A stretch of DNA of 64,000 nucleotides from Sulfitobacter sp. F26204 (GTDB lineage Bacteria; Pseudomonadota; Alphaproteobacteria; Rhodobacterales; Rhodobacteraceae), in the NCBI RefSeq assembly GCF_026410305.1, contig NZ_JAPMLQ010000001.1, forward strand, positions 682,001 to 746,000. Direction: 5' to 3'. Shown here piece by piece: positions 1-64,000 of the stretch. Made by a program: the position numbers and the translations under genes. Within the stretch, counting starts at the first letter, position 1, and each line of letters starts with the position of its first letter. The notes below the pieces were generated by a model. That model made no database searches, had not been told where the DNA came from, and saw only the letters and a list, made by a program, of their open reading frames with translations.

Positions 1-8
1 TTTTCCTG

Positions 9-1586
9 ATGGCACTGCTTGAAGTCAAAAACCTTTGTGTCGGTTTCCGTCAGGATGGCAAGCTGTCCGAGGCGGTCAAAGGTGTCAGCTTTCACGTAGA
101 GCGGGGCGAGACCGTGGCGCTGGTGGGTGAATCCGGTTCAGGCAAATCGGTATCGGCACTTTCAACCGTGTCCTTGCTGGGCGACAGTGCCGAAGTGTCG
201 GGCTCTGTCACCTATGACGGGCAACAGATGATCGGCGCGGATGATGCGCTGCTGCGCAAGGTGCGGGGCAATGACATCAGTTTCATTTTTCAGGAGCCGA
301 TGACCTCACTGAATCCGCTGCACACCATCGAAAAACAATTGGGCGAGAGCCTTGCCCTGCACCAGGGCCTTGCCGGTGCTGCTGCCCGCGAGCGTATTCT
401 GGCCCTGTTGGACCAGGTCGGCATCAATGATGCCGAAAGCCGTTTGGGTGCCTATCCTCATCAACTTTCGGGTGGGCAACGTCAACGGGTGATGATTGCC
501 ATGGCACTGGCGAACAAACCTGACGTGCTGATCGCGGACGAGCCGACAACAGCGCTGGACGTGACCATTCAGGCGCAGATTCTGGACCTGCTGAAAGACC
601 TCAAGGACCGGATGGGCATGGGGCTTTTGTTTATTACCCATGATCTGGGTATTGTGCGCCGCATCGCGGATCGTGTCTGCGTGATGCAACAGGGCGAAAT
701 TGTCGAGCAGGGGACAACGGCGGATATTTTTGAAAATCCCCAACATCCCTACACGATCAAACTGCTGAGCGCTGAGCCAACGGGGCAGCCTGAACCTGTC
801 GCTGTCGGAGCGCAAGAAATCGTCAGCACCGAACATCTGAAAGTCTGGTTTCCGATCACCAAGGGGTTGTTGCGGCGTACTGTCGGTCATGTGAAGGCCG
901 TGAATGACGCGAGCATTTCTGTGCGCGCCGGTGAGACTCTGGGCATTGTGGGTGAATCTGGTTCGGGCAAAACCACGATGGCGCTTGCCATTATGCGCCT
1001 GATTTCCTCCGAAGGGGGAATCAGATTTATGGACCAGGATGTGCGCAAGTGGTCCACGCGAGAATTGCGCCGTTTGCGCAGCGAAATGCAGATCGTTTTC
1101 CAGGACCCTTTCGGATCGCTGTCGCCGCGCATGACCTGTTTTCAGATCATTTCCGAAGGGCTTGGCATTCATGGGATCAGCCGGGGAAAGGACCAGCGTG
1201 CCCTCGTGCGCGAAGTGATGCTTGAAACCGGGCTCGATCCGGAAACGATGGACCGGTATCCGCACGAGTTTTCGGGGGGGCAACGCCAGCGTATTGCCAT
1301 CGCCCGTGCCATGGTTCTGCGGCCCAAGCTGCTGGTTTTGGACGAACCGACAAGCGCGCTTGATATGACGGTGCAGGTCCAGATCGTAAAGCTGCTGCGC
1401 GAACTACAGACGAAATACGGGTTGGCCTATCTGTTCATCAGTCACGATCTCAAGGTTGTGCGGGCGATGTCGCACAAGGTCATGGTGATGAAGCGCGGTG
1501 ACGTGGTCGAATACGGGGATGCCGAAGACCTGTATGAGCGTCCCAAGTCCGAATATACGCGTAGCCTGTTACAGGCGGCGTCCTGA
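9..1586 (+). CDS. ABC transporter ATP-binding protein, two fused ATPase domains (peptide/opine type)
   Basis: This 525-aa protein has two complete ABC ATPase domains in tandem, as in YejF/GsiA-type proteins that power uptake of peptides or related solutes. Domain 1 has Walker A GESGSGKS at residues 40-47 and signature LSGGQRQR near 152. Domain 2 has Walker A GESGSGKTT near 315 and FSGGQRQR near 420. Oligopeptide-type C-terminal extensions follow each domain (HPYT near 256; a similar SEYT near 517). The ATG overlaps a TGA at 7-9, so it is probably the last gene of a permease operon that begins left of the window. The true substrate cannot be read from the ATPase. Confidence 0.93.
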   Translation: MALLEVKNLCVGFRQDGKLSEAVKGVSFHVERGETVALVGESGSGKSVSALSTVSLLGDSAEVSGSVTYDGQQMIGADDALLRKVRGNDISFIFQEPMTSLNPLHTIEKQLGESLALHQGLAGAAARERILALLDQVGINDAESRLGAYPHQLSGGQRQRVMIAMALANKPDVLIADEPTTALDVTIQAQILDLLKDLKDRMGMGLLFITHDLGIVRRIADRVCVMQQGEIVEQGTTADIFENPQHPYTIKLLSAEPTGQPEPVAVGAQEIVSTEHLKVWFPITKGLLRRTVGHVKAVNDASISVRAGETLGIVGESGSGKTTMALAIMRLISSEGGIRFMDQDVRKWSTRELRRLRSEMQIVFQDPFGSLSPRMTCFQIISEGLGIHGISRGKDQRALVREVMLETGLDPETMDRYPHEFSGGQRQRIAIARAMVLRPKLLVLDEPTSALDMTVQVQIVKLLRELQTKYGLAYLFISHDLKVVRAMSHKVMVMKRGDVVEYGDAEDLYERPKSEYTRSLLQAAS

Positions 1587-1676
1587 TGGCCCGCGCAGAT
1601 TGCCACACCATTTCAAGAGCGCTAGAAATTGATCCAGATCATTTTAGCCAGCGCCAGTTTGGGCAACACTGAATTC

Positions 1677-2447
1677 ATGAATGCCAGACCCCACGGCGCA
1701 CCAGACCTGCGCAGTCCTACATTTTCCGATTTCAGGAACAGTCTGGCCGCAGGCTGGCGCGATTTCATTGCCGCGCCGCTGGTTGATCTGTTTTTCGCCA
1801 GCTTTTTCGTGCTTGCCGGACTTGTAATGGCGGCGATTACCTATGTGACGGGCACAACCTTCTGGCTTATCCTTGCGGTCATGGGCTTCCCCTTGGTTGG
1901 CACCTTGTGCGCCTTGGGGTTCTATGAGGTAAGTCGGCGGAGGCAAGCCGCAGAGCCATTGCGACTGTCCGAGGTTATTTCTGTGGTGCACCAACATCTG
2001 GGCGGGCAACTGCCATGGTTGGCGGCGATTATCATTGTGACGTTCCTATTCTGGTTCTTCCTTGGCCATATGATCTTTGCCTTGTTTCTGGGGTTGTCCC
2101 CAATGACGAATATTTCGACCTCATTTGGTGTATTCATGACCGTCGAGGGGGTGAGCATGTTGGCTTTCGGAACCATGGTGGGTGGGTTCTTTGCGCTGTT
2201 TGTCTTTGCCATCAGCGTGATGGGAATGCCGATGCTATTGGACCGCGACCTGGACTTCATCACGGCTTTATTGCGCTCGATTGCTTCGGTAAAGGCGGCA
2301 CCGTTTCACTTTGTGGTATGGGGCGCAACGATCGCCGTCCTGACGCTGGCTGCTATGGTTCCGGTGTTTCTGGGGCTGTTTGTGGTGATGCCGGTCCTCG
2401 GGCATGCAACATGGCATCTTTACAGTGCCCTGATCCTGTCCGATTAG
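1677..2447 (+). CDS. DUF2189-like integral membrane protein
   Basis: A membrane protein of about 256 aa with roughly six hydrophobic segments and a central charged loop (EVSRRRQ) typical of DUF2189 proteins, whose function is unknown. The longest frame opens at a TTG at 1629, but the ATG at 1677 starting MNARPHGAP is preferred because the family begins with a short soluble N-terminus. It follows the ABC ATPase by 90 bp and meets a minus-strand gene at its 3' end (4-bp overlap of stop regions). No enzymatic motif is visible. Confidence 0.72.
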   Translation: MNARPHGAPDLRSPTFSDFRNSLAAGWRDFIAAPLVDLFFASFFVLAGLVMAAITYVTGTTFWLILAVMGFPLVGTLCALGFYEVSRRRQAAEPLRLSEVISVVHQHLGGQLPWLAAIIIVTFLFWFFLGHMIFALFLGLSPMTNISTSFGVFMTVEGVSMLAFGTMVGGFFALFVFAISVMGMPMLLDRDLDFITALLRSIASVKAAPFHFVVWGATIAVLTLAAMVPVFLGLFVVMPVLGHATWHLYSALILSD

Positions 2448-2713
2448 GCGTTCATCATCCCCGCGATCATGGCAAACAATGCAACGATGTGGATTAGCAT
2501 GATTGCTTTGTCTTTCCACAGAACACCGACAGTGAACCAGCCGACAAGGCCGATCAGAAACAGATAGATGTTAAGTGGTGTCATGCCAAAGGCCGTGGCA
2601 GTGTATCCCATGATCTGTACCAGGGACGCCACCCATTTGAGCAAGGTGATGCCGGTGTCGCGCTCAATGAAGGGGGGACGCAGCCGTGGCAGCGTGTCAG
2701 CCAAACCGCGCAT
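2444..2713 (-). CDS. Small membrane protein of unknown function (DUF6552-like)
   Basis: An 89-aa protein with a basic N-terminus (RLRPPFIERDTG) and about three membrane helices (ASLVQIMGYTATAFG; IYLFLIGLVGWFTVGV; IMLIHIVALFAMIAG). I recall similar short proteins in Rhodobacteraceae filed as DUF6552, but the family name is from memory. The start is placed at the internal ATG (MRGLADTL) rather than the 130-aa open frame, whose N-terminus has no protein-like pattern. It converges with the DUF2189-like gene and overlaps its stop by 4 bp. Confidence 0.55.
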   Translation of the reverse strand: MRGLADTLPRLRPPFIERDTGITLLKWVASLVQIMGYTATAFGMTPLNIYLFLIGLVGWFTVGVLWKDKAIMLIHIVALFAMIAGMMNA

Positions 2714-2869
2714 ATGATACCTCCGATGCTTCCGGGAATGCGGCATGAGCCGGAACGGCACGCGTGGTACCGACCACGCGCCCGATTCCAGCAACGGGCC
2801 ACAGGCCCAGGGTGAATTGGTCGTTCTGAATGTCACTCAGATCCGGTGTTGTTACAGGTGGCATTTTTT

Positions 2870-3016
2870 TCACAATTTCTTTGGGTCGATGCATGTGGTT
2901 TTGGGTCCGAGAAGCCAGCGGCGAAACTTCTTTGGTTTGCTTGGGGGAACCTCGCGCATCTGGATACATTCGGTCCGTGTCGCGGTCATAAATGAAGCAG
3001 CGAGAAGATCTAACAT
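2870..3016 (-). CDS. 48-aa small basic protein, divergent from LysR gene
   Basis: A short reading frame that starts MLDLLAASFMTATRTE and ends in a basic tail rich in K, R and P. The start is supported by a near-perfect Shine-Dalgarno stretch AAGGAAGGG placed 6 nt before the ATG at 3016. It is divergent from the LysR gene starting at 3116, the usual position for a LysR target. No family recognised; there is no membrane helix or Cys metal motif. It could be a regulated micro-protein. Confidence 0.5.
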   Translation of the reverse strand: MLDLLAASFMTATRTECIQMREVPPSKPKKFRRWLLGPKTTCIDPKKL

Positions 3017-3115
3017 GGTTTTCCCTTCCTTGAATGAGACCATGTTAAGATCCATAAAGAAAACAGGCGTATTTGCGAGTCATTGAAAATCGGGTTATGT
3101 AAGCAGGAGTTACTT

Positions 3116-4021
3116 ATGGATTGGCGCAACCTTCCCCCTCTTTCGGCTCTCAGGGCTTTTGCAGCCTTTGCCGACACGCGCAATGTTGTCGCTGCAGGGG
3201 AGGCCTTGGGCGTCAGTCATGCGGCGATCAGCCAGCAGTTGCGCGCGCTTGAAAGCTACCTTGATGTGGCCCTCCTGGATCGGACGGGGCGTAACCTTGC
3301 CCTGACGCTTGCCGGGGAGCGGTTGGCCGAAGCATTGCTTAACGGATTTGCCGGAATGATTGATGTGGTTGACGAAATCACCGGCCGCCAAGAATTGCGT
3401 CCAGTTCATGTTTCCGTGACGCCAACCTTTGCGGCCTCATGGCTGATGCCGCGGCTTTCAAAGTTCCGGGCGCTTCATCCTGTGGTCGACATCACGATTG
3501 ATCCGTCGGCCAAGGTTGTCGACATGGCCGCGGACGGCATTGATATTGCGATCCGATACGGGGTTGGCCCCTGGGCGGGTGTGGAAACAGAAATGTTGTT
3601 GCAATCCCCGATGGTGGTGGTGGCGGCCCCGTCACTGGTGGGGGATGCGCAAATCACCAACCTTAATGATCTGGCGCGTTTTCCCTGGCTGGAAGAACTC
3701 GGCACGTCGGAAGCGACAAACTGGCACCGTCGGTTTGGCGTACCGCGCGCGGAACTCGGCATGGTACAAGTGCCGGGAAACCTGATGCTGGATGGCGCAC
3801 GTGACGGGCAGGGGGTGGTCGTCACTGTGCGTGATTTTGTGGCCCGTGATATTGCTGCGGGGCGTCTGCGTGAGTTGCATGTCGAAGACAAAGCGGGTGC
3901 AGGGTACCATATTGTCACGCGGCCGGGGGTTCAGCGGGCCTGGGTCAAGGCATTTGCAGCATGGTTGCGCCGCGAGGCCCGCGAAGATGCGAAGGCGCGG
4001 ATCAACCAGGCCCAATCATAA
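3116..4021 (+). CDS. LysR-family transcriptional regulator (GcvA-like)
   Basis: A DNA-binding activator or repressor of about 301 aa. The N-terminal winged helix has the typical LPPLSALRAFAAFADT opening and the recognition helix AISQQLRALE; the C-terminal part is a periplasmic-binding-protein-like effector domain. The start is set at the ATG at 3116, which follows AGGAG, rather than the upstream TTG in the longest frame. It is divergent from a 48-aa gene, a likely target. The last 20 bp overlap convergently with the D,D-carboxypeptidase gene. The effector is unknown. Confidence 0.88.
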   Translation: MDWRNLPPLSALRAFAAFADTRNVVAAGEALGVSHAAISQQLRALESYLDVALLDRTGRNLALTLAGERLAEALLNGFAGMIDVVDEITGRQELRPVHVSVTPTFAASWLMPRLSKFRALHPVVDITIDPSAKVVDMAADGIDIAIRYGVGPWAGVETEMLLQSPMVVVAAPSLVGDAQITNLNDLARFPWLEELGTSEATNWHRRFGVPRAELGMVQVPGNLMLDGARDGQGVVVTVRDFVARDIAAGRLRELHVEDKAGAGYHIVTRPGVQRAWVKAFAAWLRREAREDAKARINQAQS

Positions 4022-5483
4022 AGCAACTGACATTACGCGCGGCCAGGCGCCGGCATGCAAGATCAGCGGTTTCGCGGGTCATGCCCAAGAAGTTGGCGTC
4101 AAATCCTTGTGGGCGGCGCACCACTTTGCGCAAGGAGCCGTCGAGGGTCGACATCTCTGCCAGTGCTGTTTTCAGCAATACCTTTTCTGCGGCGAAACGG
4201 CTGGGGTAACGCCCCACATTCACACCCCAGTGACGCCCCCCCGAAGTTGAGACACGGGTGACGATTTCCTGTTCCACCACACGCTTGGTACGCTTTGCCA
4301 CCGTTGTTGTGGGTTTGGGGCGCAGCGACGGGCGGATCGAAGCGCTGGCCGCGGCAAGCGTGATTTCGGGGGTTGAAGGCGTTGGCGGTGCCAGCGCGGC
4401 TGAAGCAACGGCTTCTCTCAGGGCGGCGGTGACATCGGCGTTTGTTACCGGCTTGTCCTGAACCGTGGCGACCAACACCGGTTCCGGCGTTTCGGTCACT
4501 GGCCGTAGATGGGGCCGTTTGGAAGTTTTCACAGCACCGACCAGCCGGATTGTCTTGCCCGCGCCACCTGCCACCGATCCGGGGTTGGTGCTGGGATTTT
4601 GCGGTGCGGTTTCCACATCTGCATAGACGGGAGGCACAGGTTTGCGCAGGGGTGCACGGGATGGGGCACGTCGGAAACCCATATCCATCAATCTGGCGAC
4701 TTCAGCATTGCGTGATGCGGTGGATTTACCACCGAAAACCGTCACGATGATGCGTTCGTTGCCGCGTTCCGCCGAGGCTGTCAGATTAAATCCAGCAGCG
4801 CGGGTATAACCTGTCTTGATCCCATCAGCGCCTTTATAAGACGATAGGAAGCGACGGTTGGTATGGCTGACTTGACGGACACCGGCATCTGCGGTGATGC
4901 GGGAAAACAGATTGTAGTATTGTGGAAAGTCATAGAGCAGGTGGCGGCCCATGATTGACATGTCGCGGGCTGTCGACAGGTGGCCAGCCTCGGTCAGACC
5001 ATGCATGTTTTTAAAGGTGGTGCGGGTCATGCCCAGAGCCTTGGCCGTGCGGTTCATCCGGCGGGCAAAGCTGGCTTCGGAGCCGGAGATTGCCTCGCCG
5101 ATCGCGGTGGCGGCGTCATTGGCCGATTTTACGGCAGCGGCGCGTATCAGATAGCGCAGGGCAATGCGCTGACCTGCACGCAGGCCCAGTTTGCTGGGCG
5201 GTTCAGAGGCCGCTTTCTTGGAGATTGTGACCTTGGAATCAAGTGAGATTTCACCGTGTTTGATGGCTTCAAAAGCGACATACAGCGTCATCATCTTGGT
5301 GAGGGAGGCAGGGTGCAGTCGGGTGTTTTCGTTCTGCGCGTGGATCACCTTGCCCGTTCGGGCATCCATGACATAAGCAGCATAGGGGGCTGCCAATGCG
5401 CTGAGTGGTACAATGACCAACAGCCAGATCGCCGTGACAAAAAACAACCCGTAACGGGCCGACGAAACGCGTCGCGCTTTCAT
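4002..5483 (-). CDS. D-alanyl-D-alanine carboxypeptidase with SPOR domain
   Basis: A 493-aa penicillin-binding protein of the DacA/DacC class that trims the terminal D-Ala of peptidoglycan stem peptides in the periplasm. It has an N-terminal signal/anchor (FFVTAIWLLVIVPLSALAA), the acyl-serine motif SLTK near residue 60, SAND (SxN) near 119 and KTG (GIKTGYT) near 223. A long Pro/Thr/Val-rich linker leads to a C-terminal SPOR-like domain (about 416-493), which in other proteins binds denuded glycan at the division septum. It is monocistronic and converges with LysR. Confidence 0.92.
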   Translation of the reverse strand: MKARRVSSARYGLFFVTAIWLLVIVPLSALAAPYAAYVMDARTGKVIHAQNENTRLHPASLTKMMTLYVAFEAIKHGEISLDSKVTISKKAASEPPSKLGLRAGQRIALRYLIRAAAVKSANDAATAIGEAISGSEASFARRMNRTAKALGMTRTTFKNMHGLTEAGHLSTARDMSIMGRHLLYDFPQYYNLFSRITADAGVRQVSHTNRRFLSSYKGADGIKTGYTRAAGFNLTASAERGNERIIVTVFGGKSTASRNAEVARLMDMGFRRAPSRAPLRKPVPPVYADVETAPQNPSTNPGSVAGGAGKTIRLVGAVKTSKRPHLRPVTETPEPVLVATVQDKPVTNADVTAALREAVASAALAPPTPSTPEITLAAASASIRPSLRPKPTTTVAKRTKRVVEQEIVTRVSTSGGRHWGVNVGRYPSRFAAEKVLLKTALAEMSTLDGSLRKVVRRPQGFDANFLGMTRETADLACRRLAARNVSCFMIGPG

Positions 5484-5739
5484 GTTGAACTGCCTTGTTC
5501 TGCCTCAAGACCGCCGATTTTTCGACTGGCCATATTTTTATGAACCAAGCCTAGCACAGGTCTGAATTCCGTTAAACCCTTCGAATTAAGACGAATTGCG
5601 AAAAAATCTGCAGTGAATTGTCAACATTTGGGGGCAGCGAGAAGTTGGAATACCATGGGGGGTATTGTGTCAGGAATGTGGCAGGATCTGGGCGGCTTTG
5701 CCCAAATTCCTTTTGGCGGTTTGGAGGGTATTATCTCGG

Positions 5740-6456
5740 CTATTCCAGGGGCTGGCGGGTGAGGTTTTCAATAAACCCCGGGAGCGCGCCCAATCGGTCG
5801 ATTTTTCCAAACCTTGGCTCGTTTTTTGGCGTTTCAGTCTGTTCATAGATCCAAGTCAGCCCGTGAGGAATATGCACGCCCCAGCCTCCGGCAGCCAACA
5901 TCGGTACTACATCCGAGGCTATGGAATTGCCTGCCATCAGCCCCTGATCTGGACCCGTGCCATGGCGCGCAAAGATTTTTGCATAAACGGAGGGTGTCTT
6001 GTCCGAGACAATTTCCACCGCGTCAAAGTGACTTCGCAGGCCGGATTGAGCCAATTTGCGTTCCTGATCCAACAGGTCGCCTTTGGTGATCAGGATCAAT
6101 TTGTAAGCATCTGCGAGAATGGTGAGCACCCTTTCAACGTCGGGCAAAAGCTGGATTGGATGGGACAGCATATCGCGCCCTGCGTCGAGGATCTGGCTGA
6201 TCACAGCGGCCGGAACCTTGCCATCTGTCACTTCGACGGCTGTTTCGATCATCGAGAGGGTGAAGCCTTTGATCCCAAATCCATAATGCGGCAGGTTGCG
6301 GCGCTCTGCCGCAAGCAAACGCGCCATCAGGGGTTCCTTGTCCGTATGATCGCGCAACATATCTGCAAAATGATCCTGGGTGAGGGCAAAGAATTTCTCG
6401 TTCTGCCAAAGCGTGTCGTCCGCATCCAGCCCTATGGCGGTTAGTGTGACGCTCAT
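5740..6456 (-). CDS. HAD-family hydrolase
   Basis: A 238-aa haloacid dehalogenase-superfamily phosphohydrolase. Motif I is DADDT (GLDADDTLW, residues 10-18), motif II/III lies at LILITKGD and motif IV at IASDVVPMLAAG. The insert after motif I is helical (C1 cap). The start is the ATG at 6456, preceded by GAGG; the longer open frame adds 20 residues without support. It is divergent from clpS with 90 bp between, so the two probably have back-to-back promoters. The substrate is unknown. Confidence 0.86.
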   Translation of the reverse strand: MSVTLTAIGLDADDTLWQNEKFFALTQDHFADMLRDHTDKEPLMARLLAAERRNLPHYGFGIKGFTLSMIETAVEVTDGKVPAAVISQILDAGRDMLSHPIQLLPDVERVLTILADAYKLILITKGDLLDQERKLAQSGLRSHFDAVEIVSDKTPSVYAKIFARHGTGPDQGLMAGNSIASDVVPMLAAGGWGVHIPHGLTWIYEQTETPKNEPRFGKIDRLGALPGFIENLTRQPLE

Positions 6457-6546
6457 TTGCTTCAGACCTCTTTCAAAAAACGGTGGTAAGGTTATATAAC
6501 GGCTGTCGCGACTCACAATCGTTCACTCTAACCCGCCGGAGCAGCA

Positions 6547-6888
6547 ATGCGCCTTGATCCAATCATGATGGCCGACCGTTCGGATGAAGACAACGATACC
6601 GGTCTGTTGGTCAAAACCAAACCCAAGACAAAGCGACCACCGATGTATAAGGTGTTGCTGCTGAATGATGATTTCACACCGATGGAATTTGTCGTGCATG
6701 TTCTGGAGAGGTTTTTTGGACTGAACCATGCACAGGCGTTTGAGATCATGCTGGTTGTCCATAAGAAGGGGCTGGCAGTTGTGGGTGTGTTCAGCCACGA
6801 GATAGCAGAGACCAAGGTGGCACAGGTGATGGATTTTGCGCGCCGACATCAGCATCCGTTGCAATGCACCATGGAAAAAGAAGAATAG
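6547..6888 (+). CDS. clpS: ATP-dependent Clp protease adaptor ClpS
   Basis: A 113-aa adaptor that delivers N-degron substrates to ClpAP. The ClpS core is clear: [20 protein letters not shown], where [10 protein letters not shown] carries the N-end-residue-binding pocket, then HKKGLAVVG and a closing MEKEE. The N-terminal ~30 residues are charged and flexible, as usual. The start could also be the Met pair near 6565. The next gene (methyltransferase) begins 3 bp after the stop, so they are likely cotranscribed. Confidence 0.95.
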
Positions 6889-6891
6889 CGC

Positions 6892-7890
6892 GTGATTGAC
6901 GCACGTTTGCAAGTTGCGCTGAGCGGCGGGGGGCTGGATCTGCCCGACGCGGGACGTATGGCGGTCTTTCGTCCACATGTTGACGCCGATTTGACAGGGC
7001 TGTCCCCGGATCGTTGCGACATCATACATGATTTCAAACCGTTTCATGATGCCTGGGCCGAGCGCGGCTATACGGTATTGCATTCTCCGCAGGGGCCCTA
7101 TGCTGCTGCTATTGTATGCTTGCCCCGTGCCAAGGCAGAGGCGCGAAACCTGATCGCGCAGGCCTGTGATACCACAGAAGGTATAGTGGTGATTGACGGG
7201 CAAAAAACCGATGGCGCGGATTCCTTTCTCAAGCAGATGCGCGCGCGCGTGACCGTACAGGGCCCTGTATCAAAGGCCCATGGGAAGATGTTCTGGATCA
7301 CGGATCCTGCGGCCGCATTCTTTGCCGATTGGGCCGAGGGGCCCTCGAAGACTGATGGTGGTTTCTGGACAGCACCAGGCGTGTTTTCTGCGGATGCGGT
7401 TGATCTGGCCTCGGCGTTGCTGGTGGATGCCCTGCCGGGAAAGCTGGGAGGGACGGTTGTCGATCTGGGTGCCGGCTGGGGGTTTCTTGCTGCGCATGTT
7501 CTGGCGAGACCGGCTGTAAAGCAGGTGCATTTGGTCGAGGCAGGGCATATGGCGATTGAATGTGCCATGCGGAATGTAACCGATGAGCGTGCCGTGTTTC
7601 ATTGGGCTGATGCCACTGAATGGCAGCCACCTGACAAGATTGACGTGGTTGTCATGAACCCTCCGTTTCATCAGGGCCGTGCTGCCGAACCCCAGATTGG
7701 ACAGGCCTTTGTAGCAGCCGCGGCACGGATTTTGTCGGCCAGTGGTGATCTTTGGATGGTCTCGAACCGTCACTTGCCTTATGAAGCGGAGCTTACAAAG
7801 CGCTTTGCTCAGGTGTCCGAGATTGGCGGCGATGCGCGGTTCAAGCTTTTTCACGCGACGCGCCCGGTGCGGGCACTGCACAGGGGATAA
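6892..7890 (+). CDS. RsmC-like class I SAM-dependent methyltransferase
   Basis: A 332-aa protein with the two-domain plan of RsmC/RlmG 16S/23S rRNA guanine-N2 methyltransferases: a degenerate N-terminal Rossmann domain and a C-terminal catalytic one. The SAM-binding loop is VVDLGAGWG (about residue 187) and the base-flipping motif is MNPPFH near 254. It uses a GTG start 3 bp downstream of the clpS stop. The most likely role is rRNA m2G modification, but the precise position is not readable from sequence. Confidence 0.85.
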   Translation: MIDARLQVALSGGGLDLPDAGRMAVFRPHVDADLTGLSPDRCDIIHDFKPFHDAWAERGYTVLHSPQGPYAAAIVCLPRAKAEARNLIAQACDTTEGIVVIDGQKTDGADSFLKQMRARVTVQGPVSKAHGKMFWITDPAAAFFADWAEGPSKTDGGFWTAPGVFSADAVDLASALLVDALPGKLGGTVVDLGAGWGFLAAHVLARPAVKQVHLVEAGHMAIECAMRNVTDERAVFHWADATEWQPPDKIDVVVMNPPFHQGRAAEPQIGQAFVAAAARILSASGDLWMVSNRHLPYEAELTKRFAQVSEIGGDARFKLFHATRPVRALHRG

Positions 7891-7901
7891 AGGGGGCAGA
7901 G

Positions 7902-8702
7902 ATGTCTTTTTCCGTTAAGGGCAAAACAGCGATTGTGACCGGGGCGGCCAATGGGATCGGTCTGGCCGTCGCTCGGCATCTGGCCGACAAGGGGGCAAAC
8001 GTCATGTGCGCCGATGTGCACGAGAACAAATTGTCCGAAGAATTCGGCGCGGCCTTGGAAGAGGGAAACCTCCGCACCTTTGCGGGTGATTTGCGTCAGC
8101 GTCTGACCATTGCCAACCTGGTATCAGCGACAATCGACGCTTTTGATCAGGTGGATATTCTGGTGAATGCCTCCCGTCAGTTGTTGCCGACGGATGCCCT
8201 CGATGCTGAAGATACGTCGGTCCAATCTCTGTTGGATCAGAACTTGATGACGGCACTGCATTTGACGCAATTTGTTGCCAAACGGATGATCAAGCAGGCA
8301 GCCACTCAGGAAGAGGGGCAGGTCGGCTCTATTATTAACTTCAGTTCGATTGCGGCCACAAGCACGCGGCCTGAACTGATGGGGTATTCCATTGCGGCTG
8401 CGGCCGTTCAACAGATGACACGCTCCATGGCGTTGACGCTGGCACCGCACCGGATTCGCGTGAATGCGATTTCCTTTGGGTCGGTGATGAGCGGATCACT
8501 CAGAATCGCGGTGGCAGATAATCGAGAATGGCGCGAAGATATTCGCAATCACACCCCGTTGGGGCGCATCGCCGCCCCGAATGAGTTATGCGAGACTGTT
8601 CAGTTCCTTGCCGCCGAAAGTTCGGGTTTCATGACCGGTGAGGTTCTGGTGGTGGATGGCGGGCGCAGCCTGCTGGATGTGGTCAGTGCACCGGCGCATT
8701 AG
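7902..8702 (+). CDS. SDR-family oxidoreductase, atypical active site
   Basis: A 266-aa Rossmann-fold protein. The nucleotide-binding motif TGAANGIG lies at residues 13-20 and there is an acidic residue at the end of beta-2 (CADVH), which favours NAD over NADP. The catalytic Ser (FSS, 147-149) and Tyr (Y162) are visible, but the Lys expected four residues after Tyr is Ala166 (YSIAA), and the usual NNAG is VNAS. It starts 11 bp after the methyltransferase. Its stop overlaps the convergent PAP2 gene by 4 bp. It may be non-catalytic or have unusual chemistry. Confidence 0.85.
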   Translation: MSFSVKGKTAIVTGAANGIGLAVARHLADKGANVMCADVHENKLSEEFGAALEEGNLRTFAGDLRQRLTIANLVSATIDAFDQVDILVNASRQLLPTDALDAEDTSVQSLLDQNLMTALHLTQFVAKRMIKQAATQEEGQVGSIINFSSIAATSTRPELMGYSIAAAAVQQMTRSMALTLAPHRIRVNAISFGSVMSGSLRIAVADNREWREDIRNHTPLGRIAAPNELCETVQFLAAESSGFMTGEVLVVDGGRSLLDVVSAPAH

Positions 8703-9673
8703 CCATCGCGCGGCACGAGTTTGACGGCGATCAAGAAAGCGATGAAAAACACCACGATACCGCCCAGCATGTCGCTGAGGTGATGCCCCCCGTGTGACAG
8801 GATCGATGGCAGCATGCCGATGTTGAGCAGGACCATGGGCCAGAATGCCCAGGTGCGCCAGACAAACCCCACTGCCAAACACAGCATCACTGTGTGATAG
8901 GAAGGGAAGGCAATGGTGCCCATGATGATTTCGGGCGATATCAGCGGCACTCCCGAAGTTGCCATCTGCATCAAGAAACTACCCTCTGCATGACCATGGA
9001 CCAGCCCCAGCGCGGTTTCGACCTCAACAGGCAGGCTGGTGTAGGCCGACGGCCCCAGGCTGGGCCAGGTCCACCAGAATCCCACCGCCATCAGCAGCGA
9101 TAAGGTCCCGGTGATCAGGAGGCGGTGCAGGTCGACAAGACGGCCCAGGAAACCAAGAATAAAGATCACCAAAAACAATTGTGCCAGCGAAGTGCCGTAG
9201 ATTGCACCGATGACCTTGCCAAGTGTCGGATAGGTGGCCATTGCCGTTGTGAACCCTTGCCAGCTATATCCAAAGAGGGCCGCATCAATGGCCATCAAGC
9301 GGTCATCGATCATTGGCACGTCAAAAGGGAATCGCAGGTAGATCAGGATGGCGATTACGCCCGAGAAACCGATGTAGATCCCAGCGCTGATCGCGGTCAT
9401 GGCGGCGCGGGGCATGTTTCGCTTATTCCTGACAAAACAGCCAAGCAGGATAAGGCCCACACTTGGAACAAAACTGATCAGAAACTTGTCCCACGCGACT
9501 GCCTGACCCGAGATTTGTGCAAGAGTGAATGCCAAAAGACCGACGCAAAGCGTCAGGGCGATCATCAATTGCTCTGCCGGTGCAAGTGCTTGTCGGATAA
9601 ATTGAAAACGCTGGTCGATACTGCGATCAGCGGAGGCCACGCCTGTGAAGTCAGGAGAAAAATCTGTCGGCAT
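8699..9673 (-). CDS. PAP2-family membrane protein (inositol phosphorylceramide synthase/phosphatase-like)
   Basis: A 324-aa integral membrane protein with about eight helices. The C-terminal half carries the PAP2 histidine motifs, PSYHT (about residue 256) and GGHHLSDMLGG (about 300), resembling the Aur1/PAP2_3 branch that transfers or hydrolyses lipid phosphate groups at the membrane. The start ATG at 9673 follows AAGGA. It sits between the convergent SDR and the tRNA gene. The substrate (phosphatidic acid, undecaprenyl or other) is not determinable. Confidence 0.82.
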   Translation of the reverse strand: MPTDFSPDFTGVASADRSIDQRFQFIRQALAPAEQLMIALTLCVGLLAFTLAQISGQAVAWDKFLISFVPSVGLILLGCFVRNKRNMPRAAMTAISAGIYIGFSGVIAILIYLRFPFDVPMIDDRLMAIDAALFGYSWQGFTTAMATYPTLGKVIGAIYGTSLAQLFLVIFILGFLGRLVDLHRLLITGTLSLLMAVGFWWTWPSLGPSAYTSLPVEVETALGLVHGHAEGSFLMQMATSGVPLISPEIIMGTIAFPSYHTVMLCLAVGFVWRTWAFWPMVLLNIGMLPSILSHGGHHLSDMLGGIVVFFIAFLIAVKLVPRDG

Positions 9674-9857
9674 GAAGTGTCCTTATATTGAATGCACGCG
9701 TGGCTTTGTTGTGGTTTAACCCCAGATTTCAGGCCAGATTGGGGCGCCCAAGAGGCAATAGATTGCAGGGGTCGGGGCGTTATGGAGCAAAGCCATTGCG
9801 CATTCCTGGGTTTTTGGCTTGACTGTTCCCCGGTGCTGGCATACTCGACGCGGCGAT

Positions 9858-9934
<77 letters not shown>

Positions 9935-9970
9935 TTTTTCTTTCTTTGACTGCTCTGATGTCCTGATACA

Positions 9971-9984
9971 TGCAAGATAATGCA
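9971..9984. promoter_or_regulatory. Candidate BoxR operator upstream of the TRAP genes
   Basis: TGCA-N6-TGCA (spacer AGATAA), extended to the inverted repeat CATGCA...TGCATG. It lies about 240 bp upstream of dctP. The same arrangement occurs before the benzoate-CoA ligase gene. BzdR/BoxR-type regulators are known to use TGCA-containing operators; binding here is inferred. Confidence 0.45.
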
Positions 9985-10223
9985 TGAAACAGGATCATCT
10001 GCTGTGCCGTCGAAATTGCAGGAAATGTGGAAAGACCGCGCTATCAGGTTGAAAGTATTATCATTTTGATTTCAAGGCCTGTGTCTTTTTTTGGGCCAAT
10101 TCAGCCGTGACAAGGGCAATGGCTTGGCTTAGCCTATCGGCCAGACAAGCGGCGAAGGCCGGGTCACCTGAAACAAGGATCGCCTGTGACAAGGGCGGCC
10201 AAAAGAGCCAACTTAGGGAGAAA

Positions 10224-11258
10224 ATGATGATATTACGCAGAACAATGATGGGTATGGCAGGGGCAGCCGTTGCGGCCCTGATGGCCACCAGTGCAATGGC
10301 GCAAGAGGTCACCTTGCGGTTACACCAGTTCTTGCCACCCCAGGCAAATGTGCCAAAACTGGTTCTGGATGTCTGGGCCGACAAAATCGAAGCGGATTCC
10401 GAAGGCCGGATCAAGATCGAGCGGTATCCATCCATGCAACTGGGGGGTAAGCCACCAGAATTGATGGATCAAGCGATTGATGGCGTTGCAGATATTGTCT
10501 GGACCGTTGTTGGCTATACGCCGGGTCGCTATCCGTCGACAGAAGTCTTTGAACTGCCGTTTATCATGACGAACGCGCGCGCGGCATCCTCGGCCTATTG
10601 GCAGATGTTTGAAAAGCATATGAAGGATACGGAATTCAAGGATGTGCACATCCTTGGTACATGGGTGCACGGCCCCGGTATGCTGCATGCGAACAAAGAG
10701 GTGAATACACCCGAAGACATGCAGGGCCTGAAAATTCGCGGTGGGTCGCGCTTGGTCAACCAGTTGCTCGAGAAAATGGGGGCGACGCCGGTTGGCATGC
10801 CTGTTCCCGCGATTCCCGAAGGGCTGTCCAAAGGTGTTATCGACGGCACAACGATTCCGTGGGAAGTTACTTCAGCGTTGAAGGTGCCCGAGCTTGTCAG
10901 CAACCACACCGAATTCGAAGGCAACGCGCTTTATGTTCTGACGTTCGTATTGGCGATGAACAAGGATCGCTACGAGGGACTGCCCTCAGATCTGCAAAAG
11001 GTAATTGACGACAATTCCGGTTTGGAATTCTCGATCTTTGCGGGCGGTACGCAGGCGGATTCTGATGGGCCGGCGCGTCAGGCGGCAGTGGATAACGGCA
11101 ACAACATCGTGACCGTCAGTGGCGATGACCTGCAGGCGTGGATTGATGTTGCGCAGCCGATCTATGCTGAATGGATCGCTGATATGGAAAGCAAAGGCAT
11201 AGATGGTCAGGCGCTGATTGACGAAGCCAAAGCCTTGATGGACGCTTACGAACAGTAA
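10224..11258 (+). CDS. TRAP transporter solute-binding protein (DctP family)
   Basis: A 344-aa periplasmic binding protein of a tripartite ATP-independent transporter. A signal peptide of about 26 residues ends in SAMA before QEVTLRLHQF. The DctP fold is clear: SEGRIKIERYPSMQLGG, then an LKIRGGSRLVN region where family members keep the ligand-pairing Arg. The start is at the ATG at 10224 after AGGGAG; the longer frame to 10107 is not a plausible signal peptide. It is first in an operon with DctQ and DctM and lies directly before the benzoate (box) genes, so an aromatic acid ligand is the best guess. Confidence 0.93.
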   Translation: MMILRRTMMGMAGAAVAALMATSAMAQEVTLRLHQFLPPQANVPKLVLDVWADKIEADSEGRIKIERYPSMQLGGKPPELMDQAIDGVADIVWTVVGYTPGRYPSTEVFELPFIMTNARAASSAYWQMFEKHMKDTEFKDVHILGTWVHGPGMLHANKEVNTPEDMQGLKIRGGSRLVNQLLEKMGATPVGMPVPAIPEGLSKGVIDGTTIPWEVTSALKVPELVSNHTEFEGNALYVLTFVLAMNKDRYEGLPSDLQKVIDDNSGLEFSIFAGGTQADSDGPARQAAVDNGNNIVTVSGDDLQAWIDVAQPIYAEWIADMESKGIDGQALIDEAKALMDAYEQ

Positions 11259-11278
11259 GCGACCTTTCTAGAAACAGA

Positions 11279-11309
11279 CCTGTGGCAACGCGCGTTGCCA
11301 CAGGTTTTT
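11279..11309 (+). terminator. Intercistronic hairpin with T-run between dctP and dctQ
   Basis: CCTGTGGCAACG is followed at once by its complement CGTTGCCACAGG (12-bp arms at 11279-11290 and 11293-11304, two bases between), then TTTTT. It has the form of an intrinsic terminator, lies 21 bp after the dctP stop, and probably gives partial termination so that binding protein exceeds permease. Confidence 0.8.
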
Positions 11310-11329
11310 CTGACCCAAGAGAGCATTTC

Positions 11330-11911
11330 ATGCATCGCGCAGTACAGACACTAGCACGTCTCACCGCTTTGGCCGGGGGGGCGGTCCTGATTATCCTTAT
11401 CGTGCTGACAACCCTGTCAATCATCGGACGATCGCTGAATAAATTCCTGCACAACGAATTTTTTAGCGAAAACTTCACCGGGCTTTCGCAACTATTGCTT
11501 GATTTGGGTGTCGGTGAGATCAATGGCAGCTACGAATTACTTGAGGCGGGAGTGGCATTTGCCATCTTTTCATTCTTGCCGCTTTGCCAGTTCTACGGAG
11601 CGCATGCGACAGTCGATGTTTTTACCTCGTTCCTGCCGGATCGTGTGAACCGTTGGATCGCCGCATTCTGGGAAATCGTGCTGGCCGCGACGATCATACT
11701 GGTGATCTGGCGTTTGTATGAAGGCATGTTGCGCTATTATGGCAATGGCGAAACTACATTATTCCTGCAATTCCCAGTCTGGCGCGCCTATGCGGCCAGC
11801 TTTGCCGCCGGTGTTGTGGCCTGCATCGTTGCGATCTATTGCGCCGTCATTCGCCTGAACGAAGCGTTAGGCGATAGGGATATCCTGCCGTCTGAGCACG
11901 GAGAACATTGA
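11330..11911 (+). CDS. TRAP transporter small permease (DctQ family)
   Basis: A 193-aa inner-membrane protein with four hydrophobic segments (GGAVLIILIVLTTLSIIG; VAFAIFSFLPLCQFYG; WEIVLAATIILVIWRLY; FAAGVVACIVAIYCAV), the standard topology for the small TRAP subunit. The ATG at 11330 is used because the upstream GTG at 11282 lies inside the hairpin that separates this gene from dctP. DctM begins 1 bp after its stop. It pairs with DctM to form the Na+-driven permease. Confidence 0.9.
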   Translation: MHRAVQTLARLTALAGGAVLIILIVLTTLSIIGRSLNKFLHNEFFSENFTGLSQLLLDLGVGEINGSYELLEAGVAFAIFSFLPLCQFYGAHATVDVFTSFLPDRVNRWIAAFWEIVLAATIILVIWRLYEGMLRYYGNGETTLFLQFPVWRAYAASFAAGVVACIVAIYCAVIRLNEALGDRDILPSEHGEH

Positions 11912-11912
11912 A

Positions 11913-13232
11913 ATGAGCAATCTGGAACTTGGTTTTTGGTCATTTCCCATTCTGTTGATCATGGTGTTCCTGCGTGCGCCCATTGGTCTGGCAATGTTGC
12001 TATGCGGGTTTGGCGGTTGGTTCATGGCGATGGGTGGCAATCCCACGCCACTTCTCGCCAAGATGAAATCCGAAACTTATACGACATTCTCCAGCTATTC
12101 GCTCAGCATCATTCCGATGTTTCTGTTGATGGGGCAATTCGCGACAATGTCCGGGATGTCGCAAGCGCTGTTCAAAGCCGCAGAAAATTTTCTTGGACAT
12201 CGGCGTGGCGGCGTCGCCATGGCCTCGGTCGGTGCCTGCGCCGGATTTGGCGCAATCTGCGGATCATCTTTGGCAACCGCTGCAACAATGTCCAAGGTCG
12301 CCCTGCCAGAGTTGAAACGATACGGCTATTCTGGTGGATTCTCGACAGCGACCTTAGCGGCCGGCGGAACACTGGGTATTCTGATTCCGCCCTCTGTAAT
12401 CCTGGTAATTTACGCCATTCTTACGGAGCAAAACATTGCAAAGCTGTTTCTCGCGGCCTTCGTCCCCGGAATTCTGGCTGCGATCGGTTATATGCTGACC
12501 ATCTCCGTATATGTGCGTTTGCATCCCGATGCCGCAGGCACGCGCGAAGCGGTGCCAATGGGCGAACGCTTTCGTGCCCTGGCCGATTGCTGGCCCGTTA
12601 TTCTGATCTTTATCCTCGTGGTTGGCGGAATTTATGCTGGCTGGTTCACGCCGACTGAGGGCTCTGCAATTGGGGCCGCGGCCACCGGGTTGGCCGCCAT
12701 CTTGTCAGGGAGCCTGAACTGGAAGCTATTGGGCAATAGTCTTATGGGCACTGCCCGTACCACGGCGATGATCTTTTTCATCGTATTGGGTGCGGGTTTC
12801 TATAATGGGTTCCTTGCCCTATCCGGCGTGCCTCAGTTCATGGCGGGATGGGTTGTCGAGCAAGGTTTCTCACCGATTTTTGTCCTCTGCATGATCCTTG
12901 GGTTCTATCTGATCTTTGGTTGCCTGATGGACAGCCTCTCGATGATTCTGCTGACCGTGCCGATATTCTTTCCGGTGATTACGGCGATGGATTTCGGAAT
13001 GAGCACGGAGCATCTGGCGATCTGGTTCGGCATTCTGGTGCTGATCGTGGTCGAGGTCGGGCTGATCACGCCGCCCGTCGGCATGAATCTTTTCATCATC
13101 AATTCGATGGATCGTGAAACGCCGATGACCGAAACCTACAAGGCAGTGTTGTATTTTGTTGGTTCTGACGTCGTGCGGGTGATCATCCTCGTGGCATTCC
13201 CGGCCATTACTTTGTTTCTGCTGCCCGACTGA
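11913..13232 (+). CDS. TRAP transporter large permease (DctM family)
   Basis: A 439-aa integral membrane protein with about 12 helices and DctM signatures such as GGTLGILIPPSVILVIYAI, GWFTPTEGSAIG and VEVGLITPPVGMN. It is the transport channel of the DctPQM system and likely Na+-coupled. It is the last gene of the operon; 120 bp with a candidate BoxR operator separate it from the ligase gene. Confidence 0.94.
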   Translation: MSNLELGFWSFPILLIMVFLRAPIGLAMLLCGFGGWFMAMGGNPTPLLAKMKSETYTTFSSYSLSIIPMFLLMGQFATMSGMSQALFKAAENFLGHRRGGVAMASVGACAGFGAICGSSLATAATMSKVALPELKRYGYSGGFSTATLAAGGTLGILIPPSVILVIYAILTEQNIAKLFLAAFVPGILAAIGYMLTISVYVRLHPDAAGTREAVPMGERFRALADCWPVILIFILVVGGIYAGWFTPTEGSAIGAAATGLAAILSGSLNWKLLGNSLMGTARTTAMIFFIVLGAGFYNGFLALSGVPQFMAGWVVEQGFSPIFVLCMILGFYLIFGCLMDSLSMILLTVPIFFPVITAMDFGMSTEHLAIWFGILVLIVVEVGLITPPVGMNLFIINSMDRETPMTETYKAVLYFVGSDVVRVIILVAFPAITLFLLPD

Positions 13233-13270
13233 TCCCAAGGATCTGGGCCTGAGAGATCGACTTTGAATCC

Positions 13271-13284
13271 TGCATTAAAATGCA
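13271..13284. promoter_or_regulatory. Candidate BoxR operator upstream of benzoate-CoA ligase
   Basis: TGCATTAAAATGCA, again TGCA-N6-TGCA, 69 bp before the ligase ATG. It matches the spacing of the element at 9971 before the transporter. A role as BoxR/BzdR-type operator is inferred from the nearby boxR-like gene and the promoter position. Confidence 0.5.
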
Positions 13285-13352
13285 TTCCATTGCCGTGCCA
13301 GTTGCCTAATTGAGTTGAAATGGCACAATGATGCCAAACAAGGGGGGAGCGG

Positions 13353-14891
13353 ATGTTATCTGTCGATGCCAATGCAGCGCGCTATTTTGTTGACCGTCAT
13401 CTGACCGAAGGCCGGGGTGGTAAGACGGCCTATGTCGAGGCCGAGACCGGGCGCACTCTCAGCTATGCGCAGATGGCGACCAGGGCGGGGCAGGTTGCCG
13501 GAGCCTTGCAACGGGTAGGGATCAAACCCGAAGAGCGCGCCGCGGTTCTTGTCCTGGATCAGATCGAGTTCCCGCAAATATTCTGGGGGGCGTTGAAAAC
13601 GGGGGTAATCCCTGTTCCGCTGAATACACTTCTCGCGACGCCGGTATATGACGTCATTCTGCGCGATTGTCGCGCTGCGATCTTGTTTGTCTCAGCGCCG
13701 CTGTGGGATGTTGTCGCGCCTGCCGTGGCCGAGAACCCCTATATCCGTAAAGTCGTAGTCATTGGTGACGCGCCTGAGGGGATGACCGGCTTTGATGCCT
13801 TTATCGACGGTGCCGTTGAGGTCGGGACGATCGCGGTGAGCGCTGATGAGGTTGCCTTCTGGCTTTACTCTTCGGGTTCCACCGGACAGCCTAAGGGCGT
13901 GGCGCATATCCATTCCGCCTTGCAGGCAACGGCGGATACCTATGGCAAGGATGTTCTGGGGATCGTCGAGCAGGATGTGGTCCTGTCAGCGGCCAAGTTC
14001 TTTTTTGCTTATGGTCTGGGCAATGAAATGACCTTTCCGCAGTCGGTTGGCGCGACAAGTGTTTTGTTCACCAGCCGTCCCACCCCCAAGGCAATGATAG
14101 AAACAATCGAGGCGCATCAGCCAACGATCTTTTGTGGTGTGCCGACGCTCTATGCCGCGATGGTGGCGCAGATGGATGAAACCGGACCCCCGTCGGCGGC
14201 ACTACGAATCTGCATTTCGGCAGGCGAGGCCTTGCCCGAAGATGTGGGCAAGCGTTGGGAAAAACATACCGGTGTGGGCATCCTCGACGGTGTGGGATCT
14301 ACCGAAATGCTGCATATTTTCCTAAGCAACACTGTCGGCGATATTGTTTATGGCACATCGGGGCGTGCGGTGCCCGGCTATGAATTGCGCCTCGTGGATG
14401 AGCATGGACAGGAGGTCGGCAAAGGCGAGATTGGTGAACTGTTGGTCAAAGGTGCTTCTGCGGCGCAATGTTACTGGAACCAACGCAACAAAAGCCGCAT
14501 GACCTTTGAAGGGGTCTGGACCCGTACAGGGGACAAATATGAGCGGCGTGATGACGGGCGTTTGATCTACTGCGGGCGCACGGATGATATGTTCAAAGTG
14601 TCTGGTATCTGGTTATCACCTTTTGAGGTCGAAGGTGCGCTGGTTGATCATCCGCGAGTGTTGGAAGCGGCCGTTGTCGCGCATCGGGATGCGGATGGTC
14701 TGGAAAAACCCAAAGCCTTTATCGTCGTGCAATCCGGTGAGGCGGATCGGGCATTGTTTGACGCATTAAAGGCACATGTGAAGGCCAAGATCGGGCTGTG
14801 GAAGTATCCCCGCTGGATCGAAGCGGTTGAGGAATTGCCAAAGACAGCGACGGGCAAGATCCAACGTTTCAAACTGAGAGAGGATTGCTGA
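13353..14891 (+). CDS. bclA: Benzoate-CoA ligase
   Basis: A 512-aa AMP-forming acyl-CoA synthetase that activates benzoate to benzoyl-CoA, the first step of the box pathway. The adenylation P-loop YSSGSTGQPKG is at residues 172-182, with FFFAYGLGNEMTFP, the GSTE motif, the hinge region ending in TGD, and the catalytic Lys at PKTATGKIQRF (K502). The FAYGLGN segment matches benzoate/2-aminobenzoate-CoA ligases. The start follows GGGGGGAG. Its stop overlaps the hydrolase start (TGATG). It is the head of the catabolic gene set. Confidence 0.93.
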   Translation: MLSVDANAARYFVDRHLTEGRGGKTAYVEAETGRTLSYAQMATRAGQVAGALQRVGIKPEERAAVLVLDQIEFPQIFWGALKTGVIPVPLNTLLATPVYDVILRDCRAAILFVSAPLWDVVAPAVAENPYIRKVVVIGDAPEGMTGFDAFIDGAVEVGTIAVSADEVAFWLYSSGSTGQPKGVAHIHSALQATADTYGKDVLGIVEQDVVLSAAKFFFAYGLGNEMTFPQSVGATSVLFTSRPTPKAMIETIEAHQPTIFCGVPTLYAAMVAQMDETGPPSAALRICISAGEALPEDVGKRWEKHTGVGILDGVGSTEMLHIFLSNTVGDIVYGTSGRAVPGYELRLVDEHGQEVGKGEIGELLVKGASAAQCYWNQRNKSRMTFEGVWTRTGDKYERRDDGRLIYCGRTDDMFKVSGIWLSPFEVEGALVDHPRVLEAAVVAHRDADGLEKPKAFIVVQSGEADRALFDALKAHVKAKIGLWKYPRWIEAVEELPKTATGKIQRFKLREDC

Positions 14892-15715
14892 TGGGCATTG
14901 AGTGGACCGAAACGCCGTCGCGGCGCATGAATGTTGATGGTGTTGCGCTTGAATATGCCTGCTGGGGTGCGACGCCTGATGCGGCACCAACCCTTGTTCT
15001 ATTGCATGAAGGGCTGGGGTCGGTCGCACAGTGGAAAGAGGTGCCGCAAGCCTTGGCAGAGGCAACGGGGTATGGAGTTTTTGCCTATTCGCGCGCCGGT
15101 TACGGGCGATCCGATCCAGTCGAACTGCCACGGCCGCTGGACTATATGACCCGCGAGGCCGAGATGACCCTGGGCAGGGTGATGGATGTTGCGGGCATTG
15201 AACAGGCTGTGCTGCTTGGCCATTCGGACGGTGCCACGATTGCCACGATCTATGGCGGGTCTATCTCTGATATGCGGGTGCGCGGTCTGATCCTTATTGC
15301 ACCGCATTTCTTTACCGAAACGGTGGGGCTACAGGCGATCAAGGCAGCGGGTGAGGCCTATGCGACGGGCGATTTGCGCAAGAAACTTTCGAAGTATCAT
15401 GCGAATGTCGAGGTTGCCTTTCGCGGCTGGCATGATGCCTGGACAGATCCCGCCTTTGCCCGTTGGAATGTTGCGGATGCGATTGATCATCTGCGCATTC
15501 CGGTTCTGGCAATTCAGGGGCGTGATGATCCCTATGGTACATTGGCGCAAATAGCCGAGATTGACGAACGGATTTATGCGCCGCTGGACAGGCTGATTCT
15601 GGAGGGATGTGGCCATGCTCCGCATCTGGAACAACCTGCGCAAACGCTGAGTGAAATCGGCGAATTCTGCGCACGACTGTACCGGCTTGAGCATCAAGAT
15701 GTTGCTTTGGGATAG
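14891..15715 (+). CDS. Alpha/beta hydrolase in the box cluster
   Basis: A 274-aa alpha/beta-hydrolase-fold enzyme. The nucleophile elbow is GHSDG (about residue 104), the acid is probably in GRDDP and the base His in GCGHAPH near the C-terminus; the oxyanion motif is LHEGLGS. It overlaps the ligase stop by 1 nt, so the two are translationally coupled. Similar hydrolases accompany box genes and may hydrolyse stalled CoA esters or lactones. The true substrate is unknown. Confidence 0.85.
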   Translation: MGIEWTETPSRRMNVDGVALEYACWGATPDAAPTLVLLHEGLGSVAQWKEVPQALAEATGYGVFAYSRAGYGRSDPVELPRPLDYMTREAEMTLGRVMDVAGIEQAVLLGHSDGATIATIYGGSISDMRVRGLILIAPHFFTETVGLQAIKAAGEAYATGDLRKKLSKYHANVEVAFRGWHDAWTDPAFARWNVADAIDHLRIPVLAIQGRDDPYGTLAQIAEIDERIYAPLDRLILEGCGHAPHLEQPAQTLSEIGEFCARLYRLEHQDVALG

Positions 15716-15734
15716 TCATCGTGGCGTCGTTCCG

Positions 15735-16175
15735 ATGCCACCTCATGCCTATGTCCCCGGTCAGAATATGCGACATCCCGAAGGATTGTTTGATGGGGTC
15801 AAACAGTCAGTGCATGCTGAACTGACGCCAGAAAGTTTGCATGAGACCGAAGCTTTTCGCGCCGGGTTGATTTATTTCGATGCAGGTTTCTATTGGGAAT
15901 GCCATGAGGTGTTGGAGGCGGTCTGGATGCAGGCTCCCGATGGATCGCCGGAACGTGAGATGGTGCAAGCCCTGATTCAACTGGCCAATGCAAAGCTCAA
16001 GATCCTGATGCAGCGCCCCAATGCTGCTCGCCGGCTTTGTGATAAGGTCAGCGCACATGTGGGACGTTGTCCCCAAGGGTTGATGATTCTCGGATTGTAT
16101 CCTGGGCAGGTCCTGGCCTGTGCTGAGCAGCTTCGCCAATGTCTGGAGTCCGAGTTTGTGTACTATACTGCTTAA
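15735..16175 (+). CDS. DUF309 domain protein
   Basis: A 146-aa protein with the DUF309 core FDAGFYWECHEVLEAVWM followed by the REMVQALIQLANAKLKI helix. The E-x-H-E pattern (WECHEVLE) with a distal helix looks like a possible metal site, but no activity is known for this family. The start is uncertain: the ATG at 15735 (MPPHAYVPGQ) is preferred, while the ATG at 15699 would overlap the hydrolase by 17 bp. Its place between the hydrolase and boxC suggests a role in aromatic-CoA degradation, an inference from position only. Confidence 0.8.
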   Translation: MPPHAYVPGQNMRHPEGLFDGVKQSVHAELTPESLHETEAFRAGLIYFDAGFYWECHEVLEAVWMQAPDGSPEREMVQALIQLANAKLKILMQRPNAARRLCDKVSAHVGRCPQGLMILGLYPGQVLACAEQLRQCLESEFVYYTA

Positions 16176-16267
16176 ATCGTGACGTTTTGCCTTGTTTCCT
16201 TGCATTGGCACATCGGCAAAATGAATTATAATACCAAAACCAATTTGCAACTGAAGGGGACGATTCC

Positions 16268-17926
16268 ATGACCAAGGTGATCGATTTTCAGACCGATCCG
16301 ACCAAGTACCGTCATTGGAAGGTCGACTATGATGGCCCGATTGCGTGGCTTTCGATGGATGTTGATGAAAAGGGCGGGTTGTTCGAAGGATACGAACTTA
16401 AGCTCAACAGCTATGACCTTGGTGTTGATATTGAGCTGGCCGATGTGGTGCAGCGGATGCGCTTTGAACACCCGGAAGTGAAGGTTGTGGTCATGCGTTC
16501 TGCTAAGGACAAGGTGTTCTGCGCCGGTGCGAATATCCGGATGCTGGGGGGCGCTGCACATAGCCACAAGGTAAATTTCTGTAAATTCACCAATGAGACC
16601 CGCAATACTTATGAGGCGGCGCTGGCTGACAGTGGGCAAAACTATATCTGTGCAATCAAGGGGGCCTGCGCGGGTGGCGGATACGAATTGGCGCTGGCGT
16701 GCAACCATCTGATGTTGACGGATGATTCCGCGTCTTCCGTGTCCTTGCCAGAGGTGCCTTTGCTGGCGGTATTGCCCGGCACTGGCGGGCTGACCCGCGT
16801 CACCGACAAACGCAAGGTGCGCCGTGATCTTGCGGATGTTTTCTGTTCGATCGAAGAAGGCGTGAAGGGCAAGCGCGCGAAGGATTGGCGCTTGGTCGAC
16901 GAAGTTTTCCCCAATTCCACCTTTGACGAAAAGGTGGTTGAGCGTGCTAGGGAGCTGGCTGCAAGTTCTGCCAAGGGTGATGTTGCGTCCGGAATCGAAC
17001 TGACCCCGATTACACGAAATTTCTCTGCCGATGGTGTGACCTATTCAACGGTCGAAGTTGCGATGAACCGTGATGAAAAGCGGGCAACAGTTACCGTGAA
17101 CGGCCCGCAAGTCGACGCGCCGGAAGATATGGAGGCCTTTGTTGCCGAGGGGGCGGAAGCATGGATGTTGCGTTGTGCACGCGAGTTGGACGACGCCATT
17201 CTGCACCTGCGCAACAATGAAAAAGAACTTGGGCTGATCGAATTCCAAACCCAGGGCGCGCCGGAACAGGTTATCGCGCATGAAGCCCTGTTGTTGGAAA
17301 ACAGCGACCACTGGCTGGCGAATGAAGTGCTGCAATTCTGGAAGCGTCTGTTGAAGCGGATCGACATGACTTCGCGCTCCCTGGTCGCCATTGTCGAACA
17401 TGGTTCGTGTTTTGCCGGACCCTTGGCCGAGCTGCTTTGGGCGGTGGATCGCAGCTATATGATGCTGGAAGAATTTGAAGGGGATAACCGTCCATTGGCG
17501 ACGGTCACCCTGAGCGCGGGCAATTTCGGCAACTACCGGATGAGCAACGATCTGACCCGGCTTGAGACCCGCTTTCTCGGAACACCCGAGCAGGTGGAAA
17601 AATTGAACGGTTCAATCGGTGAGTCGCTGGATGCAGATGCAGCCGAGGAACTGGGTCTGATCACCTATGCATATGACGACATCGATTGGGAAGACGAGGT
17701 GCGTCTATTCATGGAGGAGCGCGCCAGCTTTAGCCCTGATGCCTTGACCGGCATGGAAGCCAACCTGCGTTTCGCCGGGCCGGAAACGATGGAAACACGC
17801 ATCTTTGGACGTTTGACGGCTTGGCAAAACTGGATATTCCAGCGCCCCAATGCTGTGGGCGAGGAAGGTGCGTTGCAACGTTACGGGACCGGCGTGCGCG
17901 GCAAATACAACATGGAACGTGTTTAA
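16268..17926 (+). CDS. boxC: 2,3-epoxybenzoyl-CoA dihydrolase
   Basis: A 552-aa crotonase-superfamily enzyme. BoxC opens the ring of 2,3-epoxybenzoyl-CoA with two waters, giving 3,4-dehydroadipyl-CoA semialdehyde and formate. The N-terminal half has the enoyl-CoA hydratase pattern (VFCAGANIRML, GACAGGGYELALACNH, LPEVPLLAVLPGTGG) and a second crotonase-like half follows, as expected for BoxC's double length. The ATG at 16268 follows AAGGGGACGATTCC. It is the first gene of the boxC-B-A block, 35 bp before boxB. Confidence 0.95.
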   Translation: MTKVIDFQTDPTKYRHWKVDYDGPIAWLSMDVDEKGGLFEGYELKLNSYDLGVDIELADVVQRMRFEHPEVKVVVMRSAKDKVFCAGANIRMLGGAAHSHKVNFCKFTNETRNTYEAALADSGQNYICAIKGACAGGGYELALACNHLMLTDDSASSVSLPEVPLLAVLPGTGGLTRVTDKRKVRRDLADVFCSIEEGVKGKRAKDWRLVDEVFPNSTFDEKVVERARELAASSAKGDVASGIELTPITRNFSADGVTYSTVEVAMNRDEKRATVTVNGPQVDAPEDMEAFVAEGAEAWMLRCARELDDAILHLRNNEKELGLIEFQTQGAPEQVIAHEALLLENSDHWLANEVLQFWKRLLKRIDMTSRSLVAIVEHGSCFAGPLAELLWAVDRSYMMLEEFEGDNRPLATVTLSAGNFGNYRMSNDLTRLETRFLGTPEQVEKLNGSIGESLDADAAEELGLITYAYDDIDWEDEVRLFMEERASFSPDALTGMEANLRFAGPETMETRIFGRLTAWQNWIFQRPNAVGEEGALQRYGTGVRGKYNMERV

Positions 17927-17961
17927 TCAAAACGGGTGCTGACGCCTGAGGAGAATTGAAG

Positions 17962-19413
17962 ATGCTTGATCTGATCAACGTAAGTTACGACACGCAAATC
18001 CCGAACAACGTAGGCCTCTCCGAGGACAAGAAGGTGCTGAAAGCGCTGGAAAAATGGCATCCGGGTTATATCAACTGGTGGAATGACCTGATCCCGCAGA
18101 ATTTTCAGGAATCCATGGTGTATCTGCGCACCGCGGTAAGCGTTGACCCAAAGGGTTGGGCCAAATTTGATTACGTCAAGATGCCCGAATATCGTTGGGG
18201 CGTCTTGCTTGCGCCTGCGGTTGAAGATCGCAAAATTCCCATGGGTGAACATCTGGGCGAACCAGCTTGGCAGGAAGTGCCGGGCGAATATCGCAACATG
18301 CTGAAACGGCTGATTGTCATTCAGGGCGATACCGAACCCGGCTCGGTTGAGCAGCAGCGGTTTCTTGGTCTGACGGCTCCTTCTCTTTATGATATGCGTA
18401 ATCTGTTCCAGGTGAACGTCGAAGAGGGGCGTCACCTTTGGGCGATGGTTTACCTTCTGCAAAAGTATTTCGGCCGAGATGGCCGCGAAGAAGCCAACGA
18501 ACTGTTGATCCGTTCTTCGGGTTCCGAAGACGCGCCGCGTATGTTGGGCGCTTTCAATGAGGAAACGCCTGATTGGCTGTCATTCTTCATGTTTACCTAT
18601 TTCACAGACCGCGATGGCAAAATGCAGCTGGAATCTCTGGCGCAATCGGGGTTTGATCCACTGTCGCGTACCTGCCGGTTCATGTTGACCGAAGAAGCGC
18701 ATCATATGTTTGTGGGTGAAACTGGTGTCGGGCGTACCATTCAGGCAACGCTGGAAGCAATGAACAAGGCAGGAATCACCGACCCCTATGATATAGGTAA
18801 AATCCGTGATCTGGGCGTGATTGATCTGCCGACGATACAGAAAAAGCTGAACCTGCATTACACGCTGAGCCTTGACCTGTTTGGACAGGAAGTTTCGACC
18901 AATGCCGCCAATGCTTTTAACTATGGCATCAAGGGACGCTATATGGAGCAGCGGATCGACGACGATCACAAGTTGCAGAATGATACCTATGCCGTCACGT
19001 CGATCAAGGACGGTAAGATCCTGACCGAGGAAGTCCCCGCGTTGACGGCCATCAACATGCGGTTGCGCGATGACTATGTGCGCGATGCGGCGGGCGGTGT
19101 CGGCCGCTGGAACAAATTGATTGCCAAGTCGGGTATCGAGTTTGAACTGAAGCTGCCGCATGAAGGATTCCACCGTCAGATTGGTGTGTTCAGCACGGTT
19201 GCAGTTGATCCCGATGGCGCCATCATTTCTGCCGAGGAATGGGCCAAGCGCAAGGACGAATGGCTTCCGACACAGGCGGACGGCGACTATATCCAATCGC
19301 TGATGGTGCCCTGTTTCGAACCGGGCAAATATGCCAGCTGGATTGCCGCGCCCAAGGTCGGAATCGATAACAAACCGGGCGACTACGAGTATGTGAAACT
19401 TCACATGGCGTGA
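17962..19413 (+). CDS. boxB: Benzoyl-CoA 2,3-epoxidase, oxygenase subunit
   Basis: A 483-aa diiron oxygenase that epoxidises benzoyl-CoA with O2 and electrons from BoxA. Likely iron ligands lie in EEGRH (154-158) and EEAHH (244-248), the two E-x-x-H signatures of the class. Start ATG at 17962 after GAGGAG; the TTG at 17956 only adds two residues. It lies between boxC and boxA in the expected order. Confidence 0.95.
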   Translation: MLDLINVSYDTQIPNNVGLSEDKKVLKALEKWHPGYINWWNDLIPQNFQESMVYLRTAVSVDPKGWAKFDYVKMPEYRWGVLLAPAVEDRKIPMGEHLGEPAWQEVPGEYRNMLKRLIVIQGDTEPGSVEQQRFLGLTAPSLYDMRNLFQVNVEEGRHLWAMVYLLQKYFGRDGREEANELLIRSSGSEDAPRMLGAFNEETPDWLSFFMFTYFTDRDGKMQLESLAQSGFDPLSRTCRFMLTEEAHHMFVGETGVGRTIQATLEAMNKAGITDPYDIGKIRDLGVIDLPTIQKKLNLHYTLSLDLFGQEVSTNAANAFNYGIKGRYMEQRIDDDHKLQNDTYAVTSIKDGKILTEEVPALTAINMRLRDDYVRDAAGGVGRWNKLIAKSGIEFELKLPHEGFHRQIGVFSTVAVDPDGAIISAEEWAKRKDEWLPTQADGDYIQSLMVPCFEPGKYASWIAAPKVGIDNKPGDYEYVKLHMA

Positions 19414-19466
19414 GTGTGGGGGCGGGTATTCCCCGCCCCTTGAGCCCCCTATTGCCGGAGCTTGCA

Positions 19467-20639
19467 ATGAACAAAGCCGTCAAACAACATCTGATCGATC
19501 CCGAGATCTGTATACGGTGTTACACCTGCGAGATGACCTGCCCCATCGGGGCGATTGAACATGACGATAATAATGTCGTGGTCAACGCCGATGTTTGCAA
19601 TTTCTGTATGGATTGTATTCCGGTCTGTCCCACAGGCAGCATTGACGAATGGCGGGTTGTCACGACGCCCTATACGCTTGAACAACAATACGAGATGGAC
19701 GAACTGCCAGAACAGGAAGAGGTCGAGGCAGGACCGGCGGATGACATTGACGCAGATCCCATCGCCGCCTTGTTGGCGGAAGCCCATAAAGGGGCAGGAG
19801 GCAAGGCCAAATCACCACGCACGGCTGCGAAACCGGCAATCAATCTGTATAATCTTGGCAAGCCGGCGAAAATGACGGTGCAGGGCAATTACCGTCTGAC
19901 CGATGATCCTGATCATGACGTGCGCCATATCATTCTTGATCCGGGGGCATCGCCTTTTCCGGTACTTGAAGGGCAATCGGTGGGCATTATTCCTCCTGGT
20001 ACAGATGCGGATGGCAATGCGTTTCTGCCCCGTCTGTACTCTGTCTCGAGCCCGCGCGATGGCGAGCGCCCCGGCTATCACAACATTTCACTGACGGTAA
20101 AACGCGAGGAAAAAGGGCTTGCGTCAAACTACCTGTGTGATCTGAAACAAGGAGAAATCGTCGATGTTACCGGCCCCTTCGGCGCGACGTTTCTGATGCC
20201 TTCGACGCCGGATGCACATTTGCTGCTGATCTGTACGGGAACGGGTTCGGCACCGATGCGGGCCTTTACCATGCAGCGCCAGCGGGCGCAGGCAACCGGC
20301 GGCATGACCATGTTTTTTGGGGCGCGTACCCCCCAAAGCCTGCCATATTTCGGGCCACTGAAAAAGATCCCCGAGAGTGTACTCAAGCAGCATCTGGTGT
20401 TCAGCCGTTTACCGGATCGGGACAAAGAATACGTTCAGGACCGTATGATCGCGGAACAGGACGGGATTGCCGCGCTGTTACAAAATGATAAAACCCACAT
20501 TTATATTTGCGGCCTGCGCGGCATGGAGGAAGGTGTCGAACTGGCCATGACCTCCATCGCCGAGAGTATCGGGGAGCAATGGACAGCCCTGCGGGACGCG
20601 ATGCGCGAAGACGGGCGTTATCATGTGGAGACCTATTGA
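19467..20639 (+). CDS. boxA: Benzoyl-CoA 2,3-epoxidase, NADPH reductase subunit
   Basis: A 390-aa iron-sulfur flavoprotein that passes electrons from NADPH to BoxB. Two [4Fe-4S] motifs stand at the N-terminus (C15-C18-C21-C25 and C44-C47-C50-C54). An acidic linker follows, then a ferredoxin-NADP reductase module with the FAD motif RLYSVSSP and the NADPH motif CTGTGSAPMRAF. It ends in ETY, typical of FNR-like enzymes with a C-terminal aromatic residue. The start is the ATG after GGAG, not the upstream ATG that overlaps boxB. The thioesterase gene abuts its stop. Confidence 0.95.
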   Translation: MNKAVKQHLIDPEICIRCYTCEMTCPIGAIEHDDNNVVVNADVCNFCMDCIPVCPTGSIDEWRVVTTPYTLEQQYEMDELPEQEEVEAGPADDIDADPIAALLAEAHKGAGGKAKSPRTAAKPAINLYNLGKPAKMTVQGNYRLTDDPDHDVRHIILDPGASPFPVLEGQSVGIIPPGTDADGNAFLPRLYSVSSPRDGERPGYHNISLTVKREEKGLASNYLCDLKQGEIVDVTGPFGATFLMPSTPDAHLLLICTGTGSAPMRAFTMQRQRAQATGGMTMFFGARTPQSLPYFGPLKKIPESVLKQHLVFSRLPDRDKEYVQDRMIAEQDGIAALLQNDKTHIYICGLRGMEEGVELAMTSIAESIGEQWTALRDAMREDGRYHVETY

Positions 20640-21062
20640 ATGACCGCCCCTTTCATCCATCCGATCAATGTAACCTGGGGCGATTGCGACCCGGCACGGA
20701 TCGCCTATACTGCGCGGTTACCCTATTTTTCGCTGGATGCGATCAATGCTTGGTGGGAGGCGCATTTTGACGGCGAAGGTTGGTTTCAGATGGAGATCGA
20801 TCGCAATGTAGGCACCCCCTTCGTGCGCATGGAACTGGATTTTCGCAGCCCGGTGACTCCGCGCCATAAACTGATGTGCGAGACCTATCCGACGCGGCTG
20901 GGCAATAAATCCATCACCTTTGCCGTGAAAGCCCGCCAGAATGATGTGTTGTGCTTCGAGGGGAGTTTTACTTGCGTCTTCACAATTGCGGATCAGTTCA
21001 AGAGCCAGTCCGCGCCCGACTTTCTACGCCGCGTGATCGAGCCGTTGATCCGTGAAACCTAG
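20640..21062 (+). CDS. Hotdog-fold acyl-CoA thioesterase (4-hydroxybenzoyl-CoA thioesterase-like)
   Basis: A 140-aa single-hotdog protein. The catalytic loop VTWGDCDPARIAYTARLPYF matches the D-x-D-x-x-x-x-Y pattern of 4-hydroxybenzoyl-CoA thioesterases. It starts on the base after the boxA stop. It probably frees CoA from aromatic or dearomatised CoA esters when the pathway stalls; this role is inferred from operon position. Confidence 0.88.
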   Translation: MTAPFIHPINVTWGDCDPARIAYTARLPYFSLDAINAWWEAHFDGEGWFQMEIDRNVGTPFVRMELDFRSPVTPRHKLMCETYPTRLGNKSITFAVKARQNDVLCFEGSFTCVFTIADQFKSQSAPDFLRRVIEPLIRET

Positions 21063-21099
21063 CCTGCATGCGTTCCATCAAAGGTCGGAGCGTTTCTAG

Positions 21100-22008
21100 A
21101 TGCCGATCAAGGAAGATACCGTTGCGCCATCTGCACAGGATGGAGATTCAGGTGCCAGAATGATCCGGCTGCTTGCCACACGGGTTGCCACCCTGCGCAA
21201 GAAACACGGCATGTCACGACGGGTGTTGTCAGAAATGTCGGGTGTGTCGCCGCGCTATCTGGCGCAGTTGGAAACGGGTGAAGGCAATATTTCGGTACTG
21301 TTGTTGCAACGTGTTGCCGATGCGCTGGAAACCCGGATCGAATTGCTGCTGGCTGAAGACACACCACTTGATCATGATGTTCTGCGCGTGGCCGCGCTTT
21401 ATCAGCAGGCACCAGAAGATTTGCAACAGCAGGTTTGCAGCATGCTGGCACCGCAAAACCCCCGTTTGTTGCGGGCGGGACGCATTTGTCTGATCGGATT
21501 GCGAGGTGCGGGAAAATCGACGCTGGGTCTCTTGGCAGGTCAGGCGCTCGGCATTCCTTTTGTCGAGTTGAACCGCGAGATCGAAAACACAGCAGACATG
21601 CCCCTGGCTGAGGTCATGGCATTTTATGGTGAAGAGGGGTATCGCCAGTTGGAAGCCGAGGCGCTGGAACGTATCAGTGCGCGGCATGACAGGATGATCC
21701 TGGCTGTTGCAGGCGGGATCGTGGCAGAGGAAAAGAGCTTTGCCCATTTGCTTGAGCGGTTTCATACCGTCTGGATCAGAACCAGCCCTGCGGAACATAT
21801 GCAGCGTGTGCGCGGGCAGGGTGATCACCGTCCGATGCAGGGCAATCCGACCGCCATGGCGCATCTCAAGGACCTCTTGAAGGCGCGGGAGGCGTTTTAT
21901 GCGTGCGCAGATGCACAGGTGAATACCGCCAATCGCACTGTTGGCTCCTCGCTTAACACATTGCTGGCCGCTGTGGCCAAACACCGTTTTCTCGATGCGG
22001 GCCCATGA
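21100..22008 (+). CDS. boxR: BoxR/BzdR-type regulator: HTH fused to shikimate-kinase-like domain
   Basis: A 302-aa regulator. An XRE-type helix-turn-helix (about residues 30-80, MSRRVLSEMSGVSPRYLAQLE) is joined by a linker to a shikimate-kinase-like domain with Walker A GLRGAGKST (133-141). This fusion is the hallmark of BzdR/BoxR repressors, whose C-domain senses benzoyl-CoA. It is transcribed with the box genes and overlaps the next start by ATGA. Likely targets are the two TGCA-N6-TGCA sites at 9971 and 13271. Confidence 0.9.
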   Translation: MPIKEDTVAPSAQDGDSGARMIRLLATRVATLRKKHGMSRRVLSEMSGVSPRYLAQLETGEGNISVLLLQRVADALETRIELLLAEDTPLDHDVLRVAALYQQAPEDLQQQVCSMLAPQNPRLLRAGRICLIGLRGAGKSTLGLLAGQALGIPFVELNREIENTADMPLAEVMAFYGEEGYRQLEAEALERISARHDRMILAVAGGIVAEEKSFAHLLERFHTVWIRTSPAEHMQRVRGQGDHRPMQGNPTAMAHLKDLLKAREAFYACADAQVNTANRTVGSSLNTLLAAVAKHRFLDAGP

Positions 22009-22508
22009 CCGGGGCGCAGGCCATGACCGACTTACAGGATGCTTTCTGGGGCACAGGTGAGAAGCTTTTATTGCATCACACCAACCCATGGGAGCTGGAT
22101 GAAGCGCTGTGTCGCTGGGGCTATGGCCTGGGCCCGTGCGAAGCACAGGATTTATTGGGGTTGGACAAGGTACTGGCGCGCTACCCGTGTCCAGTGAGCC
22201 CGGTATTACCGCGCATGGTGGCTGAGGGGCGTATGGGAAAGAGTGGCGGTGTGGGGTACTATCGTTATCCCGGAGGAGGCGGTGCCGTCGTCGACCCCTT
22301 GATCGAAGACCTGATTTTGGAAGAAGCGTGGTTTGCTGGAATTCGACGGGTAGAACTGATTGATACCGCACTTGTGGCACAGATGAACGCGGCTGTGATG
22401 CCTGTTGTTCGCAGGCTAACATTACGCGGGACGCGGCAGGAAGACATCGGCAGGCTTTTGCAGGATGCCCTGCATTTCCCTGCGGACCGGCCATTGGTCG
22501 ATGAATAA
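22005..22508 (+). CDS. Stand-alone 3-hydroxyacyl-CoA dehydrogenase C-terminal domain protein
   Basis: A 167-aa protein matching only the C-terminal helical domain of 3-hydroxyacyl-CoA dehydrogenases: two copies of the substrate-binding helical repeat are suggested by MVAEGRMGKSGGVGYYRY and the second block around RRVELIDTALVAQMN. No NAD-binding Rossmann domain or catalytic His is present, so it cannot oxidise a substrate alone. It is coupled to boxR by ATGA overlap and is followed by a terminator. It may bind or partner with CoA intermediates, or be a remnant. Confidence 0.75.
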   Translation: MTGAQAMTDLQDAFWGTGEKLLLHHTNPWELDEALCRWGYGLGPCEAQDLLGLDKVLARYPCPVSPVLPRMVAEGRMGKSGGVGYYRYPGGGGAVVDPLIEDLILEEAWFAGIRRVELIDTALVAQMNAAVMPVVRRLTLRGTRQEDIGRLLQDALHFPADRPLVDE

Positions 22509-22522
22509 CAGGTTTCGCGCAA

Positions 22523-22551
22523 AAAAGGGCCGCGCAATGCGCAGCCCTTTT
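22523..22551. terminator. Bidirectional intrinsic terminator after the box operon
   Basis: Arms AAAAGGGCCGCGCA and TGCGCAGCCCTTTT pair with one mismatch and carry A/T runs at both ends. It lies between the convergent 3HCDH C-domain and peptide-binding-protein genes and can serve both. Confidence 0.85.
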
Positions 22552-22571
22552 TCATCAATGGCTTTAGGTAC

Positions 22572-24245
22572 TTAGGTCCAGGCCATCCGCGCGGGGTGGT
22601 ATTCAAAGCCAATGTGGTGTTCGGCACCGACCAGACCTTCCTTGGAGTGGTTGTAAAGTGAGCGCCAGTAAGGTTGAATTGTGATGCCTTCCTCCTGGAT
22701 CATCGCCTGACCCTTGGCCATGAGTGCGCGGCGTTTTTCGACATCGGCAGTAGCAAGTGCTTCGGTCAACAGCGCGTCAAATTCTTCGCTGGCCCAGCCA
22801 AATTCGTTCCATGCCTCGCCGGAACGGTAGGCCAATGCCCAGATCTGTACACCTAAAGGACGGGCATTCCAGTTGGTTGAGGAAAACGGATACTTTACCC
22901 AGTCGTTCCAGAAGGTAGAGCCGGGCAGAATGGTCCGTTTGACCTTGATGCCAGCATCACGCAACTGAGCGGCCACCGCGTCCGTGGTGTCCTTGCGCCA
23001 TGCATCATCGATCGAGAGCAATTCATGTTCGAAATCTGCCATGCCGGCTTCTTCCATTAATGCCTTGGCTGCTGCGGGATCGACCTTGCGGGGTGGGATT
23101 TCCGCAAATTCGGGGTGCATTGGGCCCACGTGGTGATTGTCGGCGACCAAACCGCGGCCAGCATAGCCGAGTTCAAGCAGCACTTCATTGTCGACTGCCA
23201 TTGCGATGGCCTGGCGGACACGTTTGTCCGCATAGGGTTTCTTGCCATCCACTTCGGCTAATTGGTTTGGACGGATGACGATGGTTGCTGCTGTTGCGAT
23301 GGAGTTTTCGACCCAGCCGTCTAGTGTGGACATGATGTCGATGTATTCACCTTCCATGGAATAGAAAGTGTCGACTTCTTCAGCTTCGGCTGCCGCGATC
23401 CATGCAGAGGGGTCCGTACCGTAGTCAATGTATTCCAGACGGTCGATGTAGGGTCCGCCAAAGACCTCGGTGCCCCACCATGTGTGATCCGGGTTTTTGA
23501 CCAGCACGCCCTTGACGCCGACTTCCAGTGACTCTGGCAGGTAGGCGCCGGTGCCAATGGGATTGTCGATGTTGTCATCGCCCTTGAAAGAACTATGTAC
23601 GATCGCCGCCGGATAATCCGCCATACCAGGGATCAAGGTGATGTCTGAAACCGGCAATTTCAACTTGACGGTGTGGCTGTCTACAACTTCGATCGCACCT
23701 TCGATTGCCTTGCCGGAGGTCTCGTCGATCAGGCTGGCAAAACGGCCCGCCATCGAGTTGCCTTCCAGCGACTTGTCGCACCAACCGGTGATGTTGCGCG
23801 CCACGTCTTCCGCGGTAAAGTCGTCGCCGTTGTTCCACTTGACGCCCTTGCGGACATTTAATGTGTATTCCGTGGCATCGTCGTTGATTTCCCAGCTTTC
23901 AAGCAAGGCAGGAGTGAAGGTACCGTCGTTTTCCCAAATGGCGAGATACTCAAGCCAGCCGCGTGAGAAGTTGGCAATCTGTGACCAGTCGTAGGTGCGG
24001 GGATCCTTCAGTGCGCGGACCTCCATCTGCATACGCACAGTGCCGCCTTCTTTTTTGTTGGCATGGGCGGCGGCGTTGGCAGGAGGTGCCATGCCGATCA
24101 TGGCATAGGCGGTTGCGGATGTTGCACCGAAAGCGCTGGCAATGGCCAGAAATTCACGGCGGTTGACGGGATCCTTTTTCGCGGCCTCGGCGCTATCAAG
24201 AACGGACTGCGGCAAAGGTTTGCCGGTGCGGGTCATAAAACTCAT
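22572..24245 (-). CDS. Peptide/opine ABC transporter substrate-binding protein (Tat-exported)
   Basis: A 557-aa SBP_bac_5 (DppA/OppA) family protein. The N-terminus carries a twin-arginine signal, NRREFLAI at about 28-35 followed by a hydrophobic stretch and an ANA cleavage site. Family blocks include [35 protein letters not shown] and [13 protein letters not shown]. Export by Tat suggests folding before secretion, which is seen for some members. No permease or ATPase gene follows; it is an orphan, facing the box cluster terminator. Confidence 0.9.
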
Positions 24246-24945
24246 GTTTCTTCCTCTTCTGTTGGCTGGGGGCGCAGGGGCCCGCCGGTAGGTGATACGG
24301 ATACGGTTTAACCGCCCTTGTTATTGTGTCCCTGATCGGGACATCGAGGTCAGTCAAACACAGTCACGCTAAAGGTCAAGGCAATCTCACGAAGTTGTCG
24401 TTTCCATTTCAGCGTGAAATCTACTGATCGAAGGCGGTTTCACGGGATTGTGCGTTTAACTTAGGTCACCCCGGATCAAGGTCAATTCGAGAGAACAGGC
24501 CCCTTGGCGCGGGAATTTACTTCACATGCGTCGTTTGCGAGGCCTTCGATGTCGGTTGGAGCCAAACATATCCATGGTAAATTGCCCTGTCTGTGCCATG
24601 TGCTGACGCGCAGACGGTGATGCCGGTGCCGAGGACCGATGCGCGCAGTTTGAAAAGTTTTACGAAAAATTCGATTTTTGAGAGCCGAAGTTTCATAAAT
24701 CCGCAACCGAATCCCCTTCTGAGGACTGCCAGATGGCGCCGAACCTGGGCGGCGGCGTGGGATTCCTTCGGCTGAATGACATCATCGCGGAGAACATCAA
24801 GGTACCGGTGATTGGGGAATACCTGCCCTGCTGGAGCGACCTTCGATCCTGTCCATGGGCACTCATTTTCAATAGGGCGGGTGAATTGATCAGACCATGT
24901 GACAGGTGGCTTTACTTGCGCTTTGTTTCGCGCCACGACTTAAGA
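24246..24945. other. 700-bp intergenic region
   Basis: Probably holds the promoter of the minus-strand binding-protein gene and of the plus-strand DMT gene. A 139-codon open frame on the minus strand (24517-24936) and a plus-strand N-terminal extension of the DMT frame are present, but neither has recognisable motifs, a good ribosome-binding site or a protein-like hydrophobic pattern. A small A/T-rich inverted repeat (AAAAATTCGATTTTT, near 24666) lies in it. No gene called. Confidence 0.5.
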
Positions 24946-25827
24946 ATGAATGAACAATCCAAAGGCCTGTTGATTACCCTGATCGGTGTGCTTTTCGTGG
25001 TGCCGGATTCACTGTTTGTGCGGCTGATTTCTGCGGAGGCGCTGACCATTGCCTTCTGGCGGCTGTTGCTGGCAGGGGGGCTTTCTGTGCTTTGGTTTTT
25101 GGGCACTGCCGGGACGGCACCTTTTCGCGCTGTTCTGGGCACAGGGCGATATGGGGTGATCTATATCGCAGGGGTGGGGGCCAGTGGGGTGTTATTTGTC
25201 GTTGCGGTCAGCCTGACATCTGTTGCCAATGTTGTCTTTATCATTGCTTCGCTGCCGGTGTTCGCGTCCTTGTTCAGCCGCATTTTTCTGGCAGAGCCGT
25301 TCGGGATCCGCACGTGGCTCACCATCGCGGCGGTTGTCCCCGGCCTTGCGATTATCGCTTATGGGTCCGGTGAAACGCAGGGGGCCAGCCTGGCCGGTGA
25401 TCTCTTGGCCTTTTGTGTGTCCGCGTTGTTTGCAGCGGCATTGACTGCCGCACGCCATGCGCGGGCGGTGTCAATGGTGCCGGGTGTGGCGATGGGATAT
25501 ACGCTGGCGGCGCTGGTGATCGCCCCTTTTGCTGACCCCTGGTCGATGCCCCTGGATCAGGCACCATTGGTGTTGGGACATGGCACTGTCATCCTGGTCA
25601 GCTCAATCTTGTTGGCCATCGGGCCGCGCTATATCACCTCGGCCGAAGTCGGTCTGTTGGTTTTGCTGGAGTCTGTGTTGGCGCCCTTGTTGGCATGGGC
25701 GGTGATTGGCGAAGATCCCGGGCGCTATGCGCTGATTGGTGGCGCAATTGTCATCGGGGCGCTTGTTGTGTCGAATGTCGTGTTGCTGTTGCGCCAGCGT
25801 CGTTTGACCTTTGCAAAGGGTGCTTAA
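24946..25827 (+). CDS. DMT-superfamily (EamA) transporter
   Basis: A 293-aa membrane protein with ten hydrophobic helices in two EamA repeats (first LLITLIGVLFVVPDSLFVRL, second from about residue 150). Such proteins export or take up amino acids or metabolites. The ATG at 24946 (MNEQSKGLL) starts right at the first helix; the longer frame to 24733 adds a non-membrane stretch without motif. It converges with mipZ and overlaps its stop by 4 bp. Confidence 0.88.
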   Translation: MNEQSKGLLITLIGVLFVVPDSLFVRLISAEALTIAFWRLLLAGGLSVLWFLGTAGTAPFRAVLGTGRYGVIYIAGVGASGVLFVVAVSLTSVANVVFIIASLPVFASLFSRIFLAEPFGIRTWLTIAAVVPGLAIIAYGSGETQGASLAGDLLAFCVSALFAAALTAARHARAVSMVPGVAMGYTLAALVIAPFADPWSMPLDQAPLVLGHGTVILVSSILLAIGPRYITSAEVGLLVLLESVLAPLLAWAVIGEDPGRYALIGGAIVIGALVVSNVVLLLRQRRLTFAKGA

Positions 25828-26633
25828 AAATCCGGCGTTACGCCAGGCAGTTTCAGCGCTTTGATCAGGTCACGCAATTCCTGACGGGCTGCCACATTCG
25901 AGATGTTCAACTGTTTGACGCCAATGTCCTTGAGATCCAACAGCGTCAGCCCGCGTGGGAACAGTTCGCGGAAAATCACCCGTTCGTTGAAACCCGGAGC
26001 AATGCGAAAACCGATCCGTTTGGACAGGTTTTTGATGGCACGTTCCATCTTGTCCTTGTTGACCATGCGTTGTGCGCCCATTCGGTTGCGCACCACAACC
26101 CAGTCAATGGGTGAAAGTCCCGCCTGCGCGCGCAATTGCCGCGCGGTCCACACCATTTCGGAATAGACGGACGGGCCGGTAATCTTGTCCCCCATCGCAT
26201 CCGTGTGCGCGAGCAGATCAAAATCGATGAAACTGTCGTTAAGGGGCGTAACCAGCGTATCAGCCAGTGAATGTGCGACCTGTGACAGGCGGGTATGAGA
26301 CCCCGGACAGTCGATCAGGATAAAGTCGTTGTTCGGCTCCATCGAGGCAACAGCCGCACTGAGGCGGTGGTCATAGATGTTTTCACCCGGTTTGAGGCTG
26401 GATGCTTCGATTTCGGGGAGTTCGCACAGGGCCGGGCTGGGCAAATCCAGTTTGGCCTGTTTGGTAAAGGCGCGCCGGTTGTCGATATATCGTCCGAACG
26501 TCCGTTGGCGCAGGTCAAGGTCAAGGCCGCTGACGCTGTGACCCATCCGTGCCAGGGCGGTTGCCAGATGCATCGAGACCGTGGATTTTCCCGCACCCCC
26601 TTTTTCGTTTCCGACGACGATAATATGCGCCAT
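25824..26633 (-). CDS. mipZ: Division-plane positioning ATPase MipZ (ParA family)
   Basis: A 269-aa deviant-Walker ParA/MinD-type ATPase: KGGAGKST at residues 11-18, LDLDLRQRTFGRY, and the Walker B IDCPG. The R-x-x-T-x-x-R-Y-x-x-N-R element after beta-2 is typical of MipZ, which in alphaproteobacteria forms a gradient from ParB-bound origins and blocks FtsZ assembly away from midcell. Start at MAHIIVVGNEKGG (26633), not the upstream frame. It is monocistronic, not near parAB here. Confidence 0.88.
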   Translation of the reverse strand: MAHIIVVGNEKGGAGKSTVSMHLATALARMGHSVSGLDLDLRQRTFGRYIDNRRAFTKQAKLDLPSPALCELPEIEASSLKPGENIYDHRLSAAVASMEPNNDFILIDCPGSHTRLSQVAHSLADTLVTPLNDSFIDFDLLAHTDAMGDKITGPSVYSEMVWTARQLRAQAGLSPIDWVVVRNRMGAQRMVNKDKMERAIKNLSKRIGFRIAPGFNERVIFRELFPRGLTLLDLKDIGVKQLNISNVAARQELRDLIKALKLPGVTPDF

Positions 26634-26952
26634 GTATGCCCGTTCCTCTGCCCGCCTGCGATTTAGCAGGATGTTGTTGAACACCACTATATGTGGGGTT
26701 TGCGGGTTTGGGAAGTGGGGGAGGGAGACAAGGTGGCAATGTCCAGATTGACGTCACGTGGAGCGTGGATTTCGCAAAGGGGTCGCGAAGGGGCAAGTCA
26801 GCGGCCTTTTCGACAGTCAAGGGCGTCTTGGCGCTTCTGTTTGATAGTACTGGTGAAACATTGGCGCGTTGGGGCGTGTTTTTGGCGAACCGTCGCAGGA
26901 TCGTCATATCATAGGGGGGTATTCTGGGCCTACCAAACGAAAGGATGAATAA
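26634..26952. other. 319-bp intergenic region upstream of mipZ
   Basis: Contains the presumed mipZ promoter on the minus strand and the promoter of the small secreted-protein gene on the plus strand. A short dyad CCACTATATGTGG lies at 26684-26696, about 50 bp before the mipZ start. Overlapping plus-strand open frames here show no protein features. Confidence 0.5.
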
Positions 26953-27360
26953 ATGATCAACAATTCCCTGGGGCTGATAACGCTTGCGGCGGTTCTGCTT
27001 GCCCAAGATGCTTATGCTGATCAGACGATGACAACGCACCAGCTTGAAGCGCTTGTCACTGGAAATACGCTTTATGTCGAAATCCCCGAAGGAGCACCAG
27101 GTGTGCCTGATGGTGGTACAGCCCCGATATACTATGCTGAGGATGGATCTGCCGCGGCACAGTTGCCCGGTGGTCCGAAGCTGGTCGGCACCTGGAGCTT
27201 TGAGGCAGATCGATACTGTATCGACTGGGACAACGGGCCAAAGAACAGTTGCACACAACTTGTGCGTGGCTCGGACGGCTATCGCGTGATGGACACCAAA
27301 CTGGGCCAGCCCCGTGGTCTCGTCACCCGGATTGTTGTTGGCAATCCTGAAAACCTATAG
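26953..27360 (+). CDS. Small exported protein of unknown function
   Basis: A 135-aa protein with an N-terminal signal peptide (LGLITLAAVLLAQDAYA, cleavage before DQTM). The mature part has a short beta-rich pattern with LVGTWSFEADRYCIDWDNGPKNSC, resembling secreted proteins that pair two Cys. It resembles DUF995-type proteins only loosely. The next gene begins 13 bp downstream, so a three-gene unit with the monooxygenase-like and AraC genes is likely. Confidence 0.7.
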   Translation: MINNSLGLITLAAVLLAQDAYADQTMTTHQLEALVTGNTLYVEIPEGAPGVPDGGTAPIYYAEDGSAAAQLPGGPKLVGTWSFEADRYCIDWDNGPKNSCTQLVRGSDGYRVMDTKLGQPRGLVTRIVVGNPENL

Positions 27361-27373
27361 TTGGAGCACCAAG

Positions 27374-27661
27374 ATGAAACTCATTACCGTAGAGGCCAGT
27401 TTTTCCGCCTCGGATCTGGATGCCGCAATGGTTCTGTTTGAAGCACAAGCCGATCAGGTCCGCGCTATGAGTGCTTGCAAACATTATGCACTTTATCGAA
27501 AACCCTCGGGCGATGGCATTGCTATTCTTCAACACTGGGAAACGGCTGCGGCCTTTGATGCCTATCGTGCAAGCGATACCTTTGCCACATTGGGTCAGGG
27601 ATTGCGTCCCTTGATGTCAGCAGCGCCCGTGACCATCGTAGCAGAGGTTGATAGCAAATAG
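27374..27661 (+). CDS. Antibiotic biosynthesis monooxygenase (ABM)-like small protein
   Basis: A 95-aa dimeric ferredoxin-like alpha/beta-barrel candidate: MKLITVEASF, a helix with AMVLFEAQADQVRAM, YALYRKPSGDGIAILQHWETAAAFDAYRAS, as in YgiN-type quinol monooxygenases. The start is the ATG at 27374 after GGAG (TTGGAGCACCAAG). It ends 3 bp before the AraC gene ATG. No cofactor motif is expected in this family. Confidence 0.75.
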   Translation: MKLITVEASFSASDLDAAMVLFEAQADQVRAMSACKHYALYRKPSGDGIAILQHWETAAAFDAYRASDTFATLGQGLRPLMSAAPVTIVAEVDSK

Positions 27662-27664
27662 GTC

Positions 27665-28423
27665 ATGACCGAACGGGATCTTGCCGCCTATTGCTATTTT
27701 CAACAGATCGAACCGCGTTCGCCTATGAGCGCGGCTTTCGAACGCGACTATCTGTTGTATGCCGTGCGGGGGGCGCTGCGTCTTAATGTGGACGGTGCGA
27801 GTTGGCTGCTGCCGCCTTCTTTTGCCGCGTGGATTCCTGCGCGAACACCCTTTGTGGTGGAAATAGGTGCGCCGATCACAAGCTGTTCCGTGCTGGCTAA
27901 GCACGGTTTCTGCTTAGCCTTTCCCAAGACCGCCACGGTTTTTCAGATGTCGCCACTGGCGCGCCAGATGATCCGGCATTGCAAGGATTGGGGACCAGAC
28001 ATTGACCACCCGGATGAGGCCAAAGGATTCTTCCTGGCGCTACTGAACGTCTGCGGTGGCCTCGTGGCGCGTTCGGTTGATGTGAAACGGCCTTTTGCCA
28101 GCGATCCGGCCTTGCGGCGTGCCATCGAGGTGATGGAAGAACGTTTGTCCGAAAAGCTGACGGCGCAAGGCGTCGCCCAGGCCGTCAATCTGTCGGAACG
28201 CACGATGCAGCGGCGCTTTTCCGAGGATGTCGGTTTGTCGTGGTCTCGCGTTCTAACCCATCTGCGCATGATCCGTGCGATTGAACTTCTGTCGATCGAC
28301 GCTCTCTCAATCATCGAGATCGCGGGAGACTGTGGTTTCGCGTCGCTAAGCGCATTCAACCGCGCTTTCCTCACGTTTTCAAAAATGACGCCATCCCAAT
28401 ACCGCAAGTCGCTGAATGCCTAG
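27665..28423 (+). CDS. AraC-family transcriptional regulator
   Basis: A 252-aa regulator. The N-terminal half is a cupin-like sensor (YLLYAVRGALRLNVDGASWLLPPSFAAWIPARTP), and the C-terminal 100 residues form the double HTH of AraC (VAQAVNLSERTMQRRFSEDVGLSW; IAGDCGFASLSAFNRAFLTFSKMTPSQYRKS). It starts 3 bp after the ABM-like gene and probably regulates its own small operon. Confidence 0.9.
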   Translation: MTERDLAAYCYFQQIEPRSPMSAAFERDYLLYAVRGALRLNVDGASWLLPPSFAAWIPARTPFVVEIGAPITSCSVLAKHGFCLAFPKTATVFQMSPLARQMIRHCKDWGPDIDHPDEAKGFFLALLNVCGGLVARSVDVKRPFASDPALRRAIEVMEERLSEKLTAQGVAQAVNLSERTMQRRFSEDVGLSWSRVLTHLRMIRAIELLSIDALSIIEIAGDCGFASLSAFNRAFLTFSKMTPSQYRKSLNA

Positions 28424-28489
28424 GGGATGGAGTGGATGCTCAGGTCTTGGTCCGAGGTCGCCAGCTCAAGGTTGCGAGGTCCACAAAAA

Positions 28490-28516
28490 AAGGCGCAACC
28501 ACGCGGGTTGCACCTT
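28490..28516 (-). terminator. Intrinsic terminator after rpmE
   Basis: On the minus strand AAGGTGCAACC - CGCGT - GGTTGCGCCTT is followed by a T-run (28484-28490 complement). The 11-bp stem has one G-T pair. It ends the ribosomal-protein operon and may also serve the converging AraC operon. Confidence 0.88.
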
Positions 28517-28540
28517 GATTTTTCTGCTGGACTGAATCGC

Positions 28541-28762
28541 TTACAGCGACAGACCTGCATATTTGTTCTTGAATTTGGAAACGCGGCCACCGGTGTCCAT
28601 CAAGCGGCTTGATCCGCCTGTCCACGCTGGATGCACGGAAGGATCGATGTCCAAGGAAAGCTGGTCGCCTTCCTTGCCCCAGGTCGATTTCATTTCCACG
28701 ATCGTTCCATCGGTCATTTTGACGTTGATCATGTGGTATTCGGGATGTGTATCGGCTTTCAT
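28541..28762 (-). CDS. rpmE: 50S ribosomal protein L31
   Basis: A 73-aa L31: [35 protein letters not shown]. It lacks the four zinc-binding Cys of the C+ form, so it is the zinc-independent form common in alphaproteobacteria. It lies 11 bp after rplS, with the terminator at 28490-28516 after it. Confidence 0.96.
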
Positions 28763-28773
28763 CGGTCCGCTCC

Positions 28774-29148
28774 TTACGCTTTTTTCGGCTTGTAGTTGGA
28801 GTTCTCAGTGATACGTGCGGATTTACCACGGCGCGAACGCAGGTAATACAATTTCGCACGGCGCACACGGCCACGACGCACCACGGTGATGCTGTCGATG
28901 TTGGTGGAGTGCAGCGGGAATACGCGCTCAACACCTTCGCCGAAGCTGATTTTACGCACGGTGAAGGACCCAGCAATGCCGTGACCGTTGTTACGTGCGA
29001 TACATACGCCTTCGTAGTTCTGGACGCGGGTACGTGTACCCTCAGTCACGCGAAAGCCTACGCGGATAGTGTCGCCCGCACGGAAATCGGGGATTTCCTT
29101 GGCCAATTCGGCGATCTGTTCCGCCTCGATTTCTGCGATCAGGTTCAT
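28774..29148 (-). CDS. rplS: 50S ribosomal protein L19
   Basis: A 124-aa L19 at the 30S-50S interface: [48 protein letters not shown], then [12 protein letters not shown]. The ATG at 29148 ([11 protein letters not shown]) follows AAAGGAG; the longer open frame is leader. The 272 bp upstream to trmD may hold its own promoter or leader. Confidence 0.97.
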
Positions 29149-29420
29149 CTGACGCTTCTCCTTTGATGATCGTGGTGTTCCACGAATATTGTTAAGCGAT
29201 CCAAGAGCTTCGGTCTGTTGTATCGGGTCGCACCGCAGTGGCCCACCGGAGGTAGCATCTTCATTCCTTGTCTGTTTTGCGCAAACACAAAACACCGGAG
29301 CCACGCAAAGTGATTCCGGATAGCCGGGGTATAAGGAGGTTGTGTTCCGGGATCAAGGGCTGTGCCGGGGTGAAATTGACCAGCGCGGCACAGGCAGTTT
29401 CGCGGGGGCGCTTGTTCGGT

Positions 29421-30206
29421 TTATTTACCCTGATTGCGCGTCCATAAATCGGGTCGACGTTCCTGCGTCAAACGTTCGCTCTCGGCCTTGCGCCATTCTG
29501 CAATCTTCTTGTGATTGCCGGACATCAGAACCGCGGGAATATCGCGGCCTTCCCAAGTGGCGGGGCGGGTATATTGAGGATGCTCCAGCAACCCGTTGGA
29601 ATGGCTTTCCTCTATCATGCTGTCCGCATTACCCAGGACACCGGGCAGCAAGCGCACGGTGGCGTCAATCATTGCCTGAGCGGCCAGTTCGCCCCCTGTC
29701 ATCACAAAATCGCCAAGCGAAACCTCGGTGATGCCAAAATGTTCGATCACCCGTTCGTCCACACCTTCAAAGCGACCGCAGAGCATGGTGACCCCAGCAC
29801 ATGTCGATAGATCCTGTGCCATTACCTGATCAAAGCGTTGGCCTCGCGGTGACATATAGAGGATCGGCCAGCGACCTCTTGCGCCGGCCTGCGCGGCTTC
29901 GATTGCAGGTCCGACCACATCGGCACGCATGACCATGCCGGCCCCGCCGCCGGCAGGCGTATCATCGACATTACGGTGTTTGCCAATCCCAAAGCGCCGC
30001 AGATCATGGGTGTGCAACTGCCACAATCCGTCCTGCAGGGCCTTGCCTGTCAGGCTCGCCCCGAGGACGCCGGGAAACAGATCGGGGAATAAAGTGACGA
30101 TCCGGGCTTGCCAGACATCACGATAGGTGGGCTTGTCCTGCATCAGTTCGCGGGGCTTGAGCGAGGCATGAACAGACTGTCTCCCATGGGAGCGGGAAGA
30201 CGTCAT
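29421..30206 (-). CDS. trmD: tRNA (guanine-37-N1)-methyltransferase
   Basis: A SPOUT methyltransferase forming m1G37 in tRNA to prevent +1 frameshifting. It shows ARIVTLFPDLFPG, DDTPAGGGAGMVMRADV, LCGRFEGVDERVIEHF and the knot segment SLGDFVMTGGELAA. The start is taken as the ATG at 30206, which overlaps the preceding stop as ATGA and gives a 261-aa protein with a short basic extension (SHGRQSVHASLKPREL), as I recall for Rhodobacteraceae; the ATG at 30143 (MQDKP) is an alternative. In the classic rpsP-rimM-trmD-rplS order. Confidence 0.95.
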   Translation of the reverse strand: MTSSRSHGRQSVHASLKPRELMQDKPTYRDVWQARIVTLFPDLFPGVLGASLTGKALQDGLWQLHTHDLRRFGIGKHRNVDDTPAGGGAGMVMRADVVGPAIEAAQAGARGRWPILYMSPRGQRFDQVMAQDLSTCAGVTMLCGRFEGVDERVIEHFGITEVSLGDFVMTGGELAAQAMIDATVRLLPGVLGNADSMIEESHSNGLLEHPQYTRPATWEGRDIPAVLMSGNHKKIAEWRKAESERLTQERRPDLWTRNQGK

Positions 30207-30994
30207 GATGTTAGCCCTGCTTCGGTCAGGATGGCCTGCTTGGCGGATTGACGCGCGTCCGGATCGGAAAAGGTGCGGTTGGCTTCCAGCATCGCGGCAA
30301 GGATCTCGGGCCGGTGGCGTCGATTGGCGGGGGGCAGGGCGGTCAATGCGGCACGCACCGACAACGGTACCTCGCAAAGGTCCAACATTGGATCAAGCGG
30401 ACCAAGTGGCAGGTCACGACAAGATTCGAGTGATTTGGAAAATACCGGAGTTGGCACGCGGCTAGCCACTTCCGATACCATGAAATCCAGGTCTGCGGCC
30501 TTGGCGTAAGTGTCTCGGAAAGTGTCGAAATCCAGCGTCATGCTTGAGGATTTGACATGTTCCCAATAGGCAGAGGCCAGCCATGGTTCGGGTGCGCGGG
30601 TTGTGAGATAGATGATGATCTCGGCCTCGGGATAGGCAGCGCGCAGAATTTCCCAATAGGTATAAAGCAGTACCGGCGATGCTGAATAATCCGCCAGGCT
30701 GCCCCGTCCGGGCAAATGTCCCGAAAGCTCTTCAGCCGATATGATCAATGTGCGGCGGGGCATGCCCGGGATGGCGTTCACCATCTCGCCAAAGCGCAAC
30801 TGGACCTTGATCAGCGTCAAGGGGTCAAGATCGGTCGAATATCCCCGCGCGGCTGAGACCACGTCCTTGAGGTGCCAGCGCAGTCGCAATGCAATCTGCT
30901 TTTTCAAAGCGACGCGGTTCTCGCGTAGGGAGGCCTGAATGCTGGACGTACCCGTTTTGTGAAAGCCCGCATGAAGGATAATGCGGCGGGGCAT
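30203..30994 (-). CDS. Sulfotransferase-fold protein inserted between rimM and trmD
   Basis: A 263-aa P-loop protein. HAGFHKTGTSSIQ at residues 8-20 matches the 5'-phosphosulfate (PAPS) loop of sulfotransferases, and an LIISAEELSG strand with IIIYLTTRAPEPWLASAYWEH matches the 3'-phosphate region of that fold. It is coupled on both sides (TGATG with rimM, ATGA with trmD), so it is embedded in the translation operon. The acceptor is unknown; it could be a glycan, lipid or something linked to ribosome/tRNA work. Confidence 0.8.
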   Translation of the reverse strand: MPRRIILHAGFHKTGTSSIQASLRENRVALKKQIALRLRWHLKDVVSAARGYSTDLDPLTLIKVQLRFGEMVNAIPGMPRRTLIISAEELSGHLPGRGSLADYSASPVLLYTYWEILRAAYPEAEIIIYLTTRAPEPWLASAYWEHVKSSSMTLDFDTFRDTYAKAADLDFMVSEVASRVPTPVFSKSLESCRDLPLGPLDPMLDLCEVPLSVRAALTALPPANRRHRPEILAAMLEANRTFSDPDARQSAKQAILTEAGLTS

Positions 30995-31530
30995 CAGCCC
31001 GTTTCGCTTTCTTCGGTATCGCTGCCGGGCAGGATACCCAGGGGCGGATCAGCGATGATGCGTTTTGCGGCCAGATCGACGGTGGGAACGGCTGTTTTGG
31101 TAAAAGGCAGGAAAACGGTATCGGTCTTGCCGGCCAATTGCAGTTCCAGCAGGTCGTCAGCGCCGTGATTGTGCACGGTCTTGACGCGGCCTAACAACTG
31201 TCCGCCGGTATCAAATACCTCAATCCCGACCAAATCAGCATGATAGAATTCATCGTCCGGCAGGGAGGGCAGCTGGCTGCGTTCCGCATACAGGACGGTG
31301 CCACGCAGGGCGTCGGCGTCCTCTTTGGTTGCCACCTCCGGTATGCGCGCTACAAAACCGCTCTTGATCGGGCGCAGGATGGCCAGGGCATATTGCCTGG
31401 CACGGTTTTCGGTCCATAGCGGGCTATAATTTTCAATCTCTTCGGGCACAGCACAATAGCTTTTGATGCGCAGTTCGCCGCGTACGCCATAAGCGCCGCC
31501 GATGGCCCCAACAGGGATTAAGTCAGTCAT
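30994..31530 (-). CDS. rimM: 16S rRNA processing protein RimM
   Basis: A 178-aa 30S maturation factor that binds S19. The N-terminal RimM domain has [18 protein letters not shown], and the C-terminal PRC-barrel has [36 protein letters not shown], ending DPPLGILPG. Start ATG at 31530 after GGAG, overlapping the preceding 49-aa gene stop by ATGA. It is followed by the sulfotransferase-fold gene. Confidence 0.96.
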
Positions 31531-31676
31531 TGCAATAACTCCGAATTGACACAGATCGTGCCGGTCCATTCGCCTTCACCGTTGGCGCATTCCTGCACCA
31601 TTTGCTGACGGTCGTACCAAATGCCAAGGGCAAAACCGAACAGCAAGGTCAGGAAAGGCAGGATCAGGCGCAACAT
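31527..31676 (-). CDS. 49-aa single-pass membrane protein upstream of rimM
   Basis: [21 protein letters not shown] forms one membrane helix, followed by a soluble C-terminus with Cys-x9-Cys ([17 protein letters not shown]). It is translationally coupled to rimM by ATGA overlap. The ATG at 31676 is used; the longer frame adds 14 residues. Family unknown, but the coupling and compact form make it a real gene. Confidence 0.7.
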
Positions 31677-32253
31677 CAGCGGTCCTCGATATGCAGGTTG
31701 CGAGGGCGGGCCTCCCAACCTTTGGTTTCCAATTCAGGCGTCAAGATGCTTTCGCCTGGCCATGCGCGGTATCGACAGGCCATCAGCATACTCCCCTTTC
31801 ATGACGCTCAAGATCAGTGTTCGGGCCTTCAGGGTCAAGAACAGAAACCCGGTAATCTATGGGGGCAAGCCCACGTGCGGCCTGCTACATCAGATTGATC
31901 AGTCAGAAGACAGATCGGACGCGCGAGCTACCATGCAATTCGGGCAGTATTCCCAGATCGTGAGAAGCGTTTATGATGGTGAGGTATCTTCGCAGTTGCT
32001 TGTCCGCCCCCTCAAAGGCCATGCGTTGGCACAATCCGGCCTCTCTGAGATGGGAAAAGGGAAAGCAATATTGCGCCCGGATTCGGACAGATCGACCGTG
32101 CAGGCGCAAATAAAGCGGATGAGACCAGGTGAAACAAGGTCTCATCCACGGCATATGACCGACCGTAGCGCAAGTCGCGTCGCCGCAGCATCAACCGGTG
32201 TAAACCGGTATGGGGCGCGTTTGAAAACCCGTCCATACCGGTATGTCCGTTGC
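31677..32253. other. 577-bp intergenic region between rpsP and rimM block
   Basis: A large gap inside an otherwise compact operon. It holds a 10-bp inverted repeat at 32204-32242 near the rpsP end. Several overlapping open frames on both strands have no recognisable domain or start signal. Could contain a second promoter for the rimM-trmD part. Confidence 0.5.
32204..32242. repeat. Inverted repeat ACCGGTATGG/CCATACCGGT downstream of rpsP
   Basis: Perfect 10-bp arms at 32204-32213 and 32233-32242 with a 19-nt loop, 12 bp after the rpsP stop. There is no T-run on either side. An extra ACCGGT sits just outside the left arm (32194-32199). It may be a processing or RNase-stop hairpin. Confidence 0.7.
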
Positions 32254-32655
32254 TTATTCTGCTGCGGCTTCTTCGTCGGCAGGTGCCTCTGCCGGGGCTG
32301 CTGCTGCTTCCGCTGCTGCTGCGGCCTTGTCAGCTTTCTCCTGAACGCGGTCCTGAGCTTTCTTGCCGGGTGTACCTTTTTTCGGGTTGCTACGCTCTGT
32401 CTTGGGGAGGGCACCAGCAGCTTCGAGCATGCGACGCACACGGTCTGTAGGCTGTGCGCCCTTATCCATCCATTCCTTTACTTTCTCGACATCCATTTTC
32501 ACGCGCTCTTCGCTGTCTTTCGGCAGCAGCGGGTTATATGTGCCCAGCTTCTCGATAAAGCGGCCATCTCGTGGCATGCGGCTGTCCGCAGCAACGATAC
32601 GGTAGAAGGGGCGCTTTTTGGAGCCGCCGCGGGCGAGACGAATTTTCATAGCCAT
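32254..32655 (-). CDS. rpsP: 30S ribosomal protein S16
   Basis: S16 core [40 protein letters not shown], total 133 aa because of a C-terminal Ala/Glu-rich, low-complexity tail ([19 protein letters not shown]), longer than the ~80-aa E. coli protein but common in alphaproteobacteria. The start may be 32655 (MAMKIR) or 32649 (MKIR). It follows the chorismate mutase gene by 45 bp. Confidence 0.97.
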
Positions 32656-32700
32656 GGTGTGTAGTCCTTTAGGTTGGTGTCGTGGTGGGTCTTACCCACC

Positions 32701-32997
32701 TTACGATTGGTGACTTTTGTGGTGCTGAATGACTTCAGCGATGATGAAGTTCAGGAACTTCTTGGCAAATTCGGGATCAAGATCGGCCCGGTTTGCCAAA
32801 TCTTCGAGCCGCGCGATCTGATCCGCTTCGCGGTTTGGATCGGACGGGGGAAGGTCGTGTTCGGCTTTGAGTTTCCCCACAGCCTGTGTGTGTTTGAACC
32901 GCTCGCCCAGTGTATAGACAAGGATCGCATCCAGGCGGTCGATGGAGGCGCGATGGTCAGCGAGTACCTCGGCGGCGAGTTTGGCGGTATCGGTCAT
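32701..32997 (-). CDS. Chorismate mutase (AroQ class)
   Basis: A 98-aa all-helical protein. ADHRASIDRLDAILVYTLGERFKHTQAVGKLKAEH shows the AroQ pattern R-x-x-I-D-x-x-D-x-x-L, and a later Arg in EADQIARLEDLANR; it converts chorismate to prephenate for Phe/Tyr synthesis. Start ATG at 32997 overlaps the stop of the GNAT gene as ATGA. Placement before rpsP makes it cotranscribed with ribosome genes. Confidence 0.88.
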   Translation of the reverse strand: MTDTAKLAAEVLADHRASIDRLDAILVYTLGERFKHTQAVGKLKAEHDLPPSDPNREADQIARLEDLANRADLDPEFAKKFLNFIIAEVIQHHKSHQS

Positions 32998-33515
32998 GCG
33001 GCCTCCTTGGGGTGGCGCCATACCTGGCAGGGTTTGTTCAGGACAACACCTTCGCGCTCGTATGTCGCGCCAAGCTTGGCAGCGAGGGCGAGCGAACGAC
33101 TGTTATCCGCGTGGATGTAGCTGATGGGGCTGTCGAGACCCAAATGCACGGCGGCATAGGCGCGCGCTGCACGGGCGGCCTCATAGGCATAGCCTTGGCC
33201 TTCGGCGTGGGCAAACAGCGTCCAACCCAATTCGGGTTCATCAAATGCGGGTGGATTACCGATGCCGACCCAGCCCAGAAAATCCCCGGTCTTGCGATGC
33301 TCTATGTGCCAAACGCCATGCCCACGAATTGCCCAGTGACCAATACGCGAAGCAAGCTTTGCAAAGGTCTCGTTCGCATCTGCGGGGCCACCGACCATAT
33401 GACTGCGCTCTGTCTCGAAAAACGCAGTCAACGTCGGCAGATCCGACTTGCGCGGCGCACGCAGGGTCAACCGCTGGGTGTCGAGCACCGGAATGGGATC
33501 GGTCATGGCAATCAT
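32994..33515 (-). CDS. GNAT-family N-acetyltransferase (RimJ-like), first copy downstream of ffh pair
   Basis: A 173-aa Acetyltransf_3 protein: LDTQRLTLRAPRKSDL, GDFLGWVGIG, ELGWTLFAHAEGQGYAYEAARA (acetyl-CoA loop) and YIHADNSRSLALAAKLGA. The start at 33515 overlaps the preceding GNAT stop as ATGA; the ATG at 33506 (MTDPIPV) is an alternative. It shows the same plan as the next gene upstream, probably an old tandem duplication. Confidence 0.88.
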   Translation of the reverse strand: MIAMTDPIPVLDTQRLTLRAPRKSDLPTLTAFFETERSHMVGGPADANETFAKLASRIGHWAIRGHGVWHIEHRKTGDFLGWVGIGNPPAFDEPELGWTLFAHAEGQGYAYEAARAARAYAAVHLGLDSPISYIHADNSRSLALAAKLGATYEREGVVLNKPCQVWRHPKEAA

Positions 33516-34039
33516 GCGGCAGGTTCCGCTGGGTTCGGGTGGCGGTAGATCATCAGTGGGCCGTGGCGGGGGTGGTCATAGTCAGGCTCTCGAACGGCGC
33601 CCATGCTTTCTGCTACGCGAACAGAGGCATCATTTCCTGGGTTGATCATGCTTATTGCGGTAGTCCAGCCCAATGCTTCATAGGCATGTGCCAGTGCTGC
33701 CCGGCCAGCCTCACGGGCGTAGCCCTTGCCGGTGCCAGACCAGATGTACCAGCCGATTTCTTTCTCTGGCCAATCAAGGGGTTGGTGCAGACCGACAAGG
33801 CCGATAGCCGTGTTATCGTCTTTCAAAGTCACCATCCAACGGCCAAAACCGCGCATACTCCAATGGCCGATCACTTGGCAGAGATAGCGCCAAGCTTCTG
33901 CTTCGGTTTGTTTGCCGCCAATATAGCGGGTTGCGTCCGAGGCTAAGAAAGACGCAAACGGGGCGTGATCCTGAGGGCCTGGAGCGCGCAAGATCAACCG
34001 TTCGGTCTCAAGTGTGGGTATGGAGTTAGCTGTAATCAC
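33512..34039 (-). CDS. GNAT-family N-acetyltransferase (RimJ-like), ffh-proximal copy
   Basis: A 175-aa acetyltransferase: LETERLILRAPGPQDHAPF, AIGLVGLHQPL, EIGWYIWSGTGKGYAREAGRA and MINPGNDASVRVAESMGA. It overlaps the ffh stop as ATGA, so it is coupled to SRP synthesis. The sequence is similar in layout to the neighbour at 32994-33515 but clearly diverged, so the substrates may differ. RimJ-type enzymes acetylate ribosomal-protein N-termini; the target here is not known. Confidence 0.88.
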   Translation of the reverse strand: MITANSIPTLETERLILRAPGPQDHAPFASFLASDATRYIGGKQTEAEAWRYLCQVIGHWSMRGFGRWMVTLKDDNTAIGLVGLHQPLDWPEKEIGWYIWSGTGKGYAREAGRAALAHAYEALGWTTAISMINPGNDASVRVAESMGAVREPDYDHPRHGPLMIYRHPNPAEPAA

Positions 34040-35532
34040 TTCTTCTTCCCAAATCCAGACAGCCCGGGGGGCAGGCCCATGCCGCCGCCCATGCCGGGCA
34101 GCTTACCGCCCATCGCCTTGGCCGCCGCTTCCATTGCCTTGGGGTCCATCTGACCGGCCATTGCTGCCGGGTCCATGCCGCCCTTGCCCATCATGCCTTT
34201 CATGGCTTGTTTGAGCATGCCACCTTTTCCCATTTTGCCCATCTTCTTCATCATGTCGGACATCTGGCGATGCATTTTCATCAGCTTGTTGAGGTCGGAA
34301 ACCTCCATGCCGGCACCCTTGGCGATACGTTTCTTGCGGCTGGCTTGCAGCAGTGCGGGATTGGCGCGTTCTTTCTTGGTCATCGACTGAATCAAGGCGA
34401 TCTGGCGCAGCAGAACCTTGTCATCAAGGCCTGCGTCCTCGACCTGTTTGGCCATTTTGCCCATGCCGGGCATCATACCCATCATGCCCTGCATGCCGCC
34501 CATCTTCATCATTTGTTCAAGCTGCATCTTCAGGTCGTTCATATTGAACTGACCCTTCGCCATGCGCTTCATCATGCGTTCGGCCTGTTCAGCCTCGATG
34601 GTTTCCTGTGCCTTTTCAACCAGTGCAACAATATCGCCCATGCCGAGGATTCGGCCCGCGATGCGTTCCGGCTCGAAGGTCTCAAGGGCGTCCATCTTTT
34701 CGCCGAGACCCACGAATTTGATCGGTTTTCCCGTGACGGCCCGCATGGACAGTGCCGCGCCGCCGCGCCCGTCGCCATCCATGCGTGTCAGGACGACACC
34801 GGTAATACCGATACGTTCGTCAAAGTTTTCAGCAGTATGTACCGCGTCCTGACCTGTCAGGCCGTCAACCACCAGCAATGTCTCGCGCGGGGTGACGACG
34901 TCACGCACTGCTTCGACCTGTTGCATTAGTTCTTCGTCAATCGACAGACGCCCGGCCGTGTCCAGCATATAGACGTCATAGCCGCCCAGACCCGCTTGGG
35001 TCTTGGCGCGTTTGGTGATCGCAACGGGATCCTCGCCTTTGACAATCGGCAGGGTGTCAACGCCGATTTGCGCCCCGAGAATCGCAAGCTGTTCCATCGC
35101 CGCAGGGCGGTTCACATCCAATGACGCCATCAAAACACGCTTGCCGTCTTTTTCCTTGAGGCGTTTGGCGAGCTTTGCAGTTGTTGTCGTCTTGCCACCG
35201 CCCTGCAGGCCGACCATCAGGATCGGAGCCGGCGGATTATCTACCTTGAGTGCGCCGGGTTCGCCTTCGCCTGAAAGCACGTCAATCAGGGCGTCATGCA
35301 CGATCTTGACGACCTGCTGACCGGGGGTGACGGATTTGGTAACGGCTTGACCGGTGGCTTTCTCCTGCACCGCTTTGACAAAGTCACGCGCGACGGGAAG
35401 CGAAACATCCGCCTCAAGCAAGGCTACGCGTACCTCGCGCAGGGCTGTTTTCACATCCTCTTCGGACAGTGCGCCCTGTTTGGTCAGGCGGTCAAAGACG
35501 CCGGACAGGCGTTCACTGAGGTTCTCAAACAT
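34036..35532 (-). CDS. ffh: Signal recognition particle protein Ffh (SRP54)
   Basis: A 498-aa GTPase that with 4.5S RNA brings nascent membrane proteins to FtsY. An N-domain (MFENLSERLSGVFDRLTKQG), a G-domain with GLQGGGKTTT, DTAGRLSIDEELM and TRMDGDGRGGAALS, and a Met-rich M-domain at the C-terminus (GMQGMMGMMPGMGKM; MHRQMSDMMKKMG). Start ATG at 35532 after GAGAAGGGG. It heads the operon that continues into the GNATs, chorismate mutase and rpsP. Confidence 0.97.
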   Translation of the reverse strand: MFENLSERLSGVFDRLTKQGALSEEDVKTALREVRVALLEADVSLPVARDFVKAVQEKATGQAVTKSVTPGQQVVKIVHDALIDVLSGEGEPGALKVDNPPAPILMVGLQGGGKTTTTAKLAKRLKEKDGKRVLMASLDVNRPAAMEQLAILGAQIGVDTLPIVKGEDPVAITKRAKTQAGLGGYDVYMLDTAGRLSIDEELMQQVEAVRDVVTPRETLLVVDGLTGQDAVHTAENFDERIGITGVVLTRMDGDGRGGAALSMRAVTGKPIKFVGLGEKMDALETFEPERIAGRILGMGDIVALVEKAQETIEAEQAERMMKRMAKGQFNMNDLKMQLEQMMKMGGMQGMMGMMPGMGKMAKQVEDAGLDDKVLLRQIALIQSMTKKERANPALLQASRKKRIAKGAGMEVSDLNKLMKMHRQMSDMMKKMGKMGKGGMLKQAMKGMMGKGGMDPAAMAGQMDPKAMEAAAKAMGGKLPGMGGGMGLPPGLSGFGKKK

Positions 35533-35687
35533 GGGCGATTGCCCCTTCTCGGTTCGGTTGCGGTTGGTCCAATGTAGGAACCCTCGCGAAAATGCACAAA
35601 CGCCCCAGTGGGCGCAACGCGCTGACTGAGGGCGATCCCTGTTCATACAGGGACCGGAAGGCCAAGCTTCCGGAGATCAGGTTGCGT

Positions 35688-36170
35688 TTAGGACGCGGTG
35701 GTGCGCGAGTCAAGCCAGGCGTTTATCGCGTCCTTGGCCCGTTTTGCCCCACGGCCGCTGGAGTAGACAAGTGTCACGGGATGTGTGCCTGCATCCATAC
35801 CGCCATTGATGACAAAGGCGGCGCGGTAGGTTGTGCTGTCACCGGAGTTTGAGCTTTCGACAATTGCACGGTCAAGATAGCGCAGTTCCCATGTCATGCT
35901 GACGTAGTTCAGCCATCCGCGGCGGCGCAACTCCACCAGATTTCGAGGCCCGTCGAGGATCAATTGGGTGCGCCGTATGAACGCCAAATTGAAAAGGATT
36001 CCGAAGAACAGCCCGCCCCCTATAAAGGCAAAGCCCATGACAGGTTCGGCACCGATATTGAAAAGGCCGATGGCAACGAAAACCATCGCAAAGGCAGAGA
36101 CAAAGACCGCCAGCCAAATCGGGTTGTTCTCTATGATCAATTGATCGGGGGTGTTTCTGGTGATTTTCAT
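35688..36170 (-). CDS. Two-helix membrane protein of unknown function
   Basis: A 160-aa protein with two adjacent membrane helices (WLAVFVSAFAMVFVAIGLFNIG and VMGFAFIGGGLFFGILFNLAFI), then a soluble domain with a PH-like strand pattern (ELRYLDRAIVESSNSGDSTTYRAAFVI). The start is the ATG at 36170 (MKITRNTPDQL). It lies between ffh and a divergent LysR gene. No family name is certain. Confidence 0.75.
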   Translation of the reverse strand: MKITRNTPDQLIIENNPIWLAVFVSAFAMVFVAIGLFNIGAEPVMGFAFIGGGLFFGILFNLAFIRRTQLILDGPRNLVELRRRGWLNYVSMTWELRYLDRAIVESSNSGDSTTYRAAFVINGGMDAGTHPVTLVYSSGRGAKRAKDAINAWLDSRTTAS

Positions 36171-36294
36171 GACCGGGATTATGTCGCCGGCTGCACGGTT
36201 CGCCAAGAGGGTCAGAGGCAACAAATGCCATTGTCTTTTCGAACGCTACGGTAAAGGTAGGCGCAGCATGTTCATAAATGCACAGGAATGACCT

Positions 36295-37173
36295 TTGGAT
36301 AACTGGGACGAGATCAGAACAGCCTATCAGGTTGCGCGTATGGGAACGGTGAGCGGGGCGGCAGATGTGCTGGGGGTACATCATGCCACGGTGATCCGCC
36401 ATATTGATGCGCTTGAAGGGCGGTTGGGAGTCAAACTGTTCCAACGGCATGCACGCGGCTATACAGCAACGGAGGCAGGAAACGACCTGTTGCGCGTGGC
36501 ACAGGCGACGGACGATCAGTTCAGTCAGCTTGCCGGGCGTATCAAGGGGCGCGGCGCAGATGTCTCAGGGGAACTGGTGGTGACGTCGCTGGTGTCGCTT
36601 GCGGGGAAGATTGCGCCGATCCTTGCTGCTTTCCAGCAAAAACACAAGGAAGTCTCAGTGCGCTATCTGACCGGCGATCGGTTGTTTCGATTGGAATATG
36701 GAGAGGCGCATGTGGCGATCCGTGCGGGCGTTGCGCCGGAACAGCCTGATAATGTGGTGCAGCCCTTGATCGAACTGCCGGTGGGGGCCTATGCCAGCAA
36801 GGCCTATGTGGCAGAGTACGGTGTCATAAAAGATCAAGGCGACTATGCCAGACACCGGTTTGTCGGTACGGAGACCCGCGAGAGCCGTGCACCCTATTAT
36901 CAATGGATGCATGACAATGTACCGGACACCAGTATCACCTTCAGATGCACGGATCCTCGTGCGGTCGTTGCAGCGGTTGTTGCCGGGGCCGGCATAGGTT
37001 TCCTGTCGCAGTCAACGGCGGCTGGCTATCCTGATCTGGTGGAAATCCATGCGCCGCGTCCGGAGTGGTCGGCACCCTTGTGGTTGGTCACCCACGTTGA
37101 TCTGCACCGAACGACCAAGGTGCAGGCCTTGTTGCGGTTCATCAAAAAACAGACCGCCGAGGGCCAGCTGTGA
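36295..37173 (+). CDS. LysR-family transcriptional regulator
   Basis: A 292-aa regulator with N-terminal HTH (WDEIRTAYQVARMGTVSGAADVLGVHHATVIRHIDALE) and a LysR substrate-binding domain. It has a TTG start with AGGA 7 nt upstream; no in-frame ATG lies near. Its stop overlaps the GTG start of the DMT transporter gene (GTGA), so the two are coupled and the transporter is the likely target. Confidence 0.88.
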   Translation: MDNWDEIRTAYQVARMGTVSGAADVLGVHHATVIRHIDALEGRLGVKLFQRHARGYTATEAGNDLLRVAQATDDQFSQLAGRIKGRGADVSGELVVTSLVSLAGKIAPILAAFQQKHKEVSVRYLTGDRLFRLEYGEAHVAIRAGVAPEQPDNVVQPLIELPVGAYASKAYVAEYGVIKDQGDYARHRFVGTETRESRAPYYQWMHDNVPDTSITFRCTDPRAVVAAVVAGAGIGFLSQSTAAGYPDLVEIHAPRPEWSAPLWLVTHVDLHRTTKVQALLRFIKKQTAEGQL

Positions 37174-38063
37174 CACCGGGCATGCAGGGCCATCTCGCAA
37201 TGTTGAGTTTTTCGGCCTTGGTGGCGGGATCCTTTTCGCTGGGCGGGTTAATGGCCAATGATATTGATCCGGCGGCCTTCATCGCGGTTCGGTTCTGGGT
37301 TGCGGCGGTTATCGTCGGTGCCCTGGCTTACACTCTTGGCGGATTCGGTGCGGGGAGTTTCGCAGCTCCCTGGCGTTACGGCGTTTTGGGTGGCTTGTTT
37401 GGTATCTATTTCGTTTTGATGTTCGAGGGCCTGAAGACCGCTCCGCCGGTCAGCGCAGCCGCGGTTTTTACCCTTGTTCCTCTGATGGCGGCGGTTTTTG
37501 CATGGTTGTTGTTGCGTCAGGTTTTGACGTCGCGCATGGCATTTGCCCTGGCAATCGGGGGGTGTGGTGCCCTCTGGGTGATTTTTCGTGCTGATCTGGG
37601 TGCCTTGATGCGGTTCGATCTGGGACGGGGCGAGGCGATTTACTTTGTCGGCTGCGTCAGTCACGCGATCTATACACCCATGGTGCGCCGGTTGAACCGA
37701 GGAGAATCAGCCGTGACGTTCACCTTCGGAACGGTCATTGCAGGCGGCCTGTTGCTAAGCGTTTATGCATGGGCCGAAATTGCTGCAACCGATTGGGCGG
37801 CTCTGCCTGCACGAGTGTGGATTACACTTTTCTACACAGCATTCTTCGCAACCGCCGTGACCGTGGTGTTGTTGCAGTTTGCCACGCTGCGGCTGCCTTC
37901 GGCCAAGGTTATGGCTTATACGTATCTGACACCATCATGGGTGATTGTTTGGGAAGTCATCCTCGGCAATGGGGTTCCGCCCATAATGGTTCTGGGTGGT
38001 GTTGCGTTGACTGTTCTGGCGTTATTCCTGCTCTTGCGCGACGATGAAGCAGGCCAGCACTAG
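37170..38063 (+). CDS. DMT-superfamily (EamA) transporter
   Basis: A 297-aa ten-helix EamA protein (LSFSALVAGSFSLGGLMAND; YGVLGGLFGIYFVLMFEGLKTA; second repeat from GEAIYFVGCVSHAIYTPMV). The GTG start overlaps the LysR stop; an in-frame ATG follows at 37182. It overlaps the convergent ArsR gene by 4 bp. The likely role is export of a small metabolite under LysR control. Confidence 0.88.
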   Translation: MTPGMQGHLAMLSFSALVAGSFSLGGLMANDIDPAAFIAVRFWVAAVIVGALAYTLGGFGAGSFAAPWRYGVLGGLFGIYFVLMFEGLKTAPPVSAAAVFTLVPLMAAVFAWLLLRQVLTSRMAFALAIGGCGALWVIFRADLGALMRFDLGRGEAIYFVGCVSHAIYTPMVRRLNRGESAVTFTFGTVIAGGLLLSVYAWAEIAATDWAALPARVWITLFYTAFFATAVTVVLLQFATLRLPSAKVMAYTYLTPSWVIVWEVILGNGVPPIMVLGGVALTVLALFLLLRDDEAGQH

Positions 38064-38401
38064 CTGTTGTCGCCCGACAGGTCGGGCAGCTCGGCAGCAA
38101 GAAACCGTTCGAAGGCGTCAAGGTTTACAGGTTCGAACTGGCCAAACCCCTGCATCCAGATCGAAGCGTCCTTCATCGCATCGGGTTCCAGTTTGCACCA
38201 TTTGACGCGGCCGCGTTTTTCCTGCGAGATCAGCCCCGCAGATGTCAGAACATTCAAATGCTTGGAAATTGCGGCCAGCGACATCTCGAAGGGTTCGGCG
38301 ACGTCGGTGACGGCCATGTCATCTTCGAGGAGCATCGCAAGAATACTGCGTCGCGTGGGGTCGGACAGGGCAGCAAATACCTGATCAATGGAGCGGGTCA
38401 T
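38060..38401 (-). CDS. ArsR-family HTH regulator
   Basis: A 113-aa winged-helix protein: IDQVFAALSDPTRRSILAMLLEDDMAVTDVAEPFEMSLAAISKHLNVLTSAGLI. No metal-binding Cys pair is seen in the recognition helix (no ELCVC), so it belongs to the non-metal SmtB/ArsR branch that often sits with SRPBCC-type proteins. No such partner lies in the window. Convergent with the DMT gene. Confidence 0.88.
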   Translation of the reverse strand: MTRSIDQVFAALSDPTRRSILAMLLEDDMAVTDVAEPFEMSLAAISKHLNVLTSAGLISQEKRGRVKWCKLEPDAMKDASIWMQGFGQFEPVNLDAFERFLAAELPDLSGDNS

Positions 38402-38441
38402 GCCCCATCTTTAGCCTGCTGTCCTGCCCAGGGGAAGCCGT

Positions 38442-38690
38442 TCAACCGCGCGGATGATGCCCAAATTGCGAGGGCAATCGGTGCGAGAAATACGGTGGTT
38501 CTCCGGGAGACAGGCCAATGTCACGAGTGTAATGTGCGTTCAGATCTCTGACGTGCGGGTGTCTGCGCGGGCTGAGCCATCGGGCAAGAGCGCGTACCAC
38601 ATCCTTAACATGTGCTATTTTAACATGATTTTTCTGCTCACGCCAAAGCGTGTTATGCTCTGTCAAAGCCACGGTGATCCACCTTTTCAC
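38442..38690 (-). CDS. DUF1127-like small protein
   Basis: An 82-aa protein whose C-terminal half (ARALARWLSPRRHPHVRDLNAHYTRDIGLSPGE) matches the DUF1127/YjiS pattern L-x-D-L-x-x-H-x-x-x-D-I-G-L. In other alphaproteobacteria such proteins bind RNA and affect phosphate and C/N metabolism. The open frame starts with ATG at 38690; a GTG at 38672 with AAAAGGTGG ahead of it may be the true start. It is divergent from the LysR at 38777. Confidence 0.7.
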   Translation of the reverse strand: MKRWITVALTEHNTLWREQKNHVKIAHVKDVVRALARWLSPRRHPHVRDLNAHYTRDIGLSPGEPPYFSHRLPSQFGHHPRG

Positions 38691-38776
38691 ATGATTTAGG
38701 CTTTTTTGCCATAATTGGGTGAAAGGAGCAAAAACAATTGCTTGACGTTAAATGTGTAAAAATTGCACACATAGTC

Positions 38777-39667
38777 ATGAAACGCCAACTCCCCCCTCTG
38801 AATGCGCTGCGCGCTTTTGAAGCCGCAGGCAGGCATCAAAGTTTTTCGCGCGCCGCAGAGGAGTTGGATGTCAGCCATTCGTCGATCAGCCGACATGTGC
38901 GCGGACTGGAGGATCGCATGGGCGTCCAGCTCTTTCGCGATTTGCCCAGAGGGTTGGAGTTGTCGGAATATGGTGCCGCATATCTTGCGCAGGTCTCTCC
39001 AGCCTTTGATGCTATCGCTTCGGCCACCGAAAACCTCGTCGAATTTCCACAGGGAACGGTGTGGGTAAATTCCGAGACATTGTTTGCGACCAAGTTATTG
39101 GTGCCGTTGTTGAAGAATTTTTCAGCCTTGCAACCAGAAATCGAGATCAGGCTCGAAGCCTCGCGGCACCTGGCAAATTTGGCAAGATATGAGGCGGATC
39201 TGGCCATCCGGTTCGTGCGCCCGGAAAATCACTATCCGGGATCCGAGTTGATTAGTGATGCGCCATTGCATCCTTATGCTGCCCCTTCATTGCTGCGTGC
39301 TCCTCTGACGTCGACGCGGGATATGCTGTCCTATCCGTTGTTGCGGGACCGGACCAGCGGCACATGGGACGTCTGGTTTGCCCTGACTGGCGAGGTCGCA
39401 CCGGAAGAAGTGCCGCAATCCACCTGGCGAATGTCGTCGGCCCTGGCGGTGGAGGCGGCAATTTCAGGGCAGGGGATATTGTTGGTCTCGGATGAGGTGG
39501 TCGCGGGGGAAGTGGCCGCAGGGCGTTTGGTGCGTCTTTCCGAGGTCGGATTTCGCGAGGGCGGTTACCATCTGGTGCTTGGTGAAAGCGTGTTGCGGCG
39601 CAAGGCCGTCCGGGTTTTCCGTGACTGGCTCATGGCGGAAACAGCGCAATGGCGGGATGCAGGATGA
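38777..39667 (+). CDS. LysR-family transcriptional regulator (GcvA-like)
   Basis: A 296-aa regulator: MKRQLPPLNALRAFEAAGRHQSFSRAAEELDVSHSSISRHVRGLE, then a LysR effector domain. The start is the ATG at 38777 (the longer frame from 38738 adds 13 residues). The divergent neighbour is the DUF1127-like gene, with 86 bp between, so the latter is a candidate target. Confidence 0.9.
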   Translation: MKRQLPPLNALRAFEAAGRHQSFSRAAEELDVSHSSISRHVRGLEDRMGVQLFRDLPRGLELSEYGAAYLAQVSPAFDAIASATENLVEFPQGTVWVNSETLFATKLLVPLLKNFSALQPEIEIRLEASRHLANLARYEADLAIRFVRPENHYPGSELISDAPLHPYAAPSLLRAPLTSTRDMLSYPLLRDRTSGTWDVWFALTGEVAPEEVPQSTWRMSSALAVEAAISGQGILLVSDEVVAGEVAAGRLVRLSEVGFREGGYHLVLGESVLRRKAVRVFRDWLMAETAQWRDAG

Positions 39668-39792
39668 TAAACGATCAACCAGAAGGTTGAATGTGCAAAA
39701 GGGCTGGAAATGGTGTCTGTATTGGAAGACAGAAATGCATGCCACTGATTAAATATAATGAAATCAGCCGGTTAATTGGGGTATCCCGGCCG

Positions 39793-39821
39793 TTGACTCC
39801 GTGCTGCAGCAACAGTAGCTA
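39793..39821 (+). promoter_or_regulatory. atpIp: Candidate sigma-70-type promoter of the atp operon
   Basis: TTGACT at 39793-39798 and TAGCTA at 39816-39821 with 17 bp spacing, 31 bp before the atpI start. The -35 is strong and the -10 weak. Function is inferred from pattern and position. Confidence 0.4.
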
Positions 39822-39851
39822 GAGGCCTAGAATTCCAGTGGGGAATTGCAC

Positions 39852-40172
39852 ATGCCCGATCCAGACCTTCGAGAGCTTGAGGCCAAGATCAATGCTGCCA
39901 AAGCGCGATCGGCTCCTGCAAAACCCCACCAAGAAGAGCATTATTCTCAGGCGCAGCTTGCCTGGCGGATGGTGATTGAGCTTGTTGCCGGTCTGGGGAT
40001 CGGTTTTGGCATCGGATACGGGTTGGATTGGCTGTTTGGCACCCTTCCCATATTCATGGTGCTGTTTGTAATGTTGGGGCTTGCGGCGGGGATCAAGACG
40101 ATGCTCCGGTCTGCGCAGGAGATCCAGGATAAGAAGATAGCCGATATGGCTAAGAACGACGAAGGAGCCTGA
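39852..40172 (+). CDS. atpI: ATP synthase protein I
   Basis: A 106-aa small membrane protein ahead of the Fo genes, an assembly factor for the c-ring in the family. Two hydrophobic helices ([23 protein letters not shown] and [18 protein letters not shown]) follow a charged N-terminus. ATG at 39852, with a TTG at 39846 as alternative. It abuts atpB by 1 bp. Confidence 0.9.
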
Positions 40173-40173
40173 A

Positions 40174-40932
40174 ATGGCCACAGAAACACACGGCGCAGAA
40201 GAAGGCGGTCTCGTCTTCCACCCGATGGATCAGTTCATCGTTGAGCCATTTTTTGGCGGTACGGATGTTGCTTGGTACACGGTGACCAACGCCACGGTCT
40301 GGTCTTTCCTTGCGGTTCTCGCCACCTTCCTGTTGCTGGTTTTGGGTAGTTCCAAGCGATCAGTCATTCCGTCGCGGATGCAGTCGGTTGCTGAGCTGGC
40401 TTATGGCTTTGTCTATAAAATGGTCGAAGACATCTGCGGCAAGGAAGGGGTCAAGTATTTCCCCTACATCATGACACTGTTCATGTTCATCGTTTGCGCC
40501 AACTTTCTTGGCCTGCTGCCTGCCTCCTTCACGCCGACCGCCCATTTTGCCGTGACCGTGGTTCTGGCGATGGCGGTATTCCTGACCGTGACCATACTCG
40601 GATTTGTAAAGAACGGTGCTGCATTCCTGGGGCTGTTCTGGGTCGCATCCGCGCCACTGGCGCTGCGTCCTGTTCTGGCAGTGATCGAACTGATTTCGTA
40701 TTTCGTGCGTCCCGTCAGCCACTCCATTCGTTTGGCTGGTAACGTTATGGCAGGCCATGCTGTGATCAAGGTTTTTGCCGGCTTTGCCGCACTGACCGTT
40801 GTTTCGCCTTTTGCGATCCTCGGCATCACGGCGATGTACGGTCTGGAAGTCCTCGTGTCCTTCATTCAGGCCTATGTCTTTACCATTCTAACATGCGTGT
40901 ACCTCAAGGACGCGCTGCATCCATCACACTAA
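40174..40932 (+). CDS. atpB: ATP synthase Fo subunit a
   Basis: A 252-aa integral membrane protein. The proton half-channel helix contains the essential Arg in [14 protein letters not shown] (about 186-199), and the C-terminal helix carries [16 protein letters not shown]. Second gene of the operon; 60 bp precede atpE. Confidence 0.96.
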
Positions 40933-40992
40933 TTCGGGCGAAACCTTACACCCGTCCTAATACTCAACTTCCAACTTAATAGGAGAATTCTC

Positions 40993-41217
40993 ATGGAAGG
41001 CGAACTCGCACACATCGGCGCAGGTCTGGCAGCAATCGGTTCCGGCGCAGCCGCAATCGGTGTTGGTAACGTTGCAGGCAACTTTTTGGCCGGCGCATTG
41101 CGCAACCCATCCGCTGCTGCATCTCAGACAGCAACATTGTTCATCGGCATCGCCTTTGCAGAAGCTCTGGGGATCTTCGCATTCCTCGTCGCTCTGCTGT
41201 TGATGTTTGCTGTTTAA
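40993..41217 (+). CDS. atpE: ATP synthase Fo subunit c
   Basis: A 74-aa two-helix hairpin. The first helix is Gly/Ala-rich ([19 protein letters not shown]), the polar loop is RNPSA, and the proton-carrying carboxylate is Glu57 (IAFAEALG). No Na+-type ligand set is evident, so H+ coupling is likely. Start after TAGGAGAATTCTC. Confidence 0.97.
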
Positions 41218-41241
41218 GCTCCGGTAACGACATTCTTGCGT

Positions 41242-41267
41242 GCGGACAGGGGCAGCCCCCTGTCCGC
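41242..41267 (+). promoter_or_regulatory. Intercistronic hairpin after atpE
   Basis: GCGGACAGGGG - CAGC - CCCCTGTCCGC: a perfect 11-bp GC-rich stem with a 4-nt loop, 25 bp after the atpE stop, without a T-run. It probably stabilises the atpE 3' end so that more c than b/b' is made. Confidence 0.75.
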
Positions 41268-41299
41268 TTGTGGGCCCCCGTTTCCAAGGAGAAGCCGAA

Positions 41300-41860
41300 A
41301 TGGCAACGAATACACAAAGTGATGGTTTGGCTGATGCCGTAGGAGTTGATATGGCAGAACACGCCAGCACACCCGGTATGCCCCAGTTAGATTTTTCGCA
41401 TTGGGGCAACCAGATTTTCTGGCTCGTGCTCGCACTGATTGCGATTTACCTGATCCTGTCACGGGTCGCCTTGCCCCGCATCGGTGCGGTATTGGCAGAG
41501 CGGTCGGGCACGATCACCAATGATCTGGCCGCGGCCGAAGATCTCAAGGCCAAAGCGGTTGAGGCTGAAGCTGCCTATAACAAGGCGCTTGTGGATGCTC
41601 GTGCAGAGGCACAAAACATCGTAGAGCGTGCAAAAGCAGAGATCAAAGCCGACCTTGATGTTGCCATTGCCAAAGCCGACGCAGAAATCTCAGCCAAGGC
41701 GGTAGAATCCGAAAAGGCGATCGCAGAAATTCGCACCTCCGCCATGGAGAACGTCAAGATTGTGGCGAAAGACACCGCGAAAGAAATCGTTGCTGCCCTG
41801 GGTGGCAAGGCCGATGCCAAGACGATCAATGCGGCCATTGATGCCCGGTTGAAAGGATGA
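41300..41860 (+). CDS. atpF': ATP synthase Fo subunit b' (peripheral stalk)
   Basis: A 186-aa peripheral-stalk subunit with one N-terminal helix ([26 protein letters not shown]) followed by a long charged coiled-coil ([39 protein letters not shown]). ATG at 41300 after AAGGAG. Together with the next gene it forms a b-b' heterodimer, as in photosynthetic and other alphaproteobacteria. Stop overlaps the next start by ATGA. Confidence 0.93.
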
Positions 41861-42426
41861 AGCAGATGCGTTTGACCCTGACCACCGCCTTTGGTGCCCT
41901 GCTTGCGACACCCGCTTTTGCGGCATCCGGACCGTTCTTTTCGCTCGGCAATACCGACTTTGTGGTACTGTTGGCCTTTTTGCTGTTCATCGCCGTGTTG
42001 TTCTATTTCAAAGTGCCCAGCCTTCTTGGTGGCATGTTGGACCAGCGCGCCGAAGGGATCAAATCCGAGTTGGAAGAAGCCCGACGCTTGCGTGAAGAAG
42101 CACAGACCTTGCTGGCCTCTTACGAGCGCCAGCAAAAAGAAGTGCAGGAAAAAGCTGACCGCATCGTAGCCGCGGCAAAGGAAGAAGCAACAGCAGCCGG
42201 CATTCAGGCCCGTGCCGATCTGGAAAAATCTGTCGCCCGTCGTTTGACGGCCGCAGAAGAACAGATTGAATCGGCCCAATCCGCCGCGATCAAGGAAGTC
42301 CGTGATCAAGCGGTTGTCATCGCTGTTGCAGCGGCCCGTGATGTGATTGCCAAGCAGATGTCAGCCGCAGCGGGCAACGCGTTGATTGACGATGCGATTG
42401 CGCAGGTTGATAGCAAGCTACACTGA
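41857..42426 (+). CDS. atpF: ATP synthase Fo subunit b (peripheral stalk)
   Basis: A 189-aa subunit: a hydrophobic N-terminal stretch (with a signal-like TPAFAASG) and the membrane helix [22 protein letters not shown], then an extended coiled-coil of charged residues. It is the last Fo gene here and is followed by the terminator at 42449. The F1 genes are elsewhere, as usual in Rhodobacteraceae. Confidence 0.93.
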
Positions 42427-42448
42427 GTCCAATTTTAAACGTAAAGAC

Positions 42449-42480
42449 AAAAGCCTCGGTGTAACTGCCGGGGCTTTTTT
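42449..42480 (+). terminator. Intrinsic terminator of the atp Fo operon
   Basis: Stem AAAAGCCTCGG and CCGGGGCTTTT (one G-T pair) with an 8-nt loop TGTAACTG, ending in a TTTTTT run. It is 23 bp after the atpF stop. Confidence 0.9.
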
Positions 42481-42503
42481 CGTTTGGGGCGGGGAAATTC
42501 CGG

Positions 42504-43271
42504 TCAATCACCAACTTCATGTTGTAGGCGTTGGCGCGCAATGTCTTCGTTACGTCTGGCCTTGGTATGGTCTGCCAACACAGTCTTCACGAAATCCAGA
42601 TGCGCTTCGACCGTGAAACGTGCCGCATCACTGTCGCGGCGTTGCAGCGCAACGTTGATCAGACGGTGTTGATCCAAGAGGGCGGCGCGGCTGGTGCGCT
42701 GTTTGAACATGACCTGCCGGTTGTAAAAAACGCCGCCGCGCAACAGTTCATACATCGACCGCATCATATGCAGCATCACAACATTATGGCTGGCTTCGAT
42801 GATCGCCATATGGAATTGCGCATCCAGTTGCGCTTCTTCCTCGGCATCGCGTTTGTTATGGGCCGTTTCCATCTTCTTGAAGATGGCGTCAACAACGGCC
42901 AAATCGGTATCCGACCCATATTTCGTTGCGCGTTCTGCCGCCAGTGCCTCAAGGTCGCGACGAAAGGACAGGTAGTCAGCTACCGCCTCGTCATGGCGCG
43001 CGAAAAGGTCAATCAATGCAGGAGAAAAGGCACTGCCCAATACATCAGCGACATAGACTCCAGCACCGGGTTTCGCATTAAGCAGCCCGGCAGTTTGCAG
43101 CCTGGAGATTGCATCACGTAACGAAGGGCGCGAGACCTGTAGACGGTCAGCCAATTCCCGTTCGGGCGGCAGACGTTCACCGGCGCGCAGGATCCCTCGC
43201 AGGATGAGCAGTTCAATCTGACGGATCACTGCATGCGAGAGTTTCTCTGAAACGACGGGGCGAAAGGGCAT
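42504..43271 (-). CDS. GntR-family (FadR/FCD) transcriptional regulator
   Basis: A 255-aa regulator. N-terminal winged helix: VIRQIELLILRGILRAGERLPPERELADRLQVSRPSLRDAISRLQ; C-terminal all-helical FCD ligand domain with likely metal/ligand His residues (FHMAIIEASHN; LLDQHRLI; VEAHLDF). Such proteins sense small carboxylic acids (lactate, pyruvate, glycolate). A palindrome upstream of its start suggests autoregulation. No catabolic partner gene is in the window. Confidence 0.9.
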   Translation of the reverse strand: MPFRPVVSEKLSHAVIRQIELLILRGILRAGERLPPERELADRLQVSRPSLRDAISRLQTAGLLNAKPGAGVYVADVLGSAFSPALIDLFARHDEAVADYLSFRRDLEALAAERATKYGSDTDLAVVDAIFKKMETAHNKRDAEEEAQLDAQFHMAIIEASHNVVMLHMMRSMYELLRGGVFYNRQVMFKQRTSRAALLDQHRLINVALQRRDSDAARFTVEAHLDFVKTVLADHTKARRNEDIARQRLQHEVGD

Positions 43272-43285
43272 GCGAAATCCTTGAA

Positions 43286-43306
43286 TTGGTTAGATCATAT
43301 GACCAA
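43286..43306. promoter_or_regulatory. Candidate GntR autoregulatory operator
   Basis: TTGGT-N11-ACCAA (21-bp imperfect palindrome), 14 bp upstream of the GntR start. FCD-type GntR operators usually contain TGGT...ACCA half-sites; here the spacer is 11 bp, longer than the 3 bp of PdhR/LldR sites. Confidence 0.5.
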
Positions 43307-43396
43307 AAAATGGCTGTAGCAATGGTTGGGGAACCAACAAGGGACGAGGTGTAATGGGTTAAAAGGTTGTTAACCTCGCCGGTTGATAATTCAGCG

Positions 43397-43795
43397 ATGC
43401 GGTATCTTTTTATTTGTTTTATTTTTCTTTCCGCCTGCAATACACCCAGTCCTGCGTTCCGCGGTCTGCCTTACACGCGGATCAGTGTTGAAGAGTCTAC
43501 CTTTGATGTCCGGATAAGCGGCCAGCGGGCAGAGGCGATCCGCATCAATCAAGAATATGCGCCACGTTTTGGCGTGATCAGACATCGTGCAGCCTATGCG
43601 ATGGCAAGGGTCAGCGGATGCCGCGTTGTCACGGTGACGGGGGATCAGGCACAGGCCTTTGGCCGCTTGGCCTGTGGCAAGCGGAGGGTGATAGAACGCG
43701 ACGATCCCATGACGCTCGACTGTGTGCCGGTGCGCGGGTCGGGGATCCGTGAGATCGGGCAAATACGAATTGATTTGGATTGTGATGCGGCCTAA
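43397..43795 (+). CDS. Small putative lipoprotein
   Basis: A 132-aa protein with a lipoprotein signal: MRYLFICFIFLSAC, lipobox L-S-A-C (Cys14). The rest is a small alpha/beta domain with VSGCRVVTVTGDQAQAFGRLACGKR. Start ATG at 43397. No family recognised. It is divergent from the GntR gene and stops 120 bp before smc. Confidence 0.72.
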   Translation: MRYLFICFIFLSACNTPSPAFRGLPYTRISVEESTFDVRISGQRAEAIRINQEYAPRFGVIRHRAAYAMARVSGCRVVTVTGDQAQAFGRLACGKRRVIERDDPMTLDCVPVRGSGIREIGQIRIDLDCDAA

Positions 43796-43808
43796 ATCCG
43801 CCATATCT

Positions 43809-43817
43809 TGTGGATAA
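43809..43817 (-). promoter_or_regulatory. DnaA-box-like 9-mer upstream of smc
   Basis: TGTGGATAA is the exact complement of the consensus DnaA box TTATCCACA, 99 bp before the smc start. One 9-mer can occur by chance in 64 kb, so this is weak. Confidence 0.3.
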
Positions 43818-43915
43818 CTCTTTTCATTCCCCTTTCCCTTGTGGCGATTGCTTGACATGAGGGTCGTCGCGCCCGCATTTTGTACCACGCAGGAATCATC
43901 GGAGCCTTCGCAGAA

Positions 43916-46900
43916 GTGCGTTTTTCCAAACTCAGATTGACAGGCTTCAAAAGCTTTGTGGACCCGACGGACCTTATCATCGCGGATGGTTTGACAGGTG
44001 TTGTGGGTCCCAATGGCTGTGGTAAATCGAACTTGCTTGAGGCTTTGCGCTGGGTGATGGGGGAAAACCGCCCCACGGCGATGCGTGGGGGCGGGATGGA
44101 AGACGTGATTTTCGCCGGTGCGTCAACCCGTCCGGCCCGTAACTTTGCCGAAGTCGCGTTGCATATCGATAATTCAGAACGGTTGGCACCTGCCGGGTTC
44201 AATGACAATGATAGTCTCGATATTGTGCGCCGGATCACCCGCGACGTTGGCAGCGCCTATAAGGCGGCAGGCAAAGATGTGCGGGCTCGGGATGTTCAAA
44301 TGCTGTTTGCCGATGCCTCGACTGGGGCACATTCCCCGGCCCTGGTCCGGCAGGGGCAGATCGCAGAGCTGATCAACGCCAAACCCAAGAACCGGCGCCG
44401 TATTTTGGAAGAGGCGGCAGGGATTTCCGGGCTTTATCAACGTCGCCATGAGGCAGAACTGAAATTGAACGGTGCCGAGGCCAACCTCGCACGGGTTGAT
44501 GATGTGATCGAGCAGTTGGCCGCCCAGTTGAGCCAGTTGGCACGTCAGGCACGACAGGCAGCACGTTATCGTGAGATAGGCAATGCCCTGCGGAAGGCCG
44601 AAGGCATGCTGCTGTTTCGGCGCTGGCGGGAAGCAGAAGATGCTTGTGCCTCGGCGGTTGAGGAGTTGCGCCTCCGTGTGACAGTGGCGGCGCAGGCACA
44701 AGGCGCGGTTCTGGGCGCGGGGAAAACGCGACAGGTGGCAGAAGAGGCACTTCCGCCCCTTCGAGAGGAAGATGCGATTGCGGCCGCGGTTTTGCAAAGA
44801 TTGGCAGTGCAGCGCGACACCTTGAATGATCAGGAAGCCCGCGCACAACAGACCATCGACACGCTGCAAGGACGTATCGCCCAACTGGCAAAAGACATTG
44901 ACCGAGAGAGCGGACTGAACCGCGATGCGGGTGACACGATCGAGCGATTGGAGTGGGAAGCCCGCGAGCTTGCCAAAGCAGGCGAGGGACACAAGGAGGC
45001 ACTTGAGGAGGCTTCGCTAGCAGCGCAGGAAGCTGCGGGTGTGTTACAGGCACGCGAGAATGATCTGTCGCAACAAACCGAAGATGTCGCACGTTTGGCG
45101 GCGCGGCATGGTTCCGCCGAACGGTTGCTGGATGACAGCCGCAAGACCCAGAAGAAATCTGAAAGCGAGGCGCAAAAGGCGCAACAGGCGGCAGAGCAGA
45201 GCCGCGCAACACTTGATCAGGCCAAGGCCGGTTTCGAAGCCGCGCATCAGGCCGAGATCGCAGCGGTGGCCGAGTCGACCGCTGCCGAAGCGGCATTGAT
45301 CGAAGCGGAAGAAGCGCGGGCTGAGACACAGAGCCGCGAGGCGGATGCCCGCGCCGAACGTTCCGAGGCCGAAGGAGAGATGAATGCACTGAGGGCCGAA
45401 GTGGCAGCCCTTGCCAAGCTGGTGGAGCGTGATACCGCAGAAGGCGGTCAGATTCTTGACCGACTCCAGGTGGAACACGGGTTTGAAAAGGCATTGGGTG
45501 CGGCCCTCGCCGATGATTTGCGGGCACCGCAGGTCGAAGCGGATGGTCCGTCCGGATGGGCGGTTTTGCAAACCTATGATCAGGAACAGGCGCTCCCGTC
45601 TGGTGTTACGCCACTGTCGCTTCATGTGTCGGTGCCCGAGGTTCTGTCACGCAGGATGGGTCAGATCGGGCTGGTTGATTCCGATGAAGGACCGTCCTTG
45701 CAGGCGGCCCTGTTGCCGGGACAGCGTCTGGTGTCGCTCGAAGGTGATTTTTGGCGTTGGGACGGGTTCCGCGCCTGGGCCGAGGATGCGCCCTCAGCAG
45801 CGGCATTGCGATTGCAACAATTGAACCGGCTTGAGGTTCTAAAACAAGCCTTGGAACAAGCCAGCCAAAAGGCTGAAGGTGCGCGAGCCGCGCATGACAG
45901 TTTGACCCGGACACTCTCGGAACAGACCGAGGCTGACAAACGTGCACGCGATGCCCGTCGGACTGCGGATCGTGCCGTGGCCGATGCGGGACGGGCGCTG
46001 AGCCGGGTTGAAGCCGACCGCAACCTTGCAGAAGGTCGCCTGGAAAGCCTTGGTCTGGCAGTCAAACGTCACGAAGACGAGGCGATGGCGGCACGTGGCC
46101 GCGTGCTCGAAGCTGAACGCGCTCTGGCCGAACTTGGCGATCTGGACGAAGCGCGCGCAGGAATCGAGGATTTGCGCATGACGGTTGAGGCCGCCCGCAT
46201 CACAATGATGTCGCGCCGCTCAACCCATGACGAGTTGCGCCGTGAAGGCGAGGCGCGGGTGAAACGGACGCAAGAAGTCACCAAAGAACTGAGCGGCTGG
46301 CGTCATCGTCTGGAGACCGCAGAAAAGCGCAGCGCAGAGTTGATCGAACGCAAGACAGTGTCCGAGGCAGAACTGAAAGAAGCCTGTGCCGCACCGGCAG
46401 AAATTGCGACCAAACGCGATGAACTGACCGATGCGATCGGCACTGCCGAAGCGCGCAAGACCGAAGCGGCTGATGCGCTGTCCAAAGCAGAAGCTGCTCT
46501 GCGCGACGCTACAGCGACTGAACGCGAGGCAGAGCGCGAGGCGTCGGAAGCGCGTGAAGCGCGCGCACGGTCGGATGCCCGTGCAGAGGCGGCAAAAGAG
46601 ACTGCAGCGGCAGCAGCGGAACGGATAATCGAAGACTGCCAGATGACACCAGAGCAATTGCTGGGCACACTGGACACCACATCAGATCAAATACCTGATG
46701 CCGGTGGCCTGGAAGCGGATGTGAACAGGTTGAAACGGCAGCGTGATGCCTTGGGTGCCGTGAACCTGCGGGCTGAAGAAGATGCCAAAGAGGTGCAGGA
46801 AGAGTACGATAACCTGACCGGTGAAAAGGCGGATCTGGAAGAAGCGATCAAGACTCTGCGCTCTGGCATTGCCAGCTTGAATCGTGAAGGACGCGAACGT

Positions 46901-47371
46901 CTGCTGACGGCGTTCGAGCAGGTCAATTCCAATTTCTCCATGCTGTTTACCCATCTGTTCGGCGGGGGCGAGGCCAGTCTTGTTATGGTTGAATCCGACG
47001 ATCCGCTGGAGGCGGGGCTGGAGATCATGTGCCAACCTCCCGGCAAGAAGTTGAGCACCCTTAGCCTGTTGTCAGGGGGGGAACAGACCTTGACTGCGAT
47101 GGCCTTGATTTTTGCGGTGTTTCTGGCCAATCCCGCGCCGATTTGTGTGCTTGACGAAGTTGATGCGCCGCTGGATGACGCCAATGTCACGCGGTTCTGT
47201 GATTTGCTCGATGAGATGTGTCGTCAGACCGATACGCGGTTTTTGATCATCACGCACCATGCAGTGACGATGGCGCGCATGGACCGTCTGTTCGGTGTGA
47301 CGATGGCAGAACAAGGCGTCAGTCAGCTTGTCTCGGTTGACCTTAAGAAAGCGGAAACTCTGGTCGCCTGA
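43916..47371 (+). CDS. smc: Chromosome segregation protein SMC
   Basis: A 1151-aa ABC-type condensin ATPase. N-terminal Walker A GPNGCGKSN (31-39), a long coiled-coil, a hinge near the middle (about residues 515-625), the return coil, then the signature LSLLSGGEQTLTAMAL and Walker B CVLDEVDAPLDDANV. The GTG at 43916 (starting RFSKLRLTGFKSF) after GGAG gives the usual length; a TTG at 43880 would add 12 residues. SMC organises and separates sister chromosomes with ScpAB. Confidence 0.96.
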   Translation: MRFSKLRLTGFKSFVDPTDLIIADGLTGVVGPNGCGKSNLLEALRWVMGENRPTAMRGGGMEDVIFAGASTRPARNFAEVALHIDNSERLAPAGFNDNDSLDIVRRITRDVGSAYKAAGKDVRARDVQMLFADASTGAHSPALVRQGQIAELINAKPKNRRRILEEAAGISGLYQRRHEAELKLNGAEANLARVDDVIEQLAAQLSQLARQARQAARYREIGNALRKAEGMLLFRRWREAEDACASAVEELRLRVTVAAQAQGAVLGAGKTRQVAEEALPPLREEDAIAAAVLQRLAVQRDTLNDQEARAQQTIDTLQGRIAQLAKDIDRESGLNRDAGDTIERLEWEARELAKAGEGHKEALEEASLAAQEAAGVLQARENDLSQQTEDVARLAARHGSAERLLDDSRKTQKKSESEAQKAQQAAEQSRATLDQAKAGFEAAHQAEIAAVAESTAAEAALIEAEEARAETQSREADARAERSEAEGEMNALRAEVAALAKLVERDTAEGGQILDRLQVEHGFEKALGAALADDLRAPQVEADGPSGWAVLQTYDQEQALPSGVTPLSLHVSVPEVLSRRMGQIGLVDSDEGPSLQAALLPGQRLVSLEGDFWRWDGFRAWAEDAPSAAALRLQQLNRLEVLKQALEQASQKAEGARAAHDSLTRTLSEQTEADKRARDARRTADRAVADAGRALSRVEADRNLAEGRLESLGLAVKRHEDEAMAARGRVLEAERALAELGDLDEARAGIEDLRMTVEAARITMMSRRSTHDELRREGEARVKRTQEVTKELSGWRHRLETAEKRSAELIERKTVSEAELKEACAAPAEIATKRDELTDAIGTAEARKTEAADALSKAEAALRDATATEREAEREASEAREARARSDARAEAAKETAAAAAERIIEDCQMTPEQLLGTLDTTSDQIPDAGGLEADVNRLKRQRDALGAVNLRAEEDAKEVQEEYDNLTGEKADLEEAIKTLRSGIASLNREGRERLLTAFEQVNSNFSMLFTHLFGGGEASLVMVESDDPLEAGLEIMCQPPGKKLSTLSLLSGGEQTLTAMALIFAVFLANPAPICVLDEVDAPLDDANVTRFCDLLDEMCRQTDTRFLIITHHAVTMARMDRLFGVTMAEQGVSQLVSVDLKKAETLVA

Positions 47372-47416
47372 GTTGGCAGGGACCGGCTCGCATCAACCTG
47401 TGACACGCCCAATAGT

Positions 47417-47806
47417 TTAACTGGTGGCTTCGATTGGTCCACCTGCTTTTTCCCAGCCGCTGAAACCCTCTTTCAGGTGTGCTGCGTCAAATCCCATGTC
47501 CTGCAACGTGGCCACAGAGATGGCAGAACGCCATCCGGATGCGCAGTGAAAAACAAACTTTTTGTCCTGGGCAAAAACATCCTTGAAATAGGGGCTCTCA
47601 GGGTCGACCCAGAATTCCAACATTCCGCGGGGGCAATGAAAACTGCCGGGAATAAATCCAGAGCGGGCGCGCTCGCGAGGGTCGCGCAGGTCGACGATCT
47701 GAACCGCGGGGTCATTCACCATCGCAATAGCATCCGCCGTTTCGATTTCTTCGATACGGGCGCGGGCATCGGCGACCATCTGTGCTGCAGTTTTCTTGAG
47801 AGCCAT
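47417..47806 (-). CDS. Rhodanese-like domain protein
   Basis: A 129-aa single rhodanese domain. The active Cys88 lies in HCASGWRSA and the structural motif in VDLRDPRERARSGFIPGS. Such domains move sulfane sulfur or detoxify cyanide. The start is the ATG at 47806 (MALKKTAAQ), not the 146-codon frame. It lies downstream of the lytic transglycosylase, likely in one transcript. Confidence 0.88.
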   Translation of the reverse strand: MALKKTAAQMVADARARIEEIETADAIAMVNDPAVQIVDLRDPRERARSGFIPGSFHCPRGMLEFWVDPESPYFKDVFAQDKKFVFHCASGWRSAISVATLQDMGFDAAHLKEGFSGWEKAGGPIEATS

Positions 47807-47823
47807 GAGATCTGTCCTTTGGG

Positions 47824-48990
47824 TTAAAGTTTTGAGAGGAGTTCCGGCGTTGGCCAACCATCTACAGCCAATCCCAGTCGGGTCTGTTCGACACGCACCG
47901 CGGCACGTGTCCCTGCACCCAGAATGCCGTCAATGGCACCCACATCATGCCCGCGTGACTGGAGACGTGTTTGCAAGGCCTTCATTTGATCCGATTCCAG
48001 GCCGCGCTCCGGATTGCCCGCGTCAAAGACGGGAGCACCTTGCAGACGTGTGGCAAAATAGGCGGCCGTCATCACATAGGTAAAACTTTGGTTCCAGTCA
48101 AAGTAGACGCGAAAGTTCGGATAGGCGGCAAATGCCGGGCCTTTGCGTCCCTGAGGTAAAATGATGGATGCAGACAGGCCCTCTTGCAAGGTTCCCTGTC
48201 GCGGAACAATGCCCAGTGCCTGCCAGTCTGCGACCGGCTTTTCCGTTTCCAGCCCTGTCAGGGACCAATCGAAATCGGCGGGCAGGCTTACCTCGGCCAG
48301 CCAGGGTTCACCGGCACGCCAGCCCAGTGCTTGCAACATCTTGCCTCCGGACATCAAGGCATCCGGTGCCGACGTCTTGAGCGAAACCTTGCCATCGCCG
48401 TCGCCATCGACACCGTTTTCCAGAATGTCGCGTGGCAGCATTTGTACCATTCCGATTTCACCGGCCCATGCACCAGTGGTGGTGCGCGGGTCAAATTCAC
48501 CTTTGGCGAAGAGTTCGACAGCGGCGAACACCTGTGGGCGGAACAGGTCGGGCCGGCGGCAGTCATGAGCAAGCGTCACCAGTGCATTGGCTGTGTTCGA
48601 ATCGCCCTGAAAGGCACCGTAGTCCGTTTCGAAGGCCCAGAATGCCAGCAAGACACCGCGATCTACGCCGTAATCACGCTCGATCTGGTCAAACACACCG
48701 GCATATCGCTGGGCATTTGCGCGGCCTCGATTGATCCGGTCAGTTGAGATCAACCGGCGCGAAAATTCCACGAACGGAAGTTGGAATACACCCTGTTTGC
48801 GGTCGGCACGCAGCACCGCGGGATCGTGACGAACGCTTGCAAAAAATGCATCGGTGGTTGCTGGCGAAATACCTTGGTCGATCGCCTCGATCTTCAGGCC
48901 GTCCACGAATGCCGGAAAGGGGCCACCGCAGGCGGCAATGGCGCTCTGTGCCAATCCAACGAATAGGGTCGAGAGTAACAGTCGTCGCAT
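47824..48990 (-). CDS. Lytic murein transglycosylase (MltB family) with peptidoglycan-binding domain
   Basis: A 388-aa exported enzyme that cleaves glycan strands to anhydro-muropeptides. Signal peptide LLLSTLFVGLAQSAIA; catalytic Glu in LAFWAFETDYGAFQG; MltB blocks (WAGEIGMVQMLPRDIL, SGGKMLQALGWRAGEPWLAEV). A C-terminal PG_binding_1 domain shows LQTRLQSRGHDVGAIDGILGAGTRAAV. It ends at a stop 18 bp ahead of the rhodanese gene. Confidence 0.92.
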   Translation of the reverse strand: MRRLLLSTLFVGLAQSAIAACGGPFPAFVDGLKIEAIDQGISPATTDAFFASVRHDPAVLRADRKQGVFQLPFVEFSRRLISTDRINRGRANAQRYAGVFDQIERDYGVDRGVLLAFWAFETDYGAFQGDSNTANALVTLAHDCRRPDLFRPQVFAAVELFAKGEFDPRTTTGAWAGEIGMVQMLPRDILENGVDGDGDGKVSLKTSAPDALMSGGKMLQALGWRAGEPWLAEVSLPADFDWSLTGLETEKPVADWQALGIVPRQGTLQEGLSASIILPQGRKGPAFAAYPNFRVYFDWNQSFTYVMTAAYFATRLQGAPVFDAGNPERGLESDQMKALQTRLQSRGHDVGAIDGILGAGTRAAVRVEQTRLGLAVDGWPTPELLSKL

Positions 48991-48999
48991 TTTTCGTCC

Positions 49000-49923
49000 T
49001 TAACCAATCAATAAACTCAATAAACCGAGGACCATGCTGCCCCCAAGTGTCACAAACCACGCTTGCCACAATCGGGTCAGGCAGACGTCAATTTCCGTTG
49101 GGCCGATCTTGCGTGCACCCTCCGGGTTAACCCAGGCAAAGTCCTGCATCACGCCATCATAAGCTCGCGGGCCAGCAAGTGCCACATTGATCGCACGGGC
49201 CATTGCGGCCTCAGGCCAACCTGCATTTGGCGAACGGTGCAATGCCGCGTCATGGCGGATGGCGCGCCATTGAGATGTGATGCCTGCGGGGAGTGCAATC
49301 AGCAGTGCGGTGACACGTGCCGGTATCCAGTTCAACACATCGTCCAGCCGTGCGGACGCCCAGCCAAAAAGGATGTAGCGGTCGGTGCGATAGCCGATCA
49401 TGCTGTCTGCGGTATTGACCAGTTTGTAAATGATGATCCCCGGCAGACCTCCGATCAAAAACCAAAAGGCCGGTGCAACGACACCATCGCCAAAGTTTTC
49501 AGCGGCGCTTTCGATGGCGGAACGTGCGATAGCGGGGGGGGGCATGTCACGGGTGTCGCGGCTGACGATCATTGCCACAGCGCGCCGTCCCTGTAGGGTG
49601 GACATACGCAGCCCGTCGGCAACGGCATGGACATGCTGCATCAGAGACCGGTGCGCGAGCAATACCGCAACAACGACGATTTCGACCAATGTGCCAAGGG
49701 CGGTGACGAGTGTTCCCAAGATTGCGCCAAGCAAGATAAGTCCGAGCACGACAAAGATGCCCTTGGCCTTGCGGTGGGTCCCATTGTTTAACGTTTTGTC
49801 GCTCCAGCCGATCACGCGCCCCATCAGCACCGCAGGATGAGGCACATGCCGCCAAAGCCAGTCGGGTTCGCCCACCAGCGCATCCAGTACAAGCGCGGCG
49901 GCCAATATCCATGCCGCAGTCAT
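49000..49923 (-). CDS. cobD: Adenosylcobinamide-phosphate synthase (CobD/CbiB)
   Basis: A 307-aa membrane enzyme that attaches aminopropanol (phosphate) to adenosylcobyrate in vitamin B12 synthesis. DALVGEPDWLWRHVPHPAVLMGRVIGW is the typical N-terminus, then SAAENFGDGVVAPAFWF, LVNTADSMIGYRTDRY and NAGWPEAAMARAINVALAGPRAY. The start at 49923 overlaps the upstream PLP gene by ATGA, so the two are one translation unit. Confidence 0.93.
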   Translation of the reverse strand: MTAAWILAAALVLDALVGEPDWLWRHVPHPAVLMGRVIGWSDKTLNNGTHRKAKGIFVVLGLILLGAILGTLVTALGTLVEIVVVAVLLAHRSLMQHVHAVADGLRMSTLQGRRAVAMIVSRDTRDMPPPAIARSAIESAAENFGDGVVAPAFWFLIGGLPGIIIYKLVNTADSMIGYRTDRYILFGWASARLDDVLNWIPARVTALLIALPAGITSQWRAIRHDAALHRSPNAGWPEAAMARAINVALAGPRAYDGVMQDFAWVNPEGARKIGPTEIDVCLTRLWQAWFVTLGGSMVLGLLSLLIG

Positions 49924-50864
49924 GTGAGAGCGTTTTCCAGTTGTTGCCATCCCGAGGCAGGCGGCAGTCCAAGGCGCAGCCAGCGGGCGTTATATGGGAA
50001 AATGCGGCTCCAGATGTGGTGGGCGGCTAGATGCCTTTGCCAGGCGGCGGCGTCGTCGACCTCGTACAGCCGGTAAAGCGTGGTGCCACCCACGAGGGTC
50101 GCATCCCGAGCGGTCATCAAACCATCCACGCGGGCTGCGTCAGCGACAAGGCGCAGTCGCGTTTGCGAAGCCCAGTCATGGTCTTGCAAGGCGGCGGTCC
50201 CGATTTCGATCGCCGGTCCGGCAACCGCCCAGGGACCAAGCATTGCATCCAGTTGATCCAGCAGTGCGGGATCGCCAATGGCAAATCCCAGACGTACACC
50301 GGCGAGCCCCCAAAATTTACCAAAACTCTTGAGGATCACAGTGCCGGGTCTTGCTGCTTCGTCGATGAGCGTGGCATCAGATAGGACATCACAAAAACTC
50401 TCGTCGATCACACGCAATGTTCCGGTGAGATCATCAGCTTGCCAAAGCCTCCCGTCTGGATTGTTGGGATGGACGTGTACAGTGGCGTCTGCTTTCCCAC
50501 TACCCGCGATGACTTCCCAACCTGCGGCAACAAAACTGGCGGCATGTTCATTATAGGTCGGGCCGGGGATAGACACGCGTGCGGGGCGGGCGAGAAGCGG
50601 GATATGCACAATTGCTGCCGAAGCACCGGGGACCGGTAAAATGCCAGCGGTATCGGGGATTGACCAAAACTGTCTTGCTGCTTTGATCAATTCGTCGCGG
50701 GCTGCTGCATCGGGGAGCGTTGTCCAGGCGGTCTGAGACAGCTTCGGGATCGGGTAGCTGCACGGATTAATGCCGGTAGAAAGATCGAGCCAATCCGCGC
50801 GCGCGCCACCGAATTTGGCGATAGCTGCGTCAAGGTTTCCGCCATGATCCCGTTTGCCCTGCAT
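49920..50864 (-). CDS. cobC: Threonine-phosphate decarboxylase-like PLP enzyme (CobC)
   Basis: A 314-aa class I/II aminotransferase-fold protein next to cobD. The PLP Lys is in LKSFGKFWGLAGVRLGF; GGNLDAAIAKFG and WLDLSTGINPCSYPIP match CobC/CobD-type L-threonine-O-3-phosphate decarboxylase, which makes aminopropanol phosphate. Start ATG at 50864 (MQGKRDHGG) is preferred to the GTG at 50876. The rest of the B12 genes are outside the window. Confidence 0.9.
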   Translation of the reverse strand: MQGKRDHGGNLDAAIAKFGGARADWLDLSTGINPCSYPIPKLSQTAWTTLPDAAARDELIKAARQFWSIPDTAGILPVPGASAAIVHIPLLARPARVSIPGPTYNEHAASFVAAGWEVIAGSGKADATVHVHPNNPDGRLWQADDLTGTLRVIDESFCDVLSDATLIDEAARPGTVILKSFGKFWGLAGVRLGFAIGDPALLDQLDAMLGPWAVAGPAIEIGTAALQDHDWASQTRLRLVADAARVDGLMTARDATLVGGTTLYRLYEVDDAAAWQRHLAAHHIWSRIFPYNARWLRLGLPPASGWQQLENALT

Positions 50865-51022
50865 TCGTGCAATCACTCCGATGTTTGTAGATCGGCAAAG
50901 TTGTGCCAGCCTATCTGCGAGGCAAAGCGGAAAACCGCATCTTTTTCAAGAGAACCTTGTTCAGTTAATATCTTTTGGCTGGTGTTAACACTTTGTTAAC
51001 GAGATGGGGTGACGACAGACAT

Positions 51023-51433
51023 ATGGATGTAAGACATCATATGCCGAACCAGGAAAACGAAACCCCTATCAAGGTACTGATTGTCGAAAGCCGCCCCGAA
51101 CTGGGCGCGCTTTGGCAACGGCACCTCAGGCGGCAAGGTATGGATGTCGCCGCTGTGACAACACAGGAGGCGGCAACCGCCTATATTGCGGACAGGACAG
51201 TTGATATTGTCATTCTGGACCTTGTCCTCGCGAACGGTTCGGCCCTTGCCGTGTCCGATTATGCACACTACCGCCAACCGAATGCGCGGGTGATTTTTGT
51301 CACCAACACCAGCTTTTTTTCGGATGGGTCGATTTTCTGGCATGCGGCCAATGCACGTGCGTTTCTGCCTTCCGGGACCCCGCCCGATGATCTGGCCGCG
51401 ATGGTCGAACACTACGCCGCCAAAGGCCGCTAA
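51023..51433 (+). CDS. Receiver-domain protein (atypical single-domain response regulator)
   Basis: A 136-aa CheY-like protein without output domain. The phospho-acceptor Asp is D66 (VILDLVLANG) and the beta-4 Thr is T94 (VTNTS). The acidic pair at beta-1 is VES (one Glu, E22), and the usual Lys after beta-5 is absent (FLPSG, S117 in place of K). It may therefore have altered phosphorylation, or act as a phosphate sink. Start ATG at 51023 or 51041. It overlaps the GST gene convergently by 4 bp. No histidine kinase is nearby. Confidence 0.78.
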   Translation: MDVRHHMPNQENETPIKVLIVESRPELGALWQRHLRRQGMDVAAVTTQEAATAYIADRTVDIVILDLVLANGSALAVSDYAHYRQPNARVIFVTNTSFFSDGSIFWHAANARAFLPSGTPPDDLAAMVEHYAAKGR

Positions 51434-52410
51434 AGCCTGTCTCGATCCTGTGGGGCTGCGAAATCGAGAACGGGGTTAATGGGAATGATCCGGTATGGAT
51501 TAATATTGGCGTGGCTATAGTGATAATGGCGCACGATGTGATCCAGGTTTACCGTCGCGGAGATACCGGGCATTTGATACAAATCGCGAGTATAGGCCCA
51601 GAGATTGGGATAATCGACAATTCGGCGGCGGTTACATTTGAAATGCAAATGGTAGACACTGTCGAACCGTACCAGGGTCGGGAAAAGCCGCCAGTCCGCT
51701 TCGGTCAAGTGCTCTCCCATCAGATAACGCCTGGTTGTTAATCTTTGCTCCAGCCAGTCGAGGGTTTCAAACAGCGATATTACAGCTTCGTCATAGGCCG
51801 CTTGGGTGGTTGCAAAACCGCAGCGATAAACGCCGTTGTTAAAGGTATCATAGATGCGGTCGTTCACTGGCTCGATCGCCGCTTGCAGGTTCTGCGGCCA
51901 ATAATCGGTGGTGTTGCCGGTTATGGCATCAAAGGCGGTGTTCAACATGCGTATGATTTCGGAACTTTCATTGGATACAATGGTGTTCCGTTCTTTGTCC
52001 CACAGGATCGGCACGGTCACGCGTCCTGAAAAGCCAGGATCCGCGCGGGTATAAATATCGCGGGCATAGGGAAGACCAAACAGGGTATCGCCAGTGGCAC
52101 CGGGAAAATCTTTGTCAAAGGTCCAGCCTTCTTGCAACATGTCAGGATGTACGACGCTGATGGTAATGTGGTCGGTCAACTCCTTCAGGGCGCGAAAGAT
52201 CAACGTTCGGTGTGCCCAGGGGCAGGCGTAGCTGACAAAAAGGTGATACCGCCCGCTTTGCGCTTTGAATCCCGCATTGCCAGACGGACCAGCCGACCCG
52301 TCTGCTGTGATCCAGTTGCGGAACTTGGCGGCCGAACGTTCGAACTTGCCGCCTGTCGATTTGGTATCATACCACTTATCTTGCCATTTTCCGTCTACCA
52401 ACATGCCCAT
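51430..52410 (-). CDS. Xi-class glutathione transferase (glutathionyl-hydroquinone reductase)
   Basis: A 326-aa protein of the YqjG/ECM4 family that reduces glutathionyl-hydroquinones. Catalytic Cys in SYACPWAHRTLI; VPILWDKERNTIVSNESSEIIRM for glutathione binding; ADWRLFPTLVRFDSVYHLHFKCNRRRI, the Xi C-terminal pattern. ATG at 52410 after AGAGGAG. It overlaps the receiver gene by 4 bp. Confidence 0.95.
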   Translation of the reverse strand: MGMLVDGKWQDKWYDTKSTGGKFERSAAKFRNWITADGSAGPSGNAGFKAQSGRYHLFVSYACPWAHRTLIFRALKELTDHITISVVHPDMLQEGWTFDKDFPGATGDTLFGLPYARDIYTRADPGFSGRVTVPILWDKERNTIVSNESSEIIRMLNTAFDAITGNTTDYWPQNLQAAIEPVNDRIYDTFNNGVYRCGFATTQAAYDEAVISLFETLDWLEQRLTTRRYLMGEHLTEADWRLFPTLVRFDSVYHLHFKCNRRRIVDYPNLWAYTRDLYQMPGISATVNLDHIVRHYHYSHANINPYRIIPINPVLDFAAPQDRDRL

Positions 52411-52928
52411 TTTGAATGCTCCTCTCGCAATAAGAGGACAGTAGCGGAGTTGTCCTGGATTACCCATATCAGATGAGGCGCAGGCCCTATGCATTTGCGC
52501 ACAGAGTTTTGGTGGCGGTGACTGAGGCAGCCATCATATCAGCCGGCGTGAGGTATGGTGGCAATTTGTCCAGGAAACTTCACTCCGAATTGGAAACAGC
52601 GTTGTCTGATACCTTGGATCGAGAACGGTATCTCAGATTACACACCGCAGGATGGAACCGTCCGGCGCCTTGCATGGGAGAACGCGCTTTCGCCATTGCG
52701 GCCATCGGCCAGGCCCCTCTGAGAGGGCCGGTGGATTTTTTAGGAGGAGAGACCCGTTGGTTCCAATATCTGTTCACCGAAAGTCAAGAAGCGCCTGGAG
52801 AAACGATCTTTTCAAACCTGCGACATCGGTGGCAACCTGTGCGCTGGTTGAATACGCATGCCATTTAGAGCCGGTCATTGCAGAGATTGACCAATGCGGA
52901 GGGAACATTTGCGGATTGCGGGTGCTGT
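52411..52928. other. 518-bp region without a recognisable gene
   Basis: Lies upstream of the GST gene and downstream of the desaturase gene. A 131-codon plus-strand frame (52473-52868) and a second overlapping one from 52652 run through it, without a recognisable domain and without a convincing start site. It may be a decayed gene, but no parent family is visible. Confidence 0.5.
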
Positions 52929-53996
52929 TTACCCGGGGGTGGCCATCTCTTTCAGCCGGGCGCGGGCCTGTGAAAAAGACAAAAGGCGTTTACCTTCTTC
53001 ATCCCAGAGATGGAGGCGGGCATTCTCAAAACTTTCCCGAATGGTCATTCTGTTGCCGTCGGCAAGGTCCACATGATCGCGCAACACTTCCGGCAGGCGA
53101 TAGAAAGGGATGCGGCTATAGAGATGATGCACATGATGCACGCCAATGTTTGCGCTGAGCCATTGCAGGACCGAGGGCATGACATAATGCGAGCTTCCGT
53201 GCATCGCCGCCTCGTGTAGTTGCCAGTTTTCTTCTTCTTCCCAATGGGTCGTTTCAAATTGGTGCTGGACATAGAACAACCAAACACCGGCTGTCGCCGC
53301 CAGCAGCGTGGAGGGAACAAAAATCAACAGGATTGGCATCAGACCGCCGAAATAGAGGATGATCGCCAGTGCCCCAATAATAGCGGCGTTGGTGCCCATC
53401 GCACTGATCCAATAGCGCAGGTTGTTCATCAGACCCAATGGGATACGGTTTTGCAAAAAGAACAAATATCCCGGCCCAAGACCAAAAAGCACGATCGGAT
53501 GACGGTACAATCTATACATCAGACGGGTGAACGGCCCGCTTTCCTGATATTCGGCGACAGTCATTGTGTGCACATCGCCCATGCCCCGTCGCGACAGGTT
53601 CCCTGACGCGCTGTGATGGATCGAATGAGTGCGTTGCCAAACGTCATAAGGCGTGAGCGTCAGAACTCCGAGCGTGCGTCCCAACCAATCGCTGACTGTG
53701 CGGTTCTTGAAAAAGGCACCATGTCCGCAATCATGCTGGATCGCAAAAAGCCGCAACAGAAAAGCGGCATTCAACATCGACAGGGCGAAGGTCAGCCAGT
53801 AGCTGACCGAAAGTGACAGCCAGGCCAGTATCCACAACAGCAGAAACGGGCCGACAGTTGCTGCCAGTTCAAAGGAACTGCGCCATGTGCTGGGCTCGCG
53901 GTATTCTGCCAAAATCTTGACCCAGTCTCTTGCAGGTCGGGGATCAGACGTCGGCCGCGTGACGGGAGAATGTTGGTTCATGTGCCTGTTCTTCAT
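52929..53996 (-). CDS. Membrane fatty acid desaturase
   Basis: A 355-aa FA_desaturase family diiron membrane enzyme. The three His boxes are HDCGH (near 89), HSIHH (near 125) and HHVHH (near 289), with hydrophobic pairs between them. The start may be the ATG at 53996 (MKNRHMNQ) or 53981 (MNQHSP). It probably inserts a double bond in acyl chains. It is monocistronic. Confidence 0.93.
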   Translation of the reverse strand: MKNRHMNQHSPVTRPTSDPRPARDWVKILAEYREPSTWRSSFELAATVGPFLLLWILAWLSLSVSYWLTFALSMLNAAFLLRLFAIQHDCGHGAFFKNRTVSDWLGRTLGVLTLTPYDVWQRTHSIHHSASGNLSRRGMGDVHTMTVAEYQESGPFTRLMYRLYRHPIVLFGLGPGYLFFLQNRIPLGLMNNLRYWISAMGTNAAIIGALAIILYFGGLMPILLIFVPSTLLAATAGVWLFYVQHQFETTHWEEEENWQLHEAAMHGSSHYVMPSVLQWLSANIGVHHVHHLYSRIPFYRLPEVLRDHVDLADGNRMTIRESFENARLHLWDEEGKRLLSFSQARARLKEMATPG

Positions 53997-54198
53997 TTTT
54001 GTTAACCCCTTCATAGAGCAATCGACGGGTCACGCAAACGACACTTGCGCGATGAACCTTAATAATCTCTTCAGCAGAGGTTTTTTTGATGTTGCAAGCC
54101 GGTTGGCCGCAATGGAAACGCCCACATCGCCAGTCGGGGCAATATGGGGCGATCCATTGCACCGGGCATATCCGCCACCGAACTGTCAGGAATGTTGT

Positions 54199-55368
54199 TT
54201 ACTGCAAATCGTCAAACGCCTGTGCCAGACGGTCACAGGCCTCTTGCACACGGGCGCGCGGGGTGGCGATGTTGAAGCGCAGGAAATTTTCGCCGCCTTT
54301 TCCGAAGGTCGGTCCGTGATTGACCGCGATGCGGGCGTCTTGTTGCACCCGGCGGATGTATTCGTCACTGGCCATGCCGGTTCCGCCAAAATCGACCCAG
54401 GCCAGATAGGTGGCTTCGAGGTTCATTGATTGCAGCCCGGGAATGGCATTGACGGCATCATCAAAAAGCCGTCGGTTGCCATCCAGATAGGCCACGCATT
54501 CGTCAACCCAAGTGGCACCTTCAGGTGAATAGGCCGCTGTGGCCATGAAGACCCCGAATGAGTTTGCCGACAAGCCAAGCGCCATCATCCTTGCGCCGAA
54601 TTTTTCGCGCAAACCAGGATCCTCGATGATCACATTACCCGAATGACTGCCCGCGATGTTGAAGGTTTTCGTGGTGGCGGTCATCATCACCAGCCGATCA
54701 GTAATCCCATCGATATGGGCCATTGGAATATGGGTATTGCCGGGCATCACCAGATCATGATGAATTTCGTCAGACACCAGAATCAGATCGTGGCGGATGG
54801 CAAAATCCGCGACACCCTGGAGTTCTTCGCGGCTCCAGACACGGCCACCCGGATTATGCGGTGAACACAGGATCAGCATCTTTTCCGCGCCGGTCATCTG
54901 TGCATCCCATGCGTCAAAGTCCATCTCGTAACGGCCTGCGTTCATCGGCATCTCGCATTCAACAACCTTGCGGCCGGCCGCCTTAACGATTTTGGCAAAG
55001 GCGTGATAGATTGGCGTGAAGAGCACCACGCCATCGCCCGGATCAGTATAGGTATCCACACACATTGCCGTGCCGTTCACCAAACCATGGGTGGTGAAAA
55101 TCCAGGATGGATCCACCTTCCAGCCATGGCGGCTGTCCATCCACCACTGGATCGCTTCGAGGTATTTGCTGTCATCACCGAAGTAGCCGTAGATCCCGTG
55201 ATCCAGCATATCGCGCAGGGCGTTCTGGATGACCTGGGGTGGTCGGAAATCCATGTCCGCAACCCACATTGCAATACCTTCGTCGCGGGGCACACCATAA
55301 AGTGCTTCCATGTTGTCCCATTTGGCGCAATGGGTGGCGCGGCGGTCGATGATTTCGTCAAAGTTCAT
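54199..55368 (-). CDS. MalY/PatB-type aminotransferase (C-S beta-lyase)
   Basis: A 389-aa PLP enzyme. DRRATHCAKWDNMEALYGV and IAMWVADMDFRPP are characteristic of MalY/PatB cystathionine beta-lyases. The PLP Lys is in TATTKTFNIAGSHSG, and YHAFAKIVKAAG with SPHNPGGRVW follow the fold. The ATG at 55368 follows AGGAG. Activity likely cystathionine or cysteine-conjugate cleavage. It is divergent from the deformylase array. Confidence 0.92.
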   Translation of the reverse strand: MNFDEIIDRRATHCAKWDNMEALYGVPRDEGIAMWVADMDFRPPQVIQNALRDMLDHGIYGYFGDDSKYLEAIQWWMDSRHGWKVDPSWIFTTHGLVNGTAMCVDTYTDPGDGVVLFTPIYHAFAKIVKAAGRKVVECEMPMNAGRYEMDFDAWDAQMTGAEKMLILCSPHNPGGRVWSREELQGVADFAIRHDLILVSDEIHHDLVMPGNTHIPMAHIDGITDRLVMMTATTKTFNIAGSHSGNVIIEDPGLREKFGARMMALGLSANSFGVFMATAAYSPEGATWVDECVAYLDGNRRLFDDAVNAIPGLQSMNLEATYLAWVDFGGTGMASDEYIRRVQQDARIAVNHGPTFGKGGENFLRFNIATPRARVQEACDRLAQAFDDLQ

Positions 55369-55465
55369 GGGGTGCTCCTGTTTTCTTGGGCGCCACGCTA
55401 GCGAGATGCGCCGCGGCTGCAACCCCTTGCTTGCAGTGTCGGAGGGCTTGGCCTACATCACCAGC

Positions 55466-55984
55466 ATGAAACGTACGATCCTTTTGCACCCCGACCCGCG
55501 GCTCAAGAAATTGGCCATGCCTGTTGCCGATCTGAGCGACGAATTACGGCTGTTGGCCGATGATATGATGCGTACGATGTACGAGGCCCCCGGCATCGGG
55601 TTGGCTGCACCCCAGGTTGGCGTGCTGGATCGCCTTATCGTGCTGGATTGTGTTAAGGAGGAAGGCGAAAAACCGCGCCCTCTGGTGATGTTCAATCCGG
55701 TCATCAAGGCATCTTCGGAAGAGTTGAATACCTATGAAGAAGGCTGTCTGTCCCTGCCGGATCTCTATGCCGATGTGACGCGACCCAAAGTCGTTGATGT
55801 CGAATGGATGGATCGAAACGGCAACCCACAGGCCGAAACCTTTGACGGATTGTGGGCCACCTGTGTTCAGCATGAAATCGACCATTTGGACGGCAAATTG
55901 TTTATCGACTATCTAAAGCCGCTCAAGCGCCAAATGATGACGCGCAAAATGGTCAAGCTGAAACGCGAGCTGGCGCGCGGATGA
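55466..55984 (+). CDS. def: Peptide deformylase, first gene (complete motifs)
   Basis: A 172-aa zinc/iron hydrolase that removes the formyl group from nascent proteins. All three motifs are intact: GIGLAAPQ (43-50), EGCLS (92-96) and QHEIDH (H136, E137, H140). Start at the ATG at 55466 (MKRTILLHPDPRLK), not the upstream frame. Its stop overlaps the next gene by ATGA. First of three in tandem. Confidence 0.95.
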   Translation: MKRTILLHPDPRLKKLAMPVADLSDELRLLADDMMRTMYEAPGIGLAAPQVGVLDRLIVLDCVKEEGEKPRPLVMFNPVIKASSEELNTYEEGCLSLPDLYADVTRPKVVDVEWMDRNGNPQAETFDGLWATCVQHEIDHLDGKLFIDYLKPLKRQMMTRKMVKLKRELARG

Positions 55985-56478
55985 CTGTTTTGAAGATTGT
56001 TTTGTGGCCTGATCCGCGGCTGGCCGAGACCTGCGCGCCTATTGCCGAAATTACGCCCGACATCAAAACCCTGGCGGCGGATATGCTCGAAACAATGTAT
56101 GCGGCACCGGGCCGCGGACTGGCGGCACCGCAAGTCGGGGTAATGCAGCGCATGTTTGTCATGGATACAGGCTGGAAAGAGGGTAAATCCGATCCACTGG
56201 TCTGTATTAACCCGATGCTGCAAGAGGTCAGCGAAGACAGGGTGGACAACGATGAAGGCTGTCTCAGCATTCCCGGCGTCCAGGCGCGGATCAGCCGTCC
56301 TGCTCAGGTACGGATGGTCTGGACCGGATTGAACGGTGCTCGTTATGTCCAGAGTTTTGACGGTTTTGCTGCGACTTGCGTTCAACATGAGCTGGATCAT
56401 CTGGACGGGGTGGTGACCTTTGACCATCTGGCGGCAGAGGATCGTACCGCCCTGATTGCGGAGTATTATGGACGATGA
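55981..56478 (+). CDS. Peptide deformylase, second gene (variant motif 1)
   Basis: A 165-aa deformylase. Metal and catalytic residues are kept: E92-G-C94-L-S96 and H136-E137-L-D-H140. Motif 1 is GRGLAAPQ (44-51), with Arg45 where Ile/Val is usual. It probably has activity, but the substituted residue lines the substrate pocket edge, so specificity may differ. It is coupled by ATGA to both neighbours. Confidence 0.9.
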   Translation: MTVLKIVLWPDPRLAETCAPIAEITPDIKTLAADMLETMYAAPGRGLAAPQVGVMQRMFVMDTGWKEGKSDPLVCINPMLQEVSEDRVDNDEGCLSIPGVQARISRPAQVRMVWTGLNGARYVQSFDGFAATCVQHELDHLDGVVTFDHLAAEDRTALIAEYYGR

Positions 56479-56972
56479 CACAGCGTAAAATTCTCCAGTG
56501 GCCGGATAAGCGGCTGCGGACCAAAGCCCAGGAAGTGACAGAAATCAACGATGAAGTGCGGGCGATTTGGGATGATATGATCGATACCATGGATGCCATG
56601 CCTGGTGTGGGTCTTGGCGCGCCGCAGATCGGGGTGATGTTGCGGCTGGCGGTGGTCGATGCCTCGTCCGACCGCAATAAACGTATCCGCATGGCCAACC
56701 CCATGGTGATCGAAGCATCGGCCAGGGCGAACGAACATGAAGAGGCCAGCCCCTGTTTGCCGGGTGTTTCGGCCAGGATCACGCGACCACGCGCGGTTTC
56801 AGTGCGTTACCTGAACCAGGACGGAGTGATCCAGCGCGGCGAATTTGTCGGGCTGGAAGCGACCAGCGTTCAGCATCAGATCGACCATCTTGATGGCAAG
56901 ATGTACTTTGACCATCTCAGCAAGACCAAACGTGACATGTTGCTGCGCAAGGCGCGGAAATTGAAAGGGTAG
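56475..56972 (+). CDS. Degenerate peptide deformylase-like protein, third gene
   Basis: A 165-aa protein with the deformylase fold pattern: GVGLGAPQ (44-51). In motif 2, EASPCLPG (90-97), the metal-binding Cys position is Ser92, with a Cys two places on. In motif 3, QHQIDH (133-138), the catalytic Glu is Gln135; both metal His remain. It is therefore unlikely to deformylate. The reading frame is intact and coupled to the two active genes, so it is kept by selection. fmt follows by 31 bp. Confidence 0.88.
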   Translation: MTQRKILQWPDKRLRTKAQEVTEINDEVRAIWDDMIDTMDAMPGVGLGAPQIGVMLRLAVVDASSDRNKRIRMANPMVIEASARANEHEEASPCLPGVSARITRPRAVSVRYLNQDGVIQRGEFVGLEATSVQHQIDHLDGKMYFDHLSKTKRDMLLRKARKLKG

Positions 56973-57003
56973 GAAACAGCGGCTTTCCTATTGAGGTGAC
57001 CAA

Positions 57004-57918
57004 ATGCGTATCGTTTTTATGGGCACGCCGGACTTCTCGGTTCCCGCTCTGGATGCCTTGGTCGCGGCCGGGCACGAGATTGCCGCCGTCTATTGCCAAC
57101 CACCGCGCCCTGCGGGCCGTGGCAAAAAGCCCCGCCCCACACCGGTCCATGTCCGCGCAGAGGCGCTGGGCCTTGCCGTGCGCCATCCGGTTTCGTTGAA
57201 AACCGCCGAAGCCCTGCAGGATTTCAAGAACCTTGAATCGGAGGTTGCGGTTGTGGTCGCCTATGGGTTGATCCTGCCGCAATCGATTCTGGATGCGCCT
57301 GAAATGGGGTGTCTCAATATCCATGCCAGCCTCTTGCCTCGATGGCGGGGGGCCGCACCGATCCATCGGGCGATCATGGCGGGCGATGAACAAACCGGTG
57401 TCTGCATCATGCAGATGGAGGCGGGTTTGGATACCGGGCCTGTCCTGATGCGGGTCGAGACCGCGATCGGCGCGGAAGAAACCACAGGGCAATTGCATGG
57501 CCGGCTGAGCGAAATGGGGGCGGCAGCGATTGTCACAGCACTTTCCGGTCTGGGAGAACTTGAAGCGCATCCGCAGGCGACTGAGGGTGTGACCTATGCC
57601 AGCAAGATCGACAAGGCGGAGGCAAGGATCGACTGGACCCGTCCGGCTGTCGAGATCGATCGTCTGATCCGCGGGCTGGCACCCTTTCCGGGGGCCTGGT
57701 TCGAACTGGATGGCACACGTGTCAAGGCGCTTGGCGCGCGGTATAGCGCAGGATGCGGGGAACCAGGCCAGGTGCTGGACAGCGGGTTGCGCATTGCCTG
57801 CGGAAGCGGAGCGGTCCAACTGACCCGCTTGCAACGTGCGGGAAAGGCAGCGCAGGATACTGAGGTGTTTCAGAGCGGTGCACAGATTGCAGCAGGCACA
57901 CTGCTGAACGGAGATTGA
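57004..57918 (+). CDS. fmt: Methionyl-tRNA formyltransferase
   Basis: A 304-aa enzyme that formylates Met-tRNA for initiation. [19 protein letters not shown], then [22 protein letters not shown] and the GLDTGPVLM loop with 10-formyl-THF contacts; the C-terminal Formyl_trans_C domain begins near residue 205. It overlaps the frame of a short downstream gene slightly. Clustered with three deformylase-type genes, as often seen for def-fmt. Confidence 0.97.
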
Positions 57919-57922
57919 CGCG

Positions 57923-58159
57923 ATGTTTTTGGTCCTATTTGGTACGGTCGTCATTGCAGGCATCATTGGCTATGCCTCGGAAAAGACCGGCTGGACACAT
58001 AATGGCTATCTGCAATCCATCATCATCTGTGTGGGCGGCGCATTCCTGTTTTATTTCATCCGCATCATGTTCGGCTTCGGCTTTGCCTCTCCCGGTGTCA
58101 ATGCGATTGTATCTTCCATCGGGGCGTTGATCATCGTGCCGTTTCACTGGCGGCGCTGA
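57923..58159 (+). CDS. Small membrane protein (possible GlsB/YeaQ-like)
   Basis: A 78-aa protein with two or three hydrophobic segments (VLFGTVVIAGIIGYASEKTGW; SIIICVGGAFLFYFIRIMF; VNAIVSSIGALIIVPFHW). Start ATG at 57923 preceded by GGAG (in CGGAGATTGACGCG). It follows fmt by 4 bp. Only the Gly-rich two-helix pattern suggests the GlsB family; the name is tentative. Confidence 0.65.
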   Translation: MFLVLFGTVVIAGIIGYASEKTGWTHNGYLQSIIICVGGAFLFYFIRIMFGFGFASPGVNAIVSSIGALIIVPFHWRR

Positions 58160-58200
58160 CGGAATGAGTTTAAAGGCAAGATGAAGTCAGTGGGCGGGGT

Positions 58201-58824
58201 CTAGTTTTTTGGGGGGCTGCTTTTGTACACGGGCAGGTGCCATCCAAACATGAGTGAACCGGCGCGCAGCACCCAGGTGACCAGAGCACAGGCCAGCAGC
58301 GCCACCGGCGTTTCAAGCAGATACATCTTGGCAATGCAGGCCGTTGCGGCACCGGCAAATGCAGCGGTTACATAAAGTTCGCTTTGTTTCAGGACCAGGG
58401 GCACCTCACCGACCACAACATCCCGCATCAGCCCGCCCATGCAGCCTGTGATCATGCCCATCAGCATTACGATCACTGCGGAATGTCCGAGACCGAGGGC
58501 CACACCGACGCCTGCCGCCACTGCCACGGGAAGTGCGAAACTGTCCAGCCAGATCAGCGCGCGCAGGCGGCTTTCGAGCAGATGGGCGGTGAAGAAGATG
58601 ACAAAAGCTGCGCTGACCGCAACGGCCAGGTAGGTTGGGTTCGCAATCCAGAAGATCGGGTTGCGGTCGAGCAGCAGATCGCGAATCGTGCCGCCGCCCA
58701 AGGCTGTGAGACAGGCGATAAAGGCAAAGCCGACCAGGTCAAGCTGCGCCCGGCTGGCAACCAGCGCACCGGTGATCGCGAAGATCAGAACCGATGCATA
58801 ATCCAGCAGGGAAACCAGGGTCAT
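58201..58824 (-). CDS. TRIC-like (UPF0126/YicG) membrane protein
   Basis: A 207-aa protein with seven helices in two repeats: [48 protein letters not shown], then [24 protein letters not shown]. The Gly-rich GGGTIRD and GGLMRD motifs match bacterial TRIC channels/UPF0126. The stop of RNase HI overlaps its start (ATGA-type), so it follows the rnhA gene in one transcript. Confidence 0.9.
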
Positions 58825-59273
58825 GGTTTGAAAGGGGCCATGCCCGCACGGGCGAGTGCGTCGGCACGTTCATTTTCCGGATGGCCTGCGTGGCCCTTGA
58901 CCCATTTCCAGGTGACCCGGTGGCGGGCGTTCGCGTTGTCCAGTCGTTGCCAGAGCTCCGCATTTTTCACCGGCTTTTTGGCCGCGTTTTTCCAGCCGTT
59001 CTTTTTCCAGCCGAATATCCAGCCGGTGATGCCGTTCTTGACATAATTGCTGTCGGTCACAATCGTGATCTCGGTCTCACGCTCCAGCGCTTCAAGCGCG
59101 TGTATCGCGGCGAGCAGTTCCATGCGGTTGTTGGTTGTGTTTGACTCGCCGCCTTTCAACTCGCGTTCCTTGATGATCTTGTCGCCATCACGCGCCTGCA
59201 TCAGCGCGCCCCAGCCGCCGGGGCCGGGATTGCCCGAACAGGCACCGTCGGTGTATGCATAAAGCTTAGCCAT
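58821..59273 (-). CDS. rnhA: Ribonuclease HI
   Basis: A 150-aa enzyme degrading RNA in RNA/DNA hybrids. The acidic active site is visible: Asp in [11 protein letters not shown], Glu in NRMELLAAI, Asp in VTDSNYV and Asp in NERADALAR. The basic protrusion segment [15 protein letters not shown] is present. Start ATG at 59273 lies inside the 3' end of the methyltransferase gene (8-bp overlap). Confidence 0.97.
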
Positions 59274-59859
59274 GAGCGTCAATCACCACCCAGCCTGAAT
59301 ATTGACCTGCAAGTCCCTTGCCGTAGCCGGTCCAGTTCCGCTGCGGCGCGAAACCGGCAGTGCGCAACAGCGCTTCCAGCTCTTCGTTGGAATAATATTC
59401 GTAGAAGCGCCCCAGATCATCGCGCCCGCCACCCGTGCCGGTTTTCATCCCGATAAAGAAGCGTCCCCCCGGTTTGAGCGCTCTGCGCAGGGCCGACAGA
59501 TGTCGGGGCAGGTCCGCGCGGGGCGCATGCAGCAGGCTGAAGCTGGCCCAGATGCCGTCATAGGCATCGACTTCGGCTACATGGTCAAAAACTCCGTGCC
59601 GTGCGGTGACACCTTTTATCTGAGCCGCCCGGCGCGCCATTTCCGCCGAGGCATCCAAAGCCGTGACTTTCAGACCCGCTTGTGCAAAGAGGCGTGCGTA
59701 ATTGCCCGGTCCGCAGCCCAGATCAAGCACCGCGCCACCCTCCGGAAAGGCGGCCACGAAGGCCTGCCAGATGGTCTGTTCCTCCGCCTCGACGCGCATC
59801 ATACGTTCGTAATCATCGGCCTGCGCATCATAGACCGCGATTGTTTCTGGGTCACTCAA
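59266..59859 (-). CDS. Class I SAM-dependent methyltransferase
   Basis: A 197-aa Methyltransf_11-type protein: [28 protein letters not shown] is the SAM site. It seems to start with TTG at 59859, overlapping the stop of the upstream DUF3429 gene (TTTGA) with CGGAG 7 nt before; the 283-codon open frame would cover that gene in another frame and is not used. The substrate is unknown; a small-molecule or lipid acceptor is possible. Confidence 0.82.
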
Positions 59860-60326
59860 AGGAAAACTCCGATGCACAGGCAGGCAAGGACGATAACAGT
59901 CAGCTGAATCCGCAACGACATCCACCATTGTGGTGCCAGATCCCATCTGTAGAATGCGTAATCGAGGATCAGCAACCCGATAAACCCGGTCATCAAATTG
60001 ATAAGCGCGCTGGTCACACCCTCTCCCGGCATCAGGAACCACCACAGGGCGGGCAATACCGACAAGGCATAGGCCGCGGCAGCCTGCCTCCCTGTGCCAT
60101 TGGTGGCAAAACCCCAAAGAACCCCGGACATGAAGGGAAGGATAATCCCGCCATAGCGGATCATGATCAGCCTGCCATCACCGCCCAGAACCGTGGGCAG
60201 GGGCCAATCGGGCACGGCGAACAGATCGAGGACCAGAAGAGCCGCCCACAGAAAGGGGACAAGTCCGGCAAGGCCCAAAAGGAGAGCGGAGGCGGGGATG
60301 CGGTTCAGAAACACAGCGCCCTCCAT
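59856..60326 (-). CDS. DUF3429-like membrane protein
   Basis: A 156-aa protein with five hydrophobic helices (SALLLGLAGLVPFLWAAL; YGGIILPFMSGVLWGFAT; YALSVLPALWWFLM; LMTGFIGLLILDYAFY; IQLTVIVLACLCIGVF). YGGIILPFMSGVLWG matches DUF3429. The function is unknown. First gene of the run to rnhA on the minus strand. Confidence 0.8.
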   Translation of the reverse strand: MEGAVFLNRIPASALLLGLAGLVPFLWAALLVLDLFAVPDWPLPTVLGGDGRLIMIRYGGIILPFMSGVLWGFATNGTGRQAAAAYALSVLPALWWFLMPGEGVTSALINLMTGFIGLLILDYAFYRWDLAPQWWMSLRIQLTVIVLACLCIGVFL

Positions 60327-60473
60327 GTCTGTTCGACTGCGTGCGGTTGACGGTCCGATACGGGGCCCAGCGAGGGCGAATCCGTGCCAAAGGCAGGTGT
60401 TTTGATTGAAACAGCGGGCAGAATTGAAATCGAACTCATCCGTCTGGCCTTTCCGTGAGCAAGCGTGCGGGCG

Positions 60474-61424
60474 TCATGCAGTCTCCCGCAGCACTCGAGG
60501 TACCTTGAATTCGACATTCTCTTGCGCGGTTTCAACTTGCTCCTTTGTCACTTCGTAACGCGCAGTAAAGGCATCGATCACCTCATTGATCAGTATTTCA
60601 GGCGCGGAAGCGCCGGCCGTGATTCCGATGCTGCGAATGCCTTCAAGACTGCGCCAATCGATGTCCGCTGCGCGTTGCACAAGTTGCGCATAGTTGCACC
60701 CGGCACGTGCACCGACCTCGACAAGACGTTTGGAGTTCGATGAATTGGGGGCACCGACCACAAGCATCGCGTCGCATTTCGGGGCCATCGCCTTGACCGC
60801 CTCTTGCCGGTTGGTGGTGGCATAACAGATGTCTTCCTTGTGTGGTCCGACAATCTTGGGGAAGCGCGCCTGCAAGGCCGTTACAATTTCTGCGGTGTCA
60901 TCTACGCTGAGGGTGGTTTGCGTGACATAGGCCAGTTTCGCCGGGTCCTGTACGGCGAGTCCGGACACATCTTCGGGCGTTTCCACCAAAAGAACGTCAC
61001 CTTCGGGCAATTGCCCCATGGTGCCGATGGTTTCGGGGTGGCCGGCATGACCGATCATGATCATTTGCAGGCCTGCATCGGCATGACGCTGCGCTTCGAT
61101 ATGAACCTTGCTGACCAGAGGGCAGGTGGCATCGACATAGACCATCTGACGCGCCATGGCCGCAGAGGGTACGGATTTGGGCACCCCATGAGCGGAAAAG
61201 ATCACCGGGCGGTCGTCGGGGCATTCGTCGAGTTCTTCGACAAACACCGCACCCTTGTCACGCAACCCGTCAACAACGAATTTATTATGCACGATCTCGT
61301 GGCGCACATAGACCGGTGCCCCCCACTTTTCCAAAGCCATCTCGACAATCTTGATGGCACGATCCACACCGGCGCAGAAACCACGCGGGGCGGCCAGAAA
61401 CAAGGTTAGTGGGGGCTTGGTCAT
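60474..61424 (-). CDS. ispH: 4-hydroxy-3-methylbut-2-enyl diphosphate reductase
   Basis: A 316-aa [4Fe-4S] enzyme, last step of the MEP isoprenoid pathway. The three cluster Cys lie in [16 protein letters not shown] and [11 protein letters not shown]; substrate-binding HAGHPET and [10 protein letters not shown] are conserved. Start ATG at 61424 after AGGAG. A 50-bp gap separates it from the NYN protein gene upstream. Confidence 0.97.
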
Positions 61425-61473
61425 GATGCAGCTCCTTGGCTACAGGCAGACCTAAACATTTGCGCGGGCCGGA

Positions 61474-62028
61474 TCAATCGTCGAGCTGCTGGTCCGTCTC
61501 GCGTGGCGGGCGGCCGATCACGTCCTTGAGGTCTTCCAGCTCGATAAAGTTGTCGACCTGACGGCGCAGATCATCAGAGATCATCGGGGGTTGGCTGCGA
61601 ATCGTGGAGACACAGGAAACCCTGACGCCCTGACGTTGCAGACTTTCGACCAAGGGGCGGAAATCTCCATCGCCAGAAAAGATCACTATGTGATCCACAT
61701 GCGGGGCCAGTTCCATCGCATCAACTGCCAGTTCGATGTCCATGTTGCCCTTGACCTTACGGCGGCCCATGCTGTCGGTGTATTCCTTGGCGGGTTTCGT
61801 CACCATGGTAAAGCCGTTGTAATTCAGCCAGTCCACCAAGGGGCGGATCGGCGAATATTCGTCGTTTTCCAACAGGGCGGTATAATAAAACGCCCGCAAC
61901 AATTTGCCGCGGCGCATGAATTCATGGCGCAGCAATTTGTAGTCGATGTCAAAGCCAAGTGTCTTGGCCGCGGCATAGAGATTGGAGCCATCAATAAAGA
62001 GCGCAAGCCGCTCGTCTTTGTAAAACAT
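61474..62028 (-). CDS. NYN-domain protein (LabA/DUF88)
   Basis: A 184-aa PIN-like nuclease fold. LALFIDGSNLYAAAKTLG holds the first Asp, HIVIFSGDGDFRPLVESLQRQG the conserved SGDxDF pair; later VRVSCVST. NYN proteins of the LabA type may cleave RNA. Divergent from folK by about 150 bp. Confidence 0.9.
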   Translation of the reverse strand: MFYKDERLALFIDGSNLYAAAKTLGFDIDYKLLRHEFMRRGKLLRAFYYTALLENDEYSPIRPLVDWLNYNGFTMVTKPAKEYTDSMGRRKVKGNMDIELAVDAMELAPHVDHIVIFSGDGDFRPLVESLQRQGVRVSCVSTIRSQPPMISDDLRRQVDNFIELEDLKDVIGRPPRETDQQLDD

Positions 62029-62181
62029 CTAATGCCCTTCCGGCGTCACAGCCGCTTAGCTCTGAACGAATTACTGGCACAATGTCCAGAATGCAATGTA
62101 GAGTTGCGCCAAATGCCTGATGGCGCGGGGTGTCAAATCAGCGCCCGCAACTAACCGGGCTTCATGTAAGGCTTTTTCACC

Positions 62182-62808
62182 ATGCTGCAACCCAAAGTTC
62201 ACGGGGAAATGTGCGGTTCATCGCTCAAATCTGGTTCCTGTTTGCTTTTGGCTCTTGGGGCTAACCTGACGTCAAATGTAGGTGCGCCTGAAATTACCCT
62301 CCGGGCGGCGCTGGAATTGCTGAAAATACATGGCGCAACGATTCGCGCCACTAGTCCATTTTATAGCACACCTGCCTACCCTGCGGGGAACGGACCTGAC
62401 TACATAAATGCGGCGGTCAGGATTGCGGCACCCTGGAGCCCGGCCCAGACGCTGGAAACCTGTCATCAAATCGAAGCAGAGTTGGGACGGAAAAGAGCGC
62501 AACGATGGGGCCAGAGGACACTTGACCTCGACTTGATTGCCTATGACGATCAGGTGCTGCCCGACCCGCAAACCCATGCACGATGGCGTGATCTGCCGGT
62601 GGAGAGGCAAAAAACCGATACCCCTGATCAGTTGATCCTGCCGCACCCCCGCCTGCAAGAACGCGCATTTGTGCTGGTGCCGCTGGCGGACGTGGCACCG
62701 GAATGGGTGCATCCCGCGCTGGGATTAAGCGTTGCGCAGATGCGGGACAGGCTTGATCCGACCGATCTTAAGGCAGTGTGTCCGCTGTCGGAAAAGACGT
62801 TGAATTAG
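62182..62808 (+). CDS. folK: 2-amino-4-hydroxy-6-hydroxymethyldihydropteridine diphosphokinase
   Basis: A 208-aa folate-pathway kinase (HPPK). Blocks LLALGANLTSN, ATSPFYSTPAYP, RWGQRTLDLDLIAYDD and LPHPRLQERAFVLVPLADVAPEW are characteristic. The N-terminus has about 18 extra residues before the core, so the real start may be slightly downstream. It precedes rpoZ by 84 bp. Confidence 0.95.
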   Translation: MLQPKVHGEMCGSSLKSGSCLLLALGANLTSNVGAPEITLRAALELLKIHGATIRATSPFYSTPAYPAGNGPDYINAAVRIAAPWSPAQTLETCHQIEAELGRKRAQRWGQRTLDLDLIAYDDQVLPDPQTHARWRDLPVERQKTDTPDQLILPHPRLQERAFVLVPLADVAPEWVHPALGLSVAQMRDRLDPTDLKAVCPLSEKTLN

Positions 62809-62892
62809 GGCATCGAATTACGGCTTGTAAATCTGGCCAAAGCCGCCTAGGTACGCTTCTTCAGACTGCATTTTGAGATATTGGAGGCTTCC

Positions 62893-63246
62893 ATGGCCCG
62901 CGTTACCGTAGAAGATTGCGTAGACAAAGTCCCGAATCGCTTTGAACTTGTGATGCTGGCAGCGCATCGCGCACGTGAAATCTCTGCCGGTTCTGCCGTG
63001 ACGGTTGACCGCGACAATGACAAAAACCCGGTTGTGTCGCTGCGCGAGATCGCAGAAGAAACACAATCCGCTGATGATCTGCGCGAACGTTTGATCGAGT
63101 CGAACCAGAACCAGATCGAAGTTGATGAACCCGAAGAGGACGCCATGGCGTTGTTGATGGGGGCAGAACAGGACAAGCCGGAAGAAGACAGCATGTCCGA
63201 AGAAATGCTGCTGCGTCAATTGATGGCGGCACAAGGGCAGGGTTAA
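62893..63246 (+). CDS. rpoZ: RNA polymerase omega subunit
   Basis: A 117-aa omega subunit: [33 protein letters not shown] is conserved. The C-terminal part is acidic and longer than E. coli omega. Start ATG at 62893 after TTGGAGGCTTCC (GGAGG). It stands directly before rel/spoT, the usual rpoZ-spoT order. Confidence 0.97.
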
Positions 63247-63280
63247 ATCCTCTGCCCTGCCTCAGGGGGCTGGCAGTTCG

Positions 63281-64000
63281 ATGGACAACGCCGAGATCAC
63301 TGCCGACGATCTGATCGCCCTTGTCCGGGCTTATAACCCGAAAACCAACGAAGGCTTGCTGCGCAAGGCCTACGCCTATGGTGCAGAAATGCACAAAGGG
63401 CAGTTTCGCCATTCCGGCGAGGCTTATTTTACCCATCCTGTTGCCGTCGCCGCGATCCTGACAGAGCAACGCCTGGATGATGCCACGCTGATCACTGCCC
63501 TGCTGCATGACACGGTCGAAGACACCGATGCCTCATACAAAGATGTAAAGGAGTTGTTCAGCCAAGAAGTTGCCGAACTGGTCGACGGCGTGACCAAGCT
63601 GACGAATCTGCAACTGAATTCGACCGCAACCAAACAGGCCGAGAATTTCCGCAAGTTGTTCATGGCGATGTCCAAGGACCTGCGCGTCATTCTGGTAAAG
63701 CTCGCTGACCGTTTGCACAACATGCGCACGATCAAGGCGATGCGCCCGGATAAACAGGCGCAAAAGGCCCGCGAAACCATGGACATCTATGCGCCGCTTG
63801 CCGGTCGCATGGGGATGCAGTGGATGCGCGAGGAATTGGAAGATCTGGCGTTTCGCGTGCTGAACCCGGAAGGGCGTGCCAGTATCATCCGGCGCTTCAT
63901 CACATTACAACGCGAATCCGGAGATGTTATCCAGCGGATTACCGGTGATATGCGCGTGGAACTGGACAAGGCGGGGATCGAAGCAGAAGTTTATGGCCGT
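63281..64000 (+). CDS. RelA/SpoT-type (p)ppGpp synthetase/hydrolase, 5' part
   Basis: Open reading frame from ATG at 63281 to the window end without a stop (240 codons seen). It shows the HD hydrolase domain: HSGEAYFTHPVAVAAIL, LLHDTVED (HD pair), LVKLADRLHNMRT, and PLAGRMGMQWMREELED. The frame should continue into the synthetase, TGS and ACT regions outside the window. Together with rpoZ it sets the stringent response. Confidence 0.95.
   Translation, partial: MDNAEITADDLIALVRAYNPKTNEGLLRKAYAYGAEMHKGQFRHSGEAYFTHPVAVAAILTEQRLDDATLITALLHDTVEDTDASYKDVKELFSQEVAELVDGVTKLTNLQLNSTATKQAENFRKLFMAMSKDLRVILVKLADRLHNMRTIKAMRPDKQAQKARETMDIYAPLAGRMGMQWMREELEDLAFRVLNPEGRASIIRRFITLQRESGDVIQRITGDMRVELDKAGIEAEVYGR

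Follow-up and report, generated by a model that had tools for sequence, protein, structure and literature searches.

What would keep a third peptide deformylase (PDF) gene in a bacterium when the encoded protein has lost residues central to deformylation? The question arises at positions 55466 to 56972 of the 64,000-nucleotide stretch of Sulfitobacter sp. F26204 DNA analyzed here (the window), where three tandem PDF genes on the plus strand are followed by fmt (Table 1). A preliminary description had proposed a three-gene PDF array with ATGA at both joints, upstream of fmt, and the coordinates bear this out, with joints at 55981 and 56475 and the start of fmt at 57004. Since that start lies 31 bases past the def3 stop, def3 and fmt do not overlap in the window. 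A PF01327 profile search of the 4.24-Mb genome (27 contigs) returned only three matches, Def1, Def2, and Def3; Def2 and Def3 of the window are 45% and 46% identical, respectively, to Def1.

Table 1. Coordinates of the PDF array and adjoining features in the window
Feature	Position	Strand	Description
def1	55466..55984	+	172 aa; canonical PDF with all motifs and a basic C-terminal helix
def2	55981..56478	+	165 aa; PDF paralog; Arg45 in motif I (E. coli Ile44); Trp insert after E. coli position 63; no basic C-terminal tail
def3	56475..56972	+	165 aa; predicted pseudo-deformylase; Ser92-Pro93 for Cys-Leu, Ser131, and Gln135 as replacements; Gln51, His134, His138, and basic C-terminal helix kept
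ATGA overlap, def1/def2	55981..55984	+	Read from sequence
ATGA overlap, def2/def3	56475..56478	+	Read from sequence
def3 codons 92-94	56748..56756	+	Ser-Pro-Cys; rewritten motif II
def3 codon 135	56877..56879	+	Gln replacing catalytic Glu
fmt	57004..57918	+	Methionyl-tRNA formyltransferase, 3' of the array; PF00551 and PF02911

Directly after fmt, at 57923-58159, lies a 78-aa open frame that apparently encodes a small membrane protein; a Pfam search at E 0.01 gave no match for it. Besides fmt, genome G000 carries a second full-length Formyl_trans_N match (C20:942356-942898, locus L326) and two partial ones, perhaps other formyltransferases such as purN.

PDF clusters of this kind have been described before. 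According to the main text of Lamberioux et al. (2025, PMC12690207), 98.1% of Rhodobacterales reference species have clustered PDF genes and 62.5% have three, and the rationale for the clusters is called "elusive"; the window array is of the same kind. The portions of it consulted make no mention of the third member as a uniform rewritten clade or of a second member with Arg44 and no tail.

We evaluated whether Def3 belongs to the PDF family at the level of profile and predicted structure. Against PF01327 (Pep_deformylase; cutoff, 22.8 bits), Def1, Def2, and Def3 score 178, 165, and 147.1 bits, and the window Def3 also exceeds the cutoff of TIGR00079 (131.1 versus 103.95), as do 8 of 8 further Def3 proteins; this NCBI equivalog model would thus name all nine tested Def3 proteins "peptide deformylase." The best AlphaFold2 (AF2) model of Def3 has a pLDDT of 91.5 (82.5 to 90.8 for the other four), with a C-terminal helix at residues 150 to 164; Def2 was modeled at 97.1. 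All 50 listed PDB matches to the Def3 model are PDFs, led by Burkholderia and E. coli enzymes, with TM-scores by query of 0.82 to 0.91. The model, which contains no ligands or metals, supports the prediction that Def3 has a PDF fold with a C-terminal helix (type 1B fold). Def3 shares with E. coli PDF (type 1B) this fold (4az4; TM-score, 0.90), Gln50, His132, His136, and the basic C-terminal helix, but lacks Cys90, Leu91, and Glu133.

The replacements at the catalytic center are uniform. Residues were counted in E. coli numbering in 121 Def3 proteins, leaving out a contig-end fragment of <60 aa from genome G098; motif III sites were counted in 120, since Def3 of genome G147 ends before that motif. 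The metal-ligand Cys90 is Ser and Leu91 is Pro in 121/121, and Cys129 is Ser and the catalytic Glu133 of HExxH is Gln in 120/120. Gln50 is kept in 121/121, as are both His132 and His136 in 120/120. E. coli structures indicate that the backbone NH of Leu91 helps to bind the formyl oxygen, an NH that proline removes, and deformylase catalysis needs Glu133 as general acid-base. Position 92 is Asn in 108 of the 121 proteins, Cys in 12 (the window's copy included), and His in 1, and Trp31, Met41, and Ala73 further mark the group (99 to 100%). Among named sequences sampled separately (the best 80 of 584 matches), Ser90, Pro91, Ser129, and Gln133 were each found in 80/80; since Ser129 and Gln133 were written into one of the two search patterns, the counts free of bias here are those for Ser90 and Pro91. 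Entropy is zero at all four replaced sites (P = 0.0005), and in each of 20000 draws random sites were less conserved than the motif core, the reverse of decay. As the changes are invariant across the family, chance is excluded. A misregister of motif II was considered and rejected, as Glu88 and Pro94 flank the motif without gaps in the window.

PDF metal ligands are a Cys and two His (PMC5591237, in the portion consulted). The preliminary description had noted that the third gene lacks the metal Cys (Ser92) and the Glu (Gln135) and keeps both His, all of which stands; to this list we add Pro93, Ser131, Ala91 (in place of Gly), Gly48 (where motif I has its first Ala, kept in 107/121 orthologs), and Cys94, two residues past Ser92 and after Pro93. 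Together, the replaced residues strongly argue that Def3 is inactive as a deformylase.

The methionine pocket is largely kept. Over the positions that we take to form the S1' set (44, 45, 86, 88, 91, 125, 128, 129, and 132), Def3 departs from Def1 at 86, 91, and 129 and resembles it at the other six. The set is marginally more conserved in Def3 than random sites (P = 0.05). With positions 86, 91, and 129 changed, the affinity of Def3 for formyl-Met (fMet) may be altered.

To learn how widely this protein occurs, we used Def3 to search 149 genomes of the window's family, fetched 120 loci for gene calling, and checked again 28 genomes with few or no matches. Wherever the genes were read on one strand, their order is def1-(def2)-def3-fmt. 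Def3 is present in 122/149, the window's genome included. The 27 genomes in which it was not found are scattered over the tree: 21 have Def1 only, 2 have Def1 and Def2, and 4, with completeness of 76 to 91%, yielded no PDF at all. Def2 is patchy (67/149), and 57 loci hold Def3 without Def2. All nine genomes sampled from the window's genus have Def3; the preliminary description had looked to close relatives for loss of the third copy, and retention holds in these nine, whereas across the family it is interrupted by the 27 absences. No listed Def3 match in the family and order searches has an internal stop. In a tree of def1 plus fmt with 150 rows (128 family rows with fmt of >250 aa, 108 with and 20 without Def3, and 22 outgroups), the distribution of Def3 requires 14 changes, of which starred branches impose 6 or more, and that of Def2 requires 32; because 21 of the 147 inner branches are starred, both counts are rough. 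Presence in all nine genomes of the genus, absence from 27 family genomes, and repeated changes suggest that Def3 is useful but dispensable.

Def3 appears to be confined to the family. The 149 genomes drawn for an order search all proved to be from the same family, and 146 have a Def3-level match (245 to 314 bits, versus at most 196 for other PDFs listed). A search of 289 genomes of the class found Def3-level matches in only 4, all from the window's family, with the next best at 191 bits, and a search of 299 genomes of the phylum found them in 15, all from the family, among the matches listed. Spread by transfer was rejected: outside the family, none of the 285 class genomes, nor any phylum genome among the matches listed, has a match at the Def3 level. 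PDF residues were read for the best 26 class matches outside the family, and in none of these does a PDF gene lie between def1 and fmt (24 have both genes and 2 have def1 only). Among plasmid records, 990 have a match, one of them more than 60% identical (67.5%, on a 1.58-Mb Pseudorhodobacter replicon; next listed, 43%); the 156 phage records with a match are all below 60%, with 8 listed at 38 to 39%. The closest named relatives in the 584-match search are labeled Sulfitobacter (79% identity), and by these names the window's family belongs to the Rhodobacterales treated by Lamberioux et al. A record titled Nocardioides marinus (JAHVJD010000009.1, locus L189) holds a Def3 at 73% identity and is perhaps mislabeled or contaminated.

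Def3 sequences also evolve under constraint. Mean dN/dS is 0.18 for Def1, 0.22 for Def3, and 0.41 for Def2, as estimated by the Nei-Gojobori method over 211 overlapping, nonindependent pairs with dS of 0.05 to 1.2 and partly saturated. Across the same 64 loci, mean pairwise identity is 0.715 for Def1, 0.684 for Def3, and 0.50 for Def2. In an 80-row tree, from which five long-branch rows were left out and in which 20 of 26 outgroup rows were used, Def3 and Def2 each form one clade with support of 100/100; the Def3 stem measures 1.35 changes per site, and branches within Def3 are of the same order as those within Def1. Placing Def2 and Def3 as sister clades in the 80-row analysis gives a p-AU of 0.50, which neither rejects nor establishes that grouping. 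In a 97-row tree, Def2 and Def3 are again single clades (support, 99 and 100). The view of the third gene as a retained, predicted inactive copy is upheld by the invariant replacement of Cys and Glu, by purifying selection, and by the lack of internal stops in listed matches; the roles suggested for it in that description (binding of N-formyl peptides, regulation, or quality control) stand as hypotheses and are taken up below. That Def3 is instead a functionless, decaying duplicate is hardly tenable and was disfavored as an explanation: its scattered absences would fit, but its dN/dS close to that of Def1, its invariant replaced residues, and its uninterrupted frames in the listed matches do not.

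If Def3 no longer deformylates, its C terminus may indicate where it acts. E. coli PDF contacts the ribosome through L149, K150, R153, K157, K160, and R163 (main text of PMC12690207). The mean net charge of the C-terminal tail is +8.0 in Def1 (n = 145), +6.6 in Def3 (n = 120), and −0.8 in Def2 (n = 67). All 120 scored Def3 proteins have Lys or Arg at positions 150, 157, and 160, residues that are mostly lost in Def2; the 23S-contacting position 163 is basic in 46/121 aligned Def3 proteins. Since the basic tail is kept in Def3 and lost in Def2, a loss that adds to the preliminary description, Def3 looks ribosome bound by sequence and Def2 does not. Met153 in place of Arg is usual in family Def1 and Def3, and the uL22 residue matching E. 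coli Glu52 is Gln in 30/30 family uL22 proteins (the window's own genome plus the 29 read from 30 relatives sought). This pairing does not discriminate, because both residues are also common in other Alphaproteobacteria (Met153 in 21/26 Def1 proteins and uL22 Gln in 16/26 loci, with 3 unread).

The other two members of the array retain their catalytic residues. The description of the first gene as having all deformylase motifs is confirmed by Def1 proteins of the family, in which Gln50, Glu88, Cys90, His132, Glu133, and His136 are all kept in 145/145 copies. In Def1, Tyr or Phe replaces E. coli Arg97 in 144/145 family copies and in 26/26 class matches read; as R97Y raises actinonin resistance in Vibrio cholerae (main text of PMC12690207), Alphaproteobacteria may be less actinonin sensitive by ancestry. 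Def2 of the window has Arg45 within GRGLAAPQ, and throughout its clade Arg occupies E. coli position 44 (67/67, and 46/46 in a second sample), with the six catalytic residues kept in 66/67, in agreement with the earlier reading of a second gene that keeps metal and catalytic residues alongside Arg45. In AtPDF, the residue equivalent to E. coli Ile44, Ile42, shows the largest side-chain movement when the S1' pocket closes around a ligand, which it also bonds through its backbone N (PMC3101196, in the portion consulted); given this role, the invariant Arg44 should alter the entrance of Def2. Def2 probably remains an active deformylase that works off the ribosome and has an altered S1' entrance. 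With its Arg44, Trp insert, missing tail, and faster evolution, it is a second changed PDF that merits its own study.

The reading that best joins the frozen center, the kept tail, and the lost chemistry is that Def3 binds fMet nascent chains at the ribosome without cleaving them. We read Def3 as a predicted pseudo-deformylase that is maintained rather than decaying. In the model, which we put forward tentatively, it would have arisen by tandem duplication of def in an ancestor of the window's family. A burst of change would have removed the Cys90 ligand, the neighboring Leu91 (replaced by Pro), and the general acid-base Glu133, after which the new center would have frozen, leaving in place the fold, Gln50, both His residues, a large part of the methionine pocket, and the basic ribosome-docking helix. 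Def3 would then dock at the ribosomal exit like Def1 and hold the emerging fMet end uncleaved, thereby tuning the rate of trimming by Def1 on selected chains or marking unfinished chains for quality control. Several observations weigh against this model: the absence of Def3 from 27 family genomes; Cys94 of the window, at a site that is Cys in 12/121, as a possible substitute ligand; the marginal conservation and three changed positions of the S1' set; and position 163, basic in a minority of Def3 proteins. It has also been argued, in the main text of PMC12690207, that imperfect motifs do not prove inactivity.

Alternatively, Def3 might be a regulatory partner that joins Def1, Def2, or Fmt in a heteromer and so governs their activity or stability, while binding no nascent chain. 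The genes of the array overlap: an N-TGA overlap occurs at 55/63 Def2-Def3 junctions and 36/114 Def3-fmt junctions of fetched relatives. Moreover, Def2 and Def3 co-occur, Def3 being present in 64/66 Def2-bearing loci versus 57/78 loci without Def2 (Fisher P = 6e-5, with loci counted as if unrelated). Against such a partnership, many loci have Def3 and no Def2, type 1B PDFs are generally monomers, and a surface contact would not need a frozen catalytic center. We consider this explanation possible but unlikely.

Def3 could instead be an active enzyme with changed chemistry that acts on another N-terminal acyl group, using, for example, a different metal bound by Ser and the two His residues or a Ser-His dyad without metal. 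The invariance of both His residues, Gln50, Ser90, and Pro91, with Asn92 nearly so, fits this proposal, and alternative cofactors have been speculated on for type 3 PDFs (main text of PMC12690207). However, Glu133 is Gln and Cys90 is Ser in every ortholog examined, and the Leu91-to-Pro change removes a backbone NH, so that we regard changed chemistry as improbable.

Nor does it seem at all likely that Def3 and Def2 together defend against natural PDF inhibitors, with Def2 as a less sensitive enzyme and Def3 as a sink. In favor of this proposal, an accessory PDF gives V. cholerae actinonin resistance, PDF-inhibitor gene clusters are reported in Vibrio (both from the main text of PMC12690207), and Def2 is fast evolving and patchy. 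Hydroxamates, however, chelate the metal, and Def3 is without its Cys ligand; a sink also needs no invariant altered center.

Type 3 or inactive accessory PDFs with substituted motifs and weak or no activity are described from Staphylococcus aureus, Streptococcus pneumoniae, Archaea, and trypanosomatids, and in some bacteria an inactive or weak accessory PDF stands beside an active one (PMC12690207 and PMC5591237, in the portions consulted). Their substitutions fall in motifs I and II (PMC12690207), and they have no conserved C-terminal length (PMC5591237); in Def3, by contrast, the changes lie in motifs II and III, motif I is mostly intact, and the basic C-terminal helix is conserved. Compared by description, Def3 fits type 3 as defined in PMC5591237 (at least one crucial residue substituted), whereas under the main-text definition of PMC12690207 it fits in motif II only. 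Like Def3, V. cholerae Def2 is an accessory type 1B PDF in which Met153 replaces the ribosome-contacting Arg153, but it has been shown to be active (main text of PMC12690207), while Def3 lacks the catalytic residues. Clustered PDFs in Rhodobacterales and inactive accessory PDFs in Gram-positive bacteria and as type 3 are thus already known. The third member as one uniform rewritten clade and the second as a uniform Arg44, tail-less clade did not turn up in print among the literature matches listed. Among those matches, which excluded subscription papers and supplements, no paper describes an inactive Rhodobacterales PDF; a literature search for "peptide deformylase" with "pseudoenzyme" found no paper, and a term search of the main text of a Rhodobacter sphaeroides Tn-seq study found no def, fmt, or deformylase.

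A bolder version of the preferred model, in which Def3 holds fMet ends uncleaved, connects it to protein degradation. Working in E. coli, Piatkov et al. (2015; PMC4745127, in the portion consulted) postulated an fMet/N-recognin that is ribosome associated, binds fMet, and competes with PDF, with FtsH as the protease, acting directly or via an unknown recognin. These are the properties that a dead, ribosome-docking PDF would have. Def3 could conceivably be a ribosome-docked fMet reader derived from an eraser, capturing chains that Def1 left untrimmed and passing them to quality control, although we think this a long shot. Such a reader would amount to a bacterial fMet/N-recognin peculiar to this lineage, of the type that work proposed but did not identify. 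The recognin was postulated from E. coli, whereas Def3 was seen only in the window's family and has no known protease partner.

Although deformylation is essential and serves as a drug target, most of the family members sampled keep a nonstandard PDF, Def3, that is fixed in one form. PDF counts and automatic names therefore overstate the number of active deformylases. Def3 offers a concrete, testable lead on the unexplained PDF clusters and is a candidate bacterial reader of formyl-Met.
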